64,000 nt of DNA, taken from contig VGWI01000004.1 of assembly GCA_016873655.1 (NCBI GenBank), forward strand, positions 1 through 64,000. Reading direction: 5' to 3'. The first letter of the stretch is position 1. The number at the start of each line of letters is the position of its first letter. The position numbers were made by a program, and so were the translations under genes. The notes under the pieces are model-generated. The model saw nothing but the letters and a program-made list of their open reading frames with translations. It was not told the DNA's origin and searched no databases. Shown here in pieces: positions 1 through 64,000 of the stretch. This DNA is from Lentisphaerota bacterium (GTDB lineage Bacteria; Verrucomicrobiota; Kiritimatiellia; UBA8416; VGWI01).

Positions 1-1
1 G

Positions 2-3000
2 TTTGTGGCGAATGAAGTGCGAGTGGGCGGACGCGGCAGCGCGGGGCAGGGCATGCTCGGCATGTTTGACGAGTTTGCGCTGCTGGATCGGGCGATGGGC
101 GACCGCGATGTGTACTCGATGTACGTCAGCCCGCAGTCGCTGCTTTTCCAGGCCAGGTCGGCGCCTGGTCCGGGTGAATTGGGCGGGAAGTTGTTCGTGG
201 GGCCGGACGGCACGGAGGGGACATTCTACAGCGCAAGGAACAGCGATCTGCAGAACTCGACTGCGTTCAGCCGGATTGAGCGTTATCTGCAGTACAAGGT
301 GTATATGATCGGGCAGAGCGACGGAAAGGAGACGCCCTATCTCGATTCGACCGGGGTGATCGGGACCAGAAGCGTTGCATTCGACAACACCCTCGGCGAT
401 TTCGCTGTGGGGGCGGGCCTGAGCGGGGTCGTCTTTGTGCCCGGATCCGAGGAACGCGGTCGGCTGGTTCTGGCCAGGAATTCCAACGGCGGATTCAGGA
501 AGGACGGCTACTACACATCGCGGACCTTCGATGCCGGAATCAGCGTGTTCTGGGACAAGCTGAACTGGATCGGGCCTTCCGAACTGGCTGCCTCCTCGTC
601 CATGCTTGGCCTGTGGCACGTCAACGGTGGATGGGCGGATGCGACCGGCAAGGGCAGGAACGGCCAGGCCCTGACAAACATGGCCTACTACTCGAAGGCC
701 AAGCTTGGATCGCAGTCGGCGGTGTTTGACGGCGTCTCGACACGGGTATCGCTTCCATTGCCGACGAACAGCATTGGCGCGGTGGAGTTCTGGGTGAACC
801 CGGCCGGTGCGGACGGCGGCCTGATGGACTTCGGCGGCGGGCGCCAGTTCATGGTGCGCGGGCGGATGGCGGCTGTGACGGGTTTCGGGTTCGCGGGACC
901 GCTTGTGTATCTCAACGGCAGGCAGAATGCGAGGCTTCTTGAGCGCGGTTGGAACCACGTTGCCGTCGTGTTCCCCAACGGCTTTGCGGTTTCATCGCCG
1001 ATAGTTGTCGGGTATGCGGGAGGGCTGTGGTTCAGGGGGATGCTGGACGAGATAGCGATGTACTCGGTTGCCCTGGACGGCGGTGCGATCAAGTCTCATT
1101 TCCTGGCGGGAGGAGGCAGGGCCGCCGGGGCCGCGAAGTTCCAGGTGCGTGCCTCGAACACATTCCCAATCCCTGGCATAGTGCCCTTCGTGGGACCGGG
1201 CAACCTCCCGTCAGACTATTTCACAGCTTCCGGTGCGGCACTGCCATCCGAGGTGTGGGGTAAGCGGTATTTCCAGTACAGATCATTCCTGGAGGGCGAT
1301 GGAGATGCGACTCCTCACGTGAATTCGGTCAGCATTGAGTACAGCGGCGCCGCTTCCGGAATCGAGACTGACGGTTCCGCGGCCCAACTCCTGCAGGGAG
1401 TGTTCTCCAACACGAAATGGTTGGGCACCGACCAGAGCCCATACGACATAGCGACTGTTCCGGGCCTTGTGAACATAGACAGTGTTGTTGAGGTGTCAAT
1501 TGAGGGGCTGTGGCACATGGATGAGACGAACTGGGCTGCGGGTGCTTCAGTTCTGGACTCCTCCGGAAAGAACCGCAATGGCGACCCGCAGGGCGGGGCA
1601 TCGCCGAGTCCCGCTGCGAAGGTGGGGACGGCCAGCGGGCTCTTCAACGGGTCGGGTCAGTATGTGATTCTTCCGTCCGCCGACCTTGCCGGCGATTTCA
1701 CAGCCGGCGCATGGTTCAGGTCCACGGCAACAGCACGTTCGGCTGTCATGGTCAGGACAGACGGGGGGTTCATTCTGGAGATCAACGGGAACGGCAGTGC
1801 GGCTGTGGCGGGGGCGGCGGCCTTCATCGTCCAACTTCCGGGGAAACGCGCAGTGGCGACCTCAGCCGCAGCCAGTTCGCTGAGTGACGGCGCTTGGCAC
1901 CATATCGCGGGGATCAGGAAGGGCAGAGGGATCTATCTCTACATTGACGGCACACGGGTTGCATCCGCGTTGTTGGCGTCCGATTTCGGCGGGCTGGGAG
2001 TCGGGCAAATGGAGGTTGCGCGCAACCCGGAGACCCCGCCAGGTTACTTCGCCGGGAACGTTGATGAAGTCATCCTCTATTCGAGGGCGCTTTCGGACGC
2101 GGAAATCGTCGAGAAGACGGCGGTTGGTTTCAACATAAGGAACCAGGTTACATTTGAAAGCACGGTCTATGATGCGGACGGGCCCGCGATCTGGGAGAGC
2201 ATCGCGTGGGGCGAGAACGGGCCATTCGGCGACGCTCCGTCCGCTTCCGATCCTGACCTGATAGGGCTGTGGCGGCTGGATTCCGTCACGCCGGGAGGAG
2301 TCGCTGTTGATTCCTCCGCCGCTGCGCAGAACGGAGCGTACTCGGGCAGCGCCGCGGCTGGAGCGGGCCGGTTCAGCGGCTGCATGAGCCTTTCCGGCGC
2401 CGGCGGCGGGGTCACTGTAACCGGGTCCGCGACCCTTGAACCCGAGTTAGTGTCCATTTCGTTGTGGGTAAACATGACCGACGTTGACAGCCGGGCGCTT
2501 ATTGAGAAGCGCTCAGGCGGCAACGGATATGCCATCTATACCGACGCTTCGGGTCGGCCCTCATTCTGGGTGAACGGGAGTTCGTGTACTTGGGCGGGGG
2601 GCATGCGGGCTTCGGAATGGACCCATGTTGCCGCTGTCTATGACGGGCAGAGGATCTATCTTTATGTGAACGGGAAGCAGGTTGCGGACGGTCTTGCTTC
2701 CGGCGATTTCCTCGGAGGCAACCTGCTGATAGGGTCTTCATCATCCGGCTACCAGGGATTCACCGGTTTGATTGACGAGGTGGCGGTCTACAAGCGAGCG
2801 TTTGTTCCGGAAGAGGCGGCGGATCACGCCAAGATGGGATTTGGGAACATCCGGATCCAGGCCAGGGCTGGGAACAGCCCGGACCTGTCCGGGGTTGCCT
2901 ACATAGGCAGGGATGGAACAAGCGGGTCATTCTTTGACGACTCAAACGAGTCCTCGATGTTCGGCATTGTGCCGCTTGGTCAGTATTTTCAGTTCCGCTA

Positions 3001-6000
3001 CGTCATGACGGTCGAGGACGGGTTGCTGGCCCCGATCTTCAGCGGGGCGGCGATAAAGCAGTCCGCCTACCCCACAGACAAGCCGTGGGTAGCCCCCGCA
3101 GTGGGGCAGGGGCAACTCTTCTATGGGAACCTGCTGGGATTCAACCAGAAGATGGGTACAAACGACAACGATCGCGTGAGGTACCAGATATCAGGCGACG
3201 AGGGGGCAAACTGGTACTACTGGAGCGCTTCAAGCTGGAAGAAGTACAGCGTATCCGATGGTGAGCCGTGGAATTTCGCAAACGACTACCTGACGACAAG
3301 CAACCGCATAGTGACGTTCTACCAGCAGTTATACGCTAAGTCCGGCGGTGTGTTCCGGTTCCGCGCGATGCTTCGGTCAAACGGCGACGACCAGGTAGCC
3401 CTCGATTCTGTCAAGATGGACTACTCTGAAGGCCGCCTTGTCGTTCTGGAGCCGAACGGGGCCGAAACGAACCAGCGGGCATGGCTGGTTGATTCGCCAT
3501 ACACGGTTAAATGGTCGTGGAGAGGCGTGGTGAGCAACAACCTGAGGCTCCAGTACTCGCGCGATGGCGGCTCCACGTGGAGTCTCATTGCCAACGGGAT
3601 ACCGAACACAGGTTCCTACTCAAGCTGGTTGACGCCGCCGGCCGCGTCGGAGCAGATGCTGGTGAAGATATCCGACAACAACAACTCCTCGATCTACGAT
3701 CAGTCCGACTCCGTCTTTCATCTGAGCGATGCCTTCCAGATCAGGGCGCCCAACGGCGGCGAGGTCTGGTACAAGTCCGCAACCAACACGATCGTCTGGC
3801 GGTCGCCAGGCGCGGCGGCCGCGCGCGGCGCGCTCGTGGACATCCGGTATTCGCACGACGGGGTTGATTTCTCACAGATAATCGCCCGCGGCGCTCCCAA
3901 CGTGCAGGGCTCAAGCAGCAACACGTTCAGGTGGATGATCGAGCCCGGCGTCTTCCCGATGCCGCTGCCGTCGGCGAGTGCGCGGATACGCGTTCACGCC
4001 TACGACAACACCAACCCGCAGTTCAACGGGCAGGATGACTCCGATCTCCCGTTCACGCTGGCCGGCATAACCGTCACGGCGCCTGTGCAGGGCGGCTACT
4101 ACAACAACGGTTCCGACCTTACTCTGCAGTGGGTTTCCCGGCTTGGCGGGCCGAAGGTTGCGATGGACTTCAGCCGCGACAACGGCGTGACATGGCAGAC
4201 CAACGTGCTGACGGATGTGGCGAATGTGGACGGGCAAAACACGTACGTGTGGTTCATCAATGAGCTGCCGTCCGACACGGCAAGGGTGCGGATAAGGTCT
4301 CTTTCTGACAACAGGATATACGGCGTATCCGGCGTCTTCCAGCTTGCGGACGTGAGCGTTACGTCGCCGTCAGCCGGCGAGAACTGGGAACTGAGGACGC
4401 AGAAGACGATCAGGTGGGAGTCTGGCGGCGCGGGCAACCTTGTTGATCTGTACTACTCCTACGACGACGGGGTCACGTGGACCACGATCGCGTCAAACGT
4501 CTTCAATACGGCCAGCAACGAGTACGCGTGGACGGTCCAGCCCTATCCATCCGACAAGGCGAGGATAAGGGTCGTCTCCCATCTGGACAGGACCAACCTG
4601 CTTGATGTCTCGGAACGGTTCAACATTGCCGGTGTCAAGATCGAGTATCCGAACACAAAGGTGGTCTGGCCAAAGGGTGGGACGGATTCGATTCGCTGGT
4701 CATACAACCAGGCAGGTTCACAGGGGGCGATATACACTTCAACTGATGGGGGACTGACATGGCAATTGCTCGGTAATCGCGGTCTTGGGAACCGATCCAT
4801 CAACTGGCAGCCGACGCAGCCGACTGCCCGTGCCATGGCAAGGATAGTATCGCTGGACCCGCCGGGATGGGCCGTTGCCATGACAGACGACTCGGACGAG
4901 TTCTTCACGATAGGCGGCATCACAGTCAACGCACCGACGAACGCCCAGTTGTTCACCGTGGGCGAGCCGGGGCAGATATCGTGGACTTCAGCCGGTTCCG
5001 CCGATTCAGGCGGTGGCGAGTATGCAAGGCTGTACTACACGACCACAGGCGGGGCGACATCCAACTTCATCGCCGAAGTCGGGAACAACGAGATTTACCC
5101 CGGCAACAACGTCTATACATGGAACATACCTGACACGGTGTCGCCGTCTCTGAACGCGCAGGTAATGATCAAGGGCGGTCCCTTCACCGGGTTCTCGCCT
5201 GTGTTTACGCTGAGGGGCATGCGGATAACCGCTCCGACCGACACATCCATCCTGGACATCGGGAAAGTGTCGAAGATCACTTGGAGTTCGGCCGGGCTTG
5301 ACGAGAACGCCAACGGGTATTTCTTCCTCTCGCTCGACGGCGGGGTGACGTTTGAGCCGGCGGCGATCAACGCGTCGCCGATCTATGTGGCGAGCGGTTT
5401 CTATGACTGGAACATTCCATCAAACTCAACGCCGAGCGTGAGGGCGGTTCTGAAGTTCGTAGTTCAGAATTCACCCAAACAGTCCGACATCAACTACCAG
5501 ATCAAGAGCAGGCAGTTCGTCCTGCGCGGTCTGAAGATCAAGGAGCCGAAGACCGGCAGCATCTGGCGACACGGCAGCACGAACCTGATCCACCTGGTGG
5601 CTTCCCGGGCCGGCGACTTCGCGACGTTCTACTATTCATCTGACGGAACATCATACGACACCAAGCCCGGTAACGAAGTGCGCAAGAACTGGCCTCTCTC
5701 TGACGGCGACAGCTATGTTCCCTGGACGGTTGAGTTCAGTCGTCTCCCTTCGGCCAATGCGCGCCTGAAGGCTGTTTCGACGATAGCGACGACCTATTCG
5801 GAACCCTTTGCAGTCCACGGCGTGAAGGTCACGAGGCCCACATCGTCCAGCATCTGGGCTGCGGGAGAGACGAACATCGTGACGTGGACGGGTGTCGGGA
5901 CGTCCGGATCATATGACGTGTTTGTGGAGAAGCCGGGCGGGCCTACGGTGCAGATCGGCGTCGGCGTGCCGGGCCCGACGGTGAACTGGCTGGTGGACGG

Positions 6001-9000
6001 TTCGGTGGTGGGCGAGGGAGTGGTGGTGCGCGTGCGCGACACTTCCGGGCAGTTCGTCGGCGTGTCGGCGCCGTTCCTGGTTGTTGCGCAACCGACCGTG
6101 ATCGTTGTGAGCCCCGCATCGAACGACCTGTGGCGCGTTACCGACACCTACAGCGTGACGTGGAGCAAGGGCGGAACGATGAGCAACATCTTCAGGGTGG
6201 CTTACTCCCCCTGGCCGTATACCGCAGAGTACGACATCTTCTCCGGGGCCGCCGCCTATGATTCGGAGAACAACAGCTACAGCGTGCCGTGGACTGTCCC
6301 TGACAGGCTCGGGCTGACCAGGATAATCGTCGAGAACCTGGACAAGCCGGTGATTCGCGACGAGTCGGATATCTTCTACATCGTCGGCAGGTTCCAGGTT
6401 CTCTTCCCGAACGGAGGGGAGACGAGCCTCTACGCACGGAAGCCCGCCACGGTCAGGTGGTACACTTGGGGCGGCGTGTCTTCGGTTAATCTCTTCTACT
6501 CGATAGACCCGCTCCATGCGGACGATTCGTGGAAGAAGATCAACTCCTCGCCGGTTCCGGTAACCGGCTACGGGACCGAACCTTCGACGTACACCTGGAC
6601 CGTGGCAGATGTCGGGACTACGATCAGTTCGGTGCGCCTGCGCGTGGAGCAGGCTGACATGGCCGGCGCGCTTGACGACTCCGACGCCGACTTTTCGATC
6701 AACTACTACACCATCGTCTGGAACGTTCTCGATCAGCAGAGCGGCGAGCACCTGAACAACCTGGTCCTGAGCGAAAGCACGGGCACTTCGCAGTCCGACC
6801 TGACCTCGCCGGTGACCCGCAGGTACCCGTACGGCCGCTTTGACTCAATCTGGTCGCGGCTGTACTTCTACGACTATGTCAGTTTCAACTGGCTGTCCGA
6901 GCCTTCGCGCGAGATCACGATCATGATGAAGCGGTCTGACGTGGAGGCCGAGTACAGGGTCATGGCGAACATCACTTACGAGGGCGGCGCGAACGACACA
7001 CTCTCGGCCTACGCGTGGCTCGAGAGGGCGGGGCGCGTGATGCTCGACCCGTCGGAGTGCACGATCCTCATCTACGACAAGAACGGCGTTTCGGTCACCA
7101 ACCTGGTGAACGCGTTGCCGCAGCCGGAGACGGGCGTGTTCCAGTTCAAGTGGGACCAGGTAACAAGTGTGCTTGCAAAGGGCGAGACCTACTATGCCCG
7201 CGTTGACATCAAGTACTCCCGGGAGACGTTCTCATCCGTCATCACCTACACGCTGCGCATCTCGGCCGACCAGGCCGCCATTGACGAGATTTCGGCGGCG
7301 CTGGCTGTGGCGGAGACCAACATCACCGGCCGGATCGGCGGGGTGAGCAACGTTGTCCAGAGTCTGTCGGATGCCCAGGCCATGTTCAGGGCGAGGGTCA
7401 CGAACCAACTTGACTCCATCTATGTCGGCACGGCGGACATGCGCACGAACCTGTCGGCCTTTGTCGGGTTGGCGACAGGCAGCCTGGCCCGTATAGAGGG
7501 CAGTGTTGACGTGATACTGCCCGGCGTGACGAATATCCGCGCGAGGCTGGCGCCTATCGAGGAAAACCTGGTGGCAACGCTTGCGCGCATCCTGACGCGG
7601 CCCGATTCGGTGGCCTTCGGTTCCACCAACCGCATCCTCTACAAGACCAGGGCCGACGCTCAGAACGTGACAATATCCATACCCGAGCTCAATCCCCCGT
7701 ACAACGCGCCGATGACGATGGTGATAGCGGGCATATACGAGAAGGTGCTGATCGCCGACTGGGGGACCAACAGCTATCGGGTTGTCTGTTCCGACGACAG
7801 GTCCAGCGACAGCATAATACTCAACGTCACCGGCGGGACCCTTGGCGGCATGCCGGGCCTGTTGAGTTCGATGAGCCACAGCCTCTCTGAAGTCCGCAGC
7901 AACGTTACCGAGATGACGACGATCATCCAGGGAATAGAGGGGCTGGACAAGCTCGGGAGCATAGCCACCAATCTGAATCCGCTCATCGAAGCCCTCGGTT
8001 CCGTTCCGTGGGGCGCGCTTTCGAACGTGAGCGACGTGGCCAGCTACCTGCCGGACATCTACACGACGGTCACAAACACCGATTACGTTGTCCGGAGCAT
8101 CCAGAACCTGACCAACATCACCGGGATCGCGGACCAGATAACAAACCTCCAATCCGTTGTCCGCAGCATGCAGGATCTGGCCGACCTGCAGACAAACGTG
8201 GCTCTCCTCGTGAACTCGCTTGGCGGAGCCGACCTGTCCCAGCTTGGCAACACAATGTCCAACGTCGTCAGGGCGGTGGAGGACCTGGGTTCACTCAAGA
8301 GCGTGCAGGACCAGATAACCAACCTGACTGCCGCGGTGAGGAGCCTTGATGAACTGGCGGTTTTGCAGACGAACGTGGCCGCGCTTGCGCGGACGATGGT
8401 CGGGGTCAATTTCCAGGACTTCGGCGCCCAGATGACGAACATGGTTGCGGCGATCCAGAGCATGGGCGAGTTGCGCGACATTCAGGGGCAGATAACAAAC
8501 CTGGCGTCGGTGGTTCGCGGCATGCAGGACCTGGCGGTGTTGCAGACGAACGTGGCTGCGCTCGTAACAACGATGAGCGGGGTGAACCTGTCGGTGTTCG
8601 GCCGGCAGATGACAAACCTGACGGCCGCGATTCAGAGCATGGGCGATCTGTCGAACGTGCAGGCCCAGATAACGAACCTGGTCTCCGTGGTGCGGGGGCT
8701 GGATGAGCTTGCCGGTTTGCAGACGAATGTCGCGGCCCTGGCGAGGACGATGGTGGGGGTGGACTTCGACGGTTTTGGCGTCCAGATGACGAACATGGTT
8801 GCGGCAATCCAGAGCATGGGCGAGTTGCGCGACATTCAGGGCCAGATCACAAACTTGGCGTCGGTGGTTCGCGGCATGCAGGACCTGGCGGTGTTGCAGA
8901 CCAACGTTTCCGCGCTGGTTACCACGATGGGCGGCGTGAACCTCACGGTGTTCGGCCGGCAGATGACGAACCTTACGGCGGCAATCCAGAGCATGGGCGA

Positions 9001-10441
9001 CTTGTCGAACGTGCAGTCCCAGATAACGAACCTGGTGTCTGTCGTGGAGGGGCTTGATCAGCTCGCCGCTCTGCAGACCAACGTCGCTTCGCTTGTGAGT
9101 TCCATGGGGGCCACCGACCTGGGCGTTCTCGGCCGTCAGATCACCAACATGACTGCGGCGATCAGGACAATGCAGGACTTGTCGGTGGTACAGGGGCAGA
9201 TCACGAACCTGGTGAGCGCGGTCAGGGGGTTGCAGGATCTTGGTGTGATGCAGACGAACGTCTCGGATCTCGTGACCATACTGCGCACCGTGGACATGAA
9301 TGCGCTTGGCCGTCAGATGACGAACCTTGTCAGCGCCATTTCCGGGATGGACCAGATCGGGGACCTGCAGGCTGAGATAACGAACATGGTGGCCGTGTTG
9401 AGCGGGGTGGGCGGTCTGGAGCAGCTCGGAACGAACATCAACCGGCTGACGCAGTCGCTGTCGGGGTCGGATCTTCCCTACATAATGAAGTCGGTATCCA
9501 ACACTTGGACAGTGGTGCGCGGGCTTGGCGACCTGTCCGGTCTCGAAACGGACATAGCCACGCTCTCGGCGGCGGTCGGCGGAGTTGACCTGCCGCAGAT
9601 GGAGAGTGACGTGGGTACCGTTCTTGGCCTGGTGCAGGGCCTGGGTGGGCTTGGGGCGCTTTCCACGAACGTGGCGGCGCTGTCCCAGGGGTTGTCCGGT
9701 GTGGACATGGCGGCGATGAACAGAAGCATAGCCGATACGCTCAGCCGGGTGCTTGGGCTGGAGACTGGAATGAGCAGGGTCCAGTCGGCGGTGGGAGGCA
9801 TTGATCTCTCGGCAATAGATCTTTCCGCTGTGGAAAGGGTGGAGCGTTTGCTCGGAAGATCCGGAAGCACTGACCGGAACACGTTCTTCGGCAGGTTGGC
9901 GCAGGTCAGCTCGCAGATGGAAGCGATGGGGCTTGCCTCTTCCGACGCCGCGAAGAAGGCGCAGTCCGCAAAGTCGGAGGCCGCCAATGCTGCAAGCGGG
10001 ATAGACGAACTGAAGGCCGCACTCCAGAACATGCAGGGGCTCGATCCGCAGAAGCTGACGGCCATTCTTGAACAGGTCCGGAGTTCGCTGGATGCCGCGC
10101 AGAAGGGAATCAGCGAGATCCCGAAGGGGCTTGATCCCGCTGCGCTGGAGAGGGCGCTGGCGGACGCACTGCGCAAATTCAGGCAGCTTGCCGCGCAGGG
10201 CGGGTACCCCGAATTCCCGCTGGTGACCGAGTTCGGGAGGGGTGCTCCGTCCGAGCCCGGCAAGGAACCAGCGAAAGGCGGACCTCCGACGGAAGCTGGC
10301 GAGGGGGTCGACATGAAGACCATCGCCAAGCTAAGCCGCGACATGGAGGAGATAGACAGTTCGGTGCGGCTGATCAAGCGCCTCATCGAGGAGAAGTTCC
10401 AGACTCCGGTTGTTGAGTCCAGGCTCATCGGAGTCGAGTAA
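2..10441 (+). CDS. Giant secreted/surface protein (5' end outside window): three LamG-like domains, about a dozen KNH/Ig-like repeats (PNGGEVW...I.W.S....YS.DGG..W), C-terminal TN-rich coiled coil
   Basis: Uninterrupted 3478-aa ORF open at the window start; LamG signatures (GLWHxD..., DEVxxYxRALSxxEI) near 590-1110, 1500-2130, 2260-2830; repeated PNGGE/TVxWxxxG blocks 3430-6700; heptad-like QITNL/QTNV repeats 7240-9700. Confidence 0.9.
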   Translation, partial: FVANEVRVGGRGSAGQGMLGMFDEFALLDRAMGDRDVYSMYVSPQSLLFQARSAPGPGELGGKLFVGPDGTEGTFYSARNSDLQNSTAFSRIERYLQYKVYMIGQSDGKETPYLDSTGVIGTRSVAFDNTLGDFAVGAGLSGVVFVPGSEERGRLVLARNSNGGFRKDGYYTSRTFDAGISVFWDKLNWIGPSELAASSSMLGLWHVNGGWADATGKGRNGQALTNMAYYSKAKLGSQSAVFDGVSTRVSLPLPTNSIGAVEFWVNPAGADGGLMDFGGGRQFMVRGRMAAVTGFGFAGPLVYLNGRQNARLLERGWNHVAVVFPNGFAVSSPIVVGYAGGLWFRGMLDEIAMYSVALDGGAIKSHFLAGGGRAAGAAKFQVRASNTFPIPGIVPFVGPGNLPSDYFTASGAALPSEVWGKRYFQYRSFLEGDGDATPHVNSVSIEYSGAASGIETDGSAAQLLQGVFSNTKWLGTDQSPYDIATVPGLVNIDSVVEVSIEGLWHMDETNWAAGASVLDSSGKNRNGDPQGGASPSPAAKVGTASGLFNGSGQYVILPSADLAGDFTAGAWFRSTATARSAVMVRTDGGFILEINGNGSAAVAGAAAFIVQLPGKRAVATSAAASSLSDGAWHHIAGIRKGRGIYLYIDGTRVASALLASDFGGLGVGQMEVARNPETPPGYFAGNVDEVILYSRALSDAEIVEKTAVGFNIRNQVTFESTVYDADGPAIWESIAWGENGPFGDAPSASDPDLIGLWRLDSVTPGGVAVDSSAAAQNGAYSGSAAAGAGRFSGCMSLSGAGGGVTVTGSATLEPELVSISLWVNMTDVDSRALIEKRSGGNGYAIYTDASGRPSFWVNGSSCTWAGGMRASEWTHVAAVYDGQRIYLYVNGKQVADGLASGDFLGGNLLIGSSSSGYQGFTGLIDEVAVYKRAFVPEEAADHAKMGFGNIRIQARAGNSPDLSGVAYIGRDGTSGSFFDDSNESSMFGIVPLGQYFQFRYVMTVEDGLLAPIFSGAAIKQSAYPTDKPWVAPAVGQGQLFYGNLLGFNQKMGTNDNDRVRYQISGDEGANWYYWSASSWKKYSVSDGEPWNFANDYLTTSNRIVTFYQQLYAKSGGVFRFRAMLRSNGDDQVALDSVKMDYSEGRLVVLEPNGAETNQRAWLVDSPYTVKWSWRGVVSNNLRLQYSRDGGSTWSLIANGIPNTGSYSSWLTPPAASEQMLVKISDNNNSSIYDQSDSVFHLSDAFQIRAPNGGEVWYKSATNTIVWRSPGAAAARGALVDIRYSHDGVDFSQIIARGAPNVQGSSSNTFRWMIEPGVFPMPLPSASARIRVHAYDNTNPQFNGQDDSDLPFTLAGITVTAPVQGGYYNNGSDLTLQWVSRLGGPKVAMDFSRDNGVTWQTNVLTDVANVDGQNTYVWFINELPSDTARVRIRSLSDNRIYGVSGVFQLADVSVTSPSAGENWELRTQKTIRWESGGAGNLVDLYYSYDDGVTWTTIASNVFNTASNEYAWTVQPYPSDKARIRVVSHLDRTNLLDVSERFNIAGVKIEYPNTKVVWPKGGTDSIRWSYNQAGSQGAIYTSTDGGLTWQLLGNRGLGNRSINWQPTQPTARAMARIVSLDPPGWAVAMTDDSDEFFTIGGITVNAPTNAQLFTVGEPGQISWTSAGSADSGGGEYARLYYTTTGGATSNFIAEVGNNEIYPGNNVYTWNIPDTVSPSLNAQVMIKGGPFTGFSPVFTLRGMRITAPTDTSILDIGKVSKITWSSAGLDENANGYFFLSLDGGVTFEPAAINASPIYVASGFYDWNIPSNSTPSVRAVLKFVVQNSPKQSDINYQIKSRQFVLRGLKIKEPKTGSIWRHGSTNLIHLVASRAGDFATFYYSSDGTSYDTKPGNEVRKNWPLSDGDSYVPWTVEFSRLPSANARLKAVSTIATTYSEPFAVHGVKVTRPTSSSIWAAGETNIVTWTGVGTSGSYDVFVEKPGGPTVQIGVGVPGPTVNWLVDGSVVGEGVVVRVRDTSGQFVGVSAPFLVVAQPTVIVVSPASNDLWRVTDTYSVTWSKGGTMSNIFRVAYSPWPYTAEYDIFSGAAAYDSENNSYSVPWTVPDRLGLTRIIVENLDKPVIRDESDIFYIVGRFQVLFPNGGETSLYARKPATVRWYTWGGVSSVNLFYSIDPLHADDSWKKINSSPVPVTGYGTEPSTYTWTVADVGTTISSVRLRVEQADMAGALDDSDADFSINYYTIVWNVLDQQSGEHLNNLVLSESTGTSQSDLTSPVTRRYPYGRFDSIWSRLYFYDYVSFNWLSEPSREITIMMKRSDVEAEYRVMANITYEGGANDTLSAYAWLERAGRVMLDPSECTILIYDKNGVSVTNLVNALPQPETGVFQFKWDQVTSVLAKGETYYARVDIKYSRETFSSVITYTLRISADQAAIDEISAALAVAETNITGRIGGVSNVVQSLSDAQAMFRARVTNQLDSIYVGTADMRTNLSAFVGLATGSLARIEGSVDVILPGVTNIRARLAPIEENLVATLARILTRPDSVAFGSTNRILYKTRADAQNVTISIPELNPPYNAPMTMVIAGIYEKVLIADWGTNSYRVVCSDDRSSDSIILNVTGGTLGGMPGLLSSMSHSLSEVRSNVTEMTTIIQGIEGLDKLGSIATNLNPLIEALGSVPWGALSNVSDVASYLPDIYTTVTNTDYVVRSIQNLTNITGIADQITNLQSVVRSMQDLADLQTNVALLVNSLGGADLSQLGNTMSNVVRAVEDLGSLKSVQDQITNLTAAVRSLDELAVLQTNVAALARTMVGVNFQDFGAQMTNMVAAIQSMGELRDIQGQITNLASVVRGMQDLAVLQTNVAALVTTMSGVNLSVFGRQMTNLTAAIQSMGDLSNVQAQITNLVSVVRGLDELAGLQTNVAALARTMVGVDFDGFGVQMTNMVAAIQSMGELRDIQGQITNLASVVRGMQDLAVLQTNVSALVTTMGGVNLTVFGRQMTNLTAAIQSMGDLSNVQSQITNLVSVVEGLDQLAALQTNVASLVSSMGATDLGVLGRQITNMTAAIRTMQDLSVVQGQITNLVSAVRGLQDLGVMQTNVSDLVTILRTVDMNALGRQMTNLVSAISGMDQIGDLQAEITNMVAVLSGVGGLEQLGTNINRLTQSLSGSDLPYIMKSVSNTWTVVRGLGDLSGLETDIATLSAAVGGVDLPQMESDVGTVLGLVQGLGGLGALSTNVAALSQGLSGVDMAAMNRSIADTLSRVLGLETGMSRVQSAVGGIDLSAIDLSAVERVERLLGRSGSTDRNTFFGRLAQVSSQMEAMGLASSDAAKKAQSAKSEAANAASGIDELKAALQNMQGLDPQKLTAILEQVRSSLDAAQKGISEIPKGLDPAALERALADALRKFRQLAAQGGYPEFPLVTEFGRGAPSEPGKEPAKGGPPTEAGEGVDMKTIAKLSRDMEEIDSSVRLIKRLIEEKFQTPVVESRLIGVE
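8075..9400 (+). repeat. In-gene tandem repeat: ~59-aa (177-nt) coiled-coil unit (QITNLxSVVRGMQDLAVLQTNVAALVTTMxGVxLxxFGxQMTNLTAAIQSMGDLSNVQ) with a 354-nt dimeric higher-order period
   Basis: cagatgacgaacatggttgcggc at 8429 and 8783 (354 nt apart); ggccggcagatgac at 8600 and 8954 (354 nt apart). Confidence 0.9.
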
Positions 10442-10518
10442 CGGCCGATCACGCCGTGCATCGGGGCTTTTTCAATTGCGGTGTCGCCATGCGTGCCGGT
10501 AGCATCCTTCACAGTCCA

Positions 10519-11835
10519 ATGATGAATACGCCAGTCATACCGTGCGTTCGACAGTTGGCGTGCATGTTCTCCTGCGTATTGTTTCTTGCCGCCTGGGGCA
10601 TGCCGGCTTCGGGAGCCACGGTCAGGTTGCGCATCACGGTTGTCAATCCCCGCGAGACGAACCAGGTTGCCGATGTGCGTGCCAATCTCCCCGCTCGTGT
10701 GGGAACGAATGATGTTGTCAGCTGGGGCGGGCTCGACTGGGGCTACGACACCAGGAACGACATCTACTATGTGCACAAGAAGGTCGAACTGGGCCCCAAA
10801 GAGGGCAGGGTGTTCGATATCGACATCCGTGATATATGGACGATCGAACCGGGCGAGATAGACGGCATCAATCGGCATGCGGGGGCTCTTGTGGACAAGC
10901 TTCGCGGCGCGGAGGTCCACGCAACCGCAACCGAGTTGCAGAAGCTCATAGAGAAGAACCTTGCCGACATTCTGGAGCGGCAGGACAAGTTCGCGATCGG
11001 GCCGGGGGTGGAGGCCATACAGCACATCAATGCCTACGAGACCAACCTGGGCATGCTCAGGCGGGTCAAGAGGGACGTGGGGATGATAGAGAACCTTGTG
11101 CTGGGGACAGGGCAGGACATAGGGGAGATGGTCGGAGAGAGCAAGCTCCTCGCGAAACCGGAACGGGGCGAAGATTCGGAACCCGCTGAATACAAGACGG
11201 CCATCATGGAATTCACGGTGGTCAACCCTTCGGTATCCGAGAAGAAACAGGCCGTTGTACGCGAGAGCCTTCCGGAAGAGGTGAAGATATACGATGTACT
11301 GGAAGCCGGAGAGCTCGAAGTCGGTGCGGACTACAACACCGGGATGTGCTACGTCTACAAGGAAGGGATAGACCTGGCGCCCGGCGAGAAGAAGACATTC
11401 CGCGTGACGATAAGGGACAAGTGGGATGTCAACGGGCCGAGGGTGGCATCCCTGATTGCCTCGGCCAGCAACCTGCTTTACAGGGTGGAGGTCCGGGGGC
11501 GTTACAAGGGCGTGGAGGAAGCGATATCCGGAGTTCTTGGCGGGCTTCTTGAGATAAGGGGTGAAGAGGGGCCGACGGCCGTGAATGACGCGTATGTCGC
11601 ATTCTTTCGTGAGCAGACCGCAAGGGTTGACATTCTGGAGCAGAAACTCAGGCGCGTTGAGGCCGCTTTGCGGCCGATAGAGCGGAAGTCCAAGTGGGGT
11701 TTTGCGGTCCAGGCGCCCAGCAAGAAGACCACATGGCTCATCATCTACATAGTCCTTGGCTTCCTGGGTTTCTTCAGTGTACTTTTCTTCCTGAGGTGGT
11801 ACGGAAAGAGCAAGAGTGAGAAACTGGGCCTGTGA
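10519..11835 (+). CDS. Exported protein with two internally homologous domains and a C-terminal transmembrane anchor
   Basis: Signal-like N-terminus; repeats 'ITVVNPRETNQ...LPARV...YYVHKKVELGPKEGRVFDIDIRDIW' and 'FTVVNPSVSEK...LPEEV...CYVYKEGIDLAPGEKKTFRVTIRDKW'; TM TTWLIIYIVLGFLGFFSVLFFLRW. Start codon uncertain (10456/10519/10522). Confidence 0.75.
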   Translation: MMNTPVIPCVRQLACMFSCVLFLAAWGMPASGATVRLRITVVNPRETNQVADVRANLPARVGTNDVVSWGGLDWGYDTRNDIYYVHKKVELGPKEGRVFDIDIRDIWTIEPGEIDGINRHAGALVDKLRGAEVHATATELQKLIEKNLADILERQDKFAIGPGVEAIQHINAYETNLGMLRRVKRDVGMIENLVLGTGQDIGEMVGESKLLAKPERGEDSEPAEYKTAIMEFTVVNPSVSEKKQAVVRESLPEEVKIYDVLEAGELEVGADYNTGMCYVYKEGIDLAPGEKKTFRVTIRDKWDVNGPRVASLIASASNLLYRVEVRGRYKGVEEAISGVLGGLLEIRGEEGPTAVNDAYVAFFREQTARVDILEQKLRRVEAALRPIERKSKWGFAVQAPSKKTTWLIIYIVLGFLGFFSVLFFLRWYGKSKSEKLGL

Positions 11836-11938
11836 GGCCGTTTCTCAGCAGTCTTGCCGCTGCCGCGAGCCGTACTTCCATCCGTCGGTCTTCCGGCGCG
11901 GGGTCTTCACAGTGTCTTTTTGACGGGGGAGATGTGGT

Positions 11939-13402
11939 ATGCCGTTGAAGATCAACCCGATAAAGCTCATCGAGCACGGGGTTGTTGCGGAGATCCGGCA
12001 GGATGTCGTGCACGTGACCGGGCTGACCAACTGCATGAACGGGCAGTTGGTGAACATCGGGGTTTCGGCGCAGGGGGTGATTGTCGGGTTTGACCCGGAC
12101 TACGTGCTCGTGCTTGTTGTCCGCGAGGGCGCCCCGATCAAGCCCGGTGACGCCGTAATCACGACCATAGACCAGTTCCGTGTTCCTGTCGGGGAACGTT
12201 TCATCGGCCGGAGGCTGAACGCCCTGGCAGAGCCGGCGGACAACGGCGGTCCGATACGCGAGGATGGCGCCAACCCGATCTTCGGAGCTGCGCCGGGCGT
12301 GCTCGAACGGGTTCCGCTGGCGCAGGTTCTCGAAACCGGCACGAAGATAATCGACATGACTTTGCCGATAGGAATGGGGCAGCGCATGTTGATCATCGGC
12401 GACCGCACCACCGGCAAGACTACCGTCGGGGTCGATGCGATCATGAACCAGAAGGGCAAGGACGTGGTCTGCATCTACTGCTGCATAGGCAAGGCGGAGG
12501 CGGCGCTTGCCAAGGTGACGGAGTCTTTCGACAAGGGGCGCGTCTGGGACTACGGAATGATCGTTGCGGCAACCGCTTCGGACCCGATGGGGCAGCAGTA
12601 TCTGGCCCCGTACGTGGCGTGCAGTCTCGGCGAGTACTTCATGTACACGAAGGGGCGCGACGTCCTCGTTGTTTTCGACGATTTCACGAAGCACGCGTGG
12701 GCTTACCGCCAGATATCTCTGTTGCTGGAGCGAGCGCCGGGCCGTGACGCGTATCCCGGCGATATATTCTATATACACTCCCAGCTTGTTGAGCGCGCGG
12801 GGAAGCTCAACGCGGCACGCGGCGGCGGGTCCATGACGCACCTGCCCATTGTCGAGACGCTGCAGGGCGACGTCGCAGGCTATATTCCATCCAACATCAT
12901 TTCCATGACCGACGGACAGGTGTACATGAATTCCCTGCTGTTCGGCGAGGGATTCAAGCCGGCAATTGACATGGGGCTTTCTGTCTCGAGGATCGGCAGC
13001 AAGGTTCAATGGAAAGCGATGAAGAAGCTTAGCGGAATGCTCAAGCTTGAGTATGTGCGATACAAGGAACTTGAGAAGCTTACCCGGATCAAGGCCGGAG
13101 TGTCGGGTGAGGTCGAAAGGCGTTTGAATCGCGGCAAGGTTCTTGAAGAAGTCCTGAAGCAGGACGCGAACGAGCCGGTTGCGATGGAGGACGAAGTCAT
13201 GATCCTCTACGCGCTTGAGCGCGGGCTGCTGGACAAGGCCGATCCTCCGCAGGTGAGGGGAATCCTGGCTGAGTTCATACGCCGGGTAAGGACGAGGCAC
13301 CCCACGCTGCCGGCGGAACTGTCCCAGAAGAAGGAACTGACCGAGCCGATCAAGGAGGCGCTCAACAATGAGCTTGCGGGGCTCTCCCATACCGCTGTTT
13401 AA
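11939..13402 (+). CDS. atpA: F-type ATPase subunit alpha, paralog 1 (alpha1)
   Basis: P-loop GDRTTGKT; VVFDDFTKHAWAYRQISLLL; YPGDIFYIHSQLVERAGKL; arginine-finger motif LSVSRIG. Confidence 0.95.
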   Translation: MPLKINPIKLIEHGVVAEIRQDVVHVTGLTNCMNGQLVNIGVSAQGVIVGFDPDYVLVLVVREGAPIKPGDAVITTIDQFRVPVGERFIGRRLNALAEPADNGGPIREDGANPIFGAAPGVLERVPLAQVLETGTKIIDMTLPIGMGQRMLIIGDRTTGKTTVGVDAIMNQKGKDVVCIYCCIGKAEAALAKVTESFDKGRVWDYGMIVAATASDPMGQQYLAPYVACSLGEYFMYTKGRDVLVVFDDFTKHAWAYRQISLLLERAPGRDAYPGDIFYIHSQLVERAGKLNAARGGGSMTHLPIVETLQGDVAGYIPSNIISMTDGQVYMNSLLFGEGFKPAIDMGLSVSRIGSKVQWKAMKKLSGMLKLEYVRYKELEKLTRIKAGVSGEVERRLNRGKVLEEVLKQDANEPVAMEDEVMILYALERGLLDKADPPQVRGILAEFIRRVRTRHPTLPAELSQKKELTEPIKEALNNELAGLSHTAV

Positions 13403-14855
13403 GATCAAGGTCCAGGAAAAGGGCCGGATCAAGGACATCAAGGAGATAATTGTCCGCATAGATGGTCTTCCGACGTGTCTGAACGGCCAGATCGTTGACC
13501 TCGGTGAAGGGGTCAAGGGAATCGTGATGGGATACGACGAGCAGGAGGTCCTTGCCCTTGTGCTTGGCGATCCGGGCAAGCTCAGGATGGGCCGGGAGGT
13601 GGCGGGAGTCAGTGAGCCGTTCCAAATCCCGGTCAGTGATGCAGTGATAGGCCGGATGGTTTCGGCGCTCGGGTATCCGTGTGACCAGGGGCAGCCGGTC
13701 GAGCCGGAGTCATTTGCGCCCGTATTCAAGGACTCGCCGCCGATCACGCACAGGGATCCGGTTACGCAGTTTCTGCCAACCGGCACGAAGATGGTGGATA
13801 TCTTCATCCCCATCGCCAAGGGTCAGCGGCAGTTGATTCTCGGCGACAGGATGACCGGCAAGACGGTCATAGCGCTGGATGCCATCATAAATCAGGTCGG
13901 GCGGAACGTGATCTGCATCTTCTGCTGCGTCGGGAAGTCTGTCTCTTCTCTGCAGAAGGCCATGTCGATTCTGCACGACAACGATGCGTTGTCCTACACG
14001 GCGGTGATAGTCGCAACCGACAGTTCGCCGGTGGGTGAGCAGTACATAGTTCCGTTTGCGGCTGCCTCCATGGCGGAGCATTTCGCGGCCAAGGGGCGTG
14101 ACGTGCTCGTGGTGTTTGATGACCTTACCAAGCATGCGTGGGCCTATCGCCAGCTCTCGTTGCTCCTGGACAGGCCGCCAGGCCGTGAGGCGTATCCCGG
14201 CGACATATTCTATGTGCAGACTCAGCTCATGGAGCGGGCTGGTCAGTTCAATGCGGAGCACGGCGGCGGGTCAATCACCTACCTGGGGATCGCGGAGACG
14301 TTGCAGGGCGACCTTACAGGTTATATCCCGTCCAACCTGGCCTCCATGTGTGACGGGCAGGTATGCATGAGCAGCACCATCTTCGCGGAGGGATTCCGCC
14401 CGGCGGTCGATATCTCGCTTTCTCTGTCGATCGTCGGCGGAAGAGCCCAGCCGCCGGTTCTCAAGAAGCTGAGTCGCGACATACGGGCTGACTACGCGAG
14501 ATATTCTGAAGTGGTGAAACTGAGCAGGATGGGGTCCGGCCTGTCCGAAGAGGCCGAGAAGACGATCAAGAAGGGCGAAGCGATAGTCTCGATTCTGCAG
14601 CAGGGGCAGCACGCTCCTGTTTCGCTTTCGGAGGAAGTGTTCCTTCTGTATGCCCTGCACGCCGGCATGCTTGCGCCTCTGGACCGCGAGGAGAAGACGC
14701 GCTTCACGAAGGGGATCGCCGGGTTCGCGGCAGAGAGAATGCCCGGGCTCGCGTCGCGGATTGAAGCTGAAGCAGAGCTCACTCCGGAAATCGAGGAGAG
14801 TCTGAGGAGTCTGCTGGAGGCCTATTTCGGCCGGAAGCCTGGCGGGGGCGGGTGA
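13368..14855 (+). CDS. F-type ATPase subunit alpha, paralog 2 (alpha2), arginine-finger position substituted
   Basis: P-loop GDRMTGKT; VVFDDLTKHAWAYRQLSLLL; YPGDIFYVQTQLMERAGQF; LSLSIVGG in place of (I/L)SVSRVGG; overlaps the alpha1 3' end by 35 nt. Confidence 0.93.
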   Translation: MSLRGSPIPLFKIKVQEKGRIKDIKEIIVRIDGLPTCLNGQIVDLGEGVKGIVMGYDEQEVLALVLGDPGKLRMGREVAGVSEPFQIPVSDAVIGRMVSALGYPCDQGQPVEPESFAPVFKDSPPITHRDPVTQFLPTGTKMVDIFIPIAKGQRQLILGDRMTGKTVIALDAIINQVGRNVICIFCCVGKSVSSLQKAMSILHDNDALSYTAVIVATDSSPVGEQYIVPFAAASMAEHFAAKGRDVLVVFDDLTKHAWAYRQLSLLLDRPPGREAYPGDIFYVQTQLMERAGQFNAEHGGGSITYLGIAETLQGDLTGYIPSNLASMCDGQVCMSSTIFAEGFRPAVDISLSLSIVGGRAQPPVLKKLSRDIRADYARYSEVVKLSRMGSGLSEEAEKTIKKGEAIVSILQQGQHAPVSLSEEVFLLYALHAGMLAPLDREEKTRFTKGIAGFAAERMPGLASRIEAEAELTPEIEESLRSLLEAYFGRKPGGGG

Positions 14856-15079
14856 AACTGACGATCTTGAATCCCAAGCACGTGATTTTCGAGGGCGACG
14901 CGTCGAGCGTGTTCCTGCCTGGCGATCTCGCGGAGTTTGAGATACTGGACCATCACGCTCCGATTGTGAGCCTGCTTGTCAAGGGCGAGATAGTGGTGGA
15001 CTGGCACCGCAGGATACCCATACGGCAGGGGATGGTCAGGTTCGACAGGAACGAGTGCATGGCTCTGGTAGAGGAATAG
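14852..15079 (+). CDS. atpC: F-type ATPase subunit epsilon, N-terminal beta-sandwich only (75 aa)
   Basis: MKLTILNPKHVIFEGDASSVFLPGDLAEFEILDHHAPIVSLL; position in ATPase operon; 4-nt overlap with alpha2. Confidence 0.88.
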   Translation: MKLTILNPKHVIFEGDASSVFLPGDLAEFEILDHHAPIVSLLVKGEIVVDWHRRIPIRQGMVRFDRNECMALVEE

Positions 15080-15103
15080 ACCGTCTGCGCCTGGAGGGCG
15101 GGC

Positions 15104-15319
15104 ATGGACAAGTTCGTAATATTTCTGGTGATGTTCGTGACGATTATCGGCCCATCGGCCGTGATAGCGGCCATCGGGTACGCGAGCATACGGGCGCTGG
15201 GGCGCAACCCCTCGGCTGCAAACAAGATACTGCAGGCCATGATTGTCGCCCTGGTATTTGCCGAGGCGATAGCGGTGGTTGCTTTGCTCATACTGTTCCA
15301 GTTGTTTGCTGGAACATAG
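15104..15319 (+). CDS. atpE: F-type ATPase subunit c
   Basis: 71-aa two-helix proteolipid, RNP loop (ALGRNPSAANKI), ion-binding Glu in ALVFAEAIAVVALL. Confidence 0.92.
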   Translation: MDKFVIFLVMFVTIIGPSAVIAAIGYASIRALGRNPSAANKILQAMIVALVFAEAIAVVALLILFQLFAGT

Positions 15320-15357
15320 GTGAATAGGCAGCCCGGGCGAACGGCCGGGGCCGCCGC

Positions 15358-16119
15358 ATGGAGGCGGGGAGCATGCGAGAAATCATACGAATACTGATGC
15401 CGGTGGCGCTGACTTATGTGGCTGCGACAGCGCTGATGGTGTTCGCCATAAGGCGTCTGCTGCTGGGGGATACGCGCAGGGCAATGGCCAAGATCCGTGA
15501 AGTCGAAGGCGAGGTGCGCCGGAAGGAGGAGCGGATCAGGGCCGAAATCGCCGAGCACGAGCGTGACTTCGAGGCGAGAAAGATCGAGGCCCAGGAATCC
15601 ATGGAGCGGCAGCGCAAGGAATCCGAGAAAGAGATGGCCAAGGCAAGAGAAAAAGCCCTGGCTGATGCCCGCAAGGAAGGTGAGCGCATAATCGATCAGG
15701 CGAGGAAGAACGAAGAGAAGCTGAGACAGCAGATAGCCCAGGACATGGAAGAGAAGGCCGTGGAATACGGCGGCAGGATATTTAAGCTTGTTTTCAGCGA
15801 GGAAATGAACGTCGAGCTCAATCGCAAGTTCATTGAGGAACTGTTGAACGCCCTTGATGAGGTGGACAGCTCAAGCATCACCGTGGATGCGGACGATGCC
15901 GTGTTCAAGAGCAGTCATCCACTTGAGGAAGAGCAGAAGGAACGGCTGAAGGAGCTCCTGAAGAACAAGTTCGGGGCTGACGTGGAGATCAACGAGACAA
16001 TTGACGAAGCGCTGCTGGCCGGTCTTTCGTTCAAGCTGGGCAGTCTTGAGATAGATGGCAGCCTGCTGAGCCGGTACCATGAGGCGGTTTCGGAAGTGAA
16101 GAAGGGTATAGGCACCTGA
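15358..16119 (+). CDS. atpF: F-type ATPase b-delta fusion (b helix plus delta C-terminal domain)
   Basis: N-terminal TM helix, long charged helix, C-terminal delta signature ALLAGLSFKLGSLEIDGSLLSRY. True start may be the internal ATG at 15373. Confidence 0.88.
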   Translation: MEAGSMREIIRILMPVALTYVAATALMVFAIRRLLLGDTRRAMAKIREVEGEVRRKEERIRAEIAEHERDFEARKIEAQESMERQRKESEKEMAKAREKALADARKEGERIIDQARKNEEKLRQQIAQDMEEKAVEYGGRIFKLVFSEEMNVELNRKFIEELLNALDEVDSSSITVDADDAVFKSSHPLEEEQKERLKELLKNKFGADVEINETIDEALLAGLSFKLGSLEIDGSLLSRYHEAVSEVKKGIGT

Positions 16120-16172
16120 CATGGCGCTGCCGGCCGTCAGGCGGCCGTTGATTTCGGTTTGAGGCATGCCGG

Positions 16173-17108
16173 ATGCAACTTAGCGAACTCCGCAAGGAAC
16201 TGAAGTTCAACCGCGAACTTGTGCAGCTCATTGAGACGCTCAAGAATATCGCGGCTGCCCAGTATCACCTGATGGAGAAGGAAAAGGAGCGGTTCGACCG
16301 CTTCATGGGTGCTTTTGCGGGTTTCTTCCGGGTCGTCAACCTTGTTGAGACGGCCAATCCGCTGGTGCGGTCGGCGTCGGACACGCTGGGGCTGGTCGTG
16401 ATCACTTCCGATTCCGGGTTCATGGGCGGGCTTAACCAGGGAGTGATACGGGCTGCCCTTGCAGCGCAGGGCGAGACGCCTGACGAGAAGACGGCGCTTG
16501 TCGTTGTGGGGGAGAAGGGGCAGACGGCCTTCGCAGACATGGGCAGGGCTTTCAGGTTCTTTCCGGGAATAAGCCAGGAGACGATCTACGAGCAGGCTGT
16601 GGAGATAAAGGACCACATAGTGGAAGAGGTGCTTGCCGGCAGGATGGGCAGAGTTCTTCTGGCGTATCCGAAGCCCCTGTCCTTTTCGGCTCAGGACATA
16701 GACGTGATCAGGGTGCTGCCGTGCGGAGACCTGATATCCGTCGAGGATGAGCCCGGGGAAGGAGCGCAGGCCTCGACGACATTGCGCGGATTCATGCAGG
16801 AGTCGCTTGGGGTGATCGTGGAGTCGTCTTTCGCCGACATGGCGCAGTACCTGGCAAGCACGTGGGTTACAAGCAAGCTTTACGAGGTGTTCGAGGACAG
16901 CAAGCTCGCGGAATTTTCCGCGAGGGCCATGCATCTCGAGGGAAGTTTCCAGAAGCTTGAGGAACAGTTGAAGAAGGTGCGGCACCAGACTTTCAAGGCC
17001 TCGCATGAGAAGATCGACAAGGGCATGCGCGAGAGCTTCGGCGCCAAGAAGGGGATGAAGAGAAGACGCAGGGGTGCAACGCAGCCGCAGGCTGCGGCTG
17101 ACGCCTAG
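16173..17108 (+). CDS. atpG: F-type ATPase subunit gamma (divergent)
   Basis: N-terminal helix LVQLIETLKNIAAAQYHLMEKEKERF; ITSDSGFMGGLNQGVIR; operon position. Confidence 0.9.
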   Translation: MQLSELRKELKFNRELVQLIETLKNIAAAQYHLMEKEKERFDRFMGAFAGFFRVVNLVETANPLVRSASDTLGLVVITSDSGFMGGLNQGVIRAALAAQGETPDEKTALVVVGEKGQTAFADMGRAFRFFPGISQETIYEQAVEIKDHIVEEVLAGRMGRVLLAYPKPLSFSAQDIDVIRVLPCGDLISVEDEPGEGAQASTTLRGFMQESLGVIVESSFADMAQYLASTWVTSKLYEVFEDSKLAEFSARAMHLEGSFQKLEEQLKKVRHQTFKASHEKIDKGMRESFGAKKGMKRRRRGATQPQAAADA

Positions 17109-18542
<1,434 letters not shown>

Positions 18543-18583
18543 GCTTTTCTCCGGTTGCGTGACCGGGGCCGCGGCATCTGAAT

Positions 18584-20218
18584 ATGAACAAGCTGGGACA
18601 ACGCCTTGAGGCGGATGGGCTGCTCTCCGCGGAGCGTTTCGAGGAGGCGGCGGCACGGGCCAAGGAAAGCCGGCGGCCGCTTCCTGACGTGCTCCGGGAT
18701 GACAGCTACGTTGCCGAGGGGCCTCTGCTCAGCGCTCTCGGCAAGGTCTACGGGCTTCAGGTCGTTGATCTTGACGACGACACGCCGGTTGACCAGTCCG
18801 CCGTGAGATCCATCCCGCCGAGGCTCGCAACCCACTACTGCGCCATGCCGATGAAACTGGAAGACGGGGTCATAACGCTGGCGGTCTCCAGCCTTTCCGA
18901 CATGGCTGTCGTTGATGATCTTGAGACCAACCTGGGCTTGAGGGTCGATCGGGTTCTTGCCACCCGGGCTGGCATCCAGCGTGCGATAAGGCGGCACTAC
19001 GGAGTCGGCGCAGGCACGGTCGAACGCATACTCGGAGAGGACAGGCCGGGCGAGGCGTCCCATATGGAGACGTCGCATGATCTGGAACTCATGGCCGAGG
19101 ATGCGTCGGTTGTCCGCCTTGTCAACCAGATCCTGCAGGACGCCATACGGGACAGGGCAACCGACATACACCTGGAAAGCTACAGAGACGAGATGCTCTG
19201 TCGCAGGCGGATAGACGGCGTCCTGCAGGAGACGAGTTTGCCGCGAAGCATCCGGCAGCTCTATCCTGCCATGGTGTCCCGGATCAAGCTGATGTCCGGA
19301 CTCGACATAGTCGAAAGACGTCTGCCCCAGGACGGGAGAGCCCGTGTCAACATGGGGCGTGAAGAGTTCGACCTGCGGGTCTCCATAGTCCCGGCAGTGC
19401 ACGGGGAGGACATCGTCATAAGGGTCCTGCCGACACGGTCGATGCTCAACCTGGGCGATCTCGGGTTTTCCGGGGCGCACAGGGCGGAGTTGGAGAAGTA
19501 CATAGCGATGCCGCACGGCATCGTCTTTGTGACCGGTCCGACTGGAAGCGGGAAGAGCACCACTCTCTACGCATGCCTCAACCGGCTGAACACTCGCGAC
19601 CACAAAATTATCACCATCGAGGACCCAGTCGAATATGAAGTGAGAGGGGTAACGCAGACGCAGGTCAATCCGAAGATAGGTCTCACCTTCGCCCGGGCGC
19701 TGAGAAGCATGTTGAGACACGATCCGGACGTCATGATGGTTGGCGAGGTGCGTGACCGTGAAACGGCGGATATTGCAGTACAGACGGCCATGACGGGACA
19801 CCTGGTGCTCAGCACTCTCCACACGAACGATGCTGCCGGGGCTGCGGTGCGTCTGATGGATATGGGCGTTGATCCTTACCTGATAACTTCGACGGTTCTG
19901 GTGTTCATCGCGCAGCGGTTGGTACGGGTGATCTGCCCGGAGTGCAGGGAGGCGGTTCGGGAAGCGGGGATTACGAGGTATCGTGGAGCCGGCTGCAAGA
20001 CATGCGGACGGAGCGGGTACTTCGGCCGTGCTGCTGTTGCCGAGTTTCTCCCGATGCTTCCGGCCATCGCGGGCCTGATCATGGGCAAGGCATCCGCACG
20101 TGAAATACGAGCGAAGGCGGATGAGCTTGGGATGCAGACTCTTCTGCAGGACGGTCTGCGGAAGGTTGAGGACGGTATCACGACCGAGCAGGAGGTCTTC
20201 CGCGTTATCGTAGCGTAG
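18584..20218 (+). CDS. gspE: Type II secretion / type IV pilus assembly ATPase (GspE/PilB family)
   Basis: GPTGSGKSTTLYA Walker A, ASDIHLE-like motif ATDIHLE, HDPDVMMVGEVRDRETA, CPEC...CKTCGRSGYFGR zinc motif. Confidence 0.95.
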   Translation: MNKLGQRLEADGLLSAERFEEAAARAKESRRPLPDVLRDDSYVAEGPLLSALGKVYGLQVVDLDDDTPVDQSAVRSIPPRLATHYCAMPMKLEDGVITLAVSSLSDMAVVDDLETNLGLRVDRVLATRAGIQRAIRRHYGVGAGTVERILGEDRPGEASHMETSHDLELMAEDASVVRLVNQILQDAIRDRATDIHLESYRDEMLCRRRIDGVLQETSLPRSIRQLYPAMVSRIKLMSGLDIVERRLPQDGRARVNMGREEFDLRVSIVPAVHGEDIVIRVLPTRSMLNLGDLGFSGAHRAELEKYIAMPHGIVFVTGPTGSGKSTTLYACLNRLNTRDHKIITIEDPVEYEVRGVTQTQVNPKIGLTFARALRSMLRHDPDVMMVGEVRDRETADIAVQTAMTGHLVLSTLHTNDAAGAAVRLMDMGVDPYLITSTVLVFIAQRLVRVICPECREAVREAGITRYRGAGCKTCGRSGYFGRAAVAEFLPMLPAIAGLIMGKASAREIRAKADELGMQTLLQDGLRKVEDGITTEQEVFRVIVA

Positions 20219-20241
20219 GACCGAGGTTCCGGCAGGCTGCC

Positions 20242-21456
20242 ATGCCGCACTACAGATACACAGCCAAGGATGGTCCGGACCGGATTGTTTCAGGATCCGT
20301 CAGGGCTGAATCCAGACAGGACGCCGTAGCGAAGGTTGACGCCATGGGGTACAGTCCCGTATCCGTCGCCGAGGCGGCGGAGGATGGCGGGCCGGCCCGG
20401 GACACGGCGGCGGCCGGGCGCCGGCCTTCGCGGAGCAGCGTTACTCTCTTCACCCGGCAGCTTGCGAGCCTTCTGCGGTCAGGTGTTCCGATTCTCAGGG
20501 CGCTGCGCACCATATCGGAACAGAGCGAGGATGCCCGGATGAAGGCTGTAGTCCTGGCGCTGGAGTCCAGTGTCCGCGACGGCAGAAGCATTTCGGATGC
20601 GATGTCGGAGCATGGCAGATCGTTCTCCGACTTCTACGTCAACATGGTCAGGACAGGTGAAGGCGGCGGCGTGCTGGATGTCGTGCTCTCGCGCCTGGCC
20701 GACGCCAGGGAGGCCGAGGATGACCTTCGAAGGCATGTTCAGTCGGCGTTGGCGTATCCTCTCCTTGTTGCCGCAGCCGGCTGTGTCACTGTGTTTGTTC
20801 TTCTGGCATTCTTCCTGCCGAGAATGGCCGAACTGTTCAGCAGCTATCGCCAGCTTCCCTTTGCCACGCGCGCGTTGATAGCCGTGAGCGGCGCGGTTTC
20901 CCGATGGTGGCCGGTGGTCTTGCTGCTGGCCGTCTTCGTGTTCGCCGTGCTCAAGAGGCTTGCATCGGTTGACAGGGGGCGGATGGTGATGGACAGGTTG
21001 AAGCTGAGGGTGCCCTTCTTCGGTCACGTGATCAGGGACTCCGACGTGGCCAGGTTCGCCCGCACTCTGGCGCTGTTGCTTGACAGCGGGGTAAAGGTGG
21101 ACAAGGCGATGGACCTGTGCGCGGGCACCGTGCGCAACGCTGTTCTTGAGGCCGGGGTTCGCGGCGCGCGTGACGCGACCGTCAGAAGGGGGCTTCCTTT
21201 CTCAGACGGCATTCGCGGAGCCGAAGGCTTTCCTCTTTTTGTCGCCAACATGGCTGCCGTTGGCGAGGAGGGCGGACGGCTCGACGAAGCACTCCTGGAG
21301 GTGGCAAGTTACTACGAGAAAAGGGTCGCTCAGCAGACCCGTATCGCCGCAAGTCTCATCGAGCCGGCAATGATACTTGCAGTCGGAGCCGTTGTGGGTT
21401 TCATAGTGGCCGCGATGTTGCTGCCGGTGTTCGAGATAGGAACGACGCTGAAATAG
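20242..21456 (+). CDS. gspF: Type II secretion inner-membrane protein GspF/PilC family
   Basis: FTRQLASLLRSGVPILRALR, three TM segments, C-terminal EPAMILAVGAVVGFIVAAMLLPVFE. Confidence 0.95.
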   Translation: MPHYRYTAKDGPDRIVSGSVRAESRQDAVAKVDAMGYSPVSVAEAAEDGGPARDTAAAGRRPSRSSVTLFTRQLASLLRSGVPILRALRTISEQSEDARMKAVVLALESSVRDGRSISDAMSEHGRSFSDFYVNMVRTGEGGGVLDVVLSRLADAREAEDDLRRHVQSALAYPLLVAAAGCVTVFVLLAFFLPRMAELFSSYRQLPFATRALIAVSGAVSRWWPVVLLLAVFVFAVLKRLASVDRGRMVMDRLKLRVPFFGHVIRDSDVARFARTLALLLDSGVKVDKAMDLCAGTVRNAVLEAGVRGARDATVRRGLPFSDGIRGAEGFPLFVANMAAVGEEGGRLDEALLEVASYYEKRVAQQTRIAASLIEPAMILAVGAVVGFIVAAMLLPVFEIGTTLK

Positions 21457-21542
21457 GCGTTCAACAGGCTTTGGGGTTTACTTGGCGTGCACAGCCGCGT
21501 AGATTCAGGCAGGGGCAGGCGCGTAGATGCGGGGAGGCAGCG

Positions 21543-21956
21543 ATGACTCAGTCGAGGCCGGATTCAGGTTTCACACTGATCGAAATACTCGTGGTGGTCA
21601 TCATTCTCGCTGCTCTGGCTGGTATGGTGCTCCCGCGGGTGATCCCGAGGGCAGACGAGGCCAGGCGCGACATCGCGCGCGGGGAGATAGCCGGGATATC
21701 GACTGCCCTGAACTTCTTCCGGCTGGACGTGGGGCGGTATCCAAGCACGGAGGAGGGTCTCGCGGCCCTTATGGCGTCCCCGTCAGGCAGCAGCCGGTGG
21801 AAGGGCCCGTACCTGGAGAAGCGGCCTGACGATCCTTGGAGCAAGCCCTACGCGTACAGGTATCCGGGGTCCCATAACCCTTCGGGTTTCGATGTGTGGT
21901 CTCTCGGACCGGACGGGCAGGAAGCCACTCAGGACGATGTCGGCAACTGGGAGTGA
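21543..21956 (+). CDS. gspG: Major pseudopilin GspG
   Basis: GFTLIEILVVVIILAALAGMVLPRV prepilin motif; C-terminal PDDPWSKPYAYRYPGSHNPSGFDVWSLGPDG. Confidence 0.96.
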   Translation: MTQSRPDSGFTLIEILVVVIILAALAGMVLPRVIPRADEARRDIARGEIAGISTALNFFRLDVGRYPSTEEGLAALMASPSGSSRWKGPYLEKRPDDPWSKPYAYRYPGSHNPSGFDVWSLGPDGQEATQDDVGNWE

Positions 21957-22444
21957 CCGGCGCAACAGTGACCGTGACACTGACTTCGGGACGGGCGAGT
22001 ATCCTCTCATTTCATGCCTTTCGCGGGGCCGTGAGCCCTGCGTTCAGGGCGTCGGCCGGGCGAAATGGCTCCGGTTTCACGCTTGTGGAAGTTCTTGTTG
22101 CCGTGGCGGTTGTTTCGGTGGGGCTTGTTCTGGTTCTTCGCGCCATGAACGCTTCCCTTGCGGCGATGGAAGCCGTAAGGAGTTCCTCAATCGCCGGACA
22201 TCTGACCGTCGAACGTGCTGGAGCTCTGCGAATTGCGGCATCGAGCGGCACAAGCATTTCCCTGATGTCCGGATCTGAAGACATCGAATCCACTCTCGAC
22301 GGTCTGAAGTGGCGGCGCCAGACGGATCTGGAGACCGAGATAAACGGCGGGTCCAACGCGCTGTTTGTGGTCAGAGTAAGGCTGGGACGTGCGGACTCGG
22401 ACAGGGAATACGAGAGGCGCTTCTATGTCGGCGGAGCGAAATAG
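21953..22444 (+). CDS. Minor pseudopilin (GspI/H-like)
   Basis: GSGFTLVEVLVAVAVVSVGLVLVLRAMNAS; GTG start overlapping the gspG stop; position between gspG and gspJ. Confidence 0.8.
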   Translation: MTGATVTVTLTSGRASILSFHAFRGAVSPAFRASAGRNGSGFTLVEVLVAVAVVSVGLVLVLRAMNASLAAMEAVRSSSIAGHLTVERAGALRIAASSGTSISLMSGSEDIESTLDGLKWRRQTDLETEINGGSNALFVVRVRLGRADSDREYERRFYVGGAK

Positions 22445-23012
22445 CACGTTCCTGAGTCAATCGCAGGGCTTCACTCTTGTAGAAGTTCTTGTGGCGGTTT
22501 GCATAGTCGGAGTTCTCGGCGGGGCGATTGGCGCGGGGATCGTGGCGGGTGTGAACGTGTGGGACAGAGCCAGAACTGAAACTCTGCTTGCCACCGATGT
22601 GTTTCCTCGACTCGCCGTCGTGGAGAATGACGTGGCCAACATGGTGCAATTCTCGGAACTTCCGTTCGCAGGGGCGCCTGACAGCATAGTTTTCCCTCTT
22701 CTGGTCTCGACGGGAGAAGGTTTGGACGGTCCATCCCTTGGCGGGGTCAGCTACAGGTACGACCGGGTCAGGGGGATTCTCCGGCGGAGAATCTGGAGTA
22801 TGCCTGGGCAGGAACCCGAAGAAGGCGCAACCGAGGCCGTATTCACCGGGATCGACTCCTGCACTTTCGAGTACTACGCCCTTTCAGGTGCGGAATACAT
22901 GTGGAAACAGGCCACCACCAACACGCCGCTTGCGGTCAGGTTAACGATCTTCCCGGCGGCGCTCGGGACGAGTCTGGAGAAGGTGATGCCCGTGCCGGCA
23001 GCCAGGCGCTGA
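22425..23012 (+). CDS. gspJ: Minor pseudopilin GspJ-like
   Basis: SQGFTLVEVLVAVCIVGVLGGAI; operon context. Confidence 0.8.
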   Translation: MSAERNSTFLSQSQGFTLVEVLVAVCIVGVLGGAIGAGIVAGVNVWDRARTETLLATDVFPRLAVVENDVANMVQFSELPFAGAPDSIVFPLLVSTGEGLDGPSLGGVSYRYDRVRGILRRRIWSMPGQEPEEGATEAVFTGIDSCTFEYYALSGAEYMWKQATTNTPLAVRLTIFPAALGTSLEKVMPVPAARR

Positions 23013-23773
23013 TGGGCGGGGGTGGACACATGAGCGAATGTGCAAATAGGGGCGGCAGCGTGCTTGTCTTGGCGCTGTGGGCGGTCTTCCTGATCGTCTC
23101 GCTGGCCATTGCGGCAGGGAATGTGGTCTCGTCCGCGCTGGGCGCCGCCGGCAGGCTGCGCAGCAGGCAGGTTTCCCGCGAGCTTGCGGAGTCGGCCGTG
23201 GAGCGGGCATGGGGCGCGATCGCGGTTTCCACGAATGACGCGACGCTGCAGGATATGCCCGGTCTGTTCATGGACAACGGAGAGTTGGGCGGAGGGAAGT
23301 TCTCCGTGCAGCATCTTGCGGTCGATCCCACGGGTGCGGTGGTTACCAACCACGGAGTCGCGGCGATGTCTCAGAGATTGAACCTGAACAGGGCAGGCAA
23401 GGGCGAACTTGCCGCTTTGCTGCGGGAGAAAGGTGAGTTGACGGAAGTGGAGGCGTCGTCACTGGCTGACGTGATTATCGAGTGCAGGTCAGGGAGGAAT
23501 GGCAGGTTGACAGTTTTGCATGGAACTGGGTACGCTCCCAACAACAGATACTGCTGCCGCACAAAGCGTTTTCAGTTCGTGGAAGAGTTGCTGCTGCTTG
23601 ATGAGGTGGCATCAAGGCCAGGCCTCTATTCGGTTATCGCGCCGTTTCTGACAGTGTTCGGCAAGGGATGCTACGGGGGAACGGCCGTAGGGGTGTCCGA
23701 AGACGGCGACGTGACTCGTATTTCGTTTGTCGTGGATCGCGCCGGCAGAAGGCTCTATTGGCATGAATACTGA
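23012..23773 (+). CDS. gspK: Minor pseudopilin GspK-like
   Basis: GSVLVLALWAVFLIVSLAIAAGN hydrophobic N-terminus; LNLNRAGKGELAALL; operon context. Confidence 0.82.
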   Translation: MGGGGHMSECANRGGSVLVLALWAVFLIVSLAIAAGNVVSSALGAAGRLRSRQVSRELAESAVERAWGAIAVSTNDATLQDMPGLFMDNGELGGGKFSVQHLAVDPTGAVVTNHGVAAMSQRLNLNRAGKGELAALLREKGELTEVEASSLADVIIECRSGRNGRLTVLHGTGYAPNNRYCCRTKRFQFVEELLLLDEVASRPGLYSVIAPFLTVFGKGCYGGTAVGVSEDGDVTRISFVVDRAGRRLYWHEY

Positions 23774-23848
23774 TTCTGGCTCGTCGGCAAGCCGGCTTGC
23801 ATGGCATTGCTGAGAGTTGGGTCGGTGTGGGGAATTGGCCGAAGACAG

Positions 23849-25258
23849 ATGAAGAAGACCGTCACCGGGGTCCTTGAAATAGGGCCCGACACACTGAAGC
23901 TCGCCAGGGTTGAGAAGGGCAGGGCGGGGCAAGAAATCCGCGCCGCCCGTGTTGTGCCGCTTGCCGGGGCTGATGACGCAGCGGGGCGGGCCAGGAGTGC
24001 TTTCAGGGATCTCCGGCTCAGCGGACACAGGCTCATGGGCGCTGTCTCTCGACAGATAGTCAACGTGAGACTCCTCGAACTGCCGTCCACCGACCGAAGC
24101 GAAATATCCGACATGGTGGATCTGCAGATAGGGAAGCACACCCCGTATTCAAAGGATGAGATAGTCTCCGGATACAAAGTCATATGCGGCTCACGGGAGG
24201 GGTACAGCCGCGTCATGGTTGCGATAGTCCAGTTGCCGATTCTGAGGCAGCGATACCACTTTCTGGACGAGGCCGGCATAGACCCGGACTCGATGACAGT
24301 CAGTACCGAGGGGCTCCTCGCCCTTTGCGCGCGGGCGGTCAAGGCTGGCGAGCCGGGGACGCTTACGGCGGTTCTGGATGTTGACACGGTTCACTCAGAG
24401 CTGCTGGTGCTTTCAGGTTCTGACCCTGTTTTCAACCGGGTTATCATGGCGGGGGCGGGGGCGCCGGGCGCGGAGGACTTTCGTGCGCGTGTCGCGCTTG
24501 AGATGCAGCGTTCCATAGAGGCAAGCCAGGGCGAAGTGCCCGGACGGGCATTGTCGCGTGTGCTGCTGACGGGCGCGGGCGCCCATGATAAGGAACTGGC
24601 TAAAGTGATCGGCGAGCGGCTCGGAGTGAGGTGTGAGGGTTTGGACCTGCTTGACGGGCGCGGAGGTCCGGCCGTAAAGGACGCTGCTTCGAATGCATCC
24701 TTCAGCGCTGTCGCAGGTTTGGCCGAGATTGAAGGCGGGCCGGCATTCGAGCTTGCCCCGGACACTGTGAGGGCGAAGCGATCTCTGGCCGCAAAGGCCC
24801 GAGCTCTTGCCGCGATGGCCGTCCTTGCGGCCTGGGCACTGGCTTCGTTTTCGGTCTACTGTGTTGTCAGTTGGATGCTGGCCGGATCCCGTGCTGCAGC
24901 GGTTTCGGAGGAGATGGCTGCGTTGGAGCCCGACGTGCGCAGGTTGGAGCGTATGAGGGAGATTGTTTCTCTTGTCATGGCGAGGCAGGGCGATGCCGGC
25001 ATGCCTGTAGCTCTTCTTGCCGTGATACAGGGAGCGATTCCGGACGAGGTCCGTGTATCGTCCCTGGATATGAATCTTCCCGGGGAAAGCGTTCAGATAC
25101 AGGCCAATGCGGCAAACACCAGACAGATAAGGGAGTTTGAAGAAGCCCTGCGGGCCTCCAATCTCTTTTCGGCGGTCAGGGAGAACAGGACGTCGATGGA
25201 CCAGGGATCCCGGCGATGGGTGTTCGATCTGTCGTGCGATCTGGAGGTGCCTCGGTGA
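23849..25258 (+). CDS. PilM/GspL-like actin-fold protein fused to a PilN-like membrane domain
   Basis: VTGVLEIGPDTLKLARVEKG N-terminus, MVDLQIGKHTPYSKDEIV, C-terminal TM plus IPDEVRVSSLDMNLPGESVQIQANAANTRQIREFEEALRASNLF. Confidence 0.8.
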   Translation: MKKTVTGVLEIGPDTLKLARVEKGRAGQEIRAARVVPLAGADDAAGRARSAFRDLRLSGHRLMGAVSRQIVNVRLLELPSTDRSEISDMVDLQIGKHTPYSKDEIVSGYKVICGSREGYSRVMVAIVQLPILRQRYHFLDEAGIDPDSMTVSTEGLLALCARAVKAGEPGTLTAVLDVDTVHSELLVLSGSDPVFNRVIMAGAGAPGAEDFRARVALEMQRSIEASQGEVPGRALSRVLLTGAGAHDKELAKVIGERLGVRCEGLDLLDGRGGPAVKDAASNASFSAVAGLAEIEGGPAFELAPDTVRAKRSLAAKARALAAMAVLAAWALASFSVYCVVSWMLAGSRAAAVSEEMAALEPDVRRLERMREIVSLVMARQGDAGMPVALLAVIQGAIPDEVRVSSLDMNLPGESVQIQANAANTRQIREFEEALRASNLFSAVRENRTSMDQGSRRWVFDLSCDLEVPR

Positions 25259-25815
25259 TTCTCGATCGTTTCAGGCAGCTTGGCGGGCGTGAGCAGGTGG
25301 CGATAGCCGCGGCGTGTCTCGCGGCCCTGTTCTGGATGGCAGACGTTCTGGTCTTCGGACCTTTGTGGAAGCGCACATCCGATCTGAAGGCGCTCGCAGA
25401 AGTGGAGCGGGGGAAACTTGAGTACGCCAGGACAGTGCTGGCTGGCGCGGAAGGCACCGCCGAAGCGTATGACGAGGTCCGGGAGATGGTGGGGAGAGCC
25501 CTGTCGCCTGACGAGGCTACTGCACAGATGGTCGGCGAGATTGATGAAATCGCCGCTTCCACAGGCGTAGCGATTTCCCGCAGGCAGCCACGATCGCCCC
25601 GCAAGTTTTCGTACTGCGAGGAGCATGCGTTGGATGTTGCTGATTTTACGGCAACGGGCGGACAGTTGGCCGCTTTTCTCCACGGCATTCAGCAGTCGCG
25701 TGGTCTGCTGCGCGTTGCCCACATGAAAGTGTCCGTCGAAAAGGGAGAGAGCGGCCGTCTGAAGGGTGCCATGGTGATCACCAAGCTGGTTGCACCCGAA
25801 AATCCAGGCGGATGA
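25255..25815 (+). CDS. GspM/PilO-like protein
   Basis: GTG start; single TM near N-terminus; position after PilM/N; C-terminal ferredoxin-like segment. Confidence 0.65.
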   Translation: MILDRFRQLGGREQVAIAAACLAALFWMADVLVFGPLWKRTSDLKALAEVERGKLEYARTVLAGAEGTAEAYDEVREMVGRALSPDEATAQMVGEIDEIAASTGVAISRRQPRSPRKFSYCEEHALDVADFTATGGQLAAFLHGIQQSRGLLRVAHMKVSVEKGESGRLKGAMVITKLVAPENPGG

Positions 25816-25873
25816 CCATCGGGGAACGCGTGGCAGTCGCGCCGTACTGTCCGCATGCGGGGTCAGGATCGAA

Positions 25874-27301
25874 ATGGACGACAGAAAGCCCCTTGACGCC
25901 GAGTTCATCAAGGACCCGGGAAGAAGCGCTGAGCCGTCTGCCGCCGGTTCCGGGTCGCTTCCCAGGCTCATGGATCCGGTCATCACCATGGGCGCCGTGC
26001 AGCGTTATGTCGAACAGGAGCGCATGCGGAGCCGGCGACTGTTCGTTTGGACTGGGACCGTATTCCTGTTCATACTGCTGTTCGTTCTCACAACTTTCAT
26101 AGCGATCGGCCTGTTCGTTGTCAGGCATACGAAGCGAAGCCGCGAGGAGATAGATGAGGTGCGGTTACAGACGGCGGTTTACTCCGCCGAGGTCCTGTCG
26201 CTCTCGAACGTCGTGGTTCAGGCTGACGGCAGATCTCAGCAACTGGGCAGCGAGTTGCGGGAGAGGGAAGCCTCGAGGCATCGCGACAGGGGACTTCTGC
26301 AGTCGGACCTGAGGCGCTTCAGCGCGTGGGTCAATGAGAGGGATGCCGCCGGATCGGCTGTGCTGCAGTCAGTTATCGGCAGAATGGAGAGGCTCGATGC
26401 CGAGGCAGTAGCGCGGCAGGAAGAGGTGGCATCCCTGAGGGAGCAGAATGCAGCGTTGCTTCTTGCTGTTGCCCAAGGAGGGGGGAGCGCCGTCTCTGTC
26501 GCGAACGCTCCGACAGGCGATCGTGCCGATCTGGCTGCCGGTCCCGTAACGGATGTCTCGGCGTCCGCAGTCAATATGGACGGAACTCTGCAGGAAACGG
26601 CGCGGACGCATGACGGTGCTGCCTCTGCCCTGCGGTCACCATCCTACTCCACGGCAAAAGGCACTGTTTCGGTGGTCACCTTCCCCAACGGAGACAGGTA
26701 CGAAGGCGGGTTGAAGGGCGGACTGTTTGAGGGTTGGGGGGTTTACTACCGCGCGAACGGCGATCGTTACGAGGGCGAATTCCGGGGCGACATGAAGAAC
26801 GGCAACGGTACCATCCACTATGCGAACGGCGACATCTACACAGGCCAGTTCGAGGACGACCGTAAACAGGGGCGGGGGAGCTACACTTACAGGGACGGCA
26901 ACAGGTATGTCGGTGATTTCTTTGGAGATGCTCTCCACGGGAGCGGGATCATGGTGCACGCGAATGGAAACCAGTACACCGGTGAGTTCAAGAACGGCGC
27001 GAAGCACGGCAGGGGTACGTTTACCTACGGGAACGGAGATTCTTACACAGGACAGTTTGCAGAAGATGCAAGAAACGGCAGCGGAACGTACGTATTTGCG
27101 AACGGAGACAAGTACGTCGGCGAGTTCAAGTCAGACCGCAGGGAGGGCCTTGGCCGGTACATCTATGCCAACGGGGAAGAGTACGAGGGTGAGTTCTTGA
27201 ACGGCATGAAGCACGGTCAAGGCGTATGTCGGTACCCTAACGGTCAGGAAATCAAGGTGTTGTGGAAGAACGACCGCTTCGTCGGCGTTGTCGAGAACTG
27301 A
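25874..27301 (+). CDS. Single-pass membrane protein with coiled coil and eight MORN repeats
   Basis: TM LFVWTGTVFLFILLFVLTTFIAIGLFVV; eight 23-aa Y(E/T/V)G.F....(H/N)G.G.......G repeats. Confidence 0.92.
   Translation: MDDRKPLDAEFIKDPGRSAEPSAAGSGSLPRLMDPVITMGAVQRYVEQERMRSRRLFVWTGTVFLFILLFVLTTFIAIGLFVVRHTKRSREEIDEVRLQTAVYSAEVLSLSNVVVQADGRSQQLGSELREREASRHRDRGLLQSDLRRFSAWVNERDAAGSAVLQSVIGRMERLDAEAVARQEEVASLREQNAALLLAVAQGGGSAVSVANAPTGDRADLAAGPVTDVSASAVNMDGTLQETARTHDGAASALRSPSYSTAKGTVSVVTFPNGDRYEGGLKGGLFEGWGVYYRANGDRYEGEFRGDMKNGNGTIHYANGDIYTGQFEDDRKQGRGSYTYRDGNRYVGDFFGDALHGSGIMVHANGNQYTGEFKNGAKHGRGTFTYGNGDSYTGQFAEDARNGSGTYVFANGDKYVGEFKSDRREGLGRYIYANGEEYEGEFLNGMKHGQGVCRYPNGQEIKVLWKNDRFVGVVEN
26699..27250 (+). 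repeat. Eight consecutive 23-aa (69-nt) MORN repeats
   Basis: YEGGLKGGLFEGWGVYYRANGDR ... YEGEFLNGMKHGQGVCRYPNGQE, constant 23-aa period. Confidence 0.9.
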
Positions 27302-27433
27302 TGACGCGGCATGCTGCCGATCGGAGTGCAAAGTGGTGAAATGCAGCCGATTAGCCGCTGGATTCCTGTGTGGGCCAGCTGTGGTGTCAGGATGTCGCGA
27401 ATGCCTCGGAATCGATTCGGGATCCGTTTTGGG

Positions 27434-27463
27434 TTGACTTGCGGCGTAGCTACGTGCGACACT
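27434..27463 (+). promoter_or_regulatory. Possible sigma70-like promoter ahead of PEP-CTERM cassette 1
   Basis: TTGACT-18-GACACT with TG extended -10, upstream of the ATG at 27538. Confidence 0.3.
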
Positions 27464-27537
27464 AGTGCCGTGATGAGGGATGGAAAGAGGCATTGAGACG
27501 ATCAAGAAAACAGCGTGTTCGGGATGCAGGTGAGACC

Positions 27538-28857
27538 ATGAAGCACACAAGTATCGCATTTCTGGTGTCGCTGGTGGCGCTTCTTCCGGCCGTTTCGGCC
27601 TTGGCGGTAACTGCGCTGCCATTTTCTGATGAATTCGAAACGCACCCCTCCGGTGCATTTGCCGGTAACGCTGCGTGGACTGCGGCAGGTGTCGAGATCG
27701 TGGCTCCGGCGCTGCAGAAGACGAAATCTGCAAAGATAACGGATGGTTCCCTTACGTTCAACGCGGACACGTCAGGGGACTACACGAACGTGTGGATGCA
27801 CTTCTACTGCAAGGCGGCCTTGTCGTCTGTTGAGCCGACTGTCACCGCCACGGGGAAGACCGTTGCGTGTTCGTTCTACGTCAACAGCCAGAGTCGCCTC
27901 AGGGCGTTCTCTTCCAACTCGTGGCAGACAGTGGTGGCCTCGGGATTCCCGACAAGTCGCGTGGGCATGGCGATACACGCTGATTTCAAGAACAAGACGT
28001 GGGACATCTACTGCACTTACGGCTCAGTGGATTCGAAACTGACTAAACTCAACGTGACTCCGCTTCGTTTCAACTGGAATTACACCGGCAACGAATTCAG
28101 CAACATGACGGTGCAATCGGAGTCCCCCTCGTATCTCGACTATGTCGTTGCACGTTCCGGGGTCAGGGCGGTAACGCCGGGCTCCTCGGCTTCTCCCACG
28201 AATATGCTCATGCAGATTGTAACAATGACCGCCGACACGCCCATGATACTGGGGTTGATCGGGAACGACTTTCCCGACGGGGATAACACACTCGAAGGAA
28301 GCACCTTTGCCAATTTCCTGAAGTCGATCCTGATAACCGACGACGTGATCAAGGTCTGGACGACAGATGCGACGTACGACGTGTTCACGCTCAAATCGGA
28401 CGGGACATGGAATTCGAACGGAGCAAACCCGGCGGACGTGAAGATTACCCCGGGAATGGCCGTGTGGATAGTTCCGAAGACTTCGCGCACGGCTTTCAAC
28501 CTGGGTGCCTACAGTCCGGACAAGGCAGTTCCTTCGACGACGATCCGCGGCACTAACTACAACAACAAGGGGTGGAACCAACTCGCGTGGACGCGGCCAT
28601 TCGCTTCAAGGGCGGACCAGAGCGCTGATGCGTGGGGATTCAATACAATAGCCCAGGCAGGTGACAGGCTGTATTTGGAGGACCAGGCGAGTCCCGGCAG
28701 TTGGTACTACCTGACGTGGAACGCGAGCCAGCAGAAGTGGATTGACAACAGGACCGGTGCCCCGGCTACGGTAACCATGACGCCGAGTCAGGCGTTCTGG
28801 GTTCGTCGCTGGAACAGTACGGCGGAAAACAGTTGGGTTTCCAACCAGGCCGAATGA
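27538..28857 (+). CDS. Exported protein, cassette component A (copy 1)
   Basis: Signal peptide MKHTSIAFLVSLVALLPAVSALA; N-terminal lectin-like start FSDEFETHPSGAF; C-terminal GDRLYLEDQ...WYYLTWNASQQKWID...MTPSQAFWVRRW, shared with the 38888 protein. Confidence 0.75.
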   Translation: MKHTSIAFLVSLVALLPAVSALAVTALPFSDEFETHPSGAFAGNAAWTAAGVEIVAPALQKTKSAKITDGSLTFNADTSGDYTNVWMHFYCKAALSSVEPTVTATGKTVACSFYVNSQSRLRAFSSNSWQTVVASGFPTSRVGMAIHADFKNKTWDIYCTYGSVDSKLTKLNVTPLRFNWNYTGNEFSNMTVQSESPSYLDYVVARSGVRAVTPGSSASPTNMLMQIVTMTADTPMILGLIGNDFPDGDNTLEGSTFANFLKSILITDDVIKVWTTDATYDVFTLKSDGTWNSNGANPADVKITPGMAVWIVPKTSRTAFNLGAYSPDKAVPSTTIRGTNYNNKGWNQLAWTRPFASRADQSADAWGFNTIAQAGDRLYLEDQASPGSWYYLTWNASQQKWIDNRTGAPATVTMTPSQAFWVRRWNSTAENSWVSNQAE

Positions 28858-28871
28858 AGAGGGATACTGAA

Positions 28872-29909
28872 ATGGAAACAACCGGCTCAAATCTGGACGC
28901 AACGAAATCTGGTGTTGTTCTTTTGCTCGCCATGGGCCTCCTTCTGGCTGCCGAAGGCGTGGCGGGGGCTTCCGTTGACGTTGAGGCGTCAGAGTGGGAC
29001 GAGATCCCTGACTACAGCGGCTCCTCGACCTACGTCAATGGAGCGAGCGAACTCGTGGTTACGTTCAGCAGTTGGAACGGCGGTTCAGTGCCATTGGAGG
29101 ACCGGGTGGCATCGGTCGCTGCGGATGAGTACGTTCCGAATAGCGCGTTTCACGGGGACCTGCTGGCAGCCGAAGCGCGCGGGCTCAAGTTCAGGATAAC
29201 AAGCGCTGGTGACGTGCTGAAGTACGCGCGCATTGTTCTGGTCGGTGCCACGAGTCAGAGATCGTGGCTGTACAACATTCAGGTTCCACCGGGTCAGACC
29301 GTGACGAACGTGATTCCTCTGGACTACGCTCTCTGGATATACAACAGCAGTACCAAGCCGGCCTATACGGCGTGGCTCCAGGACATTCATGACGTCTCAA
29401 GCATAAAAGTCTACCTGCAGCCGACGACGGCCGCCGCTCAGAGCTTCACAGTTGGGGATTTCTACCTCTACGGCGACAATGGGGTTATCGGCGCTCCGGC
29501 GCAGTTGACGCCCGGCCAGCGCGGCGCGTTGCTGGAGCGGTATGGCGTACAGCAGTTTGAGAACGTGGTAGCGGATAAAGGTGTCGATACCGACTTGGAT
29601 GGCATGAACGACTACCAGGAAATCATCGTCGGAACAGGATGGAAGGACGCGAACCAGACATTCGAGTCGGCCATTGATTCGTCCGGTGCGGGGTTGAGCA
29701 TCACATGGCCATGCAACGGCGAGAGTGTCTACAACCTGAGCCGGGCAGAGGACATCAAGGGCACGTTCGTGAACGTACAGGTCGGGGGCCAGGTGGATCT
29801 TATACCGACCGATCAGGAGGTCGCTCAGGGGGCGATGACCCGCAGCGATCCGCTCGCGACGGGACCGGGACCGTATTACTACAGGGTTGTCCGCAAGGGA
29901 AATCGCTAG
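28872..29909 (+). CDS. Exported protein, cassette component B (copy 1), with DTDLDGMNDYQE calcium-binding-like motif
   Basis: TM/signal VVLLLAMGLLLAAEGVAGA; DTDLDGMNDYQEIIVGT; C-terminal ITWPCNGESVY...YYYRVVRKG matching the copy 2 C-terminus. Confidence 0.72.
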   Translation: METTGSNLDATKSGVVLLLAMGLLLAAEGVAGASVDVEASEWDEIPDYSGSSTYVNGASELVVTFSSWNGGSVPLEDRVASVAADEYVPNSAFHGDLLAAEARGLKFRITSAGDVLKYARIVLVGATSQRSWLYNIQVPPGQTVTNVIPLDYALWIYNSSTKPAYTAWLQDIHDVSSIKVYLQPTTAAAQSFTVGDFYLYGDNGVIGAPAQLTPGQRGALLERYGVQQFENVVADKGVDTDLDGMNDYQEIIVGTGWKDANQTFESAIDSSGAGLSITWPCNGESVYNLSRAEDIKGTFVNVQVGGQVDLIPTDQEVAQGAMTRSDPLATGPGPYYYRVVRKGNR

Positions 29910-29937
29910 GTTGGCAAGCCGTGTTTGCGGGAGATAT

Positions 29938-30709
29938 GAACATGAGAAGGCCCATACAAATCGCCGCGTTGATGGCTGCGGCGTGTCTGATTGCGTGGAG
30001 TGTGCATGCTGTTCCGCTGGTAACCGAACAGGGCGGCACGATGTCGGGGTGGGACGCCGAGGAATTTGGTGGTGGCGCACCGTATCTGACGCCCGATCCG
30101 CCTACCGCAGTTGGTGACATCCACGGCACCGGGACTGCTGGTCTGCAGATGACAGGTCCCAACAGCCCGCAAGGGACCTATGAGGATCGCGTTTTTAACA
30201 CCACGACGCTTGCAGGGGACTGGTCGAACATTGGGGGTGGGCAGGTTCGATCGATCAGGATGGACTTTTTCTCGGACACCCACAATTTTGGCACCTATGA
30301 TGGAACCACAGACGCGCCTCAACAGCTCTCGATCTACTGGCTGGGACAGTCAGGGGCGATGTGGGCACTAACGGTTGTGCCCTATGGAAACTGGGACTCT
30401 CTCTATGCGGACCTGCATTCGGACGAAGCTTGGATAGACCTGAATGGTCTGTTCTCCGACACCGACCCTGAGTTCGGGCAGGACATGTCGAATACTGTGG
30501 CTGAAGTCGGTATAAGGCTTGCGTATCGGCCAGGCTATGACGGCGCGCGTTTCGGAATAGGTAGTTTCTCGTTGGATAGCGAGTACTACGCAGTTCCTGA
30601 GCCGCGGACCTATGCGGTTTTGGGCATGGCGGTGCTGTCATTGGGAGTCACGTTCAGGCGCCGCATAGGCGAGAAGATGGGCGCGTTTGTTTCGTCGCTG
30701 AAGAGTTGA
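29938..30709 (+). CDS. PEP-CTERM sorting-domain protein, cassette component C (copy 1)
   Basis: Signal peptide MNMRRPIQIAALMAAACLIAWSVHA; C-terminal VPEPRTYAVLGMAVLSLGVTFRRR. Confidence 0.88.
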
Positions 30710-30740
30710 CACGGAAGCGAGCAGGAAAAGAATCCTCGGG

Positions 30741-30776
30741 AAGGCGGTCTTGCGCTTGTGAGGCCGCCTTTCTTAT
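30741..30776 (+). terminator. Rho-independent terminator
   Basis: aaggcggtct-tgcgcttgtg-aggccgcctt hairpin (one G.U pair) followed by tcttattt. Confidence 0.8.
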
Positions 30777-30812
30777 TTGCCGGGGGGATCGCGGCACAAG
30801 GGAGAAGGGGCC

Positions 30813-31835
30813 ATGAAGGCTGCAATAGCGGGCTACTCTCAGTCAGGCAAGAAGACGCTTTTCACACTCCTTACAGGGCGGAAACTCCACGCAGCGGCAA
30901 AGCCGGGCGAGGCCGTTGAGGGGCGGGCGGCAGTTCGCGATCCGCGTGTGGACAGGATAGCGGGCATAGTCAGGCCCGCAAAGACCACCTACGCCGAAAC
31001 GGTGCTTCAGCTCTGCCCTGATGCCGGGGAAGGCGCGTCCCGCGACTGGGTCGATCCGGCCAGGCGCTGCGACCTCGTGTGCTTCCTGGTCAGGGCTTTC
31101 AGCGACGGCAGCGTATACCACCCGAAGGGAAGCGTTGATCCTGTCAGGGACAGGCGTGAGCTTCAGGCTGAGCTGCTGCTGGCGGACTTGGAGATGGTTG
31201 AGACGAGGCTCGACCGGATGTCGAAAGAGAAGCGGGCCGGTCTCACTTCCTCGCAGAAGGCAGAGGAGCATGTTCTAACCCGCTGCAAGAGTGCCCTTGA
31301 GGACGAGAAGCCGGCTTCAGCGCTTAACCTCGACTCCCACGAGGTGGCGTCTGTTCGCAGCCTGGGATTGCTTACTCTGAAGCCGGTTCTCTGGATACTC
31401 AACGTCGATGAAGATGACCTGGCCGAGAAGGGGGATGAGATAAGGATTTCGTGCAGGATCGAAGAAGAGATCGCAGAGATGGATGGCGCAGAAGAGCGCC
31501 GGGAGTACCTTTCCGCGCTGGGTCTGAAGGAACCGGGCATAGACAGGTTCAATGCCCGCGCCTACGATGCGCTTGGGTACATGTCCTTCTACACAATGGG
31601 CGAGGACGAAGTGCGGGCATGGACGATTCGCAAGGGGGCGCTTGCGCCGGAGGCCGCGGGCAGGATACACAGCGACATTGAGCGCGGTTTCATCCGTGCC
31701 GAGGTGATCAAATACGATGACCTTGTCGCCCTGGGGTCAGAGAAGGCAGTGCGTGAGCACGGCAAAGTGATGCTAAAAGGCAAGGATTACGCTATACAGG
31801 ACGGAGACATCTGCTCGTTCCTGTTCAACGTCTGA
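30813..31835 (+). CDS. YchF-family (OLA1-like) protein with degenerate G motifs and C-terminal TGS-like domain
   Basis: C-terminal FYTMGEDEVRAWTIRKGALAPEAAGRIHSDIERGFIRAEVIKYDDLV...AIQDGDICSFLFNV; P-loop GYSQSGKKT; NVDE. Confidence 0.85.
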   Translation: MKAAIAGYSQSGKKTLFTLLTGRKLHAAAKPGEAVEGRAAVRDPRVDRIAGIVRPAKTTYAETVLQLCPDAGEGASRDWVDPARRCDLVCFLVRAFSDGSVYHPKGSVDPVRDRRELQAELLLADLEMVETRLDRMSKEKRAGLTSSQKAEEHVLTRCKSALEDEKPASALNLDSHEVASVRSLGLLTLKPVLWILNVDEDDLAEKGDEIRISCRIEEEIAEMDGAEERREYLSALGLKEPGIDRFNARAYDALGYMSFYTMGEDEVRAWTIRKGALAPEAAGRIHSDIERGFIRAEVIKYDDLVALGSEKAVREHGKVMLKGKDYAIQDGDICSFLFNV

Positions 31836-31856
31836 CCCGACACGTTCTCGAGTGGC

Positions 31857-32876
31857 TCAATCCTCTGATGGAGCCGGTGGTTTGTAGGCGCCGTATTCAA
31901 TCTTTCCGGACGTCCTGATTTCCTGGAAGAAGTCGCGTGCGGCTTCGTCTCTTTTCCGCCGCTGAAGGGTCTCCCTTATTTCTCCGTCTGTCATCTCCTT
32001 GGCTGCGGCGCGTCCCGTCACCTGGATTATGTGATAGCCAAACGGCGTTTCGACGACTTCTCCGATTGCATTTTCCTCCTGAGAGAACGCGGCGTCTTCG
32101 AATGCCTTGACCATTCGACCCCTGGGGAATTCTCCCAGGTCCCCTCCGCGGGCTTTGCTGGGGCAGTCGGAATGTTCCGATGCAAGCTTCGCGAAATCAG
32201 CGCCGTCAACGAGTTCCTTCCGAATGCCTTCGGTCTTTTCCCTGGCCGCCGTGCGTGATTCCTCCGGATCGTCCGGCTTGGATGCGATGAGTATGTGCCT
32301 GGCTTTCACAGTCTGGGGTCTATCCAGGCTTCCCTTGCTGTCGGCACGCGCGGCGGCCACTTCGGCGTCCGTTACGGAGACCCGGTTGGACAGAGCCTGT
32401 GAAAGGAGCTTCTCTACTCTGAGCCCTGTGCGCAGTTCCTGCATCATGCGCTCTTTCCCCACGGGGCTTTCGTTCATGATCTGGTCAACGGTCTTCCCCG
32501 GGGGGAGCCGCGTCGCGATCTTCGCTAGGGCGTCTTCTTCCTCTGCCTTCGAAACGCCCAAGTTCAGGCGGTCCGCTTCGTCCGTGAGGAGGGTTTTCAT
32601 GATGTACTGGTCCACGATGAAATCGAACATTCGCTTCCTGATGGCATTCACCTCCTCGGCAGGCGTGTCCGGGCGCAGGGCCAGCATGCGGAGGTTCGTT
32701 TCTTTCTCCGCTTCGGATCGGAGAAGCTTGTGGCCGTTGACGGTGACCAGAACGTCATCCTGATTCGCCTTGCCTGTGTCGGAAGTGCCGCCTGAAGGAG
32801 AAGTCGGATCCTCGGAACTGCGTCCGCAACCAGCCGTTAAGAGCGCGGCAATGACGAGAGTCGAGAACAGTTTCAT
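31857..32876 (-). CDS. PpiC/SurA-type peptidylprolyl isomerase lipoprotein
   Basis: Lipobox [23 protein letters not shown]...; [22 protein letters not shown]...[16 protein letters not shown]. Confidence 0.92.
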
Positions 32877-33688
32877 CGTTGTCCTTCCTCCACGCGCCTT
32901 TGCCCGGCCAGTGAGCACAGCTCGTAGGTGAGCTGCCTGCCCCGGATCGGGGAATGCGCGTGCAATTCGATGAATGTACCCATTACGCGGCGGATTTCAA
33001 GAAGACGATTCCGCGGGTGTTCGAGAGCCCGGGTGTCAGGGTGCTGGCTGCCGGCGCGAAGCCAATGCCTGATTGTGTTCACGGAGTGCAGGGACAATGT
33101 GTCAGCGGCAGCGGGAAGGTGTGCATCGCAGGCGTTGCAGACGACCCCGCCTCTCACGCTGTCGAACCTTATGGGAGCGTTCGGGGCGACCGGGGAATCC
33201 AGCTTGTGCCCGCAGGATGCGCAGGACTCCACGCCGGGCGTCCATCCTGCTGACTTCATGCACAAGGTCTCGAAACGGCACAGAATCGGTATTGGCGGAA
33301 GGCCTGATGCCAGTGCGTCAAGCGAGGAGTTCAACACACCGTACATTTCCCGGTCAGGAGAACCCGGGGCGCCGACGGCCATGGACAGCGCGCAGACGTA
33401 TGAAGCCGCGCAGTATGCACGCCAGTCATGCCTCAGCTCAGTGCGGGTCTTGATGGGCGCTATACTCCTGGCTATGTGAGTTCCGCTTCGTTCGCGCTCG
33501 TAGTACAGGAGTTCGCAGGACTGGAACAGGTCGTACTGCCCGAAGAATTCACTTTTCGGACGGCGGGCGCCCTTGACAAGCGTCGACATCTGGCCGCGGT
33601 CGGGCGTAAGCCATGCAACGAAATGCGAAGTGTTCGAGTGACGGGAGATCCTGAGCGCAACGGCTTCGGTGCGGAATATGGAGCTCAT
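32873..33688 (-). CDS. recO: DNA repair protein RecO
   Basis: [62 protein letters not shown]...CNAC zinc motif. Confidence 0.88.
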
Positions 33689-34179
33689 TGATTGCGTTTC
33701 CGGGGTCTCAAGCGCACGATCGGCGTGATCAGCCCTGATGCATCGGCATCTCGCAGCCAGCGCAATTCTCTGCGCCTCATCCTGGTTTGGTGTGGCCGGG
33801 TCGAGTCATCCTGTCCATGGAGGTGATCGCATCCGTGAGCCAGATACAGAGCGAGTTCCCGGTCTGGGCTCCATCCTATACGGCGTGCCTGCTCAACCGC
33901 GCGTTCGGCATTGATCATTATCTCACCTGCAGGCCCTTCAGTGTCTCCGGGGAACGTGCTGTAACGCACGGCTATCACATCGGTCGGTCGGTCATGTCCC
34001 AGCATCGCTGAATTTGCTGCTGAGATCCTGGCGTCGTCCGCAACGGAGACGGCGAGGGTGCTCCATGACAATGTCTTGTCCAGGTAGTGCGCCCGTTTCA
34101 TCAGATACCGGCCCAGGCGCACGAGGGGCCGCCTGTCGATGCCGATCACGTGCTGAAGATTGAGCACTTCAACATTCAT
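33685..34179 (-). CDS. ybeY: Endoribonuclease YbeY-like; third metal-ligand His replaced by Asp
   Basis: TDVIAVRYSTFPGD...GEIMINAERAVEQAR...ELALYLAHGCDHLHGQDD; 4-nt overlap with recO. Confidence 0.85.
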   Translation of the reverse strand: MNVEVLNLQHVIGIDRRPLVRLGRYLMKRAHYLDKTLSWSTLAVSVADDARISAANSAMLGHDRPTDVIAVRYSTFPGDTEGPAGEIMINAERAVEQARRIGWSPDRELALYLAHGCDHLHGQDDSTRPHQTRMRRRELRWLRDADASGLITPIVRLRPRKRNQ

Positions 34180-34367
34180 TGCCACTCCATGGCGCATTCT
34201 ATCCGCCGAAGGTCTCCGCTTACAGTTCATTCGCTCTCGTGGGTGCCTGGGCCGTCGATGGGCCGTCGGTGGCGGGCTGTGGCAGGGAGTGTGCCGACGT
34301 GAGCGGCTGGAGTATCGCGTGGTGCGGCTTGCGCCATGGGACCTCCGGGCGCTATTGTCCACCTTGC

Positions 34368-35471
34368 ATGAAGAGCGTGCACATTCTTGTTGGCGACGAG
34401 TTTCTCTGTGATGCAAGGGCGAGAGAGCTGCTTGCGCCATTGGCTGGCGGAGGGGACGGGTCTCTTTGTATCGAGAAGATTGATGGCAGGGCGGAGAAGG
34501 CCGATGCTGCTGCGGCTTCGCTTTCAGCCTGCCTGGCGGCGGTGCGGACAGTCGGTTTCTTCGGGCAGGGAAAGGGCACATGGCTGCAAAGCGCTTCGTT
34601 TCTCGGGGCTTCCAGCAGGGCATCATCCCAGGAAGTAAAGTCACTGTGCGAGGCTCTTGCTGCTGAGATCAAGGCAGGGCTCTTGCCCGGGCATGTTCTT
34701 GTCATAACGGCTCCCGCGATAGACAAGCGACAGTCGTTCTTCAAGTCGGTAGAGAAGCTTGCGGATGTGGAGATTCTCGGTATCGCCGAAAGACAGGGCG
34801 GAGTCGGCAAGGCCACTCATGATGTTGTCGCCGGGGTCCTTTCCGATGCAGGGGTTCGGCCCGGTCCCGGCGTTGTCCAGTTGCTTTCTGAGCGCACGGG
34901 GAGTGACATGCGCACGGTCGTCTCAGAGGTCGAGAAACTGGCGCTCTACGCGGGGGGCGGAGGGCGCATTTCAGTCGAGGATGTGGAACTGCTCGTTCCT
35001 GTCTCCCGTGAGCTGCCGGCATGGGATCTTGCGGATGCTTTCGGGCGCCGCGACCTGCGAAGGTCGCTCCTGCTGCTGAGGCAGTTGATGTTCCAGGGCG
35101 CGGAGCCGATGCTCCTTCTTTCAGCGCTGCGCGGCAGAGTCAGGGACCTCGCGGTGTTGCGGGAGGCGCTGGACAGGAACTGGGCGCACCTTTCGTCGGG
35201 AGGCAGGGGGGCGGTGCTGTGGCGTGAATGGCCCGAATCCGCATCTGCGGCGTTTGATGACGGGCTGGTGAAGGATCCACGGTCCATTCACCCGTACAGG
35301 GCACTGCTGCTGTGTGAACAGGCGAAGAGTTTCACGGAGCATGAACTCATCGTGGCCAGGAGGATACTGGTCAACTGCTGCCGTTTGCTGTTGTCTTCTT
35401 CCCGTTGTCAGCCGGGGTGGATTCTCGAGATGGCGCTGCTTCGCATTCTAGCGCCCAGTCGCGCCAAGTGA
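34368..35471 (+). CDS. holA: DNA polymerase III subunit delta (HolA)
   Basis: VHILVGDEFLCDARARELL; LLSERTGSDMRTVVSEVEKLALYAGGGGRISVEDVELLVP; WDLADAFGRRDLRRSLLLLRQLMFQGAEPMLLLSAL. Confidence 0.85.
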   Translation: MKSVHILVGDEFLCDARARELLAPLAGGGDGSLCIEKIDGRAEKADAAAASLSACLAAVRTVGFFGQGKGTWLQSASFLGASSRASSQEVKSLCEALAAEIKAGLLPGHVLVITAPAIDKRQSFFKSVEKLADVEILGIAERQGGVGKATHDVVAGVLSDAGVRPGPGVVQLLSERTGSDMRTVVSEVEKLALYAGGGGRISVEDVELLVPVSRELPAWDLADAFGRRDLRRSLLLLRQLMFQGAEPMLLLSALRGRVRDLAVLREALDRNWAHLSSGGRGAVLWREWPESASAAFDDGLVKDPRSIHPYRALLLCEQAKSFTEHELIVARRILVNCCRLLLSSSRCQPGWILEMALLRILAPSRAK

Positions 35472-35577
35472 TCAAGGCGATCAGCTGACACGCGGCAGAG
35501 GCGAACCAAGAGCTGGGATTGCGCTGCGCCAGAGCGAAACGTTGCCGAAGTGTTCATTCGGTGAAGAAGCCAGTTGC

Positions 35578-35606
35578 TTGACACGAGAGCCCCGGCGTTG
35601 CATTAT
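35578..35606 (+). promoter_or_regulatory. Sigma70-like promoter for tRNA-Thr
   Basis: TTGACA-17 nt-CATTAT; -10 ends 18 nt before the tRNA 5' end. Confidence 0.75.
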
Positions 35607-35623
35607 CGCGCGCCTTGTTCCGG

Positions 35624-35699
35624 GCCAACGTAGCTCAGTCGGTAGAGCAGCTCACTCGTAATGAGCAGGTCCTCGGTTCGATTCCGAGCGTTGGCTCCA
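35624..35699 (+). tRNA. tRNA-Thr (anticodon CGT), encoded CCA
   Basis: GCCAACG...CGTTGGC acceptor, anticodon arm GCTCA-CTCGTAA-TGAGC, GGTTCGATTCC T-arm, TCCA 3' end. Confidence 0.96.
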
Positions 35700-35781
35700 A
35701 CTCAGACCGGCCGGTCGTGCATCCATCAAGGAACGTAGCGTCTGTTCCTGAAACCGCCTCGGTCCCCCGGTCAGGTCCAGA

Positions 35782-35814
35782 CAAAAGGAAAGGGGCGCCT
35801 TTCGCGGCGCCCCT
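35782..35814 (-). terminator. Rho-independent terminator downstream of ilvC
   Basis: Minus strand AGGGGCGCC-gcgaaa-GGCGCCCCT followed by TTCCTTTTGT. Confidence 0.8.
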
Positions 35815-35845
35815 CCCGGTGTCAACGCTATCCGAATGTATGGCG

Positions 35846-36946
35846 TCAGTTCGACCGCCTGCCGGAGATGCCCTTTGTTGCCTTGGTAATGGCCTTGGCC
35901 TTCTCGTGGGGACGAAGGGATCTGACGGCCTTTCCCGCAAGCCACATCTCTGAGTTGCCCATCGTGGACAGCTCGGAGTCGAGCTTCTTCCGGTAGTCCT
36001 TTCCTCCGCACGCAGTGATGACGCGCCTTGTTTCCTTGCCTGACTTGACGGCGGCGTACAGCTGCTTGAAGACCGGCATCGCCGCCTTCTTGAAGCGTGG
36101 CTTCCAGTCGAGAGCGCCGCGCTGTGCCGTGGCCGAGCAGTTCGAGAACATCCAGTCCATGCCGTTCTCGTCAACCAGGCGTATGAGACTCTGGGTGAGT
36201 TCCTCAACGGTCTCGTTGAATGCCTCGCTGGGAGAGTGGCCGTTGCGTCGGAGCGTATCGTACTGCGCCTCCATAACGCCCGCCAGGGCGCCCATGAGTA
36301 TTCCCCTCTCGCCGGTGAGGTCGCTGAACACTTCGTGCTCGAAAGACGTCGGGAAGAGGTAGCCGGAACCTATTCCGATGCCGACGGCAAGGCAGCGTTC
36401 TTCAGCGCGGCCGGTTGCATCCTGGAACACGGCATAGCTCGAATTGATGCCGGCGCCAGAAAGGAAGTTGCGGCGGACCGAGGTGCCGGACCCCTTCGGG
36501 GCCACAAGGATGACATCCACGTCGGCAGGCGGCACTACGCCCGTCTGGTCCTTGTAGACGATTGAGAAGCCGTGCGAGAAATACAGGGCATCGCCAGTCT
36601 TCAGGTGCTTGCGGATTGATGGCCAGATGACACGCTGGGCCGCATCCGTTACGAGCATCTGGATGATGGTTCCGCGCTCTGCCGCCTCTTCGATATCGAA
36701 GAGTGTTTTCCCCGGGACCCATCCATCGCGAAGCGCCCTGTTCCAGTCCTGCTTGAAGGCCTTCGACTGTCCGATGATGACGTTCAGGCCGTTCTCCTTC
36801 ATGTTCAACGCTTGTGCGGGGCCCTGAACGCCGTAGCCGATGACGGCTATAGTTTCTCCGCGAAGAATTCTGCGCGCCTTTGAGAGGCTGAACTCCTTGC
36901 GCGTGACAACGTCTTCCTTGGTCCCACCGAAGTCAATCTTGGCCAT
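35846..36946 (-). CDS. ilvC: Ketol-acid reductoisomerase
   Basis: IAVIGYGVQGPAQALNMKENGLNVIIGQ; FSHGFSIVY; DVDVILVAPKGSGTSVRRNF; SDLTGERGILMGALAG; SNCSATAQRGALDW. Confidence 0.96.
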   Translation of the reverse strand: MAKIDFGGTKEDVVTRKEFSLSKARRILRGETIAVIGYGVQGPAQALNMKENGLNVIIGQSKAFKQDWNRALRDGWVPGKTLFDIEEAAERGTIIQMLVTDAAQRVIWPSIRKHLKTGDALYFSHGFSIVYKDQTGVVPPADVDVILVAPKGSGTSVRRNFLSGAGINSSYAVFQDATGRAEERCLAVGIGIGSGYLFPTSFEHEVFSDLTGERGILMGALAGVMEAQYDTLRRNGHSPSEAFNETVEELTQSLIRLVDENGMDWMFSNCSATAQRGALDWKPRFKKAAMPVFKQLYAAVKSGKETRRVITACGGKDYRKKLDSELSTMGNSEMWLAGKAVRSLRPHEKAKAITKATKGISGRRSN

Positions 36947-37082
36947 GGCTTTTCTCCTTGAGTTCGCGCGTTGCCGCTGCCGGGAGAGAACCCGGCAGAC
37001 GCGCGAACGGGCATAATAGGCCTGGCAGGCGTTCCGTCAAGTTCTGCCTCACCAGGCGCGTGCTCAATCTTCCGGCATCCCG

Positions 37083-37723
37083 GTCTCAAAGCGATGTTGA
37101 TGGCAGGTCCCTGAAGAGCGCGCCGACAACGCGGCCGCTGACGGCAATGCCGGCACAGGAGCCGGTGTAGTTGCCTTTCATGGTGTCGCTCTGCAGTTCA
37201 AGTTCGAGCGAGAACGACGCCGGCGCCGGCGTTCTGCCTGTTATGTCGGTTCCGACTCGCAGGAGTATCTTTAGCCTGGCGTTTCCGCCAAGCAGTTCCT
37301 CGGGAACAAGCCCCCCCAGAATCCCGTCACCGTAGACGACAGGGCCCCACTTGCCCTCACGCACCACCAATCCTACATGGTATGGACGTGCGGGAGACCA
37401 CGGGTCCGGAGCTGAGTTCTCCCTTCTTCGGTGAGGTAAGCTCGCTCGCCCTGGCCGATGCCCCCTCAAGGCGCACGAAGACCTGATTATTCAGCGGCGG
37501 CAGAGACGGGTCGGGGGGCTTGTCAGACTCCGCCGCTATCGAGGGCGCGAGGGCATTGATCAGCATCAGCGGGAATGCGTGACGGATCTGCCGCGATCAG
37601 CCGCTTCTTTATCGCCTTGAAGTCGGAAGGCGTCTTTACGGGGAAGTAGATGTACACGTCCATGCTTGTCCGGTGTCTCCCCGTTTCATGGGCGAAAAAA
37701 GTCATCCATGGGCACCCATGCAA
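37083..37723 (-). pseudogene. Frameshifted remnant(s) of an unidentified exported protein
   Basis: Adjacent minus-strand ORFs in different frames (37523-37723, 37357-37566, 37086-37469) whose peptides read on from each other. Confidence 0.45.
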
Positions 37724-37820
37724 TCAAGCCCCATGCCTGCCGGACGGAGCTCTGTCGGGGGCGAAAGGTGTTGATAGGCGGGCGATGAAGTGGTAGCGCG
37801 TGTCGCGGGCGGGCGAGAAG

Positions 37821-38447
37821 ATGAAGATAACGGTAATAAGCGACTCACTCACCAACGACGAGCCGGAGAACTGGCTCAGCCTTCTTCCGGATATGGCGCC
37901 GGGAATCACAGTGGCGGCCAACGCCCACGGCGGATGGACGACGCACAGCTTCTTCAAGGAGAAGTTCCGCGATGCGGCCTTTACCCGGGTCGAACCGGAT
38001 ACTGACGTCTTCATCCTGTTGGTGGGGTCAAACAACATTTTCGAGGACTTCGGCGGATCCGATGAGGCGGTGCGGCTTGCCGTTGCCGGCGTGGAGCGCA
38101 TTGCGGGCCGGGCGCTTGCCCTCGCGCCCCGGGCGGGTGTGCTTCTCGCAGCGCCGCCGAATGTCGCGCTGGCGAACGTGCAGTTCCAGATGACAACGCC
38201 GCCGCGACGCATTCTCCCGGAGACGCCTTTCTTCCTCGCGGAACTGGGAGCGGAGTACCAGCGATTGGCCGGGCGGCGGGGATGGATGTTCGTGAACCTG
38301 TTCCCATTGCTGGAGGACGTTGATTTTGCAGACGCCGCACACCCGAATCCGGCGGGAAACAGGAAGATAGCGGCTGCGGTCTTGAAGACACTCATCGAAG
38401 GGGGCTGCATTGGGGGCGACGGGTCACTTGCGGAGGTCAGGGAATGA
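37821..38447 (+). CDS. SGNH/GDSL-type hydrolase
   Basis: MKITVISDSLTN (block I), ANAHGGWTT, LLVGSNNIFED (block III), DAAHPNPAGN (block V). Confidence 0.8.
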   Translation: MKITVISDSLTNDEPENWLSLLPDMAPGITVAANAHGGWTTHSFFKEKFRDAAFTRVEPDTDVFILLVGSNNIFEDFGGSDEAVRLAVAGVERIAGRALALAPRAGVLLAAPPNVALANVQFQMTTPPRRILPETPFFLAELGAEYQRLAGRRGWMFVNLFPLLEDVDFADAAHPNPAGNRKIAAAVLKTLIEGGCIGGDGSLAEVRE

Positions 38448-38449
38448 CA

Positions 38450-38769
38450 GTGGGCTTGAAACCGGTGCGGTGTGGCGTCTCGTGAGTACGGCCGCGGGAT
38501 GGAAGGAGACAGGCGGATCGGAAACGATCGAGCTGGAATGTGACTCGGGCCGCATTGTCATAGAGGACCTCAAGGGCGGCTCGCTGCTGATGGAAACGGC
38601 CGGCGGTATCACGCGCGAGTCGACAGGCGGGTTGCCCTCAATTCACTGGGGGCAGGTCGAGAACTTCGCGAAGCATCTTGTCTCCGGAGGCCGGCTTGCG
38701 TGCGACGGGCGCGAAGGGCGCAGGTCTGCGGTGGTTCTTGACTTCATTTCCATTCTTTCTGAAAATTGA
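38450..38769 (+). pseudogene. C-terminal fragment of a Gfo/Idh/MocA-family oxidoreductase
   Basis: GRIVIEDLKGGSLLMETA...HWGQVENFAKHLVSGGRLACDGREGRRSAVVLDFI; no N-terminal Rossmann domain upstream. Confidence 0.6.
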
Positions 38770-38887
38770 GTGGGGGTGGGGGTGCCCACGATCACCCCTC
38801 AGGAACGCGACGGTGCCAGATCCGGGCATCTCGGGTTGTTGGCATAGCTCAAAAAAAAGAGTGGCAGTTTCTTGTCGGGGTGCTAGA

Positions 38888-40201
38888 ATGCCCTCAATCA
38901 TGATCAGAATGGCGCAGCTCTCAAACGTGCCTGCACGCATCTGCAGGATCGCTTCGGCTGCCGCAGCGCTCGTTTCATTGTGTGCGGCGGCAGCGTCTGG
39001 AGCCGAGGCGCTTGTGCCGTATTCCACCGGCTTTGAAGGCGGCAGTCTCGGTGCTGAATGGTCCGTGTCGGGGTCCGGGTCAGCGTCTGTTCAGGTTGGG
39101 AAAGGCGTGCAGGGCAACAGGGGTTGTGCGATCGCCGACTGCAAGCTGAATCTTGCGGTGACGAACGCGCCGGCGGTCGGTTCCAACGTCTGGGTGCGTG
39201 TGTTCGTCAAGCCGGTTCCCGTGGACGAGACAATTGCCCCCACTCCGGCGACGAACGCCGTAGCGGCTTTCTACATCAGTCAGTCCGGCGTCCTCAAGGC
39301 GGTTGCCACGAATTCCTACAAGGATGTCGCCTCCGGGATGCCTACGAACGTATGGATGGGTTTCGCCGTGCATCTTGACTACGGGGCCCAGGCTTATGAC
39401 CTGTATCAGCTCCCGACAAACAGCGCCTACGGTGCCCCGATGCAGAGGCTCAATCCCGCGCCCCTTGCCTTCTACACGGGAGCAACTCACCGCAGCACGC
39501 TCCAGCAGGTTGCCATAGAAAGTTCGTCCACCGGCTATGTTGACGCCGTCGCGATCGGAGTGGAGACAGGGATGCTCTCCGTTGCTCAGTATGTCAGGAT
39601 AGACGATCGGCCGGCAGGGAAGTCAACCATGACAGCACCGCCTCCTTATGAATATTCCGGCTCGGCGGCGACGATGGCAGGCCGGCTGGGCGACGATATG
39701 AAACGCGGTTCGGCGGACGGGGATGTGGTCAGGTTCCTCACGACAAACGGATGGAAGAACTCGCAGCTCAACGTCGGCGCATGGCAGGTGCCGAACGATG
39801 TTGAGATACCTCACGGGCAGTCGGTGCTGATCGACCGCCGTGCAAACTCCAGAGACTCCGTCGCGTTCTATCCGTACAACACGGCACCCACGAATGCCGT
39901 ACAGATGATCTTCGATGATGGAACCCCGGTCAAATTGGGCTGGAACAATCTGGTATGGCCGGCGGCTCTTGGCGAGCGCGGACAGAGCGACGGTGCCGGG
40001 TGGCATTTCGATGCTGCGGCAAACGGTGACAAGCTTTGGATCTACAGGGACGGGCAGTACGTCGTCCTGAAGTACGACAGTGGCGACGGGAAATGGAAGG
40101 AAATCGGCGTAAGGACGGAATCGGCCGTGAAGCTGCGGCCGGGCGAAACGTTCTGGTACAAGCGGGTGGCAAGCACCTATCCGTGGAACCCGTCCAATTG
40201 A
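38888..40201 (+). CDS. Exported protein, cassette component A (copy 2)
   Basis: Signal-like RIASAAAALVSLCAAAASGAEA; YSTGFEGGSLGAEW; C-terminal GDKLWIYRDGQYVVLKYDSGDGKWKEI...LRPGETFWYKR, paralogous to the 27538 protein. Confidence 0.75.
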   Translation: MPSIMIRMAQLSNVPARICRIASAAAALVSLCAAAASGAEALVPYSTGFEGGSLGAEWSVSGSGSASVQVGKGVQGNRGCAIADCKLNLAVTNAPAVGSNVWVRVFVKPVPVDETIAPTPATNAVAAFYISQSGVLKAVATNSYKDVASGMPTNVWMGFAVHLDYGAQAYDLYQLPTNSAYGAPMQRLNPAPLAFYTGATHRSTLQQVAIESSSTGYVDAVAIGVETGMLSVAQYVRIDDRPAGKSTMTAPPPYEYSGSAATMAGRLGDDMKRGSADGDVVRFLTTNGWKNSQLNVGAWQVPNDVEIPHGQSVLIDRRANSRDSVAFYPYNTAPTNAVQMIFDDGTPVKLGWNNLVWPAALGERGQSDGAGWHFDAAANGDKLWIYRDGQYVVLKYDSGDGKWKEIGVRTESAVKLRPGETFWYKRVASTYPWNPSN

Positions 40202-40209
40202 GGTCATAC

Positions 40210-41193
40210 ATGGGCAGGCTTGAAAGAGTTCTGGTTGCGCTGTCTGTGGGGGCACTGGTGGCAGGTGCCGCGTCGGGCGCTGTCACAGGCGTTGACGCCA
40301 CTTCTGTTTCGAGCGTTGATGTTACGGGGCAGGCCGTTATCCAGCAGGGCGTGGACGGCTTGGTTACGGTTACATTCTCGGACCAGTCCCAGAATCTTGT
40401 TTTTGCGCCTCCGGCCTACAATGGCGTCATGCTTGCGATAGGTGAGACGATTGCGGGCGGCTCGCTGGTGGGAAACTATGTCGGGGCCGGGGTCGAGGGA
40501 GTCTCGTTCGTTGTGGAGTGCACCGGCCCGGCAGTGCCCGTTGTCGCGTGGATCAAGACGAAGTCCGGCAGGTACTGGTATAACTCCGGGGTCCGAACAT
40601 CACCCGCTGCGAGTGTTACCAATCGCCTCGCGCTCGGACTGGATTCCGGCTGGACGCGAGCCGAGGCCGGCAGCGTAAGCCTTGCCGCCCTTTGGCCGGG
40701 CGAGCTGGAGACGGTTACAGCTTTGGGGTTCAACATAGGGCAGGAAGGTGTTGCCTCGCAGAGCGTGCTCGTCAAGGACGTCCGGCTCTACGGGGAAGGG
40801 TTCATGACCGAGGTGGCGATTGTCAGCCGTGTCCGTGAACATTTTGGCGAGAACGTGACGGCCGTTGAGGAATTGAGTGTCGCTCTTCAGGAAAAGGACT
40901 CGGATGCCGATGGCGTGACTGACCTTGAGGACGTGATTGCCGGCAGGGAAGTCAAGTTCCTCGCGGAGGTCAAGCGGGCCGGGGCTGCTCTGCAGCGTGG
41001 TGTTTTGCTCCGCTGGCCGTGCGTCAAAGGTCACAAGTACACAGTGGAGCGGGCCGACGGCGGTGGCTTGAGTGATGAGGACGACTTCTCTCCAATCCAC
41101 ACGGTAGTGGCTCCGCACAGTGAATATCTGGAATATGAGGATGTTGGGGCAACGGGGGTCGGGCTTTACCATTACCGCGTGGTCAAAGAGTGA
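40210..41193 (+). CDS. Exported protein, cassette component B (copy 2) with DSDADGVTDLED motif
   Basis: Signal MGRLERVLVALSVGALVAGAASGA; DSDADGVTDLEDV; C-terminal LRWPCVKG...LYHYRVVKE matching copy 1. Confidence 0.75.
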   Translation: MGRLERVLVALSVGALVAGAASGAVTGVDATSVSSVDVTGQAVIQQGVDGLVTVTFSDQSQNLVFAPPAYNGVMLAIGETIAGGSLVGNYVGAGVEGVSFVVECTGPAVPVVAWIKTKSGRYWYNSGVRTSPAASVTNRLALGLDSGWTRAEAGSVSLAALWPGELETVTALGFNIGQEGVASQSVLVKDVRLYGEGFMTEVAIVSRVREHFGENVTAVEELSVALQEKDSDADGVTDLEDVIAGREVKFLAEVKRAGAALQRGVLLRWPCVKGHKYTVERADGGGLSDEDDFSPIHTVVAPHSEYLEYEDVGATGVGLYHYRVVKE

Positions 41194-41206
41194 TCCGGGA
41201 GTAAGG

Positions 41207-41953
41207 ATGGAACTCGGAACTGGAAAACTGACACTGGCGGCCGCGTTTGCTGCAGTCCTTCTGCATGCCGCAGCAGCCCGCGCCAACCTGACCGCGGCGG
41301 ACACTTTCTCCAGCGATGCGGAGGGCTGGTCGTCGCGGGATAGCGCAGGAGCCGGAACCTACGAGAACGTGGTTCAGGGTGACCGTGGCGGGCGGCTTGG
41401 TGTGCTTTTGTTCGGCCTTCAGAGCTGGGGAGGGACGATTCCCGACCAGGAGTTCATCGGAGAGGCTTACGGAGACGGCGAGGACGACCTGATCGTTGCG
41501 ATCACGAACGGCGGCCAGTCGGTGTTTTTCGATTTCTACTCTGATGCCGGCGACAACGGCGGCGGGGAAGTGGCGCCGGCTGCGCTATATCTCTACTTCT
41601 GGAGCGACGGCGGGACCCTGTGGTACTACGACGTGCTATCCAACGGGACAATACCTTCTTCGGCGGGATGGACGACGTACTCGGTTGACCTTGACTACGA
41701 TGCGGGATGGGACACTGACGGCGGCGGAGATGCGACTTCATTCGCAGCCGACCTCGCCACTTGCACGGAGTTTGGAGTGTGGATCGTTTATCAGGACTGG
41801 GACGGGCAGGAGTATGCGGTGGACAACTTCGAAGTGTACGACGTACCTGTCTCAGAAGTCCCCGAGCCCGGCACCGTAGCGCTTCTGTTCACGGGGGTTG
41901 CGGTTCTCTGCGGGCGTATCAGACGGCGTCGCCGCGATCGTTTTTGCGCATAG
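41207..41953 (+). CDS. PEP-CTERM sorting-domain protein, cassette component C (copy 2)
   Basis: Signal peptide; C-terminal VPEPGTVALLFTGVAVLCGRIRRRRR. Confidence 0.9.
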   Translation: MELGTGKLTLAAAFAAVLLHAAAARANLTAADTFSSDAEGWSSRDSAGAGTYENVVQGDRGGRLGVLLFGLQSWGGTIPDQEFIGEAYGDGEDDLIVAITNGGQSVFFDFYSDAGDNGGGEVAPAALYLYFWSDGGTLWYYDVLSNGTIPSSAGWTTYSVDLDYDAGWDTDGGGDATSFAADLATCTEFGVWIVYQDWDGQEYAVDNFEVYDVPVSEVPEPGTVALLFTGVAVLCGRIRRRRRDRFCA

Positions 41954-42208
41954 AGTCAGTTACCTCACCTTCCTGTTTTTTTCCGTTCAATCCCAGTGTG
42001 GCCGTGCCTTGTGCGTGCTGCGCGGCTCCTATGTCCACCGGACAACTGCGCAGGGGCGCCATCCGGGGGCTGCAGATGAAGCGCGCCGCGATCGGATTTC
42101 GCATCCCTTACTCCTTTGAATGCTCCGCCTTGCGGGTATAGGGCACCGCGGAGCTTTGTCGCCGGTTTCATCGCGCGGAAGGACAGGACAGACAGGGATG
42201 AGGTGCTG

Positions 42209-43023
42209 ATGACTGCGATCTGCCGGACTTGTATCGCCGTTTTCCTGGGCTGGTGTTGTCGTTCAAGCCGGTTTTGCGGCAGCGCCACACACCGTCGTCA
42301 ACATTACTGGCAGGAACTACTCGAACGAGGTGTTCCGTCTGCCCGACATGAAGTTCACAGCAGAGGTGAGGCTGATGGCTGAAGGCGTCGAGGTCCCTTT
42401 TCTTGCCGATGAGGTGGAAGGACGCGTCGACGTGTACACGAGGGGGACCTTGGGCCCCGGGCGTAAATCGATGGCAGGAGCAAATGTATAACCGCGTGTT
42501 TTTCCACAACGCAGGGATGCCGTATGCGAACATGGACGGCTATGAAAGGGTGATTGCCTTCAAGACTTCCCCTGCGGCCGATGTTGCGATGGGCCAAGAC
42601 TGCCCGTTCGCGGCTCCTCCGGCGAGTTCATCACAGTGCTGATTCCGAGGCGGCCGGTTCCGACTGAACAGGTAGCGGCTGGCGAATCGACGCCTGTGCA
42701 ACGTTTTGAGACTGGCGCTTTGCCCCTGGTGAAGGCGATACTGGGCGCAGTCGCTGTTGATGGAGGCTAAGTCGTGTTTTCGGGGGGGCATAGACGACGA
42801 TGATTCGGCCGAGTACGTGTCCGTTGTCAGGGGAAAGAAGAAGGTTCTTTCCCTGTCCGGGGCTGATGTGGACATGGACAGGTTCCAAGGCGACATCGTC
42901 CTATTTGTGCCCGATGCGGGTTACCCGTTCGGCGAGATACCGGCATGGCTGGTCCGTCAGCGCATGAAAGTTCCGGAGTGGGCGCCCAAATGGGCAAAGG
43001 AAGTCCGCGGACGGAAACAGTAG
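42209..43023 (+). pseudogene. Decayed exported protein gene with multiple frameshifts/stops
   Basis: Sequential peptides in shifting frames: MTAICRTCIAVFLG / AGVVVQAGFAAAPHTVVNITGRNYSNEVFRLPDMKF... / NRVFFHNAGMPYANMDGYERVIAF / SSGEFITVLIPRRPVPTEQ...AVDGG / VFSGGIDDDDSAEYVSVVRGKKK...WAKEVRGRKQ. Confidence 0.72.
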
Positions 43024-43032
43024 TCTGCCGAG

Positions 43033-44490
43033 ATGCTGTTCAACTCGTTTGAGTTCATCTTCGTCTTTCTCCCGCTGACAGTCGCGGTCTACGCGGTGCT
43101 GTCGCGAGCGGGCTGGGAGAACGCGTCCCGCAACTGGCTTGTTGCGGCTTCCGTGTTTTTCTACGGCTGGTGGGACTGGCGGTACGTCCCGATCATCCTG
43201 GTTTCCGTGCTGCTTAACTTCCACTGGAGCCGCCGCATGTCGATTCCCGCCCGCCCGGTGCCCGAGCGGCGGGCGATGCTGGCTGTCGGTGTGGCGCTCA
43301 ACCTGAGCGTTCTGGCCTTCTTCAAGTACACCGACTTTCTCATCTTCAATCTCAACGCCGCTGCAGGGACATCTTACCCGTTCCTTCGCCTGGCTCTGCC
43401 GCTGGCGATAAGCTTCTTCACGTTCCAGCAGATTGCCTACCTGGTTGATTCTTACCGTGGCCGCGTTACGGAGACGCGGCTGCGTGATTACATGCTGTTT
43501 GTAACCTTCTTTCCCCAACTGATAGCTGGTCCGATAGTGCATCACTCGGAAATGCTGCCGCAGTTCAGGGATCCATCACGGCACAGGATCATCCCCGACA
43601 ACTGGGCGCGCGGCCTGTTCATCTTTCTGGTCGGTCTCTTCAAGAAGACGGTTGTGGCGGACAGGTGCGGCGAATGGGTCTCGGCGGGCTTTGATGATGC
43701 CGCATGCCTCACGTTCATCGAGGCATGGGCAGCGTCGCTCGCTTACACGTTTCAGATATACTTCGACTTCAGCGCATACTGCGACATGGCTACCGGGGCG
43801 GCTCTTTTCTTCAACATCGAACTGCCTGTGAACTTCGATTCTCCCTACAAGTCCAGAGGCATCAACGAGTTCTGGAGACGCTGGCACATGACGCTCGGCA
43901 GGTGCATGAGGGACTACGTCTATGTCCCCCTGGGCGGGAGCCGAAACGGCAGGGCAAGAACCGCCGTCAACCTTGTGATCACTTTCGTCGTCGGCGGGCT
44001 ATGGCATGGTGCGGCGTGGACGTTTCTCCTATGGGGATTCCTGCACGGGGTTGCTGCGTCGATCCAGAGGGAGTGGAGCAGCCGGTTCAGACCTCTGCCC
44101 AGGCGGGTGTCCTGGGCTGTTACCTTTCTCTTTGTCCATGTAACATGGGTGTTTTTCAGGGCAAGAGCATGGGGCGACGCGGTGAAGGTCCTGAAAGGAA
44201 TGGTTGGCGGGTCAGGCTTTGTCCTGCCGGGACCGGCGGCCTCGGCGCTTGGCCTGCCGTCCTCAATGGCGTCCCTGACCTCGCGCTTCCCCAACATGCC
44301 GATGCTTGATTCAGACGCGGGACTCACGTTGGGAGTGTGCATGGCCTCGGTGCTGTTCCTTCCCAACGCACTGTGCCTCCACCGCCATATCGCCCTGAAC
44401 AAGCGCTGGGCACTTGCGGCATGCATGGCCGGGCTGTGGGCGTTGTTCAGCATCAACAGGCCGACAGAGTTTCTGTACTTCAATTTCTGA
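43033..44490 (+). CDS. MBOAT-family O-acyltransferase (AlgI-like)
   Basis: MLFNSFEFIFVFLPLTVAVYAVL; FYGWWDWRYVPIILVSVLLNF; FRRWHMTLGRCMRDYVYVPLGGSRNG; GGLWHGAAWTFLLWG. Confidence 0.93.
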   Translation: MLFNSFEFIFVFLPLTVAVYAVLSRAGWENASRNWLVAASVFFYGWWDWRYVPIILVSVLLNFHWSRRMSIPARPVPERRAMLAVGVALNLSVLAFFKYTDFLIFNLNAAAGTSYPFLRLALPLAISFFTFQQIAYLVDSYRGRVTETRLRDYMLFVTFFPQLIAGPIVHHSEMLPQFRDPSRHRIIPDNWARGLFIFLVGLFKKTVVADRCGEWVSAGFDDAACLTFIEAWAASLAYTFQIYFDFSAYCDMATGAALFFNIELPVNFDSPYKSRGINEFWRRWHMTLGRCMRDYVYVPLGGSRNGRARTAVNLVITFVVGGLWHGAAWTFLLWGFLHGVAASIQREWSSRFRPLPRRVSWAVTFLFVHVTWVFFRARAWGDAVKVLKGMVGGSGFVLPGPAASALGLPSSMASLTSRFPNMPMLDSDAGLTLGVCMASVLFLPNALCLHRHIALNKRWALAACMAGLWALFSINRPTEFLYFNF

Positions 44491-44515
44491 CGCAGGGGAT
44501 GGAACAGGGGGCAGT

Positions 44516-45475
44516 ATGAAGATAGTGGTTCTGGACGGGTACACATTGAATCCCGGCGACCTTTCGTGGGCGTCACTTGAATCGTTGGGCGAGTGTCGCG
44601 TGTACGACAGGACTTCCGACTCGGATGTTGTTGCGCGTTCGGCCGGGACTCCGATCCTGTTGACGAACAAGACCGTTATATCGGGTTCTATTCTTCAACA
44701 GCTTCCCGACTGCCGCTATATCGGGGTTCTGGCCACGGGCTATAACGTTGTTGACCTGAAGTCTGCCGAAGACCGCGGAATAACCGTGACCAATGCGCCG
44801 GCATACAGCACAGCCTCGGTTGTTCAGATGGTTTTCGCCCACATGCTCAACCTGATGAACGCGGTCGCGTTGCACGCTGAATCAGTCAGGAGCGGAGCCT
44901 GGAGCACCAGCATAGACTTCGCCTACCAGTTGACGCCTCAGACCGAGCTCTCAGGCAAGACGCTGGGAATCATAGGCTTCGGCCGGATAGGACGCGCGGT
45001 ATGCGCCGCAGCCAAGGCTTTTGGAATGAAGGTTGTTGCGCACGGGCGAAGTGTTGATGTGATACGTTTCGGCGCGGATGAAGCGATGTCCGTGGACGAA
45101 GTGTTCTCGGCGGCGGATGTGTTGACGCTGCATTGTCCTCTCACGCCGGAGACCGCAAGCCTGGTTAACGCGCGGCGGCTTGCCCTTATGAAGCCGACCG
45201 CATTCGTCATCAACACAAGCCGCGGTCCCGTCGTTGACGAGGCGGCTCTGGCTGATGCGTTGAACTCCGGTCGCTTGGCGGGCGCCGGTCTGGACGTTTT
45301 GTCAACCGAGCCGCCTGCTGCCGACAACCCGCTGCTGGCGGCGAAGAACTGCCATATAACTCCCCACATGGCCTGGGCCACCCGCGAAGCGAGGCAGCGG
45401 CTGATGAACATCGTCGCGGGCAACGTCCGGGCGTTCCTGGCCGGAAAGCCCGAGAACGTGGTCAAACCCGTGTAG
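44516..45475 (+). CDS. D-2-hydroxyacid dehydrogenase (glycerate dehydrogenase-like)
   Basis: GKTLGIIGFGRIGRAVCAAAKAFGMKV; NTSRGPVVDEAALADAL; GAGLDVLSTEPP; ITPHMAWAT. Confidence 0.93.
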   Translation: MKIVVLDGYTLNPGDLSWASLESLGECRVYDRTSDSDVVARSAGTPILLTNKTVISGSILQQLPDCRYIGVLATGYNVVDLKSAEDRGITVTNAPAYSTASVVQMVFAHMLNLMNAVALHAESVRSGAWSTSIDFAYQLTPQTELSGKTLGIIGFGRIGRAVCAAAKAFGMKVVAHGRSVDVIRFGADEAMSVDEVFSAADVLTLHCPLTPETASLVNARRLALMKPTAFVINTSRGPVVDEAALADALNSGRLAGAGLDVLSTEPPAADNPLLAAKNCHITPHMAWATREARQRLMNIVAGNVRAFLAGKPENVVKPV

Positions 45476-45592
45476 AGGGTGGCGCAACGGGAGTTGCGTG
45501 AAAGGCTTTGTTCGGGCAGTGACGGATGGCATACGCTTTCCCGCTCCGGGTTTGAACTCAGGTCCGTGCGGACAGTTCCACGGGAGGAAACG

Positions 45593-46588
45593 ATGAAGCT
45601 GTGCATGGTCGGGTGTCGCGGTCATTTCGGGTACGTTCTGAACGATCTGCCTCTGCTTCCCAACGTATCCGTTGTCGGGGTGTCCGCCGGGACTCCGGAA
45701 GACAAGCCCACAGCGCTGATTGAAGGCGCGCGCAAGGCAGGACACGAGCCTGAAGTCTTCGACGACTACAGGGAGATGCTGGACAGGCAACGACCGGATG
45801 TTGTGTGCGTGGACGGTCCTTACGAGAGACACGCGGAGATGTGTGTGGAAGCGTTCCGCCGTGGAATCCACGTTTTTTGCGAGAAACCGGTCGCATTGAC
45901 GATGGAGGATCTGTCCGCCGTCGAGAACGCCTGGCGCGAGTCGGGGCGGCAGTTTGCCGGAATGATGGGGCTGCGCTACGACCCGGCTGTCTACGCCGCG
46001 TGGACCATTGTGAAGTCAGGCGCGATAGGCGATGTCAGGCTGGTTGATACCCGCAAGTCATACCGGCTTGGAGAGCGACCCGGCTTCTACCGGAAGCGCG
46101 CGACCTATGGCGGCACGATTCCGTGGGTGGGAAGCCATGCGTTTGACTGGATAGCGTGGTTCTCGGGGCGGCGGTTCCAGACCGTCTGCGCGAGGCACAG
46201 CACGGCAGCCAATCGCGGCCATGGCGATCTGGAGGCGACGGCCCTTTGCCTGTTTACCCTCGAAGGAGATGTCCTGGCTTCGGCCAGCATCGACTATCTT
46301 CGCCCTTCAAACGCCCCAACGCACGGTGATGACCGTATCCGCGCTGTCGGCACGCGAGGTGTCGTTGAAGTGAGGGGCGGGTCCGTCCATTTGATAAACG
46401 GCGAGGAAGCCGGCGAGCGCGCCATGCCCGCGGCGTGCGACAGGAGCATCTTCAGGGACTTCGCGGGCCAGATCGCCGGCGGTCCCGCGGGCCTTGTTTC
46501 CGGCGAAGAGACGATCGAACTCGCGCGCATATCTCTTCTGGCCCTTCGTTCTGCGGACGAGGGCCGGATCGTTTCCTGCACGGCCTGA
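45593..46588 (+). CDS. Gfo/Idh/MocA-family oxidoreductase (intact)
   Basis: MKLCMVGCRGHFGY N-terminus; GIHVFCEKPVALTMEDL; FAGMMGLRYDPAVYAA; GSHAFDWIAWFSGRRF. Confidence 0.88.
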   Translation: MKLCMVGCRGHFGYVLNDLPLLPNVSVVGVSAGTPEDKPTALIEGARKAGHEPEVFDDYREMLDRQRPDVVCVDGPYERHAEMCVEAFRRGIHVFCEKPVALTMEDLSAVENAWRESGRQFAGMMGLRYDPAVYAAWTIVKSGAIGDVRLVDTRKSYRLGERPGFYRKRATYGGTIPWVGSHAFDWIAWFSGRRFQTVCARHSTAANRGHGDLEATALCLFTLEGDVLASASIDYLRPSNAPTHGDDRIRAVGTRGVVEVRGGSVHLINGEEAGERAMPAACDRSIFRDFAGQIAGGPAGLVSGEETIELARISLLALRSADEGRIVSCTA

Positions 46589-46618
46589 AAAGAGGAGTGC
46601 CGGATGAAGCGCAAAGTT

Positions 46619-46915
46619 AAACCGACACTGGTGTCGAGATACTCTACTACACTTCGCACGCGTCGCCTTCCCATATCGGGCCCGTGATCAGGTATGACTT
46701 CGAGGAAGCCGCCATCACCTTCGAGGAAAGCAGGCACGGCCGGCTTGTCGTCAGGTTCAGGGACGGGCGGATCAAGGACTACGGCAATCCCAGCGTGCAC
46801 CACTGGGAGAAGACATGGCAGTGCGTTGAGGCGGTCGGCACGGGGGCATCGCCTGCGATGCCGCGGTGGCGGTTCCGCTGACCCTTGCCGTGAACGGCGC
46901 GCTACAGACGCTGAA
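46619..46915 (+). pseudogene. Central/C-terminal remnant of a Gfo/Idh/MocA-family oxidoreductase (frameshifted)
   Basis: GVEILYYTSHASPSHIGPVIRYDFEEAAITFEESRHGRLVVRF...WEKTWQCVEAVGTG then +1 frame GGIACDAAVAVPLTLAVNGALQTL. Confidence 0.65.
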
Positions 46916-47672
46916 GGGTCATTCCTCCGTCAACGTTGATGACCTGGCCGGTCGAGTAGGCCAGGTCGCCGCGCGCGAGCATGGCCACCGCGCGCCCGAT
47001 ATCGTCGGGCCGGCCCCATCGCGGCTGGACCATCAGGCCCTGCGCGATGAGACGGTCGTACTTCTCCTTAACAGCCGCGGTCATGTCGGTCTCGATCACG
47101 CCCGGGCGTATTTCGAACACGCCTATCCCGAACTCGCCCAAGCGCGCCGCCCACAGGCGCGTGGCCATGCTTACCCCCGCCTTGGAAACGCAGTACTCGC
47201 CGCGGTTCGGTGATGCTACTTCGGCCGAAACGGAGGATATATTCACTACGCACCCGGTGAACGACGGGTCCGCTTTGCGCTGATCCACCATCCAGCGCGC
47301 GACCGCCTGGGTCAGGAAATAGGGGCCCTGCAGGTTGATCCGCATCACCCACTCGTAGCTTTCCTCCGTTGCGTCAAGCATGTCGGCCCGCACTTTCGGC
47401 GCAACGCCGGCGTTGTTCACCAGCAGATCAAGCCGGCCGAATTTCGAGCGGATCGCGGATATCATTTCCGCTCTTGGCTTCGCGTCGGTCACATCGGCCC
47501 GGCAATAGAGAACATCGGCCCCGGCGGCGCTCAGTTCCGACACGGCCGGCTCAACTGCGTCGGCGGGATGAACGTCGTTGATTGCCAGGTTCCATCCCTC
47601 GGCCGCAAGGCAGCGGGCGATCCCGAGGCCTATTCCCCTGCCTGCGCCGGTTACCAGAGCGAGCTTATTCAC
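46902..47672 (-). CDS. SDR-family NAD(P)-dependent oxidoreductase
   Basis: ALVTGAGRGIGLGIARCLA; LVNNAGVAP; NISSVSAEVASPNRGEYCVSKAG; VINVDGGMTLQ. Confidence 0.93.
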   Translation of the reverse strand: MNKLALVTGAGRGIGLGIARCLAAEGWNLAINDVHPADAVEPAVSELSAAGADVLYCRADVTDAKPRAEMISAIRSKFGRLDLLVNNAGVAPKVRADMLDATEESYEWVMRINLQGPYFLTQAVARWMVDQRKADPSFTGCVVNISSVSAEVASPNRGEYCVSKAGVSMATRLWAARLGEFGIGVFEIRPGVIETDMTAAVKEKYDRLIAQGLMVQPRWGRPDDIGRAVAMLARGDLAYSTGQVINVDGGMTLQRL

Positions 47673-50323
47673 TGTTTCGCCTTCCTTTCTGCGGCCGGCG
47701 CGCGCATCGCAAGGTCCATTTCACCAGCCGCCTTCATCGCTTCGGCGATTCCGCGCACCGCCGTGGTGCCGCCGTTGACAAGGTCGCCGGCCGCGAAGAC
47801 GCGGCTGTTGCTCGTGCGGAATGAGCCCGGTTTTACGGCCAGGAGGCCGGAATCCGTGAATTCCAGGCCGGCCAACGCCTCGCGCACGCGGACGGAGACG
47901 CCTTGGCCGGTGGCCTCAACTGCGAGCCCCACATCCAGGATGCTTTCGCTGCCGGCAACAACAGACGGCCTGCGCCGTCCGGATACATCGGGATCAAGAA
48001 GCTCGGTCCGCGCGATCCGCAGGCCCTGGAGCTGTCCTGAACCGTCGGTCACGTAACCCACCGGCTGGGTCAGTACCAGCAGATGCACGCCGCGGGCGAT
48101 CAGGCGGTCTCGTTCGTCCGGCCAAGCCGGCATTTCCGCGAAGGACCGCCGGTACAGCAGGTACACGTCCCGCGCGCCGAGGCGGCAGGCTTCCGTGGCG
48201 GCATCTATGGCGGTGTTTCCGCCGCCTATCACCGCAACCCGGCCTGGAATGTTCTTGAAAGCGCCCGACTTGGATTCCTTCAGAAACTCGATCGCGCCAA
48301 CGACTCCTCCGGGTCTGCCGGCCGGATTGGGCTCAGCCATGCCGACTGCCAGCATCACGGAGTCGAACTCGGCTGTCAGCGCCTCAAGCCGGACGGACAC
48401 GCCAAGGGTCATGCCATAGCGGATCTCGATGCGGCCGGCCGCAACAGCGGGCGCCAGGATCGCGCCGATCTCTTCCTCCGGGTCCGAGAGTCTTTCGCCG
48501 GGAATCGCCTCAGCCGGAACGCCGCCGAGCCTGTTTCCGCGTTCGAAGAGGACCACCGTATGGCCAAGCTCGAGAAGCCTCACCGCGCATGCCACGCCGG
48601 CGGGGCCTCCGCCGACTACCGCCGCCCGCCGGCCAGATGTTTTCGCGGGCAGGCGGACGCCGGTTAGCCCCTGGAGCCGCGCCAGCCGGCTTGTGACAAG
48701 CTGAATATCCCGTATGGGGATGGGGTTCCTGCAGAACACATCTTCGATGCAGGACCCCTCGCACTGCACTTCGGCGGGGCAGACGAAACCGCACATTTCC
48801 GGCAGCAGATTTGACATGCGCAGGATGTTGTATGCCCCGGCAATGTCGCCGTCGGCGAAGGCGCGAAGGAACGACGGTATCTCGATATGGGCCGGACATC
48901 CGGCCGCACAGGTCGGTTCTTCGCACTCACGGCACCTGCCCGCTTCCGCGCGCAACCTGTCCACAGCGAACCTGCGCGCCAGCCGGTACTGAGGCCCGTA
49001 GACATCCGAATCCCTGACGACGCACCCGGTCTTTCCTCCGTCGCGCATGATCTGGGTGCAGGCCGAACAGGTGACGCAACACTTCGCTGGATCCATCTTC
49101 CCCGACTGAAGAACGTCTCTTACGCAGTCAGGGTAGGCGAACGCGCCCCGGCCTACCCCCAGCAGCGCCGCTCCGCCCGAACGGATCACCGCCGCTGCGA
49201 CGTTCGGCATGAACTGGCGCAGCCACGAGTAGCCGGACCCAACCACGGGCACCCCGGGCATGCTCCGCTGAACTGCCGCGGTGATATCCAGAAAACGTTT
49301 CAGTCCGGTCAGCGGATGCTCTTCCGGCACAGGCGCGCCGTAGACGGGGAAGTCGAAGGGCCGTCCGTAGTGCGGGTTGAAGTAAGGGTTGCCGATCGAG
49401 ACGTTCAGCAGCGGAGCGCCTGCGGCGGCAAGGCCTTCCGCGAGCTTCAGCGGCTCGGAAAGGTCAGGGGTGAGGCTGCCGTCGGTCTTCATCCCGAACC
49501 CGTAGGGGTGGGGGATGGCGTCGAACGCATTCATCCGGGTCGTGGCAAAGATCCCGCCGGTTTCGGCGCCGATGCGGCCCGCGGTTTCAAGAAGGAACCT
49601 GGCGCGGTTCTCGAAGGATCCGCCGTATCGGCCTTCTCTCGTGTGGGAGGCGAGCAGTTCCGAGACCAGGTATCGGTGACAGCTCTTTACGTCCACCCCG
49701 TCCACCCCGGCGGCTTCCGCAAGCCGCGCTGCGTTCACGTAGGCGTCCTGCAGACGGTCGAGTTCGCCATCGCTGATCAGCGGATAGTCTTTCGGCAGCC
49801 TGTGGATCGGGTCAAGGACCGGACTGTGGTGCGCGATGATCGGACGCGGTATGCCGTGCGGCTTGCTGTAGCGACCCGAATGGGTCAACTGGATGATGAT
49901 GACGACATCGTGACCGAACGCCGCGCGCGCGGTCTTCCTGATGGAGGAAACGAGGCGCGCGAACATGCCTGCGCTGCCGTCGTGCAGATAGAACTGGCCC
50001 GGGTTTGAGCGCGCCTCGGCGGCGACCGCGGTCGCCTCAATCCATATTGTCCCGAATCCGCCCTCAGCATAGCGTCTGTAGCGCCTGAAACTCAGTTCTC
50101 CCGGCGCGCCGTCGGCGTCGGCGTCAAAACCTTCCATGGGCTGGACCAGGAATCGGTTCGGCATCTTGACTTTGCCGACCGGCACCGGTTCCGCAAGCAC
50201 CGAAACATCGTCCGAAACCGGGAGGTCGAGCCCGAGCGTGGCGGCTGCTGACCGGAGTTCCTCGATCGAGCGGATGTGGAACCGGCGGTGCTGTTTCTGT
50301 TCTGGTTGTGAAGTTGTGGTCAT
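47669..50323 (-). CDS. Fusion oxidoreductase: OYE-like TIM barrel + GltD/DPD-type Fe-S domain + FAD/NAD(P) domain
   Basis: MPNRFLVQPMEG..., IIIQLTHSGRYSKP; CRECEEPTCAAGCPAHIEIPSFLRAFADGD; AAVVGGGPAGVACAVRLLELGHTVVLFERG; VAVIGGGNTAIDAATEACRLGA. Confidence 0.9.
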   Translation of the reverse strand: MTTTSQPEQKQHRRFHIRSIEELRSAAATLGLDLPVSDDVSVLAEPVPVGKVKMPNRFLVQPMEGFDADADGAPGELSFRRYRRYAEGGFGTIWIEATAVAAEARSNPGQFYLHDGSAGMFARLVSSIRKTARAAFGHDVVIIIQLTHSGRYSKPHGIPRPIIAHHSPVLDPIHRLPKDYPLISDGELDRLQDAYVNAARLAEAAGVDGVDVKSCHRYLVSELLASHTREGRYGGSFENRARFLLETAGRIGAETGGIFATTRMNAFDAIPHPYGFGMKTDGSLTPDLSEPLKLAEGLAAAGAPLLNVSIGNPYFNPHYGRPFDFPVYGAPVPEEHPLTGLKRFLDITAAVQRSMPGVPVVGSGYSWLRQFMPNVAAAVIRSGGAALLGVGRGAFAYPDCVRDVLQSGKMDPAKCCVTCSACTQIMRDGGKTGCVVRDSDVYGPQYRLARRFAVDRLRAEAGRCRECEEPTCAAGCPAHIEIPSFLRAFADGDIAGAYNILRMSNLLPEMCGFVCPAEVQCEGSCIEDVFCRNPIPIRDIQLVTSRLARLQGLTGVRLPAKTSGRRAAVVGGGPAGVACAVRLLELGHTVVLFERGNRLGGVPAEAIPGERLSDPEEEIGAILAPAVAAGRIEIRYGMTLGVSVRLEALTAEFDSVMLAVGMAEPNPAGRPGGVVGAIEFLKESKSGAFKNIPGRVAVIGGGNTAIDAATEACRLGARDVYLLYRRSFAEMPAWPDERDRLIARGVHLLVLTQPVGYVTDGSGQLQGLRIARTELLDPDVSGRRRPSVVAGSESILDVGLAVEATGQGVSVRVREALAGLEFTDSGLLAVKPGSFRTSNSRVFAAGDLVNGGTTAVRGIAEAMKAAGEMDLAMRAPAAERKAKQ

Positions 50324-50394
50324 TGCAGTCAACTGGCGGGGCATTATAATGGCCGCCCGACCGATTTCAACAACACAGCCCGGGGAGGAGCGCA

Positions 50395-51024
50395 ATGGAT
50401 CGAATTGCCAGGACAAGGATTGTACCCGCCGCCACAGTGGAGAACACCGACCAGGCCCTGAAACTGGCCGGCGCGCTGATGGATGGCGGTCTGGATATCG
50501 TTGAATTCACGTTCAGAACCGAGGCAGCCGGGAAGGCGATCGCCGCGGTGGCGCGGGAGTTCCCTGACATGCTCGTGGGGGCCGGGACTGTTCTCAATGA
50601 AGACCAGGTTCGCCGGTCTGTTGACGCCGGGGCCGGGTTTGCGGTTGCTCCGGGACTGAATCCCAAGGTTGCTGAGTTGGCCAGGCGGATGGGGCTTTCC
50701 TTCATCCCGGGCGTCGCTACGCCGACGGAGATCGAGGCGGCGATGGCGCTCGGTATCAAGCTCCTGAAGTTCTTTCCTGCCGAGAACCTGGGCGGAATGA
50801 AGATGCTGAGCGCACTTTCCGGGCCTTACGGGCACACTGGCATCAAGTTTCTGCCCACCGGCGGAATCGGGGCTTCGAACGCCAGGGACTACCTCGCTTT
50901 GCCCATAGTCGCTGCCGTTGGCGGTTCCTGGATGGTCGCAAAGGAACTGGTCAAGGCTGGCGACTGGGCGAAAATAACGGCCCTTTCACGCGATGCGGTT
51001 GCGATGGTCGCGGCGTTGCGATAG
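50395..51024 (+). CDS. eda: Bifunctional KHG/KDPG aldolase
   Basis: TRIVPAATVENTDQALKLAGALMDGGLDIVEFTFRT; VGAGTVLNEDQV; FIPGVATPTEIEAAMALG; KFFPAENLGG; KFLPTGGI. Confidence 0.93.
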   Translation: MDRIARTRIVPAATVENTDQALKLAGALMDGGLDIVEFTFRTEAAGKAIAAVAREFPDMLVGAGTVLNEDQVRRSVDAGAGFAVAPGLNPKVAELARRMGLSFIPGVATPTEIEAAMALGIKLLKFFPAENLGGMKMLSALSGPYGHTGIKFLPTGGIGASNARDYLALPIVAAVGGSWMVAKELVKAGDWAKITALSRDAVAMVAALR

Positions 51025-51099
51025 GGCGATGCAGGAAGAACAGCGGCAGGATGCCCGCGCCAGAGTCGGCATTCTGCCGGGGCGGCGTTCGCCGTCTGT

Positions 51100-51266
51100 C
51101 AGCCCCTGGACTCTTCCCGGTTCCGCCTCTTGAGGTCTCCCGCCGCGATGCGGTCCTTGTTCAGGTCGGCGACGGCGACGACCAGGCCCCCGGGATGTTA
51201 CGCGAACTGCTTGACGTGCCCCTTGCCCATGCCAAGGCCGATTACGGCGACCTTCAGTTTCTCCAT
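51100..51266 (-). pseudogene. N-terminal remnant of a Gfo/Idh/MocA-family oxidoreductase with in-frame stop
   Basis: MEKLKVAVIGLGMGKGHVKQFA*HPGGLVVAVADLNKDRIAAGDLKRR: TAA inside an otherwise continuous Rossmann N-terminus. Confidence 0.7.
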
Positions 51267-51346
51267 GTTCCAGCCTTTCGGAATGAACGCGCCCCGCCTC
51301 TTGCCGGCGGCAATGGGGAGTGAAAGTAGTTTATTAGTACCGATAT

Positions 51347-51814
51347 TCAAGAGCGAACCGGCGCGGCCGGCGGCTCGAGCAGTATGGTGCGGCCATGGCC
51401 GTCCGGCGGCACGGAGAAGCGGATTCTGACGGCCGAAGCCGGGATCAGGTCGCCGGCCCGCTCGGCCCATTCAATCGCGGTGACGCCGCTCGAAAAGATG
51501 TACTCCTCCAGGCCAAGCGCGAGCGCCTCGTCGGGACTGGAGATGCGATAGAGGTCCACATGGTACAGCGGGCGTCCGGGGCCGCGATACTCGTTGGCTA
51601 TAGTGAATGTGGGGCTCGTGACAAGCCTTCCAATGCCCAGCGCCCTTGCGAGTCCCTGCGTGAAGCATGTTTTGCCGCTGCCGAGGTCGCCGGAGAGCGC
51701 CACCACGAGCGGCCCGGTCATCCGGGTCACGAGCAGCGATGCAAGCGCATGCGTCGTGGAAGTGTCAGGGCTGAGGAACGGCTGGTTCCACGGTATCTGC
51801 GCCGGACGTGTCAT
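51347..51814 (-). CDS. tsaE: tRNA threonylcarbamoyladenosine biosynthesis ATPase TsaE
   Basis: LSGDLGSGKTCFTQGLARALGI; VTSPTFTIANEYRG; LYHVDLYRI; VTAIEWAERAGD. Confidence 0.95.
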   Translation of the reverse strand: MTRPAQIPWNQPFLSPDTSTTHALASLLVTRMTGPLVVALSGDLGSGKTCFTQGLARALGIGRLVTSPTFTIANEYRGPGRPLYHVDLYRISSPDEALALGLEEYIFSSGVTAIEWAERAGDLIPASAVRIRFSVPPDGHGRTILLEPPAAPVRS

Positions 51815-52773
51815 GGCCTGTCGCCTCTCCGGAAATGATCGAAATGGGAACAACCGGGAACGGGTGTGCTGCCGCCTTTGCCGGAAAGGATCAGGTTTCC
51901 CTTGTTGGCGGTAATGCGTCCGATGCGGGTGCAAGGCAGGCTGAACATGGCGTGCCAGCGGGCGTCGAAAGCGTCGGCCTCTTCCGCGGGCAAAGTGAAC
52001 AGAAGCTCGAAATCCTCTCCGTCGTGGAGCGCGTGCTCGACCGGCGAGAGTCCATCGGCGGCCTGCGCGGCGGCGGGAGAAACGGGAATCAAGTCCTGCT
52101 CGATCACCGCCCCGACGCCGCTCATCTCGAGTATATGCATCATGTCCCGCGCAAGGCCGTCGCTGACGTCTATCGCGGAGGTGACGATTCCGGACTCCCG
52201 CAGCCAGATGCCTTCCCTGACGCGCGGTTCGAAGGAGAGATGGCGGCCGGCGATGCTGCATCCCAGTGAGCCGGTCACATAGACGGCATCGCCCGTCCCG
52301 GCGCCGGACCGGAGCAGCGCGCGCCCGGCGGGCACGCGTCCAACGGCGAAGATGTGCAGGGCAAGGTCCGATGAGCGCGCCGTATCGCCGCCCACAATGG
52401 CGAGTCCGTGGCGCGCGGCAAGGCCGGCGGCGCCGTCGTAGACCGCTTCCACGAATGCTGCTGGCGTATCCGGCGGCGCGGAAAGATCAATCAACGCCCA
52501 GTCCGGTTCCGCACCCATCGCGGCAAGATCGCTCAGGGCGCGGCCGGCAACCTTGTGGCCAACCGACCGGGGATCGGAGTCGGGCAGGAAGTGGGTTCCC
52601 TGTATCACCGCGTCGGAGGTCAGCACGAGATCGAACGCGGAGTCTGGCGTCGGCCTAACGACAGCGGCATCGTCGCCGATGCCGGTCACGACGCCGCGGG
52701 CCGGACCGAGCCTGCCGGCAAGGCGGCGGATAAGTTCGAGTTCTCCTACGTCGGCGAGAAGACCTTTACTCAT
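51811..52773 (-). CDS. thiL: Thiamine-monophosphate kinase
   Basis: GIGDDAAVVRP; LTSDAVIQGTHF; VGHKVAGRALSDLAAMGAEP; GGDTARSS; DVSDGLARDMMHI. Confidence 0.94.
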   Translation of the reverse strand: MSKGLLADVGELELIRRLAGRLGPARGVVTGIGDDAAVVRPTPDSAFDLVLTSDAVIQGTHFLPDSDPRSVGHKVAGRALSDLAAMGAEPDWALIDLSAPPDTPAAFVEAVYDGAAGLAARHGLAIVGGDTARSSDLALHIFAVGRVPAGRALLRSGAGTGDAVYVTGSLGCSIAGRHLSFEPRVREGIWLRESGIVTSAIDVSDGLARDMMHILEMSGVGAVIEQDLIPVSPAAAQAADGLSPVEHALHDGEDFELLFTLPAEEADAFDARWHAMFSLPCTRIGRITANKGNLILSGKGGSTPVPGCSHFDHFRRGDRP

Positions 52774-53857
52774 GACGGGTGGTATTGTCCAGACGCGGCA
52801 GCGTCGGGGCAAGCAGGTTCCGCAGTTCTGACTCGGCGTCGCGTGCAGTGAACCGTGCCACCCTCTCGCACTGTCCGCGCAGCACGGAACGGCGCAGCGG
52901 TGTCTCGCCGGCCAGCAGCCCCATCATTTCCGCAACGGCGGCGAAGTCCTTCTTCCTGAAGATGACCCCGGCACCGTCCATCGTTTCCGGCACCGCCCCG
53001 GCCTCGAAAGCGAGAACCGGCACGCCCGCCTTCATCGCTTCAAGCAGCGGGATACAGAAGCCTTCGTGTTCGCTCATGCAGACAAAGACCGACGCCGCGG
53101 CGTAGCATGCGTTGAGTTCCTCCTGCGGGATCGAGCCGGTGAAGAGCACGTTGCCGATGCCGGCCTCGCGGGCGGCCGCCCTGACATAGGCCGCGTACCT
53201 CTCGGTTCCGGCGTAGGAACCGGCGTGCACCAGGCGGGCGTCGGGGTCAACGAAACGCTGGAAGAAGGCGAACGCGGTGATGACATCCTCGATCTTCTTG
53301 TTCGGCGCGCCTCTTCCGACGAACAGGACATTGGTGCGGCCGTCGGCGAGGGCGCGGAGCATGCCGGGGGAGGTGCGGTCGAGACTCTCGAGTTCCAGGG
53401 CCAGGGGGAACACGCTCACGTCTCCGTAGCCCATCTCCCGGAGTTCGGCGGCGTTGAAGGCGCTGTCCGCAAGAACGATGTGCGCCGCGCCGGAGAGGGC
53501 GCACGCCTGGCGGCGTCCGAGCTCGAGGTTGGCCGCTGTTGACTGGTTGATCAGTCTGAAGAAGGACGATGGCGTTATGTTGTGGTAGAGGAGCACACGC
53601 CGGCAGGGCAGGACCTGGAACAGGTCGTTGGCGGGCGATCCGATTGACAGATGCAGAAGTGCGATGTCTTCCGGCGCGCATCGCAGGCCGGCGAGATCGC
53701 GGGCATCGCCCCTGAGCTCAGGCAGTATCCGGCGGGTCTCGCAGTAGATATCGGAGGCGAATCCCCAGCGCCGGAACATATCGCGCAGCACGCGCGCCTC
53801 GTTGCTGATGGCATCGCTCTTCGCGTAACCTGCCACGAGCTGGTGAATCGAAGGCAT
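52766..53857 (-). CDS. Glycosyltransferase (GT-B, family 4-like)
   Basis: VLFVGRGAPNKKIEDVITAF; VLFTGSIPQEELNACYAAASVFVCMSEHEGFCIPLLEAMKAGVPVLAFEAGAVPETM. Confidence 0.93.
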   Translation of the reverse strand: MPSIHQLVAGYAKSDAISNEARVLRDMFRRWGFASDIYCETRRILPELRGDARDLAGLRCAPEDIALLHLSIGSPANDLFQVLPCRRVLLYHNITPSSFFRLINQSTAANLELGRRQACALSGAAHIVLADSAFNAAELREMGYGDVSVFPLALELESLDRTSPGMLRALADGRTNVLFVGRGAPNKKIEDVITAFAFFQRFVDPDARLVHAGSYAGTERYAAYVRAAAREAGIGNVLFTGSIPQEELNACYAAASVFVCMSEHEGFCIPLLEAMKAGVPVLAFEAGAVPETMDGAGVIFRKKDFAAVAEMMGLLAGETPLRRSVLRGQCERVARFTARDAESELRNLLAPTLPRLDNTTRHE

Positions 53858-53886
53858 AGTCAACGGCTCTCCGGCCTCCGGCGTCC

Positions 53887-55410
53887 TCACCGCGCTTCCG
53901 CGCCGCAGCCGTGTGTCGCGGACGGCCGCGACGCTTCGCCGGCAAGCTTCTCGCGTACATTATCGTCGGTGGGATCGGCGGCAAGACTCTTCTTCCAGCA
54001 TTCGGCGGCATCTTCCCTCCTGCCGAGTGCATCGTAGACGTCGCCGAGGTGGTCAAGGACCACCGGATCCTCCGGCAGCAGCGCGGCCGCCTTCAGCATC
54101 AGCTCGAGGGCCTCCCCGAACTTGCCCTCCCGGTAAGCCACCCATGCGAGCGTGTCCACGTATGCCCCGTTTGCCGGTTCGAGTTCGAGTGCGTGTTCCA
54201 CGAGCCTCCTTGCTTCTCCAAGGTTGATGCCGGCGTCGGCCCACATGTAGGCGAGGTAGTTCAGAATGGCGTGGTCGTCAGGGTACTTCTCCAGCCCGCG
54301 CCGGAACACCTCCTCGGCCTGGCGGTGTTCTCCGGCCTGTTCGCATGCGGAACCGAAGTGGAGGTAGAAAGCACTGGTGAGTGGCTTTTCCGGTGATGAG
54401 GCGGCGACCTGTTCGGCCAGCCGGAACGATTCCACCGCTTCCTCAAGTTTGCCGTCCTGCATCTGGAAAACGGCCACCGAGAGCAGAATCGTCTGGTCGC
54501 CGGGCATGCGGGCGAGGGCGCGGGACAGGGTGCCGGCTGCCTTGTCCCGGTCGGTCCCGCGCTGGAGCAGGGCGAGGTTGACGAAGGCGTCTGGCCTTGG
54601 CGCGGCGCTGCGGGTGACAGTGTCGAGATGGCGGATTGCCGCATCCTTGTCGCCCATATCCTCGTAAAGCCCGGCCAGGAGCATCCTGATATCGTTTTCG
54701 TTTTCGGGCGAGTCGGGCAGAAGAAACTCAAAGCACGCCGCGGCCCGGCTAATCTCCCTCGCGGAAACGAAGTCGGCCGCCATCCTGTAGCAGAATGAGA
54801 CCAGAGTTTGCGGGTTGGATGCCTTCTTCCGGCCGTCAGAAATCGCTTCCAGCGCTTCCTGGTCGCGTTTCGCTGAGAAGAGGACGCGGACAAGCTGAAT
54901 GTGCAGAACATCGTACTGCGGTGCGATCTCGACCGCTTTCCGGTAGTGCCTTACCGCGTCGTCCGTTCTGCCGGCGGCCTCGCATGCGACTGCCAGATCC
55001 GCGCGCGCAAGGCTTCGCGGTTCGCGTTTGCAGGCTTGTTCGAGGAGGCTGATCGCCTCGTCCATCCTGCCGGTGCGCAAGAGCGCGGCAGCCGCCCTTG
55101 CCGTCACACGGTAGGCGTCCGGGTCCAGCTCGTGAGCTCGGACCAGCATGTCGGCTGCGTCGTCCGACTGCAACCCGCCGTCCGCTTCCCTGACCGCCGC
55201 GGTTGCGTAGAGGGCGAGCGCCCTCGCCGTTGCGAGTTCGGAATCGTCAAGCCGCGGGGAGGTCCGGCGCATGGAAGCGCACGAAGCTGCCAGGGCTGCA
55301 ATGAAAACAAGAACCGGCGTGCAATGGGCGAGCCGGGACACGGGAACCCGAGTGCCGCGCCATGCATGCGGCGCGGCGCGGGCTCTACTTGTTCTTGTGA
55401 CGCAAAGCAC
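53887..55410 (-). CDS. TPR-repeat protein (probable lipoprotein)
   Basis: Repeated A...LL..AC...P...........AA....A...Y..A...AP; FRRGLEKYPDDHAILNYLAYMWADAGINLGEARRLVEHALELEPANGAYVDTLAWV. Start uncertain, overlaps the small ORF at 55385-55474. Confidence 0.85.
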   Translation of the reverse strand: MLCVTRTSRARAAPHAWRGTRVPVSRLAHCTPVLVFIAALAASCASMRRTSPRLDDSELATARALALYATAAVREADGGLQSDDAADMLVRAHELDPDAYRVTARAAAALLRTGRMDEAISLLEQACKREPRSLARADLAVACEAAGRTDDAVRHYRKAVEIAPQYDVLHIQLVRVLFSAKRDQEALEAISDGRKKASNPQTLVSFCYRMAADFVSAREISRAAACFEFLLPDSPENENDIRMLLAGLYEDMGDKDAAIRHLDTVTRSAAPRPDAFVNLALLQRGTDRDKAAGTLSRALARMPGDQTILLSVAVFQMQDGKLEEAVESFRLAEQVAASSPEKPLTSAFYLHFGSACEQAGEHRQAEEVFRRGLEKYPDDHAILNYLAYMWADAGINLGEARRLVEHALELEPANGAYVDTLAWVAYREGKFGEALELMLKAAALLPEDPVVLDHLGDVYDALGRREDAAECWKKSLAADPTDDNVREKLAGEASRPSATHGCGAEAR

Positions 55411-55474
55411 GCTGCCGTTTCCGGTACTTGTGCTTGGACATCTTCTTCGTGCGCTTCTTCTTGATGCTGCCCAC
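55385..55474 (-). CDS. Very small basic protein, AURKAIP1/COX24-domain (mS38-like) family
   Basis: GTG start, (M)GSIKKKRTKKMSKHKYRKRQRALRHKNK stop; AGGAGG upstream; below the ORF-track length cutoff. Confidence 0.75.
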   Translation of the reverse strand: MGSIKKKRTKKMSKHKYRKRQRALRHKNK

Positions 55475-55522
55475 GGCGTATCCCTCCTTGTTGGTCCTGT
55501 GCCCGTGCCGGCGTGTGCCGGC

Positions 55523-56395
55523 CTAAGCGATTATCTTGTTGATCGGCAGTTCGACGATCCCTTCCGCGCCGACTTCCTTGAGCCGCGGAATTATCTCCCT
55601 TACCGTATTCTCGTCTATAACGGTCTCGACCGCCACCCAATCGCCCTGCGCAAGGCCGCTGACAGTCGGCGCGTGCAGGGACGGGAGCATGTCCGTCACC
55701 CTGCCCACGAGCCCCGTCGGTACGTTCATCTTCAGCAGGACCTTGTGCTCGGCGGCGAGCGCGCCCTTGAGCAGGAGAGCCAGACGCTCGATCTTGCAGC
55801 GCTTCCACTGGTCAGCCCATGCCGCCCGGCCCGCGATCATCCGCGTGGTTGACTGCAGGACTTCCTCCACGATGCGGAGCTTGTTCGCGCGCAGGGATGA
55901 ACCGGTTTCGGTAAGTTCCACGATCGCGTCAACCAGATCCGGCGCCTTCGCCTCGGTGGCGCCCCAAGAGAATTCGATGTCGGCAGTCACGCCTCGCTCT
56001 TCGAGGAAGCGGCGGGTAAGGCCGACGGCCTCGGTTGCTATGCGCTTGCCCTGCAGGTCTTCCACGCGGCGGATGGCAGAATCTTCCGGCACGGCAAGAA
56101 CCCATCGGACGGGGCGGAAGCCCTGCTTGGCATAGAGCAGCTCGCAGACCTCGTGCACGTCGGACCCGTTCTCCACCACCCAGTCATGTCCGGTGATGCC
56201 GGCGTCGAGGACGCCGAGTTCGACATAGCGGCTTATCTCCTGCGCCCGCAGAAGCCTTGCCTCTATCTCGGGATCATCCACGTCCGGCGCGTAGGACCGC
56301 GATGTGGCCTTAACGGTGTAGCCGGCCTTCTGCATTATTGCGAAGGTCGTTTCCTGGAGGCTGCCCTTGGGCAGGCCTAGAACAAGCTTCTTCAT
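55523..56395 (-). CDS. hisG: ATP phosphoribosyltransferase (long form)
   Basis: LVLGLPKGSLQETTFAIMQKAGY; VELGVLDAGITGHDWVVENG; KRIATEAVGLTRRFLEERGV; DLVDAIVELTETGSSLRANKLRIVEEVLQST. Confidence 0.95.
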   Translation of the reverse strand: MKKLVLGLPKGSLQETTFAIMQKAGYTVKATSRSYAPDVDDPEIEARLLRAQEISRYVELGVLDAGITGHDWVVENGSDVHEVCELLYAKQGFRPVRWVLAVPEDSAIRRVEDLQGKRIATEAVGLTRRFLEERGVTADIEFSWGATEAKAPDLVDAIVELTETGSSLRANKLRIVEEVLQSTTRMIAGRAAWADQWKRCKIERLALLLKGALAAEHKVLLKMNVPTGLVGRVTDMLPSLHAPTVSGLAQGDWVAVETVIDENTVREIIPRLKEVGAEGIVELPINKIIA

Positions 56396-56491
56396 CTTCC
56401 CCCTGCATTCCTTCCAGTGAATTGGAGCGGCGACATTATGCAGATTCCGGCCTGTTAGTCCACCCGTAATGCGGGCCGGCATGGGGAACAG

Positions 56492-56615
56492 TGATGTCTT
56501 CCTGTAGCCTCGGCACGCCAGCCTTCGCTTGCTGTTGAGACGGCGAGCTACGGCTCGGCACGCCAGGGCCGCGTTGCCGAGGGGAGGGGCGCGCCCCTGC
56601 GTGGCGCGGCTACAG
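56492..56615. repeat. Dispersed intergenic repeat family A, copy 1 (~124 bp)
   Basis: tgatgtcttcctgtagcc...gccttcgcttgctgttga...cagggccgcgttgccgaggggaggggcgcgcccctgcgtggcgcggctacag. Confidence 0.85.
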
Positions 56616-56630
56616 ATAGGGAATCAAGAC

Positions 56631-56707
56631 TGGTGGGCGATACAGGACTCGAACCTGTGACATTCACGGTGTAAACGTGACGCTCTAACCAACTGAGCTA
56701 ATCGCCC
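56631..56707 (-). tRNA. tRNA-Val (anticodon TAC), encoded CCA
   Basis: Minus strand GGGCGATTAGCTCAGTTGGTTAGAGCGTCACGTTTACACCGTGAATGTCACAGGTTCGAGTCCTGTATCGCCCACCA. Confidence 0.96.
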
Positions 56708-56720
56708 CGGGAATGCGCGG

Positions 56721-56749
56721 AGAATACACGAGCCGGTCAGCCCCTTCAA
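56721..56749 (-). promoter_or_regulatory. Sigma70-like promoter for tRNA-Val
   Basis: Minus strand TTGAAG-17 nt-TATTCT just upstream of the tRNA. Confidence 0.6.
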
Positions 56750-56819
56750 GAGTTGCGGCGTGGCGAACCGATCTGTTACGTTGCGCCCATTCGCAGGCTG
56801 CGGGAAGGCCGGGAAAATC

Positions 56820-57461
56820 ATGACTTCGACGGGAACGGATTCGAGACTGAAGCTGGCTGTGCTGGGGTCAGGGCGGGGCACGAATCTGCAATCAATCATG
56901 GACGCCTGCGCGGGAGGCGCGATTCCCGTCCAAGTGGTCTGCGTGCTCTCCGACGTGAAGGATGCATACATTCTCGAGAGAGCCCGGCATGGCGGAATAC
57001 CGGCGGAATTCGTGGATGCCGGGCCTTTTCGGACGAAACTCGAGGGGGCGGGTGAGAAGCGCTACATTGAGCGGTTGCGTCACTACGGGGCGGAGGCTGT
57101 GGCGCTGGCGGGCTTCATGCGTATCGTGAAGCGTGGGTTGCTGGATGCTTTCCGGGGCAGGATACTGAACATACACCCCGCCCTTCTGCCTGCGTTCCCG
57201 GGGCTGGAGTCATGGAAACAGGCGCTTGACTACGGGGCCAAGGTGGCGGGCTGCACGGTGCATCTTGTGGACGAGGGGACAGACACCGGACCGATAGTTG
57301 TGCAGCGCGCCGTGCCGGTTCTTGAAGACGACACACCCGAAACGCTTCACGCCCGCATACAGGAACAGGAACACATCGCATACCCGGAGGCCCTTCGCGC
57401 TCTTGCCTCGCGCCGGGTCAGAATCGAAGGAAGGCGCGTGCGGATGGGACAGAAGGCCTGA
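56820..57461 (+). CDS. purN: Phosphoribosylglycinamide formyltransferase
   Basis: LAVLGSGRGTNLQSIMDAC; VALAGFMRIV; ILNIHPALLPAFPG; GCTVHLVDEGTDTGPIVVQRAVPV. Confidence 0.95.
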   Translation: MTSTGTDSRLKLAVLGSGRGTNLQSIMDACAGGAIPVQVVCVLSDVKDAYILERARHGGIPAEFVDAGPFRTKLEGAGEKRYIERLRHYGAEAVALAGFMRIVKRGLLDAFRGRILNIHPALLPAFPGLESWKQALDYGAKVAGCTVHLVDEGTDTGPIVVQRAVPVLEDDTPETLHARIQEQEHIAYPEALRALASRRVRIEGRRVRMGQKA

Positions 57462-57601
57462 GCGACGGAATCAGCGCTGAGATTCTGTGTGGGTTGCGGT
57501 GGTCGTGGAATGTCACGCCACAATGGGACGCTCAATAGGTCCACGGATCGCTCTTCCTGCCCTCGCTTCACCGGCCTTCGTCCGCTGACGCAGGACTACG
57601 C

Positions 57602-57663
57602 CGCGGGTTGGAGCCGGGGCGACTGCGCCCCGGTTCTTCCGGCCTGAGGTCGGGCTGGCTCCA
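57602..57663. repeat. Dispersed repeat family B, divergent copy
   Basis: gcgggttggagccggggcgactgcgccccggttcttccggcctgaggtcgggctggctccagg. Confidence 0.65.
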
Positions 57664-57694
57664 GGAGGTCGTCGCGCTTTGGCGCGGCGGAAGG

Positions 57695-58684
57695 TCAGTC
57701 CCGTTCCGGGTCGGGGCCGGTGCTTTCCGCCAGCCAGGCTTCTTCCGATTCGTGGACGCAGCCGGGGTTGCGGCAGTACTTCACGCGCCTGTCGTATCGG
57801 ATGGAAATGAACGCCCTGCGGCATGCCCTGCAACGGCGCACGTGCGGACGGGCCACGATAAGGCGCTTCAGCAGCGGGAGCGAATTCGCGCCGTCCGGCG
57901 GGAATTCGGCCTGATCGAACTCGGGTTCGGCGAGCCTCTCGCCGGCGATCGGCTTCATCCATTCAGAGCAATCCCAGCCCAGCATCTCCTGCAATCTGGC
58001 GATGTCGGGCGCGAAGGAGCGAAGCAGCCGCGCGCGGGTTTGGGGCGGCACCGGATCGTAGTTCTGGGAGAAAATGCTGCGGGGCTCAGGCATGTGCGCG
58101 CCGACATCCACTTCCAGGAACCCGTAAACGCGGCGCAGGACGTCGTGGTGCCGTCGCTGCAGGTCTTCGTTCTTGATGCAGAGAACCTGCGATTCAGGGA
58201 ATACCGACAGGATACGTTCGATCTGAGGCGCGTAGAACCCCCGGTCAACGTAGGAGTGTACGCGGTCCGGGAACGGCCAGACCGCGCGGCGACGGTCCTT
58301 CTCGATCCCGATTGCCTGTTCGAACGGCAGTTTCTCCGCGCCGCGCTTGAGTTCCATCTGGTAGTGCGACCACGCGCGGTCAACCGGGTTGCGCAACAGG
58401 ATGATGAGCTTCATTTCGGGGTTGTAGGCGTGAATGCGCCGGGCCGTTGCCGGCCAGTATGAGTAGGCGGGGGTTGTTTCGCCCGCGAAGCGTTTGCCGT
58501 CCATGTCGAAGCACCGGTGATAGATATCGAATGGAGGGGTCTTCCTGGCGAAGAACTCCTCGTGGTCGAAGAAATGGGTCTCGCGCTTGCGCGAGAGGGC
58601 GAGTTCCGGATGGCCGCGCAGGAACCCGGTAAGCGCCGTCGTGCCGCCTTTCTGGACTCCGGCTATGCAGAAGGCCGTTTTCAC
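57695..58684 (-). CDS. Sulfotransferase-family protein with C-terminal Cys-rich (zinc-ribbon-like) extension
   Basis: FCIAGVQKGGTTALTGFL (PSB loop), IILLRNPVDRAWSHYQME (3'-PB), C-terminal CRACRRAFISIRYDRRVKYCRNPGC. Confidence 0.88.
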   Translation of the reverse strand: MKTAFCIAGVQKGGTTALTGFLRGHPELALSRKRETHFFDHEEFFARKTPPFDIYHRCFDMDGKRFAGETTPAYSYWPATARRIHAYNPEMKLIILLRNPVDRAWSHYQMELKRGAEKLPFEQAIGIEKDRRRAVWPFPDRVHSYVDRGFYAPQIERILSVFPESQVLCIKNEDLQRRHHDVLRRVYGFLEVDVGAHMPEPRSIFSQNYDPVPPQTRARLLRSFAPDIARLQEMLGWDCSEWMKPIAGERLAEPEFDQAEFPPDGANSLPLLKRLIVARPHVRRCRACRRAFISIRYDRRVKYCRNPGCVHESEEAWLAESTGPDPERD

Positions 58685-59799
58685 CGCGGCGATTCTCCGG
58701 GCTCTGCAAGAAGTGATGCCAGGTCCAGACTCTCAACCAGGCCGCGCAGGCGGGAGACCGCTTCGGCGGCCTGTGTTCCGGTGCGGATGGAGGACGATCC
58801 ATCAGCCACGGCGGCGAGGATCGAGTCGCTCACCGCCGGGGAGAAGTGGGTGAGGTCTTTGTAGTTCGAGAAGTCGCATACCACGGATGCGTCGGCCTGA
58901 AAATCGAAGACACTGATGTTGGGGTGCGATATGAGCTCGGAGATCAGGAACGCCTTGAACGCAAGGACGTCCTCAAGCCAGCCCTTTCGCCGCATGTCTT
59001 CCCAGGCAAGAATGGAGTAAGGAGGAAAGAAGACCGCGATATGGACATCCGACGACCGGTTGAGGAGCGGTCGGACGAAGCGTCGGTAGTTCCTTTTCAG
59101 AGCGTCCAGGCTGTGGGTTTCCGGCCTGTAGGAACGGTGGAAGGTGCCGCGCCGCCATTCAGCGAGAACCTGTTCGCGTCCGTATGTGTAGCGCCCGCCG
59201 GAAAACGCGAGGTTGTCCCAGTCAAAGTGCTCAGGCCACAGCCCGAACGCCCGGCCTATCAGCGTCTTGACCGAGAGAACGGCGGCATCCGGGTCAAGGA
59301 GGTATCGGTAGTCGTCCCACGGCGTGTTGTTGTACAGGTGGGCCGGCATCCGGCTCAGTCCTGTATCATTGTCAGAAAACGAGTACACGTCCACGCCCCA
59401 GATGATTCGCCGGACCGTCGGCGCCGCAAGGGCAAGAGAGAGGATCGAGGCCTGTTCCTCGATGGTTGCTCCGTTCACGGCAACGTTGGCGGCCATGCCC
59501 GGGGAAGAAGCCTCAATCTGCGACGGACGTATGTCGCGCACCATGGATGTGCCTACAACGACTGTTTCGCACGGACGGTGAGAGAGGAGTCCGGGGATTA
59601 TGGATCGGATTGAGCGGAGGGTGCCCTTCAGGTAAGGCGGGCGACCGTGCCGTCCGTCGCGGTAGTGGAGGAGGGGGTCCACCGCAAAATTGAGCGCTGC
59701 TGCGGCGGCCGCCGTACCGAAGGTTACGGCCAGAACAATCGAGAACCACTTGCCGGGCGGCATGGCTTGCCGCACTTCCGAGCCGCAGTCAGGCGTCAT
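58681..59799 (-). CDS. Membrane-anchored SGNH/AlgJ-DHHW-like protein
   Basis: N-terminal TM; VVVGTSMVRDIRPSQIE; DFSNYKDLTHFSPAVSDSIL; 4-nt overlap with the sulfotransferase gene. Confidence 0.6.
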   Translation of the reverse strand: MTPDCGSEVRQAMPPGKWFSIVLAVTFGTAAAAAALNFAVDPLLHYRDGRHGRPPYLKGTLRSIRSIIPGLLSHRPCETVVVGTSMVRDIRPSQIEASSPGMAANVAVNGATIEEQASILSLALAAPTVRRIIWGVDVYSFSDNDTGLSRMPAHLYNNTPWDDYRYLLDPDAAVLSVKTLIGRAFGLWPEHFDWDNLAFSGGRYTYGREQVLAEWRRGTFHRSYRPETHSLDALKRNYRRFVRPLLNRSSDVHIAVFFPPYSILAWEDMRRKGWLEDVLAFKAFLISELISHPNISVFDFQADASVVCDFSNYKDLTHFSPAVSDSILAAVADGSSSIRTGTQAAEAVSRLRGLVESLDLASLLAEPGESPR

Positions 59800-60176
59800 T
59801 CGTAAACGGTCCAGTTGGACACGGCGGGGCCGGCGGGGCCGTTGGTCATGACAAGTTTGCTGCGCACGACGGTGATGTCAAAGAGCGACGAAGCGCCCGT
59901 CCCTATTGTTTCCTCGTAAATCCATACCTCGCTCGCGACGGCTTCGCTCTTGATCGGTTCCTTCCTGGTCGGGGTGCCCCAGCACAGTCCGGCTTCCATC
60001 GTATTCATGCCTGCCACAAGACGGCCGGACTTCACGGCTTCCTTGATCTCTTCCGGCCGGTCCTTGTGCGTCCTGCCGTACCAGGACCGCATGCAGTTCC
60101 GGTATGTCTCGGCAGGGGTTGTGGCGCAGCCGGCCATGAAGAGCATTGCGAGGCCAATCAGCAAGGCGATTCTCAT
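59796..60176 (-). CDS. Small lipoprotein with BamE/SmpA-like motif
   Basis: Lipobox LFMAGC; VAGMNTMEAGLCWGTPTRK; 4-nt overlap with the SGNH gene. Confidence 0.65.
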   Translation of the reverse strand: MRIALLIGLAMLFMAGCATTPAETYRNCMRSWYGRTHKDRPEEIKEAVKSGRLVAGMNTMEAGLCWGTPTRKEPIKSEAVASEVWIYEETIGTGASSLFDITVVRSKLVMTNGPAGPAVSNWTVYE

Positions 60177-60310
60177 AGGTTCCTCCCCTACGGGCATGAC
60201 TTCAACGCGGTGCATTCGTCGTGCGGCAAGGAAACCGTGTGCGGCGTCATGGGGCAAGCAAATAGTGACCTTCCTCACCGGCGACGCAGGCCCGCCTGCA
60301 ACCTGCCCGT

Positions 60311-60346
60311 AGTGGTTCTCCCGGCCCGGGGTCGGGCCGGCTCCAG
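60311..60346. repeat. Dispersed repeat family B
   Basis: gtggttctcccggcccggggtcgggccggctcca; internal palindrome CCGGCCCG-GGGT-CGGGCCGG. Confidence 0.85.
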
Positions 60347-60400
60347 TTGGTCGAGGTGATCGCGGGTTGGAGGGGCGCAGGTCTCTGTGACCGATCGGGC

Positions 60401-60523
60401 TGATGTCTTCCTGTAACCGCGGCGCGCCAGCCTTCGCTTGCTGTTGACGCGGCGAGCAACGTCTCGTCACGCAGGGCCGCGTTGCCGAGGGGAGGGGCGC
60501 GCCCCTGCGTGGCGCGGCTACAG
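60401..60523. repeat. Dispersed intergenic repeat family A, copy 2 (~123 bp)
   Basis: Near-identical to 56492-56615, including gccttcgcttgctgttga and gccgcgttgccgaggggaggggcgcgcccctgcgtggcgcggctacag. Confidence 0.88.
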
Positions 60524-60556
60524 GACTGCAGGTCAATCTGTCGGGGATGGCAAAAC

Positions 60557-60584
60557 GGCGCGCCCCTGCGTGGCGCGGCTACAG
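60557..60584. repeat. Family A partial copy (3' end)
   Basis: ggcgcgcccctgcgtggcgcggctacag. Confidence 0.8.
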
Positions 60585-60597
60585 AACCCGGTGGGGC

Positions 60598-60661
60598 GCG
60601 GGTTGGAGCGCGGGGCGACCGTGCAGTGGTTCTCCCGGCCCGGGGTCGGGCCGGCTCCATC
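60598..60661. repeat. Dispersed repeat family B
   Basis: gcgggttggagcgcggggcgaccgtgcagtggttctcccggcccggggtcgggccggctcca. Confidence 0.85.
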
Positions 60662-60919
60662 TGGGAGCGTGGCGACCACGCGGTGCCTTGGAGATGCCGT
60701 GCCACCCGAAGGCGGGGGGCTGATACATTTCTTTTACACTTCTGTCATGCGTGGGTGACAAGCCGTCTCGCTCGCTGTGTTTCAGTGACGCCGATGAAAG
60801 GGAGAGGCGTCCATGGCAACAGTGATGGCGACGCAGCCCAATCCGCGGTGGCGGCAGGACGCCGATCCGGGTACATTCCACGCGGGGTACGGGCGCGGGC
60901 GCTGAAGGGGAGGTGTCCG

Positions 60920-62269
60920 ATGAGTACGGTGTTGAAGAGAGTGGCGGTTGCCGGTCTGGTTCTGCTTGCGGCGGGCGCCGAGGCGGCGAAGACGAAGTCC
61001 GCGGACAGCAGCGTGGTGAAGTGCACGGTTGAACTGGACCGGGCATTGCTGACGGCCGGACGGACGCACAAGGCGGTGGTCAGGATATCGCTGGACGCGG
61101 ACCAGGTTGTGAGGGCGGGTGAGCGTGCGCCTGTGAACCTGGCGGTTGTGCTGGACCGGTCGGGGTCCATGGGCGGCGAGAAGCTGGAGAAGGCCAAGGA
61201 AGCCGCAATTGAAGCGCTGCGCCGACTGGATGGGCGGGATATCTTCTCTCTCGTGGTCTACGAAAGCAACGTGGAGACGGTTGTGCCGGCGCAGAGCGCG
61301 GCGAATACCGAGTGGATTGAGGCTCGGATCAGGAGCATTCGCACCGGCGGCAGCACGGCGCTGTTCGGCGGGGTAAGCCAGGGCGCCGCCGAAGTCCGCA
61401 AAAACCTCGACAAGGAATACGTCAACAGGGTGATTCTGCTCTCCGACGGACTGGCAAACGTCGGGCCGAGATCGCCTGAGGACCTCGGGCGGCTTGGAAC
61501 TGGCCTGATGAAGGAGGGGATATCCGTAACGACAGTTGGTGTCGGAAAAGACTACAACGAGGACCTGATGGCGAGGCTTGCGCAGAACAGCGACGGCAAC
61601 ACGTACTTCGCGGAATCGAGCCGTGACCTGCCCCGCATATTCAAGGCTGAACTTGGCGACGTCCTCAGCGTTGTGGCCAGGGACGTGAACCTGATCATCG
61701 AATGCCCCGAAGGAGTGAGGCCCGTCGGCGTGATAGGGCGGGACGTTTCCGTGCGCGGCCGGACGGTTGAGGTGGCCCTGAACCAGCTCTACGGCGGCCA
61801 GAAGAAGTTCGCGCTGCTGGAGGTGGAGATACCGTCCGGTGCGGCCGGCGAAAGCAGGCCGGTGGCATCCGCGATGGTGCGGTATGAGAATCTTGTGAAC
61901 CAGAAGCGTGAAGAATCGTCGGCCAGCGTCGAGGTGAGTTTCACGGCGGTGGTCGAGGAGGCGGAAAAGTCGGTGAACGCGGAGGTGAAGAAAGACGTTG
62001 AACTGAATCTCGCCGCCAGGGCGCAGGATGACGCCATCACTCTGGCCGACCAGGGCAAGGCGGGAGAGGCCGCCCAGGCCCTCAGGCAGGCTGCCGAAAG
62101 CCTGAAGAAGACGGCAGAGAAGCTGGACGACAGTGAGCTGGCGGAAAAGGCCCAGGAGGCCGAGAAGCAGGCAGCCGCTATCGAGGCCAACAGCGGGATG
62201 ACGAGGGAGCAGAGAAAGACACTGAGGGCGGATTCGTACAGGACATACAACCAGCAGTCCGCCCAGTAG
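60920..62269 (+). CDS. Exported von Willebrand factor A domain protein
   Basis: Signal peptide; MIDAS DRSGSMGGEK; RIRSIRTGGSTALFGGV; VILLSDGLANVGPRSPEDL; charged helical C-terminus. Confidence 0.93.
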   Translation: MSTVLKRVAVAGLVLLAAGAEAAKTKSADSSVVKCTVELDRALLTAGRTHKAVVRISLDADQVVRAGERAPVNLAVVLDRSGSMGGEKLEKAKEAAIEALRRLDGRDIFSLVVYESNVETVVPAQSAANTEWIEARIRSIRTGGSTALFGGVSQGAAEVRKNLDKEYVNRVILLSDGLANVGPRSPEDLGRLGTGLMKEGISVTTVGVGKDYNEDLMARLAQNSDGNTYFAESSRDLPRIFKAELGDVLSVVARDVNLIIECPEGVRPVGVIGRDVSVRGRTVEVALNQLYGGQKKFALLEVEIPSGAAGESRPVASAMVRYENLVNQKREESSASVEVSFTAVVEEAEKSVNAEVKKDVELNLAARAQDDAITLADQGKAGEAAQALRQAAESLKKTAEKLDDSELAEKAQEAEKQAAAIEANSGMTREQRKTLRADSYRTYNQQSAQ

Positions 62270-62331
62270 GTCCGGCGGTGGCGACGTGATCGCGGTGGGG
62301 GTGGCCGCTCTTGGGCCGGCGCGGGGGGGGC

Positions 62332-62387
62332 TGGGGCCGGGGCGGTCGCGCCCCGGTTCTCCCGGCCCGGGGTCGGGCCGGATCCAG
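62332..62387. repeat. Dispersed repeat family B
   Basis: gctggggccggggcggtcgcgccccggttctcccggcccggggtcgggccggatccaggg. Confidence 0.82.
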
Positions 62388-62484
62388 GGAAAAACATCCG
62401 GCGCGGTAAACTCGCCGGGGCAGGGATGGGTCGCGGGAAGGCGCCGCGGACTCGCAGGCTCTGCAGCGCGCAAGGAGGAACGGC

Positions 62485-64000
62485 GTGGGGAAGAGGGCGA
62501 TAGTTGTTTACTGGCTGATGCTGCTTCTCCCGGCTGCGGCGTTGGCCGTGTGGGCTCTTTTCATGCTTCGGCACGAAGAGGAGCGCGCGGCGGGGCAGGT
62601 TGTAGCGGCGGCGCGCCTGAGGGCCGATGCCGGGGCCGACGCGCTACGGTGGCAGGTGGCCATTGCCCAGTCCGAGCTGTCTGGCCTGATGAATTCCGCC
62701 CCGGCCGGAGGTGAGGCCGCGTATCTGCTTGAACTGCGGAAGAGGCATGCGCTTGTCAGGAACGTGTTTATCTGGGACGAGGAATCCGGCCTTTTGTATC
62801 CGCGGCCGGGCGAATGCAGCGGGGAAGAGTCCAGGTTCATCGCGCGTTACGATGCGCTGTTTTCGGGGCGTGATTCGTGGGATGCCGGAGAGAAAGGCGC
62901 GAAGGCCGACACCGTGGGCCGGAATGCCGGCGGGTGGCTTTCCTGGTTCGAGGAGAACCGCCTGTACATGCTGGGGTGGAAGCGCTCCGGCGGGACGGTT
63001 TTCGGGATCGAGTTGGACTGGCCGGTGCTCCTGTCGAGGCTTGTTGCAGCCTTCCCTCAGCCTGGAGAGGGGTGGACATGGGAACTGGTTGACGGAGCGG
63101 GGTTCCCGATGCACAGGGCAGGCGGGGACGGAGAAGAAGCGAATGCGCCGGCCGCTGACATCGTGGTGACGCTGGACCCGGAGATGCCCCACTGGCGGCT
63201 TGTGGCTGGAGCCGGGCCAGGCGCATTCGCTTCTAGGTCGGGTGGGGTCATGGTCGTCGGCGGTCTTATGGTGGCGATTCTCGGGGTGTCCATTGTGCTG
63301 GGAGGAGGGCTTCTTGCCTGGCAGGCGTGGCTGCAGCGCAGGGATGCCATGAGAAAGACCAGTTTCGTGTCGAACGTGTCGCACGAGCTCAAGACCCCGT
63401 TGACGGCCATACGGATGTATTCCGAGCTGCTGAGCGAAGGTCGCGTGAAGGAAGAGGAGAAGAGAAGGCGGTACCTCGATGTTATTTCCCAGGAGAGCAT
63501 GCGGCTCACGAGGCTGGTCAACAACGTTCTGGATTTCAGCCGTCTTGAGCAGGGGAGAAAGACCTATTCACCGGAGAACATCGATGTGTGTGAGGCCGCC
63601 GGAAGACTGATGCGCGAGCACGAGTGGCGACTGAGGGACGCCGGAATGGAGCCGCGATGGGACGTGAGTGGGGCTGCCATGCGTGTGCGCTTTGACCGTG
63701 ACGCACTGGAGCAGATATTGCTGAACCTGCTGGACAACGCCGTAAAATACGCGGCGGCGGGCGGCGAGTTCGTTCTGTCGGTGACCAGAGAGGGCGATTC
63801 GGTGTTCCTGAGGGCGATGGACCGTGGACCGGGCGTTTCCCGCCAGCACAGGGGAAGGCTGTTTGAAAAGTTCTTCCGTGGAGACGCGTCGCTTTCGGCG
63901 CCGAATGCGGGGTGCGGGCTGGGTTTGAGCATAGCCCGTCAGCTTGCACGCGACCTTGGCGGCGATGTCAAGTATGAGCCCCGCGAAGGCGGCGGCAGTT
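62485..64000 (+). CDS. Membrane sensor histidine kinase (3' end outside window)
   Basis: RBS aaggagg; GTG start; two TM segments; FVSNVSHELKTPLTAIRMYSELL H-box; LLNLLDNAVKYA N-box; DRGPGVS, GCGLGLSIARQLA G-boxes; open at window end. Confidence 0.93.
   Translation, partial: MGKRAIVVYWLMLLLPAAALAVWALFMLRHEEERAAGQVVAAARLRADAGADALRWQVAIAQSELSGLMNSAPAGGEAAYLLELRKRHALVRNVFIWDEESGLLYPRPGECSGEESRFIARYDALFSGRDSWDAGEKGAKADTVGRNAGGWLSWFEENRLYMLGWKRSGGTVFGIELDWPVLLSRLVAAFPQPGEGWTWELVDGAGFPMHRAGGDGEEANAPAADIVVTLDPEMPHWRLVAGAGPGAFASRSGGVMVVGGLMVAILGVSIVLGGGLLAWQAWLQRRDAMRKTSFVSNVSHELKTPLTAIRMYSELLSEGRVKEEEKRRRYLDVISQESMRLTRLVNNVLDFSRLEQGRKTYSPENIDVCEAAGRLMREHEWRLRDAGMEPRWDVSGAAMRVRFDRDALEQILLNLLDNAVKYAAAGGEFVLSVTREGDSVFLRAMDRGPGVSRQHRGRLFEKFFRGDASLSAPNAGCGLGLSIARQLARDLGGDVKYEPREGGGS

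Follow-up and report, generated by a model that had tools for sequence, protein, structure and literature searches.

By definition, a REP element combines the tetranucleotide GT[A/G]G with a palindrome next to it (PMC3686654). REPs tagged GTAG have been described from more than 80 species, Opitutus among them (PMC3733652). Genes for RAYTs with flanking REPs have been classified using a descriptor that demanded GTAG or GTGG (PMC6006769). The GTAG-tagged elements include the GTAG superfamily of Di Nocera 2013 with Stenotrophomonas SMAG, the REP/BIME elements of E. coli, and the REPINs of Pseudomonas. GTGG-tagged REPs, such as those of Pseudomonas and GTAG-20 of Opitutus terrae, carry a variant tag on an otherwise ordinary REP hairpin. 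REP-like elements with other tags also exist, namely the CGTC REPs and the CnGA hairpins of class 3 TnpA-Y1 transposases. GGAG as a REP tag was not found in the REP literature searched, nor was a paper linking REPs with Kiritimatiellota; many subscription papers lay outside both searches, and absence from them is not proof.

The stretch of DNA analyzed here (the window) is 64,000 nucleotides long and forms part of contig C4 in a 3.08-Mb draft genome of 243 contigs that is 94% complete. Judged by its HisG, which shares only about 66% identity with the closest named relatives, the organism appears to be a PVC bacterium of a Kiritimatiellota/Verrucomicrobiota-like kind. Within 6 kb of the window, two families of palindromic repeats lie between genes. 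We consider it very probable that both are REP-type elements in which each unit consists of a tag and a hairpin, predicted to be spread in trans by a RAYT. Family A, judged by its sequence, is a canonical GTAG REP belonging to a new sequence family. It differs from the GTAG-tagged REPs listed above in its 7-nt loop of the ACGAAGG type, in its occurrence in a Kiritimatiellota/Verrucomicrobiota-like lineage, and in comprising only 38 units with no cognate RAYT found in the assembly. Family B is most aptly described as a REP variant with a GGAG tag, REP-like yet outside the GT[A/G]G definition. Like the GTGG-tagged REPs, it combines a variant tag with an ordinary REP hairpin; the third base of the tag is altered in those elements, whereas in family B it is the second. 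The CGTC and CnGA elements differ from it in their tags.

The copies in the window are listed in Table 1, and the similarity among them is far above chance level. A first-pass annotation of this DNA had described family A as an element of about 124 bp with two copies and a partial third, and family B as present at four places. All three positions of family A are real. The 124-bp length, however, is that of a composite, and the true unit is a 25-nt tagged hairpin, which also occurs alone as the supposed partial copy. The four places given for family B are real as well, but that at 60311 is only half a copy and that at 62332 is degenerate.

Table 1. Repeat copies, their units and a neighboring gene in the window
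Feature	Position	Strand	Remarks
Family A long copy, REPIN/BIME-like composite	56492..56615	-	Between hisG and tRNA-Val
Ends of this copy	56503; 56610-56614		TGTAGCC on + at 56503; CTACA at 56610-56614
A unit, GTAG tag and hairpin	56590..56614	-	TGTAGC-CGCGCC-ACGCAGG-GGCGCG; covariance-model match, E 1.4e-5
tRNA-Val (tac)	56631..56707	-	Neighboring gene
Family B inverted pair	57602..57665	+	B1, linker, B2
B1 unit of this pair	57609-57632	+	TGGAGC-CGGGGCG-ACTG-CGCCCCG
B2 unit of this pair	57640-57663	-	
Half B copy, right half only	60311..60345	-	Single B2 unit 60322-60345, TGGAGC-CGGCCCG-ACCC-CGGGCCG; covariance-model match
Truncated B start (GCGGGTTGGAGGGGCGC), hairpin lost	60362..60378	+	Read from the sequence; repeat listing
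Family A long copy	60401..60523	-	93% identical to the 56492 copy, E 2.5e-46
A unit of this copy	60498..60522	-	Covariance-model match
Solo A unit (partial copy of the first-pass annotation)	60557-60584; unit 60559..60583	-	100% identity; covariance-model match
Family B pair	about 60597..60661	+	Degenerate B1 (60604 on) and intact B2, 60636-60659 (-)
Degenerate family B pair	62328..62388	+	Both tags mutated, stems kept; TGGGGCC...GGATCCA ends

Both families are built from units of 24-25 nt in which a 5' tag precedes a covarying hairpin. The A unit (25 nt) consists of TGTAGC, a 6-bp stem, and a 7-nt loop that is commonly ACGAAGG. TGTAGC is invariant among the selected units, and the base before the tag was C in 20 of 20 units sampled. 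The B unit (24 nt) consists of TGGAGC, a 7-bp stem, and an ACCN loop. It has two forms with swapped stem centers (GGGGCG/CGCCCC and GGCCCG/CGGGCC), which mostly face each other over a pyrimidine-rich linker as an inverted pair. Units of the two families stand singly, in inverted pairs resembling REPINs and BIMEs (above all in family B), or in clusters.

The strong inverted repeats noted in the first-pass annotation correspond to hairpins whose stems change by compensation. In family A, two-sided changes were seen in five of six stem pairs (35 cells changed on both sides, none on one side only), and 96% of cells were paired, compared to 65% in shuffles; in family B, they were seen in five of seven pairs, with 97.7% of cells paired compared to 74.5%. 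The rows entering these counts had been selected with a pattern that tolerated up to two stem mismatches, which favors pairing, and a few of them came from relatives. Slid controls drop to a small fraction. Covarying stems would also be expected of structured RNAs or mRNA-stabilizing elements selected as RNA, and an mRNA role has been proposed for REPs elsewhere (PMC3733652). Selection on one RNA strand would, however, permit G-U intermediates in the A stem, and none was present among the 35 two-sided changes. Neither CRISPR nor Rfam searches gave a match at the repeats, and the units stand in both orientations relative to the neighboring genes. The lack of G-U steps is more in keeping with a hairpin important in DNA, or on either strand, than with one needed on a single RNA strand. 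The first-pass annotation had raised RNA structures as an option; a strand-specific RNA role is not favored, and we regard selection as RNA as very unlikely.

Across the genome, 38 A and 30 B units were detected by covariance models whose training set included some of these same units. A third long A copy is located on contig C70, so that three nearly full long copies are present, and further B copies are found on C3, C24, C36, C81, C92, and C164. Both families are therefore dispersed over many contigs and not restricted to the locus in the window. Clustering within 6 kb, as originally reported, is real, but comparable clusters occur on C92, on C164, and at the end of C3. One of them, L100 (G000:C164:1-3741), contains at 1584-2710 a 1.1-kb intergenic array of 10 A and B units, mixed and in both orientations. 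The small size of this contig suggests that the assembly breaks at such repeat arrays. Among the 31 genomes of the same order examined, B units were counted in G014 (107), G003 (66), G023 (32), and G026 (19), and A units in G027 (14) and G030 (11), a distribution that is patchy across the families of the order. Beside the usual REP copy number of more than 100 per genome, the present genome has modest numbers, 38 A and 30 B units, and G014 and G003 have 107 and 66 B units, respectively.

The claim that the repeats sit only between genes was borne out in a sample of 387 kb of the same genome. With a simple hexamer gene caller, about 90% of this DNA was called coding, and none of the 38 sampled units had its midpoint inside a called gene. 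Bidirectional transcription stops, whether intrinsic terminators or other hairpins multiplied through duplication, would likewise appear as GC-rich hairpins confined to intergenic DNA, and the first-pass annotation had suggested such a function. A terminator scan, however, returned four sites, compared to 5.0 expected from shuffles, and none was located at a repeat. A run of at least four T residues followed the hairpin in only one of 38 units. The units were as common in divergent gaps as in convergent ones (14 occupied gaps: six divergent, five convergent, and three tandem). Termination would also leave the invariant 5' tag and the association with RAYT genes unexplained. These observations speak against transcription termination as the main role, and we give the terminator explanation very little credence.

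The association with RAYT genes was found in relatives from the same order. In G030, a RAYT on C145 is flanked on both sides by TGTAGC-CGCGCCAC-GGA-GGGGCGCG, which is one base off the A unit of the window. In G014, the hairpins next to a RAYT on C437 are of the B type: one flank has TGGAGCCGGGACGCCCTCGTCCCG, and both have TGGAGGTGGCCCGCCCTCGGGCCGC. The G014 protein matches the NCBIfam model NF047646 for REP-associated tyrosine transposases with 92.2 bits (cut-off 80), stays below the cut-off of the IS200 model (28.5 versus 55), and matches the TnpA-REP structure PDB 4er8 by sequence. Its predicted fold (pLDDT 89) likewise had 4er8, in which a RAYT is in complex with a REP hairpin, as its top match (E 3.9e-10). 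Proteins of this type carry the HUH motif and the catalytic Tyr and are of the RAYT rather than the IS200 class. They resemble the TnpA-REP/RAYT proteins of described REPtrons (NF047646; 4er8) in their HUH and Tyr core, in their length of about 155 aa, in the kept residues W94, Q95, D100, and R104, and in having tagged hairpins on both sides of the gene. Class 3 transposases form a separate class, whereas the RAYTs associated with GGAG hairpins match the ordinary RAYT equivalog model.

A matching transposase is thus present in relatives, but no RAYT with A or B units was found in the present assembly, a draft that is 94% complete. The sole RAYT found in this genome is located on C50, among a third family of GGAG-tagged hairpins. 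It was overlooked by the Pfam Y1_Tnp model PF01797 and recovered with the proteins of relatives. At this locus, L190 (G000:C50:8607-12029), the gene occupies 1501-1923 (-), with six imperfect hairpins of the TGGAGGGCGA type around it, and its guide motif reads WLPDCWDTQIR, with L in place of Q95. Since the only RAYT found is set among a third family, A and B look orphaned in this genome. In G003, which has 66 B units, a search with two RAYT queries and a threshold of E 1e-6 returned no RAYT, so that this is apparently another REP population without its transposase. Three long Y1 transposases detected with PF01797 on C149, C58, and C32 were also considered as mobilizers and rejected, having no A or B units nearby. 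At L053 (G000:C149:279-3566), the region at about 780-2530 has a gene for a 353-aa Y1_Tnp protein with copies of GTCGTATGTCCAGATGTGACCCC around it, some of which are within a second, broken transposase-like gene; this element looks like a TIR type rather than a REP type. At L054 (G000:C58:6738-10028), a gene for a 372-aa Y1_Tnp protein lies between direct copies of CCTATTCTCCCCCTGCAATGTTTATTGTGAAGGGCTGACCCCAATGCGTCC at about 650 and 1930 and is inserted into an RHS/YD-repeat-like frame.

The first-pass annotation had taken the repeats as REP- or MITE-like and possibly mobilized in trans, and the tagged, covarying extragenic hairpins that flank RAYTs in relatives support the REP option and the spread in trans; mobilization itself is inferred. 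Were A and B instead MITEs belonging to a conventional DDE insertion sequence, their terminal inverted repeats would be the inverted CTGTAGCC...GGCTACAG and TGGAGCC...GGCTCCA ends. The three nearly full long A copies do carry inverted ends. The second end is often missing, however, and units are also seen singly as well as in arrays, whether tandem or mixed. Furthermore, each unit has its hairpin behind the tag, with compensatory changes in the stem, and the genes flanked by the units are HUH RAYTs. An origin as ordinary MITEs appears to us very unlikely. For REP-type elements, known RAYT systems offer a mechanism by analogy. A unit would fold once the DNA is single-stranded. The RAYT, also called TnpA-REP and a single-strand transposase of the HUH Y1 type, would bind the hairpin plus the tag and cut and join DNA near the tag. 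Copying in trans could then spread units into intergenic DNA. Cleavage, copying, and trans-mobilization would apply to A and B in the same way.

To determine which tags accompany RAYT genes without presuming any, we examined 139 different RAYT loci from the order and the class. Over a range of 900 nt, all 256 tetramers were scored at the base of repeated hairpins. GTAG (on both sides at 56 loci) and GGAG (at 44) were the two commonest, and 44 of the 139 loci received no tag. Neither of the two tags was called in any of 102 control regions (66 HisG regions and 36 random regions of the present genome). A search with the exact pattern TCTTYCTGTAGC was uninformative, as its backwards control gave more matches. 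In a RAYT tree from which the columns of the guide region were left out, the tag needs two changes, compared to a mean of 30.5 and a minimum of 22 in shuffles. One clade of 59 RAYTs, with an SH-aLRT support of only 89, contains 37 loci tagged GGAG, 22 untagged loci, and none tagged GTAG. Two loci outside it, L176 and L205, were called GGAG, and both score higher for GTGG. In the sub-branch of the GGAG clade that contains the G014 RAYT, the associated loops are CCCT, ACCC, or ACCT, which is also the type seen in family B.

According to PMC6006769, the residues of E. coli TnpA-REP that contact the GTAG guide include H101. The residue aligned to it is Thr (42), Arg (16), or Val (1) in the GGAG clade and never His, compared to His (71) or Arg (9) outside the clade. 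W94, Q95, D100, and R104 are nearly constant inside and outside the clade. The residues that change with it are 98, 99, 101, and 102, and the clade thus differs from described TnpA-REP proteins at 99 and 102 as well as at 101. This is a correlation in aligned sequences, and residue 101 would be a correlate of the tag rather than a proven determinant. With the tag having changed only about once or twice on the tree, a formal test based on independent pairs for a link between the tag and residue 101 is without power.

REPs are probably not confined to GT[A/G]G. The class seems to have a RAYT clade that uses GGAG hairpins, and the switch of the tag together with H101 to Thr or Arg may represent a natural rewiring of guide recognition by a single-strand transposase. 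As the published automated survey of REPs required a GTAG or GTGG tag, GGAG populations would escape it. The REP reading accounts for a class of intergenic hairpins that might be taken for terminators or RNAs, and the REP populations of this genome and of G003 appear to outlast their transposase. Should reading of the tag work in the proposed way, RAYT/REP pairs matched for two different tags, along with the few changed residues (98, 99, 101, and 102), would offer a direct test of how these HUH enzymes read a guide tetranucleotide.
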